Shown: in pieces, positions 1 through 34,711 of the stretch
Numbering within the stretch: the first letter of the stretch is position 1
How the letters are laid out: each line of letters begins with the position of its first letter
DNA from: an alpha proteobacterium SCGC AAA028-C07
GTDB lineage: Bacteria > Pseudomonadota > Alphaproteobacteria > Pelagibacterales > Pelagibacteraceae
Direction: 5' to 3'
NCBI GenBank assembly: GCA_000419465.1
Contig: ATTB01000007.1
Location: 1 to 34,711, forward strand
DNA length: 34,711 nucleotides
The notes under the pieces: model-generated
What the model was told of the DNA's origin: nothing
The model's database searches: none
The model's input: the letters and a program-made list of their open reading frames with translations, nothing else
Made by a program: the position numbers and the translations under genes

Positions 1-123
1 GATATAAGATTAATTTTTTCTGGAGATAGTATTTTATTAGTTAAAGCTGAACAAATAGATTCATCTTTAGAAGATTTTGGAAAAACATGGGAAACCAATT
101 ATAAACCAATACATAAGATTTAG
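1..123 (+). CDS. DUF2948 family protein, C-terminal end only
   Basis: The reading frame is open from the first base to a TAG at 121-123 and gives 40 residues ending in TWETNYKPIHKI. The pattern of a short beta strand, an acidic stretch containing SLEDFG and a final W-x5-KP-x-H segment resembles the end of DUF2948, a family of unknown function that commonly precedes hisD in alphaproteobacteria. The start lies outside the window. Only one base separates the stop from the hisD ATG, so the two are probably cotranscribed. Family assignment comes from the tail motif and the neighbour. Confidence 0.6.
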   Translation, partial: DIRLIFSGDSILLVKAEQIDSSLEDFGKTWETNYKPIHKI

Positions 124-124
124 T

Positions 125-1411
125 ATGAAAATTATAAAATTTAATAAAAAAAGTTTTTCAAACGATTTAGATTTTATTTCTCGAAATAGAAAATCTAATT
201 TTTCTAATAAAGCTAATATTGTAAAAAAAATTCTTAAGGACGTTAAAACTAAAGGTGATAACGCTGTTGTTTATTATCAAAAGAAATTTGACAGAAGTTC
301 AGTTTCTAAAAAAAATATTATTTTAAGCAATAAAGAGATTAAGAAAGTTATAAAAAATTTAGATTCTTCAGTAAAAAGTTCTATCAAACTTGCATTTGAC
401 AGAGTTAAAGACTTTCACAGAAGACAATCAATTAAAGGTTATAAATATTTTGATAAATACAAAAATGAATTAGCTTACACAGTTTCTCCATTAAATAGAG
501 TTGGAATATACATTCCAGGAGGAACAGCTAGTTATCCAAGTTCGGTTATTATGAATGCCGTTCCAGCAATTGTTGCTGGTGTAAAAAATATAACTTTATG
601 CATGCCAACCCCAAATAATAAAATTAATGCCGGCGTTGTTTATGCAGCTAAAATATGTGGTGTAAAAAAGATTTATAAAATAGGTGGAGCCCAAGCAATA
701 GGAGCCTTTGCTTACGGAACAAATACCGTTACGAAAGTTGATAAAATTGTAGGACCAGGGAATATTTTTGTAACTACAGCAAAAAAAGAAGTTTTTGGTG
801 AAGTAGGCATAGATATGGTTGCTGGACCTTCTGAAATCACAGTTGTTGCAAATGAGGATAACGATTCAACATTAACAGCTATAGATTTATTATCCCAAGC
901 TGAACACGATGAGTTATCCCAAGCTATATTAGTAACAACAAATTTGAAATTTGGTCTTGAGGTTAAAAGTAAGATTTATAAATTTTTAGATGTTTTGCCT
1001 AGAAAACAGATAGCTAAAAAAGCAATTGATAATAATAGTGCAATTATAGTTTGTAAAAATTTTGCAGAAGTTGTTAGTGTTGTAAACGATATAGCGCCAG
1101 AGCATCTTGAAATTAAGACCAAGAATAATTCAGTTTTGGCAAAACAAATTAAAAATGCTGGATCAATTTTTTTAGGAGAAAATTCGCCAGAAGCCATAGG
1201 AGATTATATGGCAGGACCAAACCATGTTTTACCAACGGCTGGATCAGCAAGGTTTGCTTCAGGGTTATCTGTTTATGATTTTTATAAAAAAACCTCAGTT
1301 ATTAAAATGAGTAAACAAGGTCTTGAAAAGATAGGAAGATCAGCTATACACCTAGCAAATTACGAGGGTTTATTTGCTCACTCTCAATCAATTAGAATTA
1401 GAATTAGTTAA
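125..1411 (+). CDS. hisD: Histidinol dehydrogenase
   Basis: HisD catalyses the last two steps of histidine synthesis, oxidising L-histidinol to histidine with two NAD+. The family signature is clear: VGIYIPGG near residue 125, the GPGN loop near 211, QAEHD near 257-262 supplying the Gln and His zinc ligands, GDYMAGPNH near 359 with the third ligand Asp, and a final His near 419 in FAHSQS. These positions match the usual numbering closely. The ATG at 125 gives 428 residues, the normal family length; an in-frame ATG at 77 would overlap the upstream DUF2948 gene and add an unrelated extension. infA follows two bases after the stop, indicating one transcript. Confidence 0.96.
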
Positions 1412-1413
1412 AT

Positions 1414-1632
1414 ATGGCAAAAGAAGAAATGTTGGAGTTTAAAGGACTGGTAACAGAGTTGTTACCCAATGCTATGTTTAGAGTGAAATTAGAAAATAAT
1501 CATGAAGTATTAGCTCATACAGCTGGAAAAATGAGAAAGAATAGAATTAGAGTTTTAGCTGGTGATGAAGTTATGGTTGAAGTTACACCATATGATTTAA
1601 CTAAAGGCAGGATCATTTTTAGATTTAAATAA
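1414..1632 (+). CDS. infA: Translation initiation factor IF-1
   Basis: The product is 72 residues, the standard IF-1 length, and forms a single S1-type OB fold. Diagnostic stretches are [17 protein letters not shown] near the start, [17 protein letters not shown] in the middle and [12 protein letters not shown] at the end. IF-1 binds the A site of the 30S subunit and helps IF-2 and IF-3 place initiator tRNA. Its last stop base is the first base of the maf start codon (TAATG), which suggests translational coupling. Confidence 0.97.
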
Positions 1633-2210
1633 TGAATGAAACAAAACATAGTTTTGTTTTATCCTCCGCATCCCCAAGAAGAATAGAGCTTCTTAATAAT
1701 ATAAAAATCTTTCCAAAAATAATTTATTCTTCAGATATTAACGAAGATATAAATAGTAAGGAAAGTCCTAAAAAATATTGTATTAGAGTTGCAAAAAATA
1801 AAGCTCTTAAAGCTTTAGAAAAATATCCAGAAGAATTTGTTTTATCGGCAGATACTATAGTTTTTTGTAGTAATAAAATTTTTTTAAAACCAAAAGATAA
1901 AGAAGAAGCTAGAGAGTTTTTAACTTTCTTTTCAGGAAGAAAACATAATGTTTTGACATGTGTATGTTTAGCAAAAAAGAACTCAATCAAAGTTAAAAAA
2001 GTTATAACAAAAGTTACTTTTAAAAGATTAAATAAGCAAGAGATCGACGAATATTTATCAACTAATGAGTGGAAAGATAAAGCAGGGGCTTATGCCATAC
2101 AAGGTTATGCTGAAAAATTTATTAAAAGAATTAACGGTTCGTATTCAAATGTAGTTGGTTTGCCTTTGTTTGAAACTTATAATTTGCTTAATTCACAAGG
2201 TTTAATTTAA
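1632..2210 (+). CDS. maf: Maf-family nucleoside triphosphate pyrophosphatase
   Basis: Maf proteins hydrolyse non-canonical or modified nucleoside triphosphates to monophosphates as a house-cleaning activity. The N-terminal SSASPRRIELL motif (about residues 11-21) and the catalytic Asp in SADTIV (about residue 73) are present, followed by KDKAGAYAIQGYAEKF and a GSYSNVVGLPLFE ending typical of the family. At 192 residues it has the usual length. It overlaps infA by one base. Exact substrate preference (dTTP/UTP or m7GTP subgroup) cannot be decided by eye. Confidence 0.93.
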   Translation: MNETKHSFVLSSASPRRIELLNNIKIFPKIIYSSDINEDINSKESPKKYCIRVAKNKALKALEKYPEEFVLSADTIVFCSNKIFLKPKDKEEAREFLTFFSGRKHNVLTCVCLAKKNSIKVKKVITKVTFKRLNKQEIDEYLSTNEWKDKAGAYAIQGYAEKFIKRINGSYSNVVGLPLFETYNLLNSQGLI

Positions 2211-2257
2211 TATTTTAATTGATTAATAATTTGTTTTGTGAAAAAAACATGCCCAGT

Positions 2258-2333
2258 GGTCTGGTAGCTCAGTTGGTAGAGCAGAGCCCTGAAAAGGCTT
2301 GTGTCGCTGGTTCAATTCCAGCTCAGACCACCA
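2258..2333 (+). tRNA. tRNA-Phe (GAA)
   Basis: A full cloverleaf can be drawn. The acceptor stem is GGTCTGG with TCAGACC (last pair G-U). The D arm contains AGCTCAGTTGGTAGAGC. The anticodon loop CTGAAAA carries anticodon GAA, and the T arm contains GGTTCAATTCC. The discriminator is A and the CCA end is encoded at 2331-2333. It lies 47 bases after maf. Confidence 0.96.
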
Positions 2334-2383
2334 TTTTTTATTTGCAATTTCATTCTCAGATTGATAATCAACCTCTAATTGAA

Positions 2384-2446
2384 ATGATAAAAAAATATAT
2401 ATCTACTCACAGACACCATCCTCATGCTGAGCATGCGCTTAGCTAA
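2384..2446 (+). CDS. Candidate His-rich leader peptide
   Basis: A 20-codon ORF opens at ATG 2384 and ends at TAA 2444-2446. Its second half reads STHRHHPHAEHALS, with five His codons within nine positions, very high for an AT-rich genome where His codons are scarce. It lies 47 bases upstream of tRNA-His, which is followed by hisS, hisZ and hisG. This is the arrangement expected for a ribosome-stalling leader that senses charged tRNA-His. No clear Shine-Dalgarno is visible. A possible promoter (TTGCAA 2342-2347, GATAAT 2363-2368, 15-base spacer) would leave a very short 5' leader. Chance occurrence cannot be excluded. Confidence 0.45.
   Translation: MIKKYISTHRHHPHAEHALS
2423..2443 (+). promoter_or_regulatory. 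Overlapping hairpins at end of the His-rich ORF
   Basis: Two mutually exclusive stems can form. One is CATGCT/AGCATG around a single G (2423-2435). The other is GCTGAGC/GCTTAGC with an ATGC loop (2426-2443, one G-U pair). Both overlap the last His codons, so a stalled ribosome would block them. No T-run follows, so this is not a canonical terminator. A role in attenuation is inferred only from position. Confidence 0.3.
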
Positions 2447-2493
2447 TAGAATTATATATTTAAAAACAAAATAATATTATAAACAAAAAACAT

Positions 2494-2570
2494 GCAGCTG
2501 TAGCTCAGTTGGTTAGAGCGCTGGTTTGTGGAACCAGATGTCGGTGGTTCGAATCCACCCAGCTGTACCA
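2494..2570 (+). tRNA. tRNA-His (GTG), no encoded G-1, A73
   Basis: The anticodon loop TTGTGGA lies between CTGGT and ACCAG, giving anticodon GTG. The T arm is GGTGG-TTCGAAT-CCACC, and CCA is encoded at 2568-2570. The acceptor stem is GCAGCTG with CAGCTGT, so the first pair is G1-U72. The base before G1 is T, so no G-1 is encoded. The discriminator is A73 rather than the C73 usual in bacteria. Loss of G-1 and C73 is a known trait of many alphaproteobacteria and goes with a divergent HisRS, whose gene follows five bases downstream. Confidence 0.95.
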
Positions 2571-2575
2571 AATTA

Positions 2576-4012
2576 ATGAATAAAAAAACTTTTAAACCTA
2601 GCAGTGAATTACCAGCAGGTTTTGTAGATAAACAAGAAGAAGAGTTATTAGCAAGAGATCTTTTAATATCTAATACTAAAAAGGTCATGGCTAAATATGG
2701 CTTTCAATATCTTGAAACTCCTAGTTTCGAGTTTACCGATAGCATTGGTAAATTTTTGCCTGACAAAGATAGACCTTCAGAGGGAGTTTTTTCTTTCGAA
2801 GATGAAAAAAAATGGCTCTCGTTACGATACGATTTAACAGCACCATTAGCCAGATATGCAGCTAAAAACTTTAACAATTTACCAAGACCTTTTAAAAGGT
2901 ATCAACTAGGAACAGTTTGGAGAAATGAAAAACCAGGTCCCGGAAGATTTAGAGAGTTTTTGCAGTTTGATGCGGATTACATAGGAACAAGTAATCTATT
3001 TGCTGATGCAGAGTTATGCTGCTTAATTTCAGAGATTCTAAGTAGCTGCGGTTTAACAAAAGAAGAATTTATAATTAAAATATCTAATCGTAAATTAACA
3101 AAAGGATTATTAGAAAAGTTAAAAATCAATGACGAAAATAAACAATCAATAGTACTAAGAGCTATTGATAAACTAGATAGAGTTGGGATAGAGGGCGTTC
3201 AATATCTTTTAGGAAAAGGTAGAAAAGATAAATCTGGAGATTTTACTAAAGGAGCCGAATTAGACGAATCACAGATTAATGAAATTATTAATTTTTTAAG
3301 TATTAAAGATCTTTCAGATAATAATTTTGAAAAAATAGAAAAGATTGCTGGAGACAATCAAACTATATTAGATGGAGTAAATGAACTTATTTTAATCAAG
3401 AAATATTTTTTATTATTAAAATTTGATAATTTTATCTTTGACCCTACTGTTGTTAGAGGACTTGAATATTACACGGGCCCTATTTTTGAGGCCAATCTTA
3501 CATTTAACGTTAAAAACAACAAAGGGGAAAAGATTGAATTTGGTTCAATAGGGGGTGGAGGAAGATATGATGATCTTGTAAAACGTTTTAATAATCAAGA
3601 TTGCCCCTCAACCGGTATTTCAGTTGGTCTTGACCGTTTAATTTATGCCATTCTTCAAAAAAATAAAATTAAAGTAGAAAAAGAAACACCAATTTTAATA
3701 TGCGTTTTTGATGAAAAATACATGGATTATTATGTGAAGATTTTAAATTTATTAAGAACAAAAAATATTAGCGCTGAGATTTATTCAGGAAGTGCCAATA
3801 TAAAATCACAACTAAAGTATGCTGACAAAAGAGGATGCAATTACGTCATTTTATGTGGCGATGATGAGGTAAGTAAGAATTTAGTAACAATTAAAAATTT
3901 AGAAATCGGCAAGCAAATGTCCGATTCTCTAAAAAATAGAGATGATTGGAAAGAGTCTTCGGGATCTCAAAAAACAGTAGCTTTAAATCAACTTTTAAAT
4001 GAGATTAAATAA
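2576..4012 (+). CDS. hisS: Histidyl-tRNA synthetase
   Basis: A class II synthetase that charges tRNA-His. Motif 2 is present near residue 114 as VWRNEKPGPGRFREF followed by LQFDADYIG, and the HisRS signature RGLEYYTG lies near residue 293. A C-terminal anticodon-binding domain occupies roughly residues 375-478. The RNEKPGPGR form of motif 2 resembles the alphaproteobacterial HisRS type that accepts tRNA-His without G-1, rather than the common RxERPQ form. The ATG at 2576 is chosen because the longer frame would start inside tRNA-His; it gives 478 residues. The stop overlaps the hisZ ATG by one base. Confidence 0.96.
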   Translation: MNKKTFKPSSELPAGFVDKQEEELLARDLLISNTKKVMAKYGFQYLETPSFEFTDSIGKFLPDKDRPSEGVFSFEDEKKWLSLRYDLTAPLARYAAKNFNNLPRPFKRYQLGTVWRNEKPGPGRFREFLQFDADYIGTSNLFADAELCCLISEILSSCGLTKEEFIIKISNRKLTKGLLEKLKINDENKQSIVLRAIDKLDRVGIEGVQYLLGKGRKDKSGDFTKGAELDESQINEIINFLSIKDLSDNNFEKIEKIAGDNQTILDGVNELILIKKYFLLLKFDNFIFDPTVVRGLEYYTGPIFEANLTFNVKNNKGEKIEFGSIGGGGRYDDLVKRFNNQDCPSTGISVGLDRLIYAILQKNKIKVEKETPILICVFDEKYMDYYVKILNLLRTKNISAEIYSGSANIKSQLKYADKRGCNYVILCGDDEVSKNLVTIKNLEIGKQMSDSLKNRDDWKESSGSQKTVALNQLLNEIK

Positions 4013-5100
4013 TGAAACAGGCTCTAGAAAATAAGAGATTAAAAGAAGATCTTTCTAAAAAAATATTAAGTAATTTTAAAAAAAATAAATTTAATTTTAC
4101 AGATTTGGATCTCTTGATTGATACTAGTTTGTTAACAGAGCGATCAGGAGAGCAATTTAAAAAATTTACACTAACTTATAAAGATTTATTTGGAAAAGAA
4201 ATTAGTTTGCGTCCTGATTTAACAGTTTCAACAGCATTAAAATATATTCAAGAAAAAAAGAATAAAGAAGAAAAGTATTGTTACTATGGAAGTGCTTATA
4301 GATTAGATAAAGAAGGAGATTTAAAAGTTTTTGATCAGATAGGCTGCGAAATTATTAATTCTAATAACAATAAATCAGAGAATATTTTAATTAATTCTAT
4401 ATTAGAACCATTAAAAAAAATTAAGAAATTAGAAGTTGTTTTAGGAGACGTTGGATTATTTAAAATTTTAGTAGAGTCTTTAGAGCTTCCAGCTAGATGG
4501 AAATTAAGATTAGTAAAAAATTTTTCTAGAAGAGAATATTTTGAAGATATGTTGAAAAGATTAGAGACAAATTATGATCTAGATCAACAAGCAATTAAAT
4601 TAGATACAAAAAGACTTGAAGATTTAGAAAAACTAAATCCAAATAGCATAATTGGAGGAAGAACAGTTTCTGAGATTGTTAAACGTTTTAATAAAAAAAT
4701 TAAAGATCCAAGAGACAATTATAAAGGAAAAAAGAATGTTAAAATTATTAGAGATTTTTTAAATATTAATAGTTCAATTCAGAAAGCTGAAAGTGCAATT
4801 TTGTCTTTCTTTTCAAAAAATAAATTAAGCAATTTATCTATTAAGAATTATTTAAGAAAAATTAATAGAATAAATAAAGAAATAGGAAAAAAATATTCTA
4901 TTAATTTTAAAACTAATTTTGGAAGAAATACTGATTATTATACCGGCGTAGTTTTTTTAGCTTCCGTAAAAAAGAATTCTAAAATTATCGAATTAGCAAG
5001 AGGTGGTGAATATAACGGTTTACTTAGAACTCTTGGTTATAAGAAGGATATATCAGCTATTGGTGGTGCAATTAATTTAAACGAATTAATAAATTTATAA
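4012..5100 (+). CDS. hisZ: ATP phosphoribosyltransferase regulatory subunit HisZ
   Basis: HisZ is a HisRS-like paralogue without aminoacylation activity that forms an octamer with short HisG and confers histidine feedback control. Class II core features remain: a motif-2-like RPDLTVSTALKYIQ region near residue 65 and TDYYTGVVFLA near residue 305, matching the RGLDYYTG region of HisRS in degenerate form. Length is 362 residues, and there is no anticodon-binding domain. It sits between hisS (one-base overlap) and the short hisG, the expected partner, with four bases between. Confidence 0.92.
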   Translation: MKQALENKRLKEDLSKKILSNFKKNKFNFTDLDLLIDTSLLTERSGEQFKKFTLTYKDLFGKEISLRPDLTVSTALKYIQEKKNKEEKYCYYGSAYRLDKEGDLKVFDQIGCEIINSNNNKSENILINSILEPLKKIKKLEVVLGDVGLFKILVESLELPARWKLRLVKNFSRREYFEDMLKRLETNYDLDQQAIKLDTKRLEDLEKLNPNSIIGGRTVSEIVKRFNKKIKDPRDNYKGKKNVKIIRDFLNINSSIQKAESAILSFFSKNKLSNLSIKNYLRKINRINKEIGKKYSINFKTNFGRNTDYYTGVVFLASVKKNSKIIELARGGEYNGLLRTLGYKKDISAIGGAINLNELINL

Positions 5101-5104
5101 AATT

Positions 5105-5773
5105 ATGTCCAAAATAAAAATAGGATTACCTAGCAAAGGAAGATTAAAAGATGAATCTTTAGCTTTTTTAAAAAGTAAGAATTTAGAGGTGGTAAATTCT
5201 TTTGGAGAAAGAAATTATTTTTTTAACATTAAAAATAATAACGAAATAGATGGAATTTTTTTACACGCTAGAGAAATAATTGAAAGAATTAATGACGGTA
5301 CTTTAGATATTGGTATTTCAGGGCTAGATCTACTTAAGGAGTTGCCAGAGGTTTATTCAAAAAATGTTAGAATTTTTAAAAAACTTAATTTTGGTTTTGC
5401 TGATTTAGTAGTTGCGATACCAAAAGATTGGTTAGATGTTCAGAATATGGCTGACTTAGAAGAAGTAAGTTTTGAATTTAGAGAAAAATATGGACGTCGA
5501 ATGCGTGTTGCAACAAAATATCCAAATTTGACTGAATCTTTCTTTTTATCAAAGGGTGTAAGTCAGTTTCGTGTTGTTCCAAGTTTAGGAGCAACGGAGT
5601 CTTATCCGTTTACCGGCTCCTCAGAATTGATCACTGATATAACATCTACAGGTTCAACTTTGAAAGCCAATAATCTAAGGATTATAAATGACGGAATTAT
5701 ATTAAAAAGTTCTGCCTGTATTTTTGTTTCTAAAAAAATTGAAAAAAAAAAGTTTTTAAATCTTTTAAAATAG
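5105..5773 (+). CDS. hisG: ATP phosphoribosyltransferase, short form
   Basis: HisG joins ATP and PRPP to make phosphoribosyl-ATP, the first and committed step of histidine synthesis. It opens with KIGLPSKGRLKDES, and the PRPP-binding loop is seen as DITSTGSTLKAN near residue 177. At 222 residues it is the short HisG form, which lacks the C-terminal regulatory domain and needs HisZ, encoded just upstream. It ends the + strand his cluster and is followed at once by a strong intrinsic terminator. Confidence 0.95.
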   Translation: MSKIKIGLPSKGRLKDESLAFLKSKNLEVVNSFGERNYFFNIKNNNEIDGIFLHAREIIERINDGTLDIGISGLDLLKELPEVYSKNVRIFKKLNFGFADLVVAIPKDWLDVQNMADLEEVSFEFREKYGRRMRVATKYPNLTESFFLSKGVSQFRVVPSLGATESYPFTGSSELITDITSTGSTLKANNLRIINDGIILKSSACIFVSKKIEKKKFLNLLK

Positions 5774-5780
5774 TCAAAAA

Positions 5781-5808
5781 AAAACCCCGGATGTTAGTCC
5801 GGGGTTTT
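5781..5808 (+). terminator. Intrinsic terminator after hisG
   Basis: An 11-bp stem (AAAACCCCGGA with TCCGGGGTTTT, loop TGTTAG) lies 8 bases after the hisG stop. It has A-rich sequence on one side and T-rich sequence on the other, so it could work on both strands. Before the element inserted it probably also served groEL, which would then have ended at 5846. Confidence 0.9.
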
Positions 5809-5845
5809 GAATTTTTTCTAGAAAGTTTTACTAGAGAGGATGGAA

Positions 5846-5859
5846 TTACATTCCCATTC
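5846..5859 (+). repeat. Left attachment core (attL)
   Basis: TTACATTCCCATTC here matches the last 14 bases of groEL at the other end perfectly. In this copy the reading frame is not continued: the bases after 5859 do not encode the Gly-Met tail of GroEL. The sequence between the hisG terminator and this copy is therefore likely the original groEL 3' untranslated region. Confidence 0.8.
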
Positions 5860-5898
5860 TCTTAAAAATAATGGTTGATATTACTATGTTTTTAAAAA

Positions 5899-5963
5899 AC
5901 TTCTTTGAATACTTCTTTGAGCGGTGACATCTTAGGTCAAACCACGAAAGATGACTTCTTTGA
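5899..5963 (+). repeat. Left cluster of ACTTCTTTGA repeats (integrase arm sites)
   Basis: Exact copies of the decamer lie at 5899-5908, 5911-5920 and 5954-5963, all on the same strand. The same decamer occurs four times near the right end. Repeats of one short motif 40-120 bases inside both cores are what arm-type binding sites of a phage-like tyrosine integrase look like. Between copies two and three lies an imperfect dyad (GGTGAC / GTCAAACC, 5923-5944) that could bind an accessory factor. Confidence 0.6.
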
Positions 5964-6320
5964 ACTTTACTCCCCAACCCTCTAAAACAATTTCAGTGTT
6001 CATTGGCGTAGACTAAAATACTTCCAGCGTAGAAAATCAAGTTATGTAAAGAAACATACGTACCAGCGTAGGATTTAATTTAATTGAATTTTAATAGTGT
6101 GTGTTGATGTGTTCTTAAACTTCAAGTTATCGTTAAAAACTTTTTATGTTTCCAGACGCTTCAAGAATTATAAATAAAGGTGAAGATATTTAAAGATAAT
6201 ATTTTTACTTCAAAATGCTCACGGTAATTGAAGTCAATTAAACATAAACATATTTCAATATAGGAATAGGTTTGTTTGCTTTTTGAGTGAGTACAAAGGC
6301 AATTAATATGAAAGGGTATT
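5964..6320 (+). other. Non-coding left-end region with iteron-like repeats
   Basis: No convincing gene is seen here. CCAGCGTAG occurs at 6024-6032 and 6063-6071, with a related TTGGCGTAGA at 6003-6012; the GCGTAG cores are 21 and 39 bases apart. A small inverted repeat TATGT-AAAGAA-ACATA (about 6043-6058) lies between. The region precedes a gene pair whose second member looks like a HUH replication endonuclease, so it is a candidate replication origin or operator. AAGGG at about 6312-6316 is the ribosome binding site of the gene at 6321. Confidence 0.4.
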
Positions 6321-7043
6321 ATGACGAATAATATCAAGACCTTTAAAGAGTTGAAGAAACTATTTAAAGATACAAAATGGGAAACAATTAAGTTTACCAA
6401 AGATGAGTTAACAAGGCAGTTCAAAGAACATATGGTTGAACACGATTTTATCCAACCAGATACAGCACTTGATGAGTTTTATTTAAACAAACATAGACTT
6501 GACCAGAGAATAGATAAAAAAACTCAGTCAGATGTTTATAGATTGAGGTTACTGGCAATAAAAGACCGTTACAACAGTTTACATAGAAACAAACCGAAAG
6601 CAGTTGAAAACTCAAAATCATTCACAGTCTACGAAGTAGTGGGAAGCAACCAAAGGTGGAGTAAGTTTGTTCCAACAGAAACAAAGTTTTGGGTGGACAA
6701 TTATACCGACCAACTTCTTTATGTAGATTATAAAAGAGATGATGTTTGGTTTAATAATTTATTCAGAAATAAAATAGATAATTCAGTTTCAAATAACCAC
6801 GATGAAATACACACAGAAAAAACATTTCATCTTGCTTATGAACAAAGAACTTACAAAATAGTTACCGCTAAAGGTTTGGATTACTCAGATGCTATGAAAA
6901 AGGCAGAAAAAGATAATCCGGAACTGGAATGGAAACCTGGAAGACCAAATAAAAAATGGGAACATTTATACCAAGTTAAAGTAGATAAATTGCCAGAAGG
7001 TGATTTTGATATGAATGACTTGTCAACATCTTCTAGGTACTAA
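6321..7043 (+). CDS. Unknown protein, first gene of the left module
   Basis: I do not recognise this 240-residue protein. The frame is preceded by a good AAGGG ribosome binding site and followed five bases later by the probable HUH gene, so it is very likely real and cotranscribed. It is charged and rich in Trp, Tyr and Lys, with no signal peptide or membrane segment. The N-terminal third is helical with many Lys and Asp residues. The middle contains FTVYEVVGSNQRWSKFVP, and the C-terminal third (YKIVTAKGLDYSDAMKKAEK) looks like a small alpha/beta unit. Its place beside the repeats and the HUH gene suggests a role in replication or its control. Confidence 0.75.
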   Translation: MTNNIKTFKELKKLFKDTKWETIKFTKDELTRQFKEHMVEHDFIQPDTALDEFYLNKHRLDQRIDKKTQSDVYRLRLLAIKDRYNSLHRNKPKAVENSKSFTVYEVVGSNQRWSKFVPTETKFWVDNYTDQLLYVDYKRDDVWFNNLFRNKIDNSVSNNHDEIHTEKTFHLAYEQRTYKIVTAKGLDYSDAMKKAEKDNPELEWKPGRPNKKWEHLYQVKVDKLPEGDFDMNDLSTSSRY

Positions 7044-7048
7044 CTAAA

Positions 7049-7522
7049 ATGACAAAAGAAGAGTTAAAAAATGCTCTTCTCAAGAAAGAAAACAAGTTTG
7101 CCACCGCTTATATAGTGGTGGCAAACACTTATATGAATATGAGTTTTGAATTACTGACTCATAAATTGAACCTACTTAATGCTATCGTGAATAAAGAATT
7201 GTTTAGATACTTTAAAAAGTATCCTGAGAAGAGAATACAGTTTGCCTACAATCATCAAAGAGTAATAGGCAATACACATTCTCATTTAATTTTGAAAGTG
7301 CCAGATGAATATTATCAATCTCATACTGAACTATTAAAGATAAGAGATTTGATGTGGTTCAGATGGTGGCAGTTAGATGAAAGACAAGAGAAAAAATTTA
7401 GATTGTGGTTTCAAAAAGTAGATGATGACCAAACAAGTAAATTTTTTAATGTCAATTACGCTGTGAGAGAAACGAAAAAAGATACAGTACAGAATACTGA
7501 ACTAACATTTGGTATTCTTTAA
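7049..7522 (+). CDS. Probable HUH-type replication/nicking endonuclease
   Basis: The 157-residue product resembles single-domain HUH enzymes. A hydrophobic strand FATAYIVVANTY near residue 17 could be motif 1. GNTHSHLILKVPDEYY near residue 75 supplies a His-x-His pair in a beta strand followed by the Pro-Asp turn common in rolling-circle Rep proteins. NYAVRETKK near residue 138 offers a Tyr (and downstream Lys) where the catalytic motif is expected. The residue between the two His is Ser, not a bulky hydrophobic, so the motif is imperfect. It would nick one strand at an origin, perhaps in the repeats at 6003-6071. An IS200-like transposase or relaxase fragment is a possible alternative. Confidence 0.5.
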   Translation: MTKEELKNALLKKENKFATAYIVVANTYMNMSFELLTHKLNLLNAIVNKELFRYFKKYPEKRIQFAYNHQRVIGNTHSHLILKVPDEYYQSHTELLKIRDLMWFRWWQLDERQEKKFRLWFQKVDDDQTSKFFNVNYAVRETKKDTVQNTELTFGIL

Positions 7523-7539
7523 TTAACAAGGAAAAAAAA

Positions 7540-7791
7540 ATGAACTTTAAAAGTAAATTTAATAATTATGACAAACCAAGCAGTTCAATGAGATTAAACT
7601 GTTCTCAACTAAAGAATGTGATGTTGATAACAGAATATGTAATCAACAACGAACAGACACCGACATACATAAAACAATATGCCAAAGACTTACACGATAG
7701 GACAGATAAGTATTGTCAGACACATTTTACAAAAGTGTATGAGGAAATAGACAATATTAAGACCACAACACTAGAAAGGTATTTTAATTAA
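7540..7791 (+). CDS. Small unknown protein
   Basis: An 83-residue, hydrophilic, mostly helical protein that I cannot place. A good AAGGA ribosome binding site lies nine bases before the ATG and the gene follows the HUH gene by 17 bases on the same strand, supporting a real operon member. No Cys pairs, signal peptide or membrane segment. Confidence 0.6.
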   Translation: MNFKSKFNNYDKPSSSMRLNCSQLKNVMLITEYVINNEQTPTYIKQYAKDLHDRTDKYCQTHFTKVYEEIDNIKTTTLERYFN

Positions 7792-7792
7792 A

Positions 7793-7960
7793 ATGAATCA
7801 AAAAATAAAAATAATAGAACGAGAAATAGAAAAATTTGGAAAGAAAAATGATGAGTTAACTTGCTTACAAAGAGTAGGCAAAATTGCTGAATTAATTGAT
7901 GAATTAAAGAAAATAATAACAAACAAAGGAAAAATCTAAATGGAAAGTTTACACGCTTTA
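7793..7960 (+). CDS. Small coiled ORF, 55 residues
   Basis: A short frame begins one base after the previous stop and ends 21 bases inside the next gene. The predicted protein is Lys/Glu-rich with a likely helix (EREIEKFGKKNDELTCLQR, then KIAELIDELKKII). It fills a gap that would otherwise be empty in a tightly packed operon. No good Shine-Dalgarno is seen; translation could be coupled to the gene before it. Confidence 0.4.
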
Positions 7961-8341
7961 GTATTACAAGAACGAAGAAAAAGAGAACTAGCAGAAAAAA
8001 ATATTGCCGCTAAAAGACGCTTACAAGAAATTGGTGGCACTCACGGTCAAAACGCTCATATTAACGATTTGAAGAATGTAAGTAAGGTGGCAGAGTCAAT
8101 TCTCAATAGGAATGATTTACAAAAGGAATACGAAGATATGTTGAACGCCTTTAACATAATTAATATAAAATTATTGAATACAACACGAGATGAAATTTTA
8201 AGGAAATACGATAGCGACCCGTTTTTTGTAAGATTGTTTACTAAGTATAGTGAGTTACTAGGTACAGAGGTAAAAAAATCTACATTACAGACATTAGAAA
8301 AGAAAAAACAAACACCAGTTACATTCTATAACGGTAAATAA
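7940..8341 (+). CDS. Unknown helical protein, 133 residues
   Basis: AAGGA lies nine bases before the ATG, supporting this start. The N-terminal 35 residues are strongly basic and helical (QERRKRELAEKNIAAKRR), followed by an Asn/Lys/Glu-rich helical body. No catalytic motif, membrane segment or Cys pair is visible. Position between the replication-like genes and the ribbon-helix-helix gene suggests a DNA- or protein-binding accessory role, but nothing in the sequence proves it. Confidence 0.65.
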   Translation: MESLHALVLQERRKRELAEKNIAAKRRLQEIGGTHGQNAHINDLKNVSKVAESILNRNDLQKEYEDMLNAFNIINIKLLNTTRDEILRKYDSDPFFVRLFTKYSELLGTEVKKSTLQTLEKKKQTPVTFYNGK

Positions 8342-8349
8342 GGAAAAAT

Positions 8350-8511
8350 ATGTTTAATACAAACACAATTAAAGAAACAAAAAGAAAAATAAATCTAACA
8401 ATTAATCCAACAGTGTATCGGACATTCAGTGAGATAGCAGAAAAACGATTACAACCTAAATCGTGGATAATTGAATCAATGATGAAAAACTATATTACGA
8501 GTAATAAGTAG
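8350..8511 (+). CDS. Ribbon-helix-helix (CopG-like) DNA-binding protein
   Basis: A 53-residue frame preceded by AAGGA six bases upstream. RKINLTINPTVYRTFSEIAE gives an alternating strand followed by helix one, and QPKSWIIESMMKNYI supplies the second helix: the MetJ/Arc/CopG ribbon-helix-helix layout with a Ser-turn before the second helix. Such proteins bind DNA as dimers through the strand and often control plasmid or phage replication genes. It closes the left + strand operon; a 16-bp dyad lies just downstream at 8544-8559. Its target may be its own operon or the element's ends. Confidence 0.65.
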   Translation: MFNTNTIKETKRKINLTINPTVYRTFSEIAEKRLQPKSWIIESMMKNYITSNK

Positions 8512-8543
8512 ATAGTTGCTTTTTAAATATTTTAATAACAGTC

Positions 8544-8559
8544 GTTAAAGAACTTTAAC
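8544..8559. promoter_or_regulatory. Perfect 7+2+7 dyad in convergent gap
   Basis: GTTAAAG-AA-CTTTAAC is a perfect inverted repeat with a 2-base centre, lying between the end of the ribbon-helix-helix gene and the end of the minus operon. With no loop it cannot make a useful RNA hairpin, and no T-run follows, so a protein-binding site is more likely than a terminator. Confidence 0.3.
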
Positions 8560-8598
8560 TTTGATGATTGTAATTATGTTTTATCTATAAACAGAAAG

Positions 8599-8949
8599 TT
8601 ATTTCGTTGGAATATAAACAATCGGTTTTTGAATATCGGTACAATTTGTATTTAGAATCTTACTTTCTTCAATTGGTATATTTTTTTTAATATATGTTTT
8701 TATAAGATAAATATCAAAAACAGTATTTTTAGAATCTCTTATCTTAAATAAAAAAGTTCTAACATTGTAATCATTCTCTTTACTAATTATTTTAATTTTA
8801 ATTAAACAGTTTTGTTGATTTGGCGTTTTTTGAAAAGTTACATCAAAATCTTTGTTACCTATCTGTATTGGTTTTTTATCGTCATAAGTAAAGTGACCAA
8901 TAACTCCTAAAACTATTAATATAAAAAAAAATAATAATATTTTTTTCAT
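8599..8949 (-). CDS. Membrane-anchored extracytoplasmic protein, unknown
   Basis: 116 residues. KKILLFFFILIVLGVIGHF at the N-terminus is a single membrane anchor or uncleaved signal. The rest is polar, beta-rich (FDVTFQKTPN, LIKIKIIS, YNVRTFLFKIRD) and carries two Cys (about residues 48 and 102) that could pair outside the cytoplasm. It is the last of four minus genes that overlap by one to four bases. I do not recognise the family; a surface or exclusion function would fit but is only a guess. Confidence 0.6.
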   Translation of the reverse strand: MKKILLFFFILIVLGVIGHFTYDDKKPIQIGNKDFDVTFQKTPNQQNCLIKIKIISKENDYNVRTFLFKIRDSKNTVFDIYLIKTYIKKNIPIEESKILNTNCTDIQKPIVYIPTK

Positions 8950-9197
8950 TATAGAATTGTACCAATTTTACCTCTTTCTTCTAACAACTCCAACTGAATC
9001 TGTTTTAATACTTTCTCAAATATCTCAATAAAGAGAACCTTTATCTCTTGTTCCAGAATTATCTTTTTACACTCAGTGTTACATTCACCATTTGTAAGCA
9101 AATGTATTAAAGTCATTCTGTAGTATCCGTCGGATTTTGAGAAAGCAGTTGAGGTCAGAGTAAAAAAAATAATAAAAAGTATTTTAATAAACTTCAT
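8949..9197 (-). CDS. Small exported protein, unknown
   Basis: 82 residues with an N-terminal signal peptide (KFIKILFIIFFTLTSTAFS, possible cleavage after residue 20). The mature part holds a CNTEC segment (Cys 39 and 43), then an amphipathic Glu/Leu-rich helix. It overlaps the next gene by one base and the zinc-ribbon gene by four. Lys-rich start, hydrophobic core and small residues before the cleavage point support export. Function unknown. Confidence 0.6.
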   Translation of the reverse strand: MKFIKILFIIFFTLTSTAFSKSDGYYRMTLIHLLTNGECNTECKKIILEQEIKVLFIEIFEKVLKQIQLELLEERGKIGTIL

Positions 9198-9400
9198 TTA
9201 TTTCTTTTACTTTCTAGTTGTTGGTTGAAGTCATAAAAATCTAAAGAAGAAGCAACTTCTTTAGAAAATTTTTTTATTAACTTTCTTTCCTTTCTTGTTT
9301 GGCACCAATCACAATATAATTTTCCAATAGGATATGATTTGTTTAATCTCAAATCCTGTTTAGATAATTGTGTAGAACATTCTGAACACAAGAGATTCAT
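9194..9400 (-). CDS. Small zinc-ribbon protein
   Basis: 68 residues with two CxxC pairs, CSEC at residues 5-8 and CDWC at residues 30-33, a typical four-Cys zinc knuckle. A basic stretch, KERKLIKKFSKE, follows. It sits directly after the serine recombinase gene with a one-base overlap (TAATG), so the two are translationally linked. It may be a recombination directionality or DNA-binding partner of the recombinase; this is inferred from coupling alone. Confidence 0.6.
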   Translation of the reverse strand: MNLLCSECSTQLSKQDLRLNKSYPIGKLYCDWCQTRKERKLIKKFSKEVASSLDFYDFNQQLESKRNK

Positions 9401-10083
9401 TATGCTACTTTTTGTAATTGTTGATTGTGTGGTCTATTCAGTATTTTCCAAACTTGTTGAAAAAATATTTTCCTACCGAACTTTTTTTTAACCTCTTCTG
9501 AAATCTGTCTATACCCTAGACCTTGATTTCTAAGGTTAAACATACTTTGAAGAATAAAATATTCTTTATCGTCAGGCACAAGTTTATTGTTTTCATCTTT
9601 TTTGTATCCAAATTCTAAAGCACCACCAAGATGCCTTCTTTCTTTTTTAGCATACATTTTCTGAACTTTTATTCTTTCGCTGATTTGTAATCTTTCATTT
9701 TCTGCTAGACACGAAAGAACGTTAAGAACTATTTGACCGACGCCACCATTCGTAACACAACCTAAATCTGTTATATGAACTTCTACACCTTTCCTTTTAC
9801 AGTCATTTACAAATTCAAGTGTATTAAGAATTGACCTACTTAATCTACAAATTCTTGAAACAAATAGACGGTCACCTCTTTTCATTTCAGAAAGAATACC
9901 TGATAAGACCTTTCTCTTTCTTATCTCAACTCCACCACTTAAAACTTCTTTAGAAAACTCATCTAATTGTCCTAAATCGTGTAAAGAAATGTAATCTTTC
10001 AAACGCTTTTCTTGTGTATCAAAAGAATAACCCTGAACACTCTCAAGGTGACTAACTCTAGCATAACCTATGTTTTTCATCAT
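9400..10083 (-). CDS. Small serine recombinase (resolvase/invertase type)
   Basis: The N-terminal catalytic domain begins IGYARVS with the nucleophile Ser at residue 11, and RLFVSRICRLSRS near residue 75 holds conserved Arg residues. The C-terminal part (FGYKKDENNKLVPDDKEYF, then GLGYRQISEEVKKKFG) matches the helical recombinase DNA-binding domain, in a short version. At about 227 residues it is much smaller than phage large serine integrases. The frame extends to 10119, but AAAGG at 10088-10092 favours the ATG at 10083 or 10080. It may act on the 27-bp inverted repeats at 10918 and 11826 or on a resolution site. It leads a four-gene minus operon. Confidence 0.9.
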   Translation of the reverse strand: MMKNIGYARVSHLESVQGYSFDTQEKRLKDYISLHDLGQLDEFSKEVLSGGVEIRKRKVLSGILSEMKRGDRLFVSRICRLSRSILNTLEFVNDCKRKGVEVHITDLGCVTNGGVGQIVLNVLSCLAENERLQISERIKVQKMYAKKERRHLGGALEFGYKKDENNKLVPDDKEYFILQSMFNLRNQGLGYRQISEEVKKKFGRKIFFQQVWKILNRPHNQQLQKVA

Positions 10084-10109
10084 TTTACCTTTGTTTATTT
10101 GTTGGTTTA

Positions 10110-10129
10110 ATAGTTCCAAATGAAACTAT
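10110..10129. promoter_or_regulatory. Dyad upstream of the serine recombinase
   Basis: ATAGTT and AACTAT face each other across eight bases (CCAAATGA), 26 bases upstream of the recombinase start. It could be an operator for the recombinase operon or a recombinase-binding subsite. The rest of the 10130-10233 gap shows no other clear element. Confidence 0.25.
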
Positions 10130-10233
10130 GACAAAAAAGGTATCAGGATAGGACAGGCAATCAATGGTAAACCTTAACTTCTGGCACTTTAAGAGTGTTG
10201 AGTTAATACGATAATTTAATATATTTTTATATT

Positions 10234-10923
10234 ATGAAATTCAATCAGTTCACAATCCAACCATATAGAATTTGGTATGAATATTTAAAGACTGCTTTAA
10301 ATGACAAAGACTATTCAAATAAAATTAATCAAAAATATTATAAAGACTGGCACTTAAAATTAGTCAAAAAACTTACATTCAATCAATGGTATCAAACACA
10401 TAAAGATATATTTACAGAAGAAGATACGACCAAAATTAAAGTATATGACGGTAAAAAAACTCCCAATACAGTATTAGTTGAAATACCAATTAACTATACT
10501 GTTGTAAGAATACGAAAAGAAATAGGTAAAGTTCTTTATAAGAAAATAGCAAAAACACAATTAAACAAAAGATTTAAAATAGAAACAAATCGTCCCCTAC
10601 AAACTCCACCGCTAGATTACTTTCGTTGGACATACGAATTTAGAAAAAAATTCCCAAATAAATTGAACGAAGAAATTTGGGATTTAGTAGACCAAAAACA
10701 AAAAGACAGACAAAAAAGATACGGTATTGAAAAAAGAATTAAAAATGAGTTAGATAAAAAGAAAAAAACTATAAAAATCAAAAAAAGATTTCTTGCTAGT
10801 AGTGGTGCTGAGAAAGGTTCTTTAACTAAAACAATTTTAATATCAAAAAATATTAAAAAAGCAAAAAATATACTTGATAATGTTTGTAAAGGTATATTTC
10901 CAGGTGATTACTCGGTCAGTTAA
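10234..10923 (+). CDS. Unknown protein, divergent from the recombinase
   Basis: 229 residues, soluble, very Lys-rich and aromatic. The central block NTVLVEIPINYTVVRIRKEIGKVL is the most structured part. A Lys-rich linker (about 165-190) leads to a C-terminal SKNIKKAKNILDNVCKGIFPGDYS segment. I do not recognise a family. The distribution of basic residues suggests nucleic acid binding. No Shine-Dalgarno is seen before the ATG; the leader is AT-rich. The stop codon lies inside the left copy of the 27-bp inverted repeat, so an inversion there would leave this protein intact. Confidence 0.65.
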   Translation: MKFNQFTIQPYRIWYEYLKTALNDKDYSNKINQKYYKDWHLKLVKKLTFNQWYQTHKDIFTEEDTTKIKVYDGKKTPNTVLVEIPINYTVVRIRKEIGKVLYKKIAKTQLNKRFKIETNRPLQTPPLDYFRWTYEFRKKFPNKLNEEIWDLVDQKQKDRQKRYGIEKRIKNELDKKKKTIKIKKRFLASSGAEKGSLTKTILISKNIKKAKNILDNVCKGIFPGDYSVS

Positions 10924-10944
10924 TAATTTCCATTTAGAAATTCA
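10918..10944 (+). repeat. Inverted repeat, left copy (candidate recombinase site)
   Basis: This 27-bp sequence recurs in inverted orientation at 11826-11852 with 25 identical positions; the inner 20 bases (10925-10944) are exact. It is itself a dyad: AATTTCCA and TAGAAATT flank a TT centre, with half-sites agreeing at seven of eight bases. Small serine recombinase crossover sites have this shape. Confidence 0.55.
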
Positions 10945-10960
10945 TTTATAATAATTTTAG

Positions 10961-10993
10961 ATTACCTCGTGAGGTGGCATCTCACTAGGTAAT
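10961..10993. repeat. 13-bp hairpin just inside the left inverted repeat
   Basis: ATTACCTCGTGAG and CTCACTAGGTAAT pair with one mismatch around a GTGGCAT loop. No T-run follows on either strand, so a classic intrinsic terminator is unlikely. It could be an RNA structure or a protein-binding site. Confidence 0.4.
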
Positions 10994-11027
10994 ATTAAGA
11001 AACTTTATATGTGTTATTATAGAGTCA

Positions 11028-11138
11028 ATGATTACAGAAAAACATTTATATAATTTTAATGATTGCTGTCAGAGAGTGACATCTGATGAAGTAATTCAAA
11101 GAAGTGATTTAAAATGCTATACTGTAAGTATAATATAA
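11028..11138 (+). CDS. Possible 36-residue ORF
   Basis: A short frame from ATG 11028 to TAA 11138 encodes an acidic peptide containing NDCCQRVTSDEVIQRSD. There is no clear ribosome binding site, and its end overlaps the TATAAT box at 11129. It contains TGTCA-GAGAG-TGACA (about 11067-11081), an operator-like dyad, so the region may be regulatory rather than coding. Confidence 0.15.
   Translation: MITEKHLYNFNDCCQRVTSDEVIQRSDLKCYTVSII
11129..11134 (+). promoter_or_regulatory. TATAAT -10 box before the gene at 11145
   Basis: A perfect TATAAT lies 10 bases before the ATG at 11145; the -35 region (about 11105-11111) is poor. A start near 11141 would give an almost leaderless mRNA, matching the lack of a Shine-Dalgarno. 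A reversed copy of the ACTTCTTTGA motif (11096-11105) and a TGTCA/TGACA dyad upstream could control it. The promoter lies inside the candidate invertible segment and points toward the integrase. Confidence 0.4.
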
Positions 11139-11144
11139 ACAACA

Positions 11145-11444
11145 ATGAAAGCAGAAAATAAGACAATGAAAAAGTACAAAGTGTTATGTGATAACAAAGA
11201 AGTAATAGTGTTAGATAAACTTAATGTATCGTTAAGTGATATCTCTCTCCCTTTTGATAGAGAGTATAAACAAGTAAGTAAATCGCCAATTACTATTGAT
11301 GTTATTGCTAACAACTGCCTAGAAGCATTAGAAATAGCGAAGAAAACATACTTTGCTCAATACAATAGAAATCCATCTTCAATAGAAGTAAGAGAAAAAG
11401 TTGCTGAAGTTTCTATGTCAAATCAACTTGCTCTAGTTGCTTAA
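11145..11444 (+). CDS. Small unknown protein, 99 residues
   Basis: Soluble, no membrane segment. KYKVLCDNKEVIVLDKL looks like a beta hairpin and NNCLEALEIAKKTYFAQYN a helix, as in small alpha/beta domains. A second ATG seven codons in (MKKYKV) is an alternative start. It lies inside the candidate invertible segment and is followed after 29 bases by another small gene. No family recognised. Confidence 0.5.
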   Translation: MKAENKTMKKYKVLCDNKEVIVLDKLNVSLSDISLPFDREYKQVSKSPITIDVIANNCLEALEIAKKTYFAQYNRNPSSIEVREKVAEVSMSNQLALVA

Positions 11445-11473
11445 TTAACCAAACCGAAAGTGAGAATAATATA

Positions 11474-11737
11474 ATGACTAAAAAGAATGTTAGATTCTTT
11501 AATGACTATGTGAGTCATTTAAGACAATCAAAAAAACAGAGAGAGTGTTCTGAGTGTGTTGAAAGAAAGTGGTTAAAACCAGTTCAACTATCAAACTACA
11601 ATCTAAAATCTCGTGGCACATTCAGTGACCAAGTGAGAGATAATATTAGAATGATGAAAACAGTTAATCTTAATAAACCTAATGATATTAGAGATTACAC
11701 AACATCTGTTCACGAAGTTCTAAAAAAAGCGGCATAA
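11474..11737 (+). CDS. Small unknown basic protein with one CxxC
   Basis: 87 residues, basic, with ECSECVERKW (CSEC near residue 24) as a possible half zinc site, then KSRGTFSDQVRDNIRMMKTVN. A weak GAG precedes the ATG at about the right distance. It lies inside the candidate invertible segment. I cannot assign a family; a small DNA-associated protein would be plausible. Confidence 0.5.
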   Translation: MTKKNVRFFNDYVSHLRQSKKQRECSECVERKWLKPVQLSNYNLKSRGTFSDQVRDNIRMMKTVNLNKPNDIRDYTTSVHEVLKKAA

Positions 11738-11760
11738 GTTTCTCACCACAAAGACCTACC

Positions 11761-11807
11761 TAAAACACATAATGAGTAATCTACCAACACTACATCTATG
11801 TGTTTTA
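11761..11807. repeat. 11-bp hairpin near the right inverted repeat
   Basis: TAAAACACATA pairs perfectly with TATGTGTTTTA across a 25-base loop. It follows the gene ending at 11737. A variant of the arm-like motif (AGTTCTTTGA) sits at 11811-11820, between this hairpin and the inverted repeat. Confidence 0.4.
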
Positions 11808-11825
11808 AGAAGTTCTTTGAACTTC

Positions 11826-11852
11826 TGAATTTCTAAATGGAAATTCATAACT
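11826..11852 (-). repeat. Inverted repeat, right copy (candidate recombinase site)
   Basis: This is the reverse complement of 10918-10944 with two mismatches. The exact inner 20 bases are 11826-11845, with half-sites AATTTCTA and TGGAAATT around an AA centre (the complement of TT in the left copy). It ends 16 bases before the ATG of the gene at 11869, immediately ahead of its AAGGAG ribosome binding site. Confidence 0.55.
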
Positions 11853-11868
11853 TAAATAAAGGAGTAGT

Positions 11869-12651
11869 ATGACAACTACAGAACAAACTGTGCCAACTGA
11901 ACAGAAGTATTACAATCCATTAATTGTAAGACTTGAAGCATTGGAAGTAAAAGACAAAACACCAGAAGGTTATTACAGACAAATAAAAAATAATCTTTAT
12001 GTCGGTGTTAAAGCAGAATATCTAGTTGCTAGAGATTTTTGGTCTGCCAAAAACAACTTGAAACCCCAAGAGTTTAATGAACTTGTTCAACAATTGGATT
12101 TTAGTGGTTCAACACAGCAGAAATATCTATCAATTGGTTCTGATATAAGACTGATGAGATTGTACACATCAGGCAAATTGCCTATGAAGTGGACAACTCA
12201 GTATCTTTTAACAAAGTTATCTGATGAACAGTTTTCTACAGTTGAGAAGAATCTTGACCCAGAAACAACTGCTAAAAAAATATCAGAAATTGCTGAGTTA
12301 CCTTCAAAGAAAAAAGAGCAAATAACAAATGATTTGCTTAAACTTTTTGAACTTGAACTTGTTAAACCAGAAATTGATACAATATCAACTTTTGAAAAAA
12401 TAGTTGAAAAAATCAAATCTGCTTTAAAAAATATTCCTCAAATAAAATTAAGAGATGAATATGAGGTTTCAGGACAAACTAGAAGTAGAGTAGAAACAGT
12501 TAAAGAGAAGTTAACTGCCTACTTCAATAAACTTGAGCAAGAAAAGACGAAAGAACAAGCACAAAAGTTAAAAGAGATGAAAAAGACTGCTAAAGAGCAA
12601 TCTAAATCTATTTTAAAAAGTTCTCAAAGAACAATTGAAGCAACTGCTTAA
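11869..12651 (+). CDS. DUF3102-like phage/plasmid protein
   Basis: 260 residues. The segment LVARDFWSAKNNLKPQEFNE, with QQLDFSGSTQQKYLSIG after it (about residues 54-88), follows the pattern of DUF3102-type proteins of phages and plasmids: a helix, a short capture loop, then a fS-xxTaqryM-like helix, and then a LPMKWTTQYLLTKLSDEQF stretch. The C-terminal 60 residues are a Lys/Glu coiled coil. A strong AAGGAG lies six bases before the start. Such proteins are thought to be DNA-binding or partition-like, but their role is not settled. It lies just outside the right inverted repeat. Confidence 0.5.
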   Translation: MTTTEQTVPTEQKYYNPLIVRLEALEVKDKTPEGYYRQIKNNLYVGVKAEYLVARDFWSAKNNLKPQEFNELVQQLDFSGSTQQKYLSIGSDIRLMRLYTSGKLPMKWTTQYLLTKLSDEQFSTVEKNLDPETTAKKISEIAELPSKKKEQITNDLLKLFELELVKPEIDTISTFEKIVEKIKSALKNIPQIKLRDEYEVSGQTRSRVETVKEKLTAYFNKLEQEKTKEQAQKLKEMKKTAKEQSKSILKSSQRTIEATA

Positions 12652-12661
12652 CTTTAACATT

Positions 12662-12689
12662 AAGTGGCAAGGTTAATTCTTTGCCACTT
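12662..12689. repeat. 9-bp hairpin between two genes
   Basis: AAGTGGCAA pairs with TTGCCACTT across a 10-base loop, starting 10 bases after the stop at 12651. No T-run follows. It lies just before the ATG at 12701 and could reduce its translation or stabilise the upstream mRNA end. Confidence 0.45.
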
Positions 12690-12700
12690 GGCAAAAAAAT

Positions 12701-13096
12701 ATGAATATAGTTAAATTTATTTTAACAGAAGAAGAAGTAATACAACTTAAAAAAGCAATTAAGATTAACTCTTTTAATAAAAATCTTATTATTCATACAG
12801 ATAATAATAAGAAAATTATTATAACTTTATCTGGAAAGTATTCATCTTTTTCAAAAGCAACTAACTCATTTTCTTTAAAAACAGACTACAAATCTAAAAT
12901 AGATTTTAATGTAACAAAAAGTAAGGTCGTTTATAAAATTAATAAAACAAAACATATTGAAATACTCTCGCCAATTATTATTCCGCCAATTGATGAATAC
13001 GAAATCACCTTATTTCTCAAAGAAAATTATTTAGAAATGAAATCAATAAGAATGAAATTTGAATTTCCTTTTGATGAAATACCCTTGACCTCTTAA
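12701..13096 (+). CDS. Unknown beta-rich protein, 131 residues
   Basis: The sequence alternates short hydrophobic strands (VKFILTEEEV, NLIIHTDNNKKIIITLSG, KIDFNVTKSKVVYKIN, YEITLFLKENYLEMKSI) with Lys/Asn turns, consistent with a small beta-barrel or sandwich. No motif I recognise. No Shine-Dalgarno, but the 9-bp hairpin lies immediately upstream. It sits 22 bases before the integrase gene on the same strand, so it may be cotranscribed with it. Confidence 0.6.
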   Translation: MNIVKFILTEEEVIQLKKAIKINSFNKNLIIHTDNNKKIIITLSGKYSSFSKATNSFSLKTDYKSKIDFNVTKSKVVYKINKTKHIEILSPIIIPPIDEYEITLFLKENYLEMKSIRMKFEFPFDEIPLTS

Positions 13097-13118
13097 CAGA
13101 ACCACTTACCAAATTAAA

Positions 13119-14306
13119 ATGCCAAAAATACAAAAAAATTCCATAACACCTATTCCGAGTTGTAAGACTTTAAAAGTTTTCAAATATATAAATTCAAACA
13201 AATACTATTCTTGTTTTTATGTAGGTTTACATTCTTCATTGAATGGTAATAAAATTCAAAGTTTAAAAACTGAGAATATTAAAGAAGCACTTAAAAAAGC
13301 AAAAAATATTTACCATAGTTGGTTTGAACAATCTCACGACAATAGTGAAAAAGTTAACTTTATAAAAAATATTGCTAATCCATATTTCGCTTACAGAATT
13401 AGAAAATATCAAAACACTTTAGGTAAAGAAAATACTGGAGAACGAGATAAACAAAGATTTTTTAATTATATGGTCAAATATTTTGAAAAAGTTGACTATA
13501 AAGATAACGAACAATTAACAACCGCTATTGAAGATATGGTTCAAAATTTAAGAATGGATAAAAAAACAGATAATACAATATCAAAGTACACTAACACTTT
13601 ATCAAGTATGTTTTCTTATGCTGTTAAGAATAGTTTGATGAGAGTCAAACCAGATTTTCCTAAGTTAAAAATCATTAACACTGCTAGATTATCTTACTTC
13701 AATGAAGAACTTAATCTCATAACAAAAAGACTTAATGATGAGTATAAAAAGACCGAAGATAAATTTTATCTTGAAACCAAAGATTATATAAATCTTATTC
13801 GTAGCGGTGGATTTAGACCAGGTTTAGAACCTTTAAGAATTAAAAAATTTCAATATAGATTTATAGAAGATAAACAATCAAAAGATAAAATATTAGTGTT
13901 TACTCTTTATAATACTAAAACAAAACCTAAACACCAATTGACTACACATCCATATTTTACGAAATATGTTTTTCCAGAAATTCAAAATAGAAATCCTGAT
14001 ACAAACGCCGAAAGTTATTTACTTTTTCCAAGTTATGAGAACAGACAAAAAGTTTATAATAGAATAGTAAAAATATTCACCAGAATTTCAAAAGAACTTA
14101 ATTTGTATTATCGTAATGGTGCTACGAGACCTATTTACTCAATAAGACATACTTTTATTAAGAATAGATATGCTGAGAATCCTCAGTGTTTAGAAGTGAT
14201 TGCTAGACAAAGTAATACTTCAACTAAAATGATACATAGAAATTACTTAGACGAAGATGACATTATGATGGTTGAAGAACATAGAAAACTATATCCTAGT
14301 AAGTAA
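13119..14306 (+). CDS. Tyrosine integrase
   Basis: A 395-residue phage-type tyrosine recombinase with an N-terminal arm-binding region (to about 85), a core-binding domain (about 90-180) and a catalytic domain. Arg 233 lies in SGGFRPGLEPLRI, Arg 343 in YSIRHTF, and the nucleophile Tyr 376 in MIHRNYLDED; Lys 267 or 269 in YNTKTKPK is a fair beta-hairpin Lys. Two positions usually His are changed: Tyr 340 replaces the His of HxxR and Ser/Asn (365-366) replaces the later His. The integrase presumably recombines the 14-bp core at groEL and binds the ACTTCTTTGA arms. It lies in the middle of the element, over 4 kb from either end, which is unusual. Confidence 0.9.
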   Translation: MPKIQKNSITPIPSCKTLKVFKYINSNKYYSCFYVGLHSSLNGNKIQSLKTENIKEALKKAKNIYHSWFEQSHDNSEKVNFIKNIANPYFAYRIRKYQNTLGKENTGERDKQRFFNYMVKYFEKVDYKDNEQLTTAIEDMVQNLRMDKKTDNTISKYTNTLSSMFSYAVKNSLMRVKPDFPKLKIINTARLSYFNEELNLITKRLNDEYKKTEDKFYLETKDYINLIRSGGFRPGLEPLRIKKFQYRFIEDKQSKDKILVFTLYNTKTKPKHQLTTHPYFTKYVFPEIQNRNPDTNAESYLLFPSYENRQKVYNRIVKIFTRISKELNLYYRNGATRPIYSIRHTFIKNRYAENPQCLEVIARQSNTSTKMIHRNYLDEDDIMMVEEHRKLYPSK

Positions 14307-14330
14307 AAAAAATATTTTGATTATCATTTA

Positions 14331-14792
14331 TTAGTACTTCTTAAATTTCTTTAATAAAAATCTTTGTAAAGAAATCTTGATACCTTTTTTCTTTTTTCTA
14401 TTAACAAAATTATGTTTGGAATCTTTGTAACCTACACACATTCCTTCATATAAACTATTATTTTTTTCATCAATTTTATTCTCTATTTTTTTAAAAAAAT
14501 CACTATGTTCTGAATAATTATCTAAACCTGATATTTTCCATTTACTATAAATCCCATACATAATGTAAAAAAAACCATTCACAAAATCCTTAAAAACTGA
14601 TTGTTGATAGAGATAGTGAGTCCAACCATAAATATATCCAATCGCCCACTCATCTTTTAATTCATCGTAAGGATTTTTATTTTTTGTCTTATAAAGTTCA
14701 GATAAAATAGAAATTTGAAAAATTAGTGAAGTTGCTAGCGCCTTTGATATTTCTATAAATTTATCACTAGATAAGATTTGACTGTCTTTCAT
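14331..14792 (-). CDS. Unknown soluble helical protein, cargo module
   Basis: 153 residues, converging with the integrase gene. It has aromatic-rich helices (DEWAIGYIYGWTHYLYQQS, GFFYIMYGIYSKW) and a very basic tail (NRKKKKGIKISLQRFLLKKFKK). Helices are amphipathic rather than clearly membrane-spanning. It ends the minus-strand block, 25 bases after the next gene upstream. No family recognised. Confidence 0.55.
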   Translation of the reverse strand: MKDSQILSSDKFIEISKALATSLIFQISILSELYKTKNKNPYDELKDEWAIGYIYGWTHYLYQQSVFKDFVNGFFYIMYGIYSKWKISGLDNYSEHSDFFKKIENKIDEKNNSLYEGMCVGYKDSKHNFVNRKKKKGIKISLQRFLLKKFKKY

Positions 14793-14817
14793 AAATTGAG
14801 AAATTTAATCTTGTTTA

Positions 14818-15405
14818 TTATTTCTCATTTTTTCTAATAAAATCTGAAATCAACTCCATCATTATTTTATAAGTTTTTTTTTCTAAAAAACCACTATTAC
14901 AAAATAAAAAACTCTCAACAAGTGATGCTTGAATCCAATCTGGGTTTTTATATTCTAATTCTGTAATAGCATTCTGCCTTTTAATCGCCGCTTCTCTGAG
15001 TTGTCGTTTACAAATCTTCTCTACTTCTTTACTTGGTTTGGGTAACCCCTCTATTTCTGAAACATAAGTTGTCATTTGATTCCATACATTAGTTGCCACT
15101 CTCTCACGGTCTTTCTTATTTAATTCATTAGCGTTTTTTAACACTATTTTTAGTTCATTTAACAACAGTTCATTTTGTAATTTTGAAATCGGTGTATCGT
15201 TTGTTTGAAGTCCAAAAAAAGATGTTTTAGTAATTTTAAAACCTAACCACACTCCAACAGGAAATAGAATAAAATTCATTAGATTTGAATTTGATTTAAA
15301 AAAAATTAAATCTTTAAACAAAAGAGCAATTATAAAACCAAGAAGAATAGTAAGTAGATACCAAAAAATTACACCAAGCACGAATGCCTTGAACCATTTT
15401 ATCAT
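14818..15405 (-). CDS. Membrane protein with cytoplasmic helical domain
   Basis: 195 residues. Two hydrophobic segments near the N-terminus (about 7-30, and 40-60 containing MNFILFPVGVWLGFKI) are followed by a soluble helical part with LLLNELKIVLKNANELNKKDRERV. The start overlaps the end of the upstream gene by four bases (ATGA), a sign of coupling. Likely two transmembrane helices with a helical domain that could oligomerise or contact the soluble partner encoded upstream. Family unknown. Confidence 0.6.
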   Translation of the reverse strand: MIKWFKAFVLGVIFWYLLTILLGFIIALLFKDLIFFKSNSNLMNFILFPVGVWLGFKITKTSFFGLQTNDTPISKLQNELLLNELKIVLKNANELNKKDRERVATNVWNQMTTYVSEIEGLPKPSKEVEKICKRQLREAAIKRQNAITELEYKNPDWIQASLVESFLFCNSGFLEKKTYKIMMELISDFIRKNEK

Positions 15406-15953
15406 ATAACTTTTAAAGGGTTTTTCTTTCTTTCATTGTAACTGAATTCATTTAGATACATCGTTCCAATCATTTCTTTATGTAATTCTTTTGCTTTTTT
15501 TGTAACTTCAAATGATGTTTTGGCAATTTTTCTTGTTATATTGAAAGTTTCTTCTCCTATTAAATTTTTAAAATCCTCTTCATCTTCTTTAACTTCTTCA
15601 CTATTTTTTAATGTTAGTCTAAAAACATTTTCACTTAAAAAATAATCACATTGAAAACCAAGAAAATCATCTTTTCCCCAAACTACTAACAGGTAGTCAT
15701 TTTCCTTTATATGTAAGTTATAAGTAAACATCGGTATATCTTTGAAATGAAAACTATAACCAAAGACTTGAACGAAGTCTAAACCCGACAATTCTTCTAT
15801 TATTTTTCTTAATTTTTCTTTTTGTTCTTTTTCTTTTAATTTAAAAAAGTTTTTAAATTCATTTTTATTAAGTGCCTCAATTATTTTGTGATTTTTATTT
15901 TTTATTTTTTGAGAAATTATTTCAAATTCACTTTTTTTAAATAAGTTAAACAT
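15402..15953 (-). CDS. Unknown soluble protein coupled to a membrane protein
   Basis: 183 residues, acidic/basic mixed. A Lys/Glu-rich helical N-terminus (to about 60) precedes an apparent alpha/beta core (FVQVFGYSFHFKDIPMFTYN, then DYLLVVWGKDDFLGF) and a helical C-terminus with ITRKIAKTSFEVTKKAKE. No known catalytic motif. Four-base overlap with the downstream membrane protein gene suggests the two products act together. Confidence 0.6.
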   Translation of the reverse strand: MFNLFKKSEFEIISQKIKNKNHKIIEALNKNEFKNFFKLKEKEQKEKLRKIIEELSGLDFVQVFGYSFHFKDIPMFTYNLHIKENDYLLVVWGKDDFLGFQCDYFLSENVFRLTLKNSEEVKEDEEDFKNLIGEETFNITRKIAKTSFEVTKKAKELHKEMIGTMYLNEFSYNERKKNPLKVI

Positions 15954-15971
15954 TTTTAAAAATTAATTAAT

Positions 15972-16265
15972 TTACTTCGGGTCAAATTTAGAATCGTACT
16001 TAAAATCACTTCCACCATAAACATTAGCAAATAATCTTCTACAATTCATATCAAGGTCTAATAACTTACTCATAGTTTTCTCGTTGTACCCAAATGTCCA
16101 TAACCTCATATTTTCTGTTTCTAAAGCATAAATTATTTGATTCACTTCGTCAGTATTGCTTGTAAAAGATTTAGCAAACTCTAAAAAATTGGTGTTTCTA
16201 TCAAGTCCTTTATTAAAAGACTCTTCATCACCTCTCAACACTTTATCTCTTAACCACTTAAACAT
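15972..16265 (-). CDS. Small unknown protein, 97 residues
   Basis: The frame can extend to a TTG at 16304, but the ATG at 16263-16265 (MFKWLRDK) is preferred. The soluble product includes NTNFLEFAKSFTSNTDEVNQ and LLDLDMNCRRLFANVYGG. It is the first gene of the 14331-16265 minus operon and is preceded by the repeat-rich gap at 16316-16435. No family recognised. Confidence 0.55.
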   Translation of the reverse strand: MFKWLRDKVLRGDEESFNKGLDRNTNFLEFAKSFTSNTDEVNQIIYALETENMRLWTFGYNEKTMSKLLDLDMNCRRLFANVYGGSDFKYDSKFDPK

Positions 16266-16315
16266 AAAATTAAGATAAGTTTTTACTAAAATTAGCAAAA
16301 ACAAGTTTAATTAGG

Positions 16316-16435
16316 AACGATTATTTCAATCAAATAACGACGGAACGAAGTCTAGTACTCAAATGATAGTAAAACTCTCTCTAAATCGTTTATTGTCGTT
16401 TAGACGACTATGACAAACGGTGGTCTAAAATCGTT
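16316..16435. promoter_or_regulatory. Symmetric cluster of AACGA/TCGTT repeats
   Basis: Three AACGA copies (16316-16320, 16336-16340, 16344-16348) face three TCGTT copies (16386-16390, 16396-16400, 16431-16435), i.e. the same pentamer in opposite orientation. Wider matches include TAACGAC on the left and AAATCGTT twice on the right, plus a GTCGT-TTAG-ACGAC hairpin near 16395-16408. The block lies upstream of the minus operon starting at 16265, so it may be a promoter-operator or an origin-like site. Confidence 0.45.
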
Positions 16436-17051
16436 ATTCGTCAAAAACAAATTGATGACTTTTTATATCTAACTCTAGTGTAAGTTTCTTTAATATTACA
16501 CCCTTAGATGAATCACGAAGAACTTTTTTTTTTAATTTTGATTCATAATCTTTCTTTTCAGATGTAATGCCTAATTTTTTTAACTTTTCTGATGTTATTA
16601 ATTCCTTTACTTCTTCAATCCCAACAAGAACAAAATCTCCAACTTGAATTTTTTTTTTAAGGTCTTTGCTCTTTTCAACAACTATAGGAGTAAGAATATT
16701 ATTATTGTTATTATCAAGACAGTGTATTTGAACAAGATAAGGTGTGAGGCAAATTCCGTGATAAACACTCTTTGCTTCAAGTTTGTAATTACTAAAATAT
16801 TTTTGAGTATATTCAAAAGCATCTTTATTGGATTTAAAAAATAAATTTCTAATAGGGGACTTATTTTTTTTATTTTCTTCTGAAAATAATTCTTCGTTAC
16901 GTATTTGTTTTTTAAAAAAAAATGGATAAAGAATTATAAACCAAGGTAAAGTAAAAAATATAAAAGAAATAACTCTATTATCTTCGTAAATAGCAATACC
17001 AAAAAGAATAATGACTAAACCAGACTTAATAATAAAATTTTTATTCATCAT
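16434..17051 (-). CDS. Membrane-anchored protein with large soluble domain
   Basis: 205 residues. Two adjacent hydrophobic segments (FIIKSGLVIILFGIAIYE, then VISFIFFTLPWFIILYPFFF) form a hairpin anchor. The soluble part begins near residue 60 and has YHGICLTPYLVQIHCLDNN and TPIVVEKSKDLKKKIQVGDF-type strands, suggesting an OB-like or other beta domain followed by helices. Two ATGs open the frame (MMNK). I recognise no family. Its membrane anchor makes it similar in layout to others in this block. Confidence 0.6.
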   Translation of the reverse strand: MMNKNFIIKSGLVIILFGIAIYEDNRVISFIFFTLPWFIILYPFFFKKQIRNEELFSEENKKNKSPIRNLFFKSNKDAFEYTQKYFSNYKLEAKSVYHGICLTPYLVQIHCLDNNNNNILTPIVVEKSKDLKKKIQVGDFVLVGIEEVKELITSEKLKKLGITSEKKDYESKLKKKVLRDSSKGVILKKLTLELDIKSHQFVFDE

Positions 17052-17086
17052 TAATATTTTATAAATTATATATTATCTCTCTCATT

Positions 17087-17524
17087 TCATTTCTTCATTT
17101 CTCTATTCAATTTTAAAATCCAGTCTTCAACATAACTGATTTGTTTTGAATTATTACCATTCTTACTTTTCTTTAATTGGATTAATTGTTGTTCAAATCT
17201 TTCTTTTAATTGTCTGAGTGTTGAGTAGTCTGCCATTTTAACGCCTTTTTGAATTGCTTCTTTGTGTTTTTTTTCATCATTAAAAAAATCACCAAAAATA
17301 TTCTCAAAAATTTTATCTTTATCTTTATTTTTTAATTCTTCCCCTAATTCTTTTAATAATTCTAATTCATATTCTTCCCCAGACTCGTAAACTTCTTTAA
17401 GAGAAAGGTCACAAAAATATATTGAATATTTTTTTAATATTAGAGTATTTAAATCTTTTAATAGTCCATAAAAAATAATTATAAAAACTATTAAAAATAA
17501 AATGAACCAAAAAAAAATAATCAT
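17087..17524 (-). CDS. Single-pass membrane protein with coiled coil
   Basis: 145 residues. IIFFWFILFLIVFIIIFYGLL spans the membrane at the N-terminus. The rest is charged and helical, rich in Glu and Lys, with TLRQLKERFEQQLIQLKKS as a likely coiled coil near residues 100-120. It begins within the stop of the next gene upstream (four-base overlap), suggesting coupled translation with the two-pass protein at 17521-17895. Confidence 0.6.
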   Translation of the reverse strand: MIIFFWFILFLIVFIIIFYGLLKDLNTLILKKYSIYFCDLSLKEVYESGEEYELELLKELGEELKNKDKDKIFENIFGDFFNDEKKHKEAIQKGVKMADYSTLRQLKERFEQQLIQLKKSKNGNNSKQISYVEDWILKLNREMKK

Positions 17525-17895
17525 AAAAATTTGTGAAACTTATTCATTAAATAATAAATAAAATTTCTTAATCTCCACCAGTAAAAAATAAATAAGATTA
17601 AAATTAACCAATATAAAGAATAAATCGTTTTATTATTGAGATTAAATAAATCGTCTAAAAAATCACTTAACTGTGTTTCACTTACTCTTTCAAAATTGAA
17701 TCTAAAACCATAGTCTTCTAGAAAAAAAACAAAAATAAAAATTATGAAACCAATAACTAAGTGAATATATTTCACAGTTTTATTTTCAATTTTTTCTTTT
17801 TCAGTTTTAAAATAATCCCTATAAAATTTTGACCTCCAGATATGTAGAGTAATTCTTTCTAATAAAGTTCTATTTTTTGAAAATTTTTCAAGCAT
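17521..17895 (-). CDS. Two-pass membrane protein, unknown
   Basis: 124 residues with hydrophobic helices at about 46-62 (LVIGFIIFIFVFFLE) and 93-113 (SLYWLILILFIFYWWRL). The N-terminus is basic and probably cytoplasmic. It overlaps both neighbours (4 and 8 bases), so three membrane proteins are made from one transcript. No family recognised. Confidence 0.6.
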   Translation of the reverse strand: MLEKFSKNRTLLERITLHIWRSKFYRDYFKTEKEKIENKTVKYIHLVIGFIIFIFVFFLEDYGFRFNFERVSETQLSDFLDDLFNLNNKTIYSLYWLILILFIFYWWRLRNFIYYLMNKFHKFL

Positions 17896-18199
17896 TCTTA
17901 ATTTTAAAATAACTATAGATAAAAATTATTGATGTAATGATATCAATTGGAACCCATTGTGATTTAGTTAAATGAACTGGGATTATTGGGTTAAATAATA
18001 AACATATAATCGTGAAGATAATTATATTTACTGTAATTTTTTTTTCTTCTTTATAATTTAAATAAATTATAAAACCCGATGAGATTGAAACAACCAGTCT
18101 TAAAAAAGTATAAAATCCATAAGGAAAATTTATAAAAGTAACTAACAATAATAATATGGCAGGAACAATATAAACTAAGGTTAAAGAGTTTTTTGTCAT
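17888..18199 (-). CDS. DUF6804-like four-helix membrane protein
   Basis: 103 residues made almost entirely of four hydrophobic helices. The pattern is one I associate with a widespread bacterial family of small membrane proteins (DUF6804, number from memory): PYGFYTFLRLVV after helix one, LFNPIIPVHL at the end of helix three and WVPIDIITSIIF in helix four. Function is unknown. It is the only member of the minus cargo block with recognisable relatives. It overlaps the next gene by eight bases. Confidence 0.6.
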   Translation of the reverse strand: MTKNSLTLVYIVPAILLLLVTFINFPYGFYTFLRLVVSISSGFIIYLNYKEEKKITVNIIIFTIICLLFNPIIPVHLTKSQWVPIDIITSIIFIYSYFKIKNA

Positions 18200-18215
18200 T
18201 TTTCTTTTAAGTTTT

Positions 18216-18557
18216 CTAACTAAAAATTGTTATAAAAAAATAAGTATAAAATATAACACCGCTTAAAAACATAAATAAAATTGCTGTGGGGAAATAATCC
18301 ATATAAAAATATGTAACTTTTTCTTTAAGTAAAAAATAAAGTTTTGGGAATGAAAGTAAAATTGGGTCCATTGAAAAAAGAATAAGAATTAAAATAAAAT
18401 ACCAACTAAAAATATAAAAACCAGTTAATATCAATCCAAGAATAAAAATATTCATCACCATTCTATGAACTGAGGGAATTTTTAGTTCTTTATGAGGTGA
18501 ATGTGTATGTATTGAATCTAGAATAATTCCTGTTCTTAAATAGAAGTAAAAAAGCAC
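18216..18557 (-). CDS. Membrane protein, first gene of the cargo block
   Basis: 113 residues with GTG as the frame start at 18557; internal ATGs near 18461 and 18455 (MVMNIFILG) are alternative starts and would remove a polar N-terminal stretch holding HTHSPHKELKIPSVH. Three hydrophobic helices (MNIFILGLILTGFYIF, YFILILILFSMDPILL, TAILFMFLSGVIFYTYFF). It lies 45 bases from the arm repeats near the right end. No family recognised. Confidence 0.5.
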   Translation of the reverse strand: MLFYFYLRTGIILDSIHTHSPHKELKIPSVHRMVMNIFILGLILTGFYIFSWYFILILILFSMDPILLSFPKLYFLLKEKVTYFYMDYFPTAILFMFLSGVIFYTYFFITIFS

Positions 18558-18601
18558 TAAAAAAATATTTTTAAAATCATTTATGATATTCTATATATTT
18601 T

Positions 18602-18652
18602 ACTTCTTTGACAGAAGATAACTTCTTTGAAACTTCTTTGAAACTTCTTTGA
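18602..18652 (+). repeat. Right cluster of ACTTCTTTGA repeats
   Basis: Four exact copies lie at 18602-18611, 18621-18630, 18632-18641 and 18643-18652, the last three in an 11-base register, about one helical turn. Orientation matches the three copies at the left end. Likely integrase arm-type sites on the right (P') arm, 76-126 bases from the core. Confidence 0.65.
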
Positions 18653-18666
18653 AACGATAAACAAAA

Positions 18667-18702
18667 AAAAACCCCAGAAGTATTGAAACCTCTGGGGTTT
18701 TT
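18667..18702 (-). terminator. groEL terminator supplied by the element
   Basis: A 12-bp stem (AAAAACCCCAGA with TCTGGGGTTTTT) and 12-base loop lie 25 bases past the groEL stop. Read on the minus strand it is followed by a T-run. Because it sits between the arm repeats and the core repeat it is inside the element; the older host terminator is at 5781-5808. Confidence 0.85.
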
Positions 18703-18727
18703 ATAAATTCGTGTAGTACTTTCGTAC

Positions 18728-20416
<1,689 letters not shown>

Positions 20417-20427
20417 TTATATATTAT

Positions 20428-20724
20428 TTATTTTTTCTTAGACATGATGCCCATGATGTCAGACTCTTTCATGATGCTATATTCCACGCCGTCAATTTTA
20501 ACTTCAGTTCCTGACCATTTTCCAAATAGAACAAGGTCTCCAACTTTAACTTCCATTGGTAAAATTTTTCCATCTTCAGTTTTTGCTCCAGGTCCAACAG
20601 CAATAATTTTTCCTTCAGAAGGTTTTTCTTTTGCTGTATCTGGTATAATTATTCCGCCTGCTGTTTTTTCTTCTCCGTCCAAAGGTTGAACAAGAACGCG
20701 ATCGTGTAAAGGTCTAAAGTTCAT
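20428..20724 (-). CDS. groES: 10-kDa co-chaperonin GroES
   Basis: 98 residues, the standard length. It starts [23 protein letters not shown], then the mobile loop region with [15 protein letters not shown], then [18 protein letters not shown]. GroES caps the GroEL ring during folding. It is the first gene of the groESL operon and is transcribed from a putative heat-shock promoter upstream. A GGAG ribosome binding site precedes the ATG. Confidence 0.98.
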
Positions 20725-20791
20725 TAATTTAATTCTCCGTAAAATTAGTTGTTAATCAAAATATAACTTCGTACAACAATGTACCTGACGC

Positions 20792-20821
20792 TATATGATG
20801 ATTGATCTATTAAATTTCAAG
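20792..20821 (-). promoter_or_regulatory. Putative RpoH (heat-shock) promoter of groESL
   Basis: On the minus strand CTTGAA (20816-20821) lies 18 bases upstream of CATATA (20792-20797). CTTGAA is the sigma-32 -35 element and the -10 is a fair match to the alphaproteobacterial form. No CIRCE inverted repeat is visible between the operon and the divergent gene. The 20725-20926 gap holds nothing else I can name. Confidence 0.45.
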
Positions 20822-20926
20822 GGGTGCATAGTACAATAAAATAGCCAAAACACTATATTTTATTAGCTTTTTTTAATCTGATTTATATGGAAGATCTAAA
20901 ATTATACTTTATAAAGTATTGCTCTT

Positions 20927-22288
20927 ATGACCCTAAACAAAGACTTAGCTAAAGATCAAAAGCAAAAAAATAACAATACACCTAATGATCTAGAGGCATT
21001 TTGGATGCCTTTTACTGCTAATCAAGATTTTAAAGCAGATCCGAGAATAGTCTCAAAGTCTAAAGGTATGTACTATTATACTCCAAACGGAGATAAAGTT
21101 TTAGACGCAGTTGCAGGTTTGTGGTGTTGCAATGCAGGACACAATAGAGAAGAAATTGTAAAAGCAATTCAAGAACAGGCTGCGGAGTTAGATTTTGTTC
21201 CATCTTTTCAAGCGGGTCATTATAAAGCTTTCGAATTAAGCAATAAGTTAACAGATATTTCTCCAGAAAATTTAAACCATGTTTTTTATAGTAATTCTGG
21301 TTCAGAAGCGGTTGAAACAGCTTTAAAAATTGCTTTAGCCTATTATAGGGCAATTGGACAGCCATCAAAAAGAATCTTAATAGGTCGCGAAAGAGGTTAT
21401 CATGGAACAGGTTTTGGAGGATTGTCCGTAGGAGGCATAGTTAACAATAAGAAACAATTCGAAAGATTTTTACCAGATGTTTATCATCTTCCGCACACTC
21501 ATAATCTTGAACATAATTCATATTCTAGAGGACAGCCTGCGTGGGGAGCTCATTTAGCTGATGATTTATTAAAACAAATTGAAAAACATGGCGCAGCAAA
21601 CATTGCAGCAGTTATTGTAGAACCAGTTGCTGGGTCAACAGGGGTTTTAATTCCACCGGTTGGTTATTTGGAAAAACTAAGAAAAATTTGCACTGATAAC
21701 GATATAATTTTAATATTTGATGAAGTGATCACAGGATTTGGAAGATTAGGAAAGCCGTTTGCTGCAGACTTTTTTAATATTGAGCCAGACTTAATGACTA
21801 TAGCTAAAGGATTGACTAGCGGAACTGTGCCAATGGCCGCAACTTTTGTTTCAGATAAAATTTACAAAACTTTTATGCAAGGAGATCCTAAAGTTATTGA
21901 TTTTTTTCATGGATATACTTATTCAGCGCATCCATTAGCGTGCGCAGCAGCAATAGCAAGTATTGATGTTTATAAAAAAGATAATTTATTAACTAGAGCC
22001 TCTGAAATTGCTAAATACTGGGAAGATGCTTTGCATTCATTAAAAGGAACTAAACATATAATAGATATAAGAAATCTTGGATTAATAGGAGCAATAGAAT
22101 TAGAATCCATTCCAGAGAAACCTTCCAGAAGAGCTTATAATGTTCTTTGTGAAGCTTTTAGAGACCAAAAATTATTTGTAAGAGTGACAGGTGACATCAT
22201 TGCTTTATCTCCTCCTTTAATTATTCAAAAACAAGAAATAGATTTAATCGTAGAAAAATTAAAGAAGACAATTAGTTCTACACAATAA
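20927..22288 (+). CDS. Class III omega-aminotransferase (beta-alanine--pyruvate type)
   Basis: A 453-residue PLP enzyme of the class III (omega) family. It begins FWMPFTANQDFKADPRI, has DAVAGLWCCNAGHNREEI (about 60), the phosphate-binding FYSNSGSEAVETALK (about 120), DEVITGFGRLG (about 264) with the PLP-pairing Asp, and the Schiff-base Lys in TIAKGLTSG (about 290). The FWMPFTANxxFK opening and overall layout match beta-alanine--pyruvate aminotransferases; taurine or other omega-amino acids are also possible substrates. It is divergent from groES with about 200 bases between. Confidence 0.85.
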   Translation: MTLNKDLAKDQKQKNNNTPNDLEAFWMPFTANQDFKADPRIVSKSKGMYYYTPNGDKVLDAVAGLWCCNAGHNREEIVKAIQEQAAELDFVPSFQAGHYKAFELSNKLTDISPENLNHVFYSNSGSEAVETALKIALAYYRAIGQPSKRILIGRERGYHGTGFGGLSVGGIVNNKKQFERFLPDVYHLPHTHNLEHNSYSRGQPAWGAHLADDLLKQIEKHGAANIAAVIVEPVAGSTGVLIPPVGYLEKLRKICTDNDIILIFDEVITGFGRLGKPFAADFFNIEPDLMTIAKGLTSGTVPMAATFVSDKIYKTFMQGDPKVIDFFHGYTYSAHPLACAAAIASIDVYKKDNLLTRASEIAKYWEDALHSLKGTKHIIDIRNLGLIGAIELESIPEKPSRRAYNVLCEAFRDQKLFVRVTGDIIALSPPLIIQKQEIDLIVEKLKKTISSTQ

Positions 22289-22298
22289 TTTTAAATTT

Positions 22299-23153
22299 AT
22301 GAATAATCCTGTTTTTTTAAGCGGGTTAAATAAAATTTATTCAAAATTTGATATATTTTTTGTTGATCTTTGGGGTGTGGTTCATAATGGTATTGAATGT
22401 TATTCTGATGCTTTAAAAGCCTTAAAAAATACAAAAAAGAGCAAGAAAATTATATTAATTTCAAATGCTCCAAGACCTAGCCACAGCGTTCAAAAATTTT
22501 TAAATAAAATAAATTTCAATAAAAAATTTTATAATTTATTAATTACCTCCGGAGACTTAACTCGTTTTTATCTAAAAAATTTTAGTAAAAATAAATGTTT
22601 TTATCATTTAGGACCAGATAGAGATAAAAGTTTATTTATTAATCTAGGTCTAAAAAAAACTTCGTTAAATAATGCAGATTTTGTTATTTGTACCGGGGTA
22701 AATAATAACAATGATAGTCTTAGTAAATATGTTCCTATTTTAAAGAAAATAAAAAAAAAAAATTTAAAAATGATTTGTGCTAATCCAGACTTAATTGTTC
22801 ATAGAGGGGACCGGACTGAATACTGCGCAGGATCTATTGCAAAATTATATGAAAAAATGGGTGGTAAAGTTAAGTATTTTGGTAAACCTTATAAATATTT
22901 TTATGAATATATTTGTAGTGTATTAAAAAAAAAATATAGAAAAAATATAAATAAAAATAAAATTCTTGTTATTGGAGATAATTTAAACACTGATATTTTA
23001 GGAGCAAATAATTTTAAAGTTAAAAACTTATTCATAGCAGGAGGCATTCATAAATCTGAATGGAATAAAAAAAATATAAATTTAGCTAATTTTGTGATTA
23101 AAAAAAATAAAGATTTTAAGATTAATTATTTTCAGAACGAATTAGTTTGGTAA
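22299..23153 (+). CDS. HAD-superfamily class IIA hydrolase (TIGR01459-like)
   Basis: 284 residues. The HAD motif I is in IFFVDLWGVVHNGIECY (first Asp near residue 22), motif II Ser in ILISNAPRPS near 54, and motif III-IV in KILVIGDNLNTDILGAN near 223. This matches the class IIA, alphaproteobacteria-type family that commonly precedes ribF. Substrate unknown, probably a small phosphate ester. It ends one base before ribF starts, so they are cotranscribed. Confidence 0.85.
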   Translation: MNNPVFLSGLNKIYSKFDIFFVDLWGVVHNGIECYSDALKALKNTKKSKKIILISNAPRPSHSVQKFLNKINFNKKFYNLLITSGDLTRFYLKNFSKNKCFYHLGPDRDKSLFINLGLKKTSLNNADFVICTGVNNNNDSLSKYVPILKKIKKKNLKMICANPDLIVHRGDRTEYCAGSIAKLYEKMGGKVKYFGKPYKYFYEYICSVLKKKYRKNINKNKILVIGDNLNTDILGANNFKVKNLFIAGGIHKSEWNKKNINLANFVIKKNKDFKINYFQNELVW

Positions 23154-24074
23154 ATGAAAATTTATAATAACGTCAACTTTATTGAAAAAAAATTTGTTAA
23201 TTCTGTTTTAGCAATAGGTAATTTTGACGGAGTTCACTTAGGACATCAAGAGCTCTTAAAAAAAGCTTATGTTTTTTCACGTAAGGTAAAAAAAAAATTT
23301 GGTATATTAACCTTTGATCCTTTACCTAAAGATTTTTTTAATAAAACTGATAATAGAATTTTAAACATTGAAGATAAGATAGATACTGTAAAAAAATTTA
23401 GTGCTGATTTTTTTATTAAGCAAAAATTTAATCGTAATTTTTCTAGAATAAGTCATGATAATTTTGTTAAAAAAATTCTTTTAAAAAAATTATCGGTTCA
23501 TAGCATTTTTGTTGGTAAAGACTTTAGATTTGGGTTTAAAAGAGAGGGGAATATATTTTTTTTAAAAAAATTCTCAAAAAATAATAACTTTAAAATATTT
23601 ATAATTAATTTTAAAAAATTTAATAATTACAAGATTTCTTCATCAAAAATTAGAAGCTTAATACAAGCTGGAAAAGTTAACTTGGTTAATAAAGTTATGG
23701 GAAGACCATGGACTATCTCTGGTAGAGTCATCAAAGGTAAAAAATTTGGAAGACGAATAGGTTTTCCTACAGCAAATGTTAAAATCTTAAATCAGATTAA
23801 GCCACTGTTTGGGGTCTATTCCGTTAAAATTATTTTTAATAAAAAGACTTATAAAGGAATTGCCAATTTTGGTGTAAGACCAACATTCGGTAGTTCCAAT
23901 CCTATTTTAGAAGTTAATGTTTTTGGAAAAAACCATAATTTTTATAATAAAAATATCAAAGTTTTATTTATTGATTTTATTAGAAAAGAGAAAAAATTTA
24001 AAAACAGTGCAATGCTGGTTAGTCAGATTAAGAAAGATATTAAAGTTGCTAAAATTAGTTTAAACAAAAAATAA
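23154..24074 (+). CDS. ribF: Bifunctional riboflavin kinase / FMN adenylyltransferase
   Basis: RibF makes FMN from riboflavin and then FAD. The N-terminal adenylyltransferase domain shows AIGNFDGVHLGHQELL (about residue 20) and later SSKIRSLIQAGKVN. The C-terminal kinase domain has GRPWTISGRVIKGKKFGRRIGFPTANV (about 180-205) with the PTAN motif, and IANFGVRPTFG. Length 306 is normal. The stop overlaps the ileS ATG by one base, continuing the ribF-ileS-lspA order common in proteobacteria. Confidence 0.96.
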   Translation: MKIYNNVNFIEKKFVNSVLAIGNFDGVHLGHQELLKKAYVFSRKVKKKFGILTFDPLPKDFFNKTDNRILNIEDKIDTVKKFSADFFIKQKFNRNFSRISHDNFVKKILLKKLSVHSIFVGKDFRFGFKREGNIFFLKKFSKNNNFKIFIINFKKFNNYKISSSKIRSLIQAGKVNLVNKVMGRPWTISGRVIKGKKFGRRIGFPTANVKILNQIKPLFGVYSVKIIFNKKTYKGIANFGVRPTFGSSNPILEVNVFGKNHNFYNKNIKVLFIDFIRKEKKFKNSAMLVSQIKKDIKVAKISLNKK

Positions 24075-26818
24075 TGTCAGAAATTAAAATTAATCTTCCC
24101 GAAACTTCTTTTCCTATGAAGGCCAATTTGCCTACAAAAGAACCTGAAATACTTAAATTTTGGGAACAAATTAACCTTTATGAAGAATTGAGATCTAACA
24201 GCAAAGGCCGAGAAAAATTTATTTTGCATGATGGACCTCCTTATGCAAACGGGCATATTCATATTGGAACGGCATTAAATAAAATTTTAAAAGACATCGT
24301 TGTAAGATTTAATCAAATGACAGGTAAGTATGCCCCTTATGTGCCAGGATGGGATTGTCATGGGTTGCCAATAGAATGGAAAGTAGAGGAAGAATATAAA
24401 AAGAAAGGAAAAAACAAAGACTCTGTTCCAGTTAATGAATTTAGAAAGGAATGTAGAGAATTTGCAACTAGTTGGATCGAGATCCAAAAGAAAGAGTTTA
24501 ATAGATTAGGAGTAAACGGAGATTGGAAGAATTATTACACGACTATGAGCAAGTCTTCAGAAGCTCAAATAACAAGAGAGATTAGTAAATTTATAATTAA
24601 TGGAGGACTATATAGAGGATTTAAACCAGTTTTATGGTCTGTTGTTGAATCAACTGCTTTAGCTGATGCGGAGGTTGAGTATTATGATCACACTTCTAAT
24701 ACAATTTATTCAAAGTTTTTAATTAAGTCTGGACCAGAAAAATTTTTAAATTGTAACGTTGTTATTTGGACAACAACTCCTTGGACTATTCCTTGTAATA
24801 GAGCCTTAGCTTTTAATAATAAAATTAATTATTCTATTGTTAAAATAAATAATAATGAAAAAATTATTATTGCAGAAAAATTAATAGATAAAGTTTTAGC
24901 AGATTGCGCAATTTCTAAACATGAAATTATTGAAAGTTTTTCTGGATCGGAATTAAAAAATATCATTTGTAGTCATCCTTTCAAAGATATTGGTTATACC
25001 TTTGATGTTCCTATGCTTGATGCCAATTTTGTTAATTTAGAACAGGGAACAGGAATTGTTCATTGCGCACCTAGTCATGGACCTGATGATTACTACTTAT
25101 GTTTAAATAATAATATTCAAGCCTTTGATACAATTGATGACAAAGGACATTATACAAAAAATATTATTAAATTTTCTGGTACTCATATTTTTAAAGCTGA
25201 TGATGTAATTATTAATGAGTTAACTAATTTATCTAGATTATTAGGCAAAGGTAAACTAAAGCATAGCTATCCACATTCGTGGAGATCTAAAGCGCCTTTA
25301 GTTCACAGAGCCACACCTCAATGGTTTATATCTATGGAAACAAATGAGCTGAGAAAAAAATCAATTGCTGCAATTAGCAATACAAAATTCTATCCACCGG
25401 TTGGACAAAATAGATTAAGATCAATGATAGAAACAAGACCCGATTGGTGTGTTTCCCGACAAAGAGTTTGGGGAGTACCGTTGCCAATATTTATTTCAAA
25501 AAAAACAGGAAAACCTTTGGCAGATGAAAAAGTATTAGAAGGTATAGCAAAAATATTCGAAGAAGAGGGTAGCGATTCTTGGTTTCAAAGGCAGCCGCAA
25601 GATTTTTTAGGTAATGATTATAACGCTAATGATTACGAGCAGGTTAAAGATATCGTGGAAGTTTGGTTTGATAGTGGTTCTTCACATAGTTATGTTTTGG
25701 ATAAAAGACCAGAACTTGCCTGGCCAGCAAATCTTTATTTAGAAGGATCAGATCAACACAGAGGCTGGTTTCATTCTTCTTTGCTTGAATCTTGCGGGAC
25801 AAAAGGAACCGCTCCATTTCAAAATATTTTGTGTCATGGATTTGTTGTTGATGGCAAAGGACAAAAAATGTCGAAATCATTAGGGAATGTAGTTATACCA
25901 GAAGAAGTTATTAAAAATTTTGGAGCAGATGTACTTAGATTATGGGTTGTTGCATCAGATTATTCTGAAGATTTAAAGATTGATAAAGCGATTTTAAATC
26001 AACATGCCGAGTCGTATAGAAAAATTCGAAACACTCTTAGATTTCTTTTAGGAAATTTAAATGACAAATTGTTGAACGATGATTTTTCTAAAATAGAATA
26101 TTCAAAATTATCATCATTAGAGAAATATATCTTAACTCAAGTATATGACTTTGATTTAAGATTTAGAGATTATATTAAGTCTTATAATTTTCACAAAATA
26201 TATGTTGAGCTTTTAAATTTTTGTACTTTGGATCTTTCAGCTTTTTATTTTGATATAAAAAAAGATATTCTCTATTGCGATAGTGAAAATACCCAAAGAA
26301 GAAATAACTGTTTAGAAGTATTAAATGTTCTTATTAATTTTTTATTAAAATGGTTTTCCCCAATTTTAGTATTTACATCTGAAGAGGCTTATCAGGTAAT
26401 TAAAAATAAAAAATATAAGAGTATTCATCTGCAGGATTTTTCAGTTATACCTTTGATATGGAATAATTCTGAAATCAAAAATAAGTGGATTGGTATTAAG
26501 AAAGTAAAACAAGTTGTTAATGCAGCTATAGAAGATATTAGAAATAAGAAAATTATCGGTTCTAGCTTAGAAGCAAATGTTATTGTTTATTTAAAAGATG
26601 AATATTTAAATATTATAAAACAAGAAGATCTTAGTGAAATTTTTATATGTTCAGAAGCAAAGGCAGAATCTTTTATTAATCAAAATGATTTATTTTCTTT
26701 AAAAGATGTAGAGGGAGTAGCTGTAAAAATACTAAAAGCAAAGGGGCAAAAATGCTCTCGTTGTTGGAAGATCTTAGAAAAACCATGCAGCAGAGATATT
26801 TGTGGTTTAAAAAATTAA
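24074..26818 (+). CDS. ileS: Isoleucyl-tRNA synthetase
   Basis: A class I synthetase of 914 residues. The HIGH motif is in PYANGHIHIGTALNKILKD near residue 56, the editing domain spans roughly 200-400 (TTPWTIPCNRALAF), and KMSKS is in GQKMSKSLGNVVIPEEV near residue 598. The C-terminus carries a Cys zinc site (GQKCSRCWKILEKPCSRDIC). It has the bacterial (eubacterial-editing) layout and follows ribF directly; lspA starts one base after the stop. Confidence 0.97.
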   Translation: MSEIKINLPETSFPMKANLPTKEPEILKFWEQINLYEELRSNSKGREKFILHDGPPYANGHIHIGTALNKILKDIVVRFNQMTGKYAPYVPGWDCHGLPIEWKVEEEYKKKGKNKDSVPVNEFRKECREFATSWIEIQKKEFNRLGVNGDWKNYYTTMSKSSEAQITREISKFIINGGLYRGFKPVLWSVVESTALADAEVEYYDHTSNTIYSKFLIKSGPEKFLNCNVVIWTTTPWTIPCNRALAFNNKINYSIVKINNNEKIIIAEKLIDKVLADCAISKHEIIESFSGSELKNIICSHPFKDIGYTFDVPMLDANFVNLEQGTGIVHCAPSHGPDDYYLCLNNNIQAFDTIDDKGHYTKNIIKFSGTHIFKADDVIINELTNLSRLLGKGKLKHSYPHSWRSKAPLVHRATPQWFISMETNELRKKSIAAISNTKFYPPVGQNRLRSMIETRPDWCVSRQRVWGVPLPIFISKKTGKPLADEKVLEGIAKIFEEEGSDSWFQRQPQDFLGNDYNANDYEQVKDIVEVWFDSGSSHSYVLDKRPELAWPANLYLEGSDQHRGWFHSSLLESCGTKGTAPFQNILCHGFVVDGKGQKMSKSLGNVVIPEEVIKNFGADVLRLWVVASDYSEDLKIDKAILNQHAESYRKIRNTLRFLLGNLNDKLLNDDFSKIEYSKLSSLEKYILTQVYDFDLRFRDYIKSYNFHKIYVELLNFCTLDLSAFYFDIKKDILYCDSENTQRRNNCLEVLNVLINFLLKWFSPILVFTSEEAYQVIKNKKYKSIHLQDFSVIPLIWNNSEIKNKWIGIKKVKQVVNAAIEDIRNKKIIGSSLEANVIVYLKDEYLNIIKQEDLSEIFICSEAKAESFINQNDLFSLKDVEGVAVKILKAKGQKCSRCWKILEKPCSRDICGLKN

Positions 26819-26819
26819 T

Positions 26820-27299
26820 ATGACGAATAAAAAAAAGATATATTTATTTATTTTTGTTTTTGTTTTTTTCGCAATAGATAGAATTTCAAAAATTTTAATA
26901 TTAAAAAGTTTTTTAAATAATTCTTCTTCTGAAATTTATATTAACTCTTTTCTTAATTTTTCTTTAGTTTGGAATAGTGGAATTGGTTTTGGAATTTTGC
27001 AACTCGAGGCTAATATTTTTTATTTACTTATTTCGATAATTATAACTGCTATTAATTTAATATTAATTTACTGGATGTTAACTTCATCAAATTATTTAGA
27101 ATCTATTTTTATTTCTATAATTTTAGGAGGAGCATTAGGTAATTTATTTGACAGATATTATTATAGTTCTGTTCCAGATTTTATAGATCTGCATTACGAG
27201 AGTTTTCACTGGTTTACCTTTAATATTGCTGATATTTTTATCACTGTTGGAATCATTGGTTTAATAATAATTGATCTGTTTAAAATAAAAAAAGTATGA
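26820..27299 (+). CDS. lspA: Prolipoprotein signal peptidase (signal peptidase II)
   Basis: LspA cleaves lipoprotein signal peptides before the lipidated Cys. Four membrane helices are visible. The family motifs are present: FFAIDRISKILI in the first helix, GGALGNLFDR near residue 103 with VPDFIDLH after it, and FNIADIFITVG near residue 134 with the second catalytic Asp. Length 159 is usual. The start is one base after ileS, and the stop overlaps the next gene, itself a lipoprotein, by four bases. Confidence 0.95.
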   Translation: MTNKKKIYLFIFVFVFFAIDRISKILILKSFLNNSSSEIYINSFLNFSLVWNSGIGFGILQLEANIFYLLISIIITAINLILIYWMLTSSNYLESIFISIILGGALGNLFDRYYYSSVPDFIDLHYESFHWFTFNIADIFITVGIIGLIIIDLFKIKKV

Positions 27300-27607
27300 A
27301 AAAAATTATAAATTTATTTGTATTATTCATATTACTAAGCTCATGCGAAAATGTTCAAAAAGGGTTAGGTATGAAAAAAGACGTTCCTGACGAATTTTTA
27401 ATTGAAAAAAGAAATCCTTTGACCATGCCCCCAAATTTCGATTTATTGCCACCAGATTCAGTAAATCAAAACAATCAAAAAGATGAGAAAGACAATTTAA
27501 AAGATATTTTTAATAAAAATCTTGGTAAAGATAAAAAAGATACAGAAATTAACAAAGGAACAGAATCCGGATCTTTAGAAAAAAGTATTCTTGAAAAAAT
27601 AAAATAG
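27296..27607 (+). CDS. DUF3035 lipoprotein (BamF-like)
   Basis: 103 residues. A lipoprotein signal peptide ends in the lipobox LLSSC, giving a lipidated Cys near residue 17. The segment VPDEFLIEKRNPLTMPPNFDLLPP is the core motif of DUF3035, the alphaproteobacterial BamF family linked to outer-membrane beta-barrel assembly. The C-terminal half is Lys/Asp-rich and probably disordered. Overlap with lspA by four bases supports cotranscription. Confidence 0.75.
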   Translation: MKKIINLFVLFILLSSCENVQKGLGMKKDVPDEFLIEKRNPLTMPPNFDLLPPDSVNQNNQKDEKDNLKDIFNKNLGKDKKDTEINKGTESGSLEKSILEKIK

Positions 27608-27611
27608 TTCG

Positions 27612-28796
27612 ATGAAAATTAATTCTTTTAATTTTTCAAAAAATAACTCAATAGTTTATAAGAATAATTTAAGAAAATGCTCTGAGATATTTAAAAATTT
27701 ACTTAATAATAAAGAAAATTTTTTCTTTAATACATTGTCACAAGAGTATCAAAAAACTCTTTTTTTAAAAAAAATAGTTTTAAAAAAAAAGATACATAAA
27801 AATATCTTAATAGTAGGAATGGGCGGATCTATTCTTGGATCTAAGATGCTTTCTTCTTTTTTTGGCTTAGATAAGAATTATTATTTTCTGGATAATTTAA
27901 GTAATTCTAAAGTTAATGATTTTATTAAAAAAGATCTAAGTAAATTCTCAATTTTTATTATATCTAAATCCGGAGAAACTTTAGAAACCTTAACAAATTT
28001 TAATATTATTTTAAATAATTTTAAAAAAAGAAAAAAAAATATATCAAAAAATTTTATAATTATTTCAGAGAGAAATAGCGTTCTATTTAATTTTGCAAGA
28101 AAAAATAATATTTTATTTTATGAACACAATGCAAACCTTAGTGGTCGTTATTCCGTTTTATCAGAGGCGGCTTTGTTAATGTTTAATTTAGATTATAAGA
28201 AAATTATACAAGGCATTAATTCTGTTCTTAAAAAAGATTTAAAGAAAAATCTAATTAGTAATGCAGCTAATTTATTAACTTTAATTACAAAATCTAAAAT
28301 AGACACTCATGTGTCTCTTATCTATTCTTATAGTTTGTTAAGTTATGGTTATTGGCATCAACAATTATTGGCAGAAAGTATTGGAAAAAATGGCAAAGAT
28401 TTCACACCAATTATTTCTGAGTGTCCAAAAGATCATCATAGTATTATGCAGCTTTATTTAGACGGTAAGAGAAATAAATTTTTTACATTCTTTAAAATAA
28501 TCAATGATAAAAAGGATCTTCCAATTAAAGATTATTTTGATCAAAAATTTAAAAAAAGTTCATTAAATAATATTATTGATGCGCAATTTAATGCTACGAC
28601 AAATGTGTTTAAAAAGAATTTGATACCATTTCGTATAATATTGATTGATCAAAAAAAGCCTATTCAAAGCTTTATCTCTTTACTTGTCTACTCAATGCTA
28701 GAAACAGCAATTTTGTGTAAAGCCCTTAATTTAAACCCTTTTAATCAACCAGCCGTAGAGACAATTAAAAAAGAGACTTATTCTTTATTAAGTTAG
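27612..28796 (+). CDS. pgi: Glucose-6-phosphate isomerase, short form
   Basis: A 394-residue isomerase of sugar phosphates (glucose 6-phosphate to fructose 6-phosphate). A SIS-type domain shows ILIVGMGGSILGSKML near 65 and ISKSGETLETLTN near 118. ESIGKNGKDFTPIISECPKDHHSIMQLYLDGKR near 255-290 is the PGI signature region. The protein is shorter than the common ~550-residue form. It overlaps the converging rsmD gene by nine bases. Confidence 0.85.
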   Translation: MKINSFNFSKNNSIVYKNNLRKCSEIFKNLLNNKENFFFNTLSQEYQKTLFLKKIVLKKKIHKNILIVGMGGSILGSKMLSSFFGLDKNYYFLDNLSNSKVNDFIKKDLSKFSIFIISKSGETLETLTNFNIILNNFKKRKKNISKNFIIISERNSVLFNFARKNNILFYEHNANLSGRYSVLSEAALLMFNLDYKKIIQGINSVLKKDLKKNLISNAANLLTLITKSKIDTHVSLIYSYSLLSYGYWHQQLLAESIGKNGKDFTPIISECPKDHHSIMQLYLDGKRNKFFTFFKIINDKKDLPIKDYFDQKFKKSSLNNIIDAQFNATTNVFKKNLIPFRIILIDQKKPIQSFISLLVYSMLETAILCKALNLNPFNQPAVETIKKETYSLLS

Positions 28797-29354
28797 ATTT
28801 AATTTTGCAAAGTATATTTTAGAAACACCATAAATTCTCTCCTCAATAATGTTGAGTTCTTTATTTTCAATATTGTTTTCAGAGTTTGTATGAATAACTA
28901 ATAAATTTTTTTTGTTAACAATCTTTTTTAAGTCATTTATAATATCATTGATATTTTTTATTTTAAAAGGCGGATCTAAAAATATTAAGTTAGGTTTGAT
29001 ATCATTAAATAAATTATTATTCTGAATAAAAGAAACATCTTCATTAGTTGCGATAGCATTCGCGCTAAGTATATTTAGCGTATTAAGATTTTTTTTTAAA
29101 ATAGAAAAAGCTTCTGGATTTTTTTCAAAAAAAAATACTTTTTCCACTTCTCTTGATAAACATTCCAATCCAAAAGAGCCAGAACCGGAAAAAAGATCTA
29201 GAACTGTCGAATTTTTGAATTCAAATTGAATTTTATTTGAGTGCTGTAATATATTAAATATATTTTCCTTAACCCTATCTCTTAGGGGTCTAGTAATTAA
29301 TTTGTTTGGGAAAAGTATTTTTTTTCCTTTATATTTTCCTGATATGATCCTCAT
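28788..29354 (-). CDS. rsmD: 16S rRNA (guanine(966)-N2)-methyltransferase
   Basis: RsmD methylates G966 of 16S rRNA using SAM. It starts MRIISGKYKGKKILFP with RPLRDRVKENIFNIL soon after, has the SAM-binding VLDLFSGSGSFGLECLSRE near 48 and the catalytic LIFLDPPFK near 125. Length is 188, normal. It overlaps the upstream pseudouridine synthase gene by 26 bases, suggesting translational coupling, and converges on pgi. Confidence 0.95.
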   Translation of the reverse strand: MRIISGKYKGKKILFPNKLITRPLRDRVKENIFNILQHSNKIQFEFKNSTVLDLFSGSGSFGLECLSREVEKVFFFEKNPEAFSILKKNLNTLNILSANAIATNEDVSFIQNNNLFNDIKPNLIFLDPPFKIKNINDIINDLKKIVNKKNLLVIHTNSENNIENKELNIIEERIYGVSKIYFAKLNLT

Positions 29355-30069
29355 ATAATCTCATTTCTTTCTCTTCTACTTTTTCTACTTTTCCAGGTAA
29401 TAAGTTTTTGAGTTTAAACGGGCCGTATTCCAGACGAATAAGTCTATTAACTTTAAGATTAACAGCGGCACATAAATTTCTTATTTCATTATTTTTTCCT
29501 TCACGCATATGAAACTCTACCCAAGAATTTGCATTTCCTTTTTTTAATAATTTATATTCAAAAGGAGCGTATTTAATGTTGTTTATCTTTACTCCTCTGC
29601 TAATTCTTTCCAAAGAATTTTCATCTATGTATCCATAAACTCTAATTTTATATTTTCTAATAAATTTATTTTTCGGTAATTCTAAATTTCTTATTATTTC
29701 TCCATCATCTGTTAACAATAAAAGTCCTTCGGAATTAATATCTAGTCTACCAACAGTTTTTATTTTTTTTAGATTAAAAGGTAATAGGTCATATATAATT
29801 GGTCTATCATCCTGCTTATTACGAGATGTGATGTAGTTTAATGGTTTATAAAATTTCCATACATCTAATTTTTTTTCAAGATTTATCTTTTTATTATTTA
29901 TAATTATTTCGTCTTCATTGTTTACAAAAGTAATAGGTGATGAAATAATTTCTTTATTAACAATAATTTTATTTTTTTGAATTAATTGCTCTATTTCACG
30001 TCGAGAACCATATCCTTTACTAGATAAAAATTTAGCTATTCTAATTTTTTTTTGATAATTATTATTCAT
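29329..30069 (-). CDS. RsuA/RluB/RluE/RluF-family pseudouridine synthase
   Basis: The N-terminal S4 RNA-binding domain is visible (RIAKFLSSKGYGSRREIEQL). The catalytic domain holds the motif GRLDINSEGLLLLTDDGE near 133, with the active-site Asp in RLD, and HMREGKNNEIRNL near 200. It isomerises a uridine in 16S or 23S rRNA; the RluB group (position 2605) is most likely but cannot be fixed by eye. Its start is one base from the divergent tadA start. Confidence 0.9.
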   Translation of the reverse strand: MNNNYQKKIRIAKFLSSKGYGSRREIEQLIQKNKIIVNKEIISSPITFVNNEDEIIINNKKINLEKKLDVWKFYKPLNYITSRNKQDDRPIIYDLLPFNLKKIKTVGRLDINSEGLLLLTDDGEIIRNLELPKNKFIRKYKIRVYGYIDENSLERISRGVKINNIKYAPFEYKLLKKGNANSWVEFHMREGKNNEIRNLCAAVNLKVNRLIRLEYGPFKLKNLLPGKVEKVEEKEMRLYEDHIRKI

Positions 30070-30070
30070 A

Positions 30071-30526
30071 ATGAATGGTCAAATTGATATTTATACTAAT
30101 TTACTTTTAAAATTATCAAAAAAAGCTCTTGCTTTAGGAGAGCTTCCTATTAGCGCAATTATAGTAGATCCAGTTAATAAAAAAGTTATATCAGCATGCA
30201 TAAATCAATCTAAAAAAAATCTTATTTTACATGCTGAGATTAATGCTATTTTAAAAGCTTCAAAATTATCAAATTCAAAAAGATTAGATAAATTTGATAT
30301 TTATTGTTCTTTAGAGCCATGCGCCATGTGTACCTCTGCAATTTCTCTTTCTAGAATTAGAAGAGTTTACTTTTGCTTAGAAGATAAAAAGTCAGGAGGT
30401 TTTATTAATGGTCCAAAGTTGATTTATTCTAATAATTTACATCATAAGCCTAAGTTTTATTATGGCTTTAAAGAAAATATTTTTTTAAATTTAATGAAAA
30501 ATTTTTTTAAGAAAAAACGTAATTAG
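30071..30526 (+). CDS. tadA: tRNA-specific adenosine deaminase
   Basis: TadA converts A34 to inosine in tRNA-Arg(ACG). The zinc-binding motifs are complete: HAEINAI near residue 54 (His ligand and catalytic Glu) and PCAMC near 83 (two Cys ligands), in the spacing of the CDA fold. Length 151 is normal. It starts one base from the divergent rluB-type gene and its end overlaps purD, converging, by four bases. Confidence 0.95.
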   Translation: MNGQIDIYTNLLLKLSKKALALGELPISAIIVDPVNKKVISACINQSKKNLILHAEINAILKASKLSNSKRLDKFDIYCSLEPCAMCTSAISLSRIRRVYFCLEDKKSGGFINGPKLIYSNNLHHKPKFYYGFKENIFLNLMKNFFKKKRN

Positions 30527-31788
30527 CTATTAATTGCTCTCCAGCCAATATCTTTTCTAAAGTATTTGTCTTTCCAGTTAATTTTTTTTAACATCTTAAC
30601 ACATGTATCACGGGCTGATTTAAGATTTTTACTTAAAGCCGTGGCATTTAAAACTCTACCACCAGATGAGAAAATTCTATTATTTTTTTTAAATGTACTT
30701 GCGTGAAATAAATACTGATTATTATTGAGTAGTATTTTTTGTGTACTTTTTATTTCTGATATTTTACTTTGTTTATTAGGATATCCTTTAGATGACGCTA
30801 CAATTGTCATTGCTTTTTTATTACTCCAATTAATTACTATTTTGTTAATTTGTTTTTTTTTACAAGCTAATATAATTTTTAACAAATCTGTTTTTAATCT
30901 CATCATCAAAACTTGGCATTCAGGATCTCCTAGTCGAATATTATACTCAATGAGTTTGGGTTGATTGTTTTTAATAATTAAGCCTGCGTAAAGAACTCCG
31001 ACAAAAGGGCATCCTAATTTTTTTAGTCCTTTTAATGTAGGTTCAATAATTTGCTGCTTTATTTTTTCCTCAACTTTTTTTGTAATAATGCTTGAAGGAG
31101 AGTAAGCGCCCATTCCTCCAGTATTAGGACCAGTATCACCTTCACCTATTCTTTTGTGATCTTGAGCTGTTCCAAAAAATTTATAATTTTTTCCATCCGA
31201 AAGTATAAAGTAGCTCGCTTCTTCTCCTGATAAAAATTCTTCAATAACAAATTTTTTAGAACTTTTAAATTTTCCTAGATTAATTTCTTTACATTTTTTC
31301 AGTGCTTCAGTTTTACTAATGCAGATAGAAACTCCCTTGCCAGATGCTAACCCATCAGCTTTAATAACAATAGGAGTATTCATTTTTTTTATATACTCAT
31401 TAACACCTTTCATACTGTTAAAAGATTTATATTGTGCCGTAGGTATTTTATATTTTTTGCAGAGTTGTTTTGTAAAAGATTTAGATTTTTCTAATCTTGA
31501 TGCCGCTTTAGAAGGTCCAAATACAAAAAATCCTTTTTTTTCTAAGTAATCTTTTATTCCTTTAACTAAAGGAACTTCAGGGCCAACAAATACTATTTTT
31601 ATATTATTGTTTCTTAAAAATTCAGAAATACTTTTAAAATTAAGAACGTCTATATTAATATTTTCTGCTATTGCGCTTGTTCCAGCATTTCCTGGAATAC
31701 AAAAAATTTTATTAGTTTGTTTTGATTGTTTTAGTTTAAAACAAATAGAATGTTCCCTACCGCCACTTCCTATAACAGCTATGTTCAT
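30523..31788 (-). CDS. purD: Phosphoribosylamine--glycine ligase
   Basis: PurD joins phosphoribosylamine and glycine with ATP to make GAR in purine synthesis. It starts NIAVIGSGGREHSICFKL, has the ATP-grasp body with VIKADGLASGKGV near 143 and GPNTGGMGAYSP near 220, and RLGDPECQVLMMRLKT near 281. Length 421 is usual. Start faces xseA across 27 bases, so the two promoters must overlap. Confidence 0.97.
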   Translation of the reverse strand: MNIAVIGSGGREHSICFKLKQSKQTNKIFCIPGNAGTSAIAENINIDVLNFKSISEFLRNNNIKIVFVGPEVPLVKGIKDYLEKKGFFVFGPSKAASRLEKSKSFTKQLCKKYKIPTAQYKSFNSMKGVNEYIKKMNTPIVIKADGLASGKGVSICISKTEALKKCKEINLGKFKSSKKFVIEEFLSGEEASYFILSDGKNYKFFGTAQDHKRIGEGDTGPNTGGMGAYSPSSIITKKVEEKIKQQIIEPTLKGLKKLGCPFVGVLYAGLIIKNNQPKLIEYNIRLGDPECQVLMMRLKTDLLKIILACKKKQINKIVINWSNKKAMTIVASSKGYPNKQSKISEIKSTQKILLNNNQYLFHASTFKKNNRIFSSGGRVLNATALSKNLKSARDTCVKMLKKINWKDKYFRKDIGWRAINS

Positions 31789-31815
31789 ATAATAATATAG
31801 GTATATAAATTGATA

Positions 31816-33003
31816 ATGAAAAACATACCAGAATTTTCTGTTTCAGAAATTACATCTTTAACAAAAAATATTTTAGAAGAAAATTTTGAAAGAGTGAGAA
31901 TTAGAGGAGAGGTTTCTAAAATAAAAGAAAACAAAGGACATTTGTATTTTTCTTTAAAAGACGAAAATTTTGTACTGAATGCTATTTGTTGGTCAAGCGC
32001 AGTACCACTTTTACAAGTTTTTCCAGAAGAAGGAATGGAGGTTGTTGCTGAAGGAAAAATTACAACATATGCCAAAAGTAGTATTTCAAGTTACCAAATT
32101 AAAGTAGATCAAATTGAACTTCAAGGCGAGGGAGCACTCCTAAAATTAATTGAGCAAAGAAAAAAAAAATTACAGGCTGAAGGATATTTTGACGAAGTAC
32201 ATAAAAAACCTATCCCATTTATTCCTAGTAAAATTGGAATAATTACTTCTCCAACAGGGGCTGTAATAATGGATATTATTAATAGAGTTACAGATAGATA
32301 TCCAACTCATCTTTTAATTTATCCAATTTCTGTGCAAGGAAATAAATCAGCAGGAGAAATTATTGAAGGTATAGAATTTTTTAACACAAAAATTAATGTT
32401 GATACAATAATAATAGCCAGAGGAGGTGGAGGAGCAGAAGATTTAATTTCATTCAATGATGATAAGGTGGTGAAAGCTGCATTTGCAAGCAAAATACCAA
32501 TTATCTCTGCAATTGGTCATGAAACTGATTTTACTTTACTGGATTTTGTTGCAGATTATAGAGCATCAACCCCAACAGCTGCCGCAGAAAAAGCTGTTCC
32601 AGAAAAAAATAATTTAATTGAAAAAATTTTTGCATTACAAAAACAATTAATTTCCGGTTTTAATTTATTTTTAAAAGAGAAAGATAAAAATATTTATCAA
32701 TTAGTAAAATCATTAAATATTAATAATTTAAAAAATCTTATTAGAGAAAAAAAAGATAAAATTAAAAGTTTTGACAAATCTCTTTTTAATTTATTAAAAA
32801 ATAAATTTAAATATTTTCAATTAAATTTAAATGGTATTTTTTCTAGATTAAATAGCTTAGATACTAATAGAATTCTAAAAAGAGGTTTTTCAATTGTTAG
32901 AGATTTAAATAATAATATTATTTACAAAAAAGATAGTGCTAATAAAAATAATGATATTACAATTGAATTATCAGATGGAAAAATTAAAGCTAAAATTAGT
33001 TAA
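31816..33003 (+). CDS. xseA: Exodeoxyribonuclease VII large subunit
   Basis: XseA with XseB degrades single-stranded DNA. The N-terminal OB fold shows EFSVSEITSLTKNILEENFE and GEVSKIKENKGHLYFSLKD. The catalytic middle has GIITSPTGAVIMDIINRV near 145, IIIARGGGGAEDLISFND near 200 and SAIGHETDFTLLDFVADYRASTPTAAAE near 235. The C-terminal third is a long coiled helix. The ATG at 31816 is preferred to a TTG two codons upstream. Product 395 residues. The small subunit XseB is not encoded nearby. Confidence 0.95.
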   Translation: MKNIPEFSVSEITSLTKNILEENFERVRIRGEVSKIKENKGHLYFSLKDENFVLNAICWSSAVPLLQVFPEEGMEVVAEGKITTYAKSSISSYQIKVDQIELQGEGALLKLIEQRKKKLQAEGYFDEVHKKPIPFIPSKIGIITSPTGAVIMDIINRVTDRYPTHLLIYPISVQGNKSAGEIIEGIEFFNTKINVDTIIIARGGGGAEDLISFNDDKVVKAAFASKIPIISAIGHETDFTLLDFVADYRASTPTAAAEKAVPEKNNLIEKIFALQKQLISGFNLFLKEKDKNIYQLVKSLNINNLKNLIREKKDKIKSFDKSLFNLLKNKFKYFQLNLNGIFSRLNSLDTNRILKRGFSIVRDLNNNIIYKKDSANKNNDITIELSDGKIKAKIS

Positions 33004-33014
33004 AAATATTTTTT

Positions 33015-33206
33015 ATGAAAGAAGCAAAATTAAAATTTAAACCTGCAAACTTTGAGATTATTACTACAGGTGATTATGTGCTTTGCAAAGTTTCTGGGAA
33101 GAAAATAGCTTTATCGGAACTAAAATATTGGAATGTGGAATTGCAAGAAGCTTATTTTTCCTATGTTGAGGCTGCAGAAAGATTTAAACAATTGAATAAA
33201 AAATAA
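33015..33206 (+). CDS. DUF2093 family protein
   Basis: 63 residues. LKFKPANFEIITTGDYVLCKVSGKKIALSELKYWNVELQEAY matches the compact DUF2093 pattern (GdxVxCaVtG-x-I-xL-x-LrYW-x-V-x-xQEAY) found next to xseA in alphaproteobacteria. Function is unknown. It lies 11 bases after xseA and ends directly before the M23 peptidase ATG. Confidence 0.85.
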   Translation: MKEAKLKFKPANFEIITTGDYVLCKVSGKKIALSELKYWNVELQEAYFSYVEAAERFKQLNKK

Positions 33207-33998
33207 ATGCGTTTTTTAATTATATTATTTTTATTATTCCAATCAAACTTGGTAAATGCTTTTGAGTTAAATGGAGAAATTACTCAAGGTGCGCTTATCA
33301 TTGGGAAAGAACAGACCGATAAGTCTATATATGTTAATAAGCAAAAAATAAAATTATCTAAAAATGGTATTTTTGTTTTTGGTATTAATTATAATCAAAC
33401 AGGAAATATTATTATTGAGTCAGTTGATAAGAACAATCAAGTAATTTCTAAAACTTACAAAATAAAGAAAAGACAATATAAAATTCAAAGAATAGATGGT
33501 CTTCATGAAAAAATGGTAACTCCAGATCAAGAGTCATTAGAAATAATAAAAAAAGAAAATAATTTAATTAAAAATGCTCAATTAATTAATTCAGATTTTG
33601 AATTTTTTTTATCTGGCTTTAGTAAGCCTATTGATGGTGTAATTTCAGGGGTTTATGGAAGTCAAAGAATATTGAATGGTAAGCCGCGTTCACCACATTT
33701 AGGTATTGATTTTGCAGCGCCCAAAGGAACAGAGGTTAAATCTCCAGCAGGTGGATATGTGACCCTTGCTGAGAAAGGTTTTTATTTTACAGGAGGAAGT
33801 GTAATTTTAGATCATGGACATGGGGTTTCGACAATTTACGCTCATTTAGATGAAATTTTAGTAAGAAAAGATGAATTAATTAAAAAAGGGCAAGTAATAG
33901 GAAAGGTCGGTTCAACAGGTAGAGCCACTGGACCACACTTGCATTTCGGAGTGAACTGGTTTGACGCTAAAATTGATCCAGAATTAATTCTTAAATAA
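33207..33998 (+). CDS. M23-family peptidoglycan metallopeptidase
   Basis: 263 residues with a signal peptide (RFLIILFLLFQSNLVNAF). The LytM/M23 domain in the C-terminal half has SPHLGIDFAAPKGTEV near 163 with the first His and Asp zinc ligands, and GRATGPHLHFGVNWFD near 238 with the HxH motif. A small beta domain occupies residues 22-95. It probably trims peptidoglycan cross-links or, if inactive, activates amidases, in the periplasm. It starts directly after the DUF2093 gene. Confidence 0.92.
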   Translation: MRFLIILFLLFQSNLVNAFELNGEITQGALIIGKEQTDKSIYVNKQKIKLSKNGIFVFGINYNQTGNIIIESVDKNNQVISKTYKIKKRQYKIQRIDGLHEKMVTPDQESLEIIKKENNLIKNAQLINSDFEFFLSGFSKPIDGVISGVYGSQRILNGKPRSPHLGIDFAAPKGTEVKSPAGGYVTLAEKGFYFTGGSVILDHGHGVSTIYAHLDEILVRKDELIKKGQVIGKVGSTGRATGPHLHFGVNWFDAKIDPELILK

Positions 33999-34003
33999 TA
34001 TTT

Positions 34004-34711
34004 TTATTTCCATCTATCATGGGACCACAGCCAGTGAGCTGGATCTCTTTTTATAAATTCCTCAATTTTTTTATTCATGATTTGGGTAATATTAAAAATA
34101 TCTTTATCATAATCACTAGTTCTGTTTATTATCAAAGGCTCTTCAATAAAAAATTCAAAATTAGTTTTTTCTAATCTCTTTAAAAATACCGGAATAAGCA
34201 ATGCATCATACTTAATAGCTAATTGAGCAGGAGTTGTTGTTGTTGAGGCCGGCTGATTAAAAAATGGCACACGAATACTGGATGATAATCTTTGATCAAT
34301 CATTAATGCTAAAGGACCGTTAGTTGAAATGTGTTTAATTAATTTTTTCGTTCCATTGGAACCTTTTTCTATTTGAATCGGGCAAATATATTTTTTTCTA
34401 ATAAATTCCATAATTGGATTTAAAAAAATATTATTAAGAGGTCTGTAAATAGCCCCAATATTAAATCCTAATTCTTGCAAACATTTTGCCATTAATTCAA
34501 AATTTGCAAAATGACCAGAAAAAAAAACTACTGGTTTATTATTTTTTTTTAATAATTCAAAATTATTTTTATTAGCAAAGACTATTTTTATTTTTTTTTG
34601 ATCTATTATACTGAATTTATTTATATGGATATATTCTCCAAAAATTCTTCCTATATTTTTCCACATGCGCTCAATCATTTCATTGATTGATTTTTCATTA
34701 AGATCTGGAAA
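34004..34711 (-). CDS. LpxL/HtrB-family lipid A acyltransferase, 5' truncated
   Basis: The frame is open to the last base of the window, so the N-terminus is missing. MWKNIGRIFGEYIHINKF, the catalytic HFANFELM (His-x4-Glu) after VVFFSGHF, and ALMIDQRLSSSIRVPFFNQP with TTTTPAQLAIKYDALLIPVF are hallmarks of the LpxL/LpxM acyltransferases, which add secondary acyl chains to lipid A at the inner membrane. The C-terminal DPAHWLWSHDRWK ending is complete. It converges on the M23 gene with five bases between. Confidence 0.88.
   Translation of the reverse strand, partial: FPDLNEKSINEMIERMWKNIGRIFGEYIHINKFSIIDQKKIKIVFANKNNFELLKKNNKPVVFFSGHFANFELMAKCLQELGFNIGAIYRPLNNIFLNPIMEFIRKKYICPIQIEKGSNGTKKLIKHISTNGPLALMIDQRLSSSIRVPFFNQPASTTTTPAQLAIKYDALLIPVFLKRLEKTNFEFFIEEPLIINRTSDYDKDIFNITQIMNKKIEEFIKRDPAHWLWSHDRWK

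Follow-up and report, generated by a model that had tools for sequence, protein, structure and literature searches.

A conserved leader ORF with clustered histidine codons precedes hisS in SAR11 bacteria and is likely to sense histidine

In the enterobacterial his leader, the position of the ribosome is the sensor (PMC9413887). In this his operon leader (Rfam His_leader), a short ORF whose His codons are clustered stands before histidine genes, a layout shared by the SAR11 locus described here, but the SAR11 element comes without a U-run terminator or conserved antiterminator, and tRNA-His and hisS are the first genes under its putative control. In Bacillus, too, His-codon leaders stand before members of the hisS/hisZ family (upstream of hisS*/hisZ; PMC2965389); these differ in belonging to Firmicutes and in having been found via terminators, and no tRNA gene is mentioned in the unit. 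For the proline leader mgtL of Salmonella, Rho-dependent termination has been reported (PMC5021804): a stem-loop is favoured when the ribosome stalls at the cognate codons, the RNA becomes accessible to Rho once the ORF has been translated in full, and no intrinsic terminator is needed. This is the behaviour that we propose below for SAR11, although mgtL regulates a magnesium transporter and the part of Rho in SAR11 is drawn by analogy. An alphaproteobacterial leaderless leader ORF at the very start of its transcript is represented by Sinorhizobium trpL/peTrpL (PMC10117765), which is a Trp system with the tryptophan attenuator sRNA rnTrpL and not a histidine system. A cmscan search of positions 1400-6500 at E values up to 1 matched neither the Rfam his leader nor the T-box and placed the element in no Rfam family.

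The window, that is the whole stretch of 34,711 nucleotides analysed, corresponds to contig C7 in a draft genome of 847 kb. Close relatives of this genome are Ca. Fonsibacter and SCGC AAA028-D10, which we take to be a member of the LD12 group, and the window very probably comes from a freshwater SAR11 bacterium. The locus lies downstream of hisD, infA and maf, with tRNA-Phe (2258-2333) as the upstream neighbour of the leader. On the forward strand follow the leader ORF (2384-2446), tRNA-His with anticodon GTG (2494-2570), hisS encoding histidine--tRNA ligase (2576-4012; TIGR00442, 358.6 bits, over cut-off), hisZ encoding the ATP phosphoribosyltransferase regulatory subunit (4012-5100) and hisG encoding ATP phosphoribosyltransferase (5105-5773; TIGR00070, over cut-off). 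The best match of hisZ was PRK12295.1-6 (1e-70, below its cut-off), with TIGR00443 (1e-27) as a second model match, and hisS was followed by hisZ at 94 of 97 loci. The original prediction had placed a 20-codon ORF with five His in nine codons directly ahead of tRNA-His-hisS-hisZ-hisG. Translation of 2384-2446 confirmed the ORF, MIKKYISTHRHHPHAEHALS, which runs from ATG 2384 to TAA 2446 with its five His codons within codons 9-17 (2408-2434), and tRNA calls and protein models bore out its position; tRNA-His does lie between leader and hisS, within the unit predicted to be controlled.

Of 20,000 dinucleotide-shuffled versions of the 160-nt spacer, only 4 contained at least five His in nine codons. 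Nevertheless, 400 kb of a relative held 19 short ORFs with at least four His in nine codons (both strands, leader included), so that the ORF by itself is weak evidence; it is position and conservation that turn it into strong evidence for a leader. A crude scan of 400 kb of a relative found no leaders for other amino acids; it also missed the His leader, because a longer overlapping frame is present there.

To look at conservation, we searched 397 family genomes and 118 genomes of the order for hisS and inspected the regions upstream of it. A pattern-based collection, whose patterns included the hairpin P2 described below, gave 129 distinct SAR11 leaders with an ORF upstream of tRNA-His-hisS. 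Their peptides vary and differ widely, as in THRHHPHAEHALS, HTHHHTHAKHGLGN, SHSHRMHARLLLS, AKHHFAHARLLLS, THRHHFHAGCKLAI and VHSHFHAG, with two to six His retained. Over the collection CAT (262) and CAC (184) interchange, and His recurs at fixed places before P2, namely at -3 in 119 leaders, at -12 in 103 and at -18 in 84. Fixed His places and codon interchange despite variable peptides indicate selection on the amino acid, and comparison of the spacer across SAR11, the check proposed with the original prediction, thus gave conserved His codons in variable surroundings. Some leaders of genus g4 have only two His, and some carry several Thr or Arg codons instead. The leader was found at all 29 named SAR11 loci. 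A covariance model of the element (54 positions) gave exactly one match per genome in 53 of 58 SAR11 family genomes; where the place of hisS was also listed for a genome, the match lay at a similar distance before it. None of 56 other alphaproteobacteria matched.

In the sister SAR11 family no tRNA-His is present at this place, yet His leaders occur about 130 nt ahead of hisS (MFKFKHHHYHI*, MIVYTHHHIHI*, MLIIKHHHSHI* and related peptides), and a hairpin and a conserved ACCCC run come after each of them. On comparative grounds, the His leader is a conserved element and not a product of chance. The run of the sister family (L111-L130), ACCCC(C/T), lies apparently unpaired about 40 nt past the leader stop and is striking in AT-rich DNA; it is possibly a site for a protein or for Rho. 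Pairing of this run with the hisS ribosome-binding site was considered and rejected, being inconsistent between members. When upstream regions of hisS from other alphaproteobacteria were subjected to a loose His-ORF test, 1 of 50 matched in a first sample and 9 of 51 in a second; four of these nine are clear independent leaders in Caulobacterales (L270:956-1033, L289, L285 and L292). These resemble the SAR11 leaders in standing upstream of hisS with no U run seen, but have another peptide, of the MTRxxHHHGHHH type (MTRFAHHHGHHHPTCLRGIGRGRSA and similar), other hairpins and no tRNA-His. Downstream of them a GAGCCCC/GGGGCTC hairpin is accompanied by a second, competing CCCCATCCG copy, and another small ORF lies between the leader hairpins and hisS, just before hisS.

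The ORF ends in hairpin P2 (GCTGAGC-ATGC-GCTTAGC, 2426-2443, forward strand), which abuts the stop codon. In an alignment of 28 sequences 97.9% of the P2 cells were paired, five of the seven pairs had changes on both sides, and covariation reached 0.533, as compared with 0.321 (sd 0.025) in shuffles and at most 0.133 on sliding. The 849 of 849 P2 pairs in the 129-leader collection are circular, since that collection was built with P2 patterns; a free hairpin search over part of the leader list recovered the same P2 hairpins free of this bias. P2 is therefore, as judged from covariation, a 7-bp hairpin at the ORF end conserved across the family. Overlapping alternative hairpins had also been predicted at this place. 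Both exist in the window, but the second (CATGC-TGA-GCATG, 2423-2435, forward strand) is conserved only in g1, the genus of the window, and g9, and CATGC/GCATG was rejected as a general switch. A long-range helix, P1, pairs the first codons (2393-2405; fold z = -2.9) with sequence behind the stop (2447-2461), both on the forward strand. In duplex comparisons P1 was on average better in energy than shuffles of its own sequence in all three main P2 types, and its complementarity exceeded that of shuffles in most subgroups but not in every one; it was not seen in several subgroups of the family. A shared covarying structure beyond P2, sought with RNAalifold, was rejected, P1 appearing in some groups only. 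In genera g2, g3 and g5 alone, the His codons lie in a short local hairpin (CATTCT-CAC-AGAATG, CACTCT-CAC-AGAGTG or GCAAAACACCATTTTGC); L036, L042, L100 and others of g2 and g5 show matched changes in it, CACACT-CAC-AGTGTG being found there beside the first two forms.

A promoter (TTGCAA, 15 nt, GATAAT; 2342-2368, forward strand) was predicted ahead of the leader in a scan of the 129 leaders. In most of them the distance from TTG to the ATG is about 34-39 nt, in the window it is 42 nt, and 39% of real upstream regions against 7% of shuffled ones scored at least 9. The promoter-like signal persists where a cold-shock-like gene replaces tRNA-Phe as the upstream gene. The transcript probably begins with the leader, and since the promoter-like TTG sits about 35 nt before the ATG in nearly all cases, the leader ORF is probably leaderless or nearly so.

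From the His codons and their conservation, it is very likely that the ORF encodes a His-sensing leader peptide. We also think it probable, with rather less confidence, that this peptide monitors how far tRNA-His is charged and regulates tRNA-His-hisS-hisZ-hisG in cis through a non-intrinsic readout, perhaps Rho. Transcription is predicted to start a few nt before ATG 2384, and a ribosome would load at once. When charged tRNA-His is scarce, it would stall at the first of the His codons, which lie 12-18 nt ahead of P2. Given the size of the ribosome footprint, an A site at this distance puts the edge of the ribosome near the foot of P2, which can stay folded ahead while the leader RNA would be covered. 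With plentiful charged tRNA-His the ribosome would reach the stop at the end of P2 and then leave. A ribosome at the stop covers P2, and hence stalling favours P2, while a ribosome that finishes translation opens P2 and afterwards leaves the leader clear. Its departure would expose the C-rich, G-poor leader, the His codons themselves, and the exposed RNA would then be terminated ahead of tRNA-His, with Rho as the likeliest agent, as for mgtL in Salmonella. Helix P1 would close the region of the leader start against re-initiation. Translation, stalling, the direction of the response, the action of Rho and the function of P1 are all steps that we infer.

Rho is proposed tentatively as the readout, by analogy with mgtL. 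A rho gene was found over cut-off in the window's own genome. Within the leader, C exceeds G by nine in a stretch of 25 nt, a surplus greater than in 99.5% of the window, but His codons force such richness and it is therefore not independent evidence for Rho. Because tRNA-His is excised by processing, control from upstream must act on transcription or on the precursor. Were the model true throughout the order, tRNA-His, its synthetase and the first histidine enzyme would rise together as charging falls. We put an order-wide SAR11 sensor, composed of a leaderless or near-leaderless leader peptide, no intrinsic terminator and a transcript beginning with the cognate tRNA gene, at slightly under an even chance. 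SAR11 are among the most abundant bacteria, and a conserved amino-acid sensor in them would be a concrete case of control at the RNA level. According to PMC13198564 they are thought to rely on few transcription factors. With the sensed tRNA inside the regulated unit and no intrinsic terminator, the readout becomes a testable question. No previous report of a SAR11 His leader was found in the literature searched; a mention elsewhere, for instance in comparative surveys of proteobacterial attenuators, may exist. A previous screen for SAR11 RNAs (PMC2704228) could not list the leader, because its table had been stripped of intergenic regions that contain tRNAs.

A stall could instead alter decay or maturation, the leader and the AU-rich spacer guiding cleavage by RNases and thereby setting how much tRNA-His and hisS message is produced. 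The spacer between leader stop and tRNA-His (2447-2493, forward strand), which is AT-rich and contains TAATAT at 2472-2477, is identical at 47 of 47 positions in nine genomes of the genus, as compared with 234 of 300 (78%) at the start of hisS, and this invariance needs an explanation beyond the leader peptide. In addition, the hisS message starts 4-8 nt past the tRNA (in the window the ATG lies 5 nt 3' of the tRNA-His end), so that processing would leave it nearly leaderless. As leaders of the sister family occur with no tRNA-His beside them, the element does not need a tRNA, and we hold this explanation to be unlikely.

The original prediction had seen in this locus the logic of classic attenuation. 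One part of it stood: clustered His codons at the 5' end of a histidine operon made of tRNA-His-hisS-hisZ-hisG are found here, with the layout of the enterobacterial his leader. The terminator/antiterminator switch did not stand. In such a switch P1 with P2, or P2 alone, would terminate transcription and a stalled ribosome would favour the antiterminator, and P2 is indeed the only GC-rich hairpin. A scan of the window, however, found no intrinsic terminator, at least five T within 20 nt of P2 occurred in only 3 of 122 leaders, and over the 45 nt that follow P2 the T runs of 117 of the 122 reached three or four at most; on these results P2 and P1 were rejected as intrinsic terminators and the usual 3:4 terminator is absent. 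A competing, conserved alternative pairing was not found either. Hairpins followed by T runs are nevertheless used at some other gene ends in SAR11, as seen in a close relative. A classic his-type attenuator is thus improbable, and the element is one that works like an amino-acid leader but lacks the terminator of classical attenuators. The divergent leader L035 (G059:C19), MLKKALFHIIPHHGF, comes closest to a classical terminator and speaks for the classic reading, its hairpin ACGGCT-TTT-AGCCGT being followed about 8-11 nt later by eight T.

A separate promoter in the spacer could also serve tRNA-His and hisS, in which case the leader would be a small gene of its own or a minor start with a regulatory role. 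TA[AG]NATAA is present in the spacer of 109 of 122 leaders at a promoter-like distance before tRNA-His, and TANNATAAA, conserved immediately ahead of tRNA-His, might act as a weak internal promoter and so bypass the leader. TTG, which the leader's own promoter has, is missing from 120 of the 122 spacers and occurs in only 2, so that an internal promoter is possible but without a normal -35; the distance from P2 to tRNA-His is also nearly fixed, with no terminator between. We give little credence to such a separate unit, and continue to favour a leader peptide acting in cis on the whole unit. A chance His-rich ORF in an AT-rich spacer, for which short His-rich ORFs elsewhere in the genome might speak, is refuted by the 129 leaders with synonymous His exchange and by the equal placement in the sister family, and is virtually impossible.

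The tRNA-His genes showed features of their own. In the window, tRNA-His (2494-2570) has no encoded G at -1, T2493 preceding G1, and carries A73; tRNA-His without an encoded G-1 occurs in some alphaproteobacteria. In some g4 genomes (L082:1408-1481; also L077, L083, L133, L137, L139 and L147) tRNA-His was missed by ARAGORN. Its T loop there is AGCGTAA and not of the TTC type, it still scored 50.6 bits against Rfam tRNA, and it adjoins a divergent HisRS (about 47% identical).
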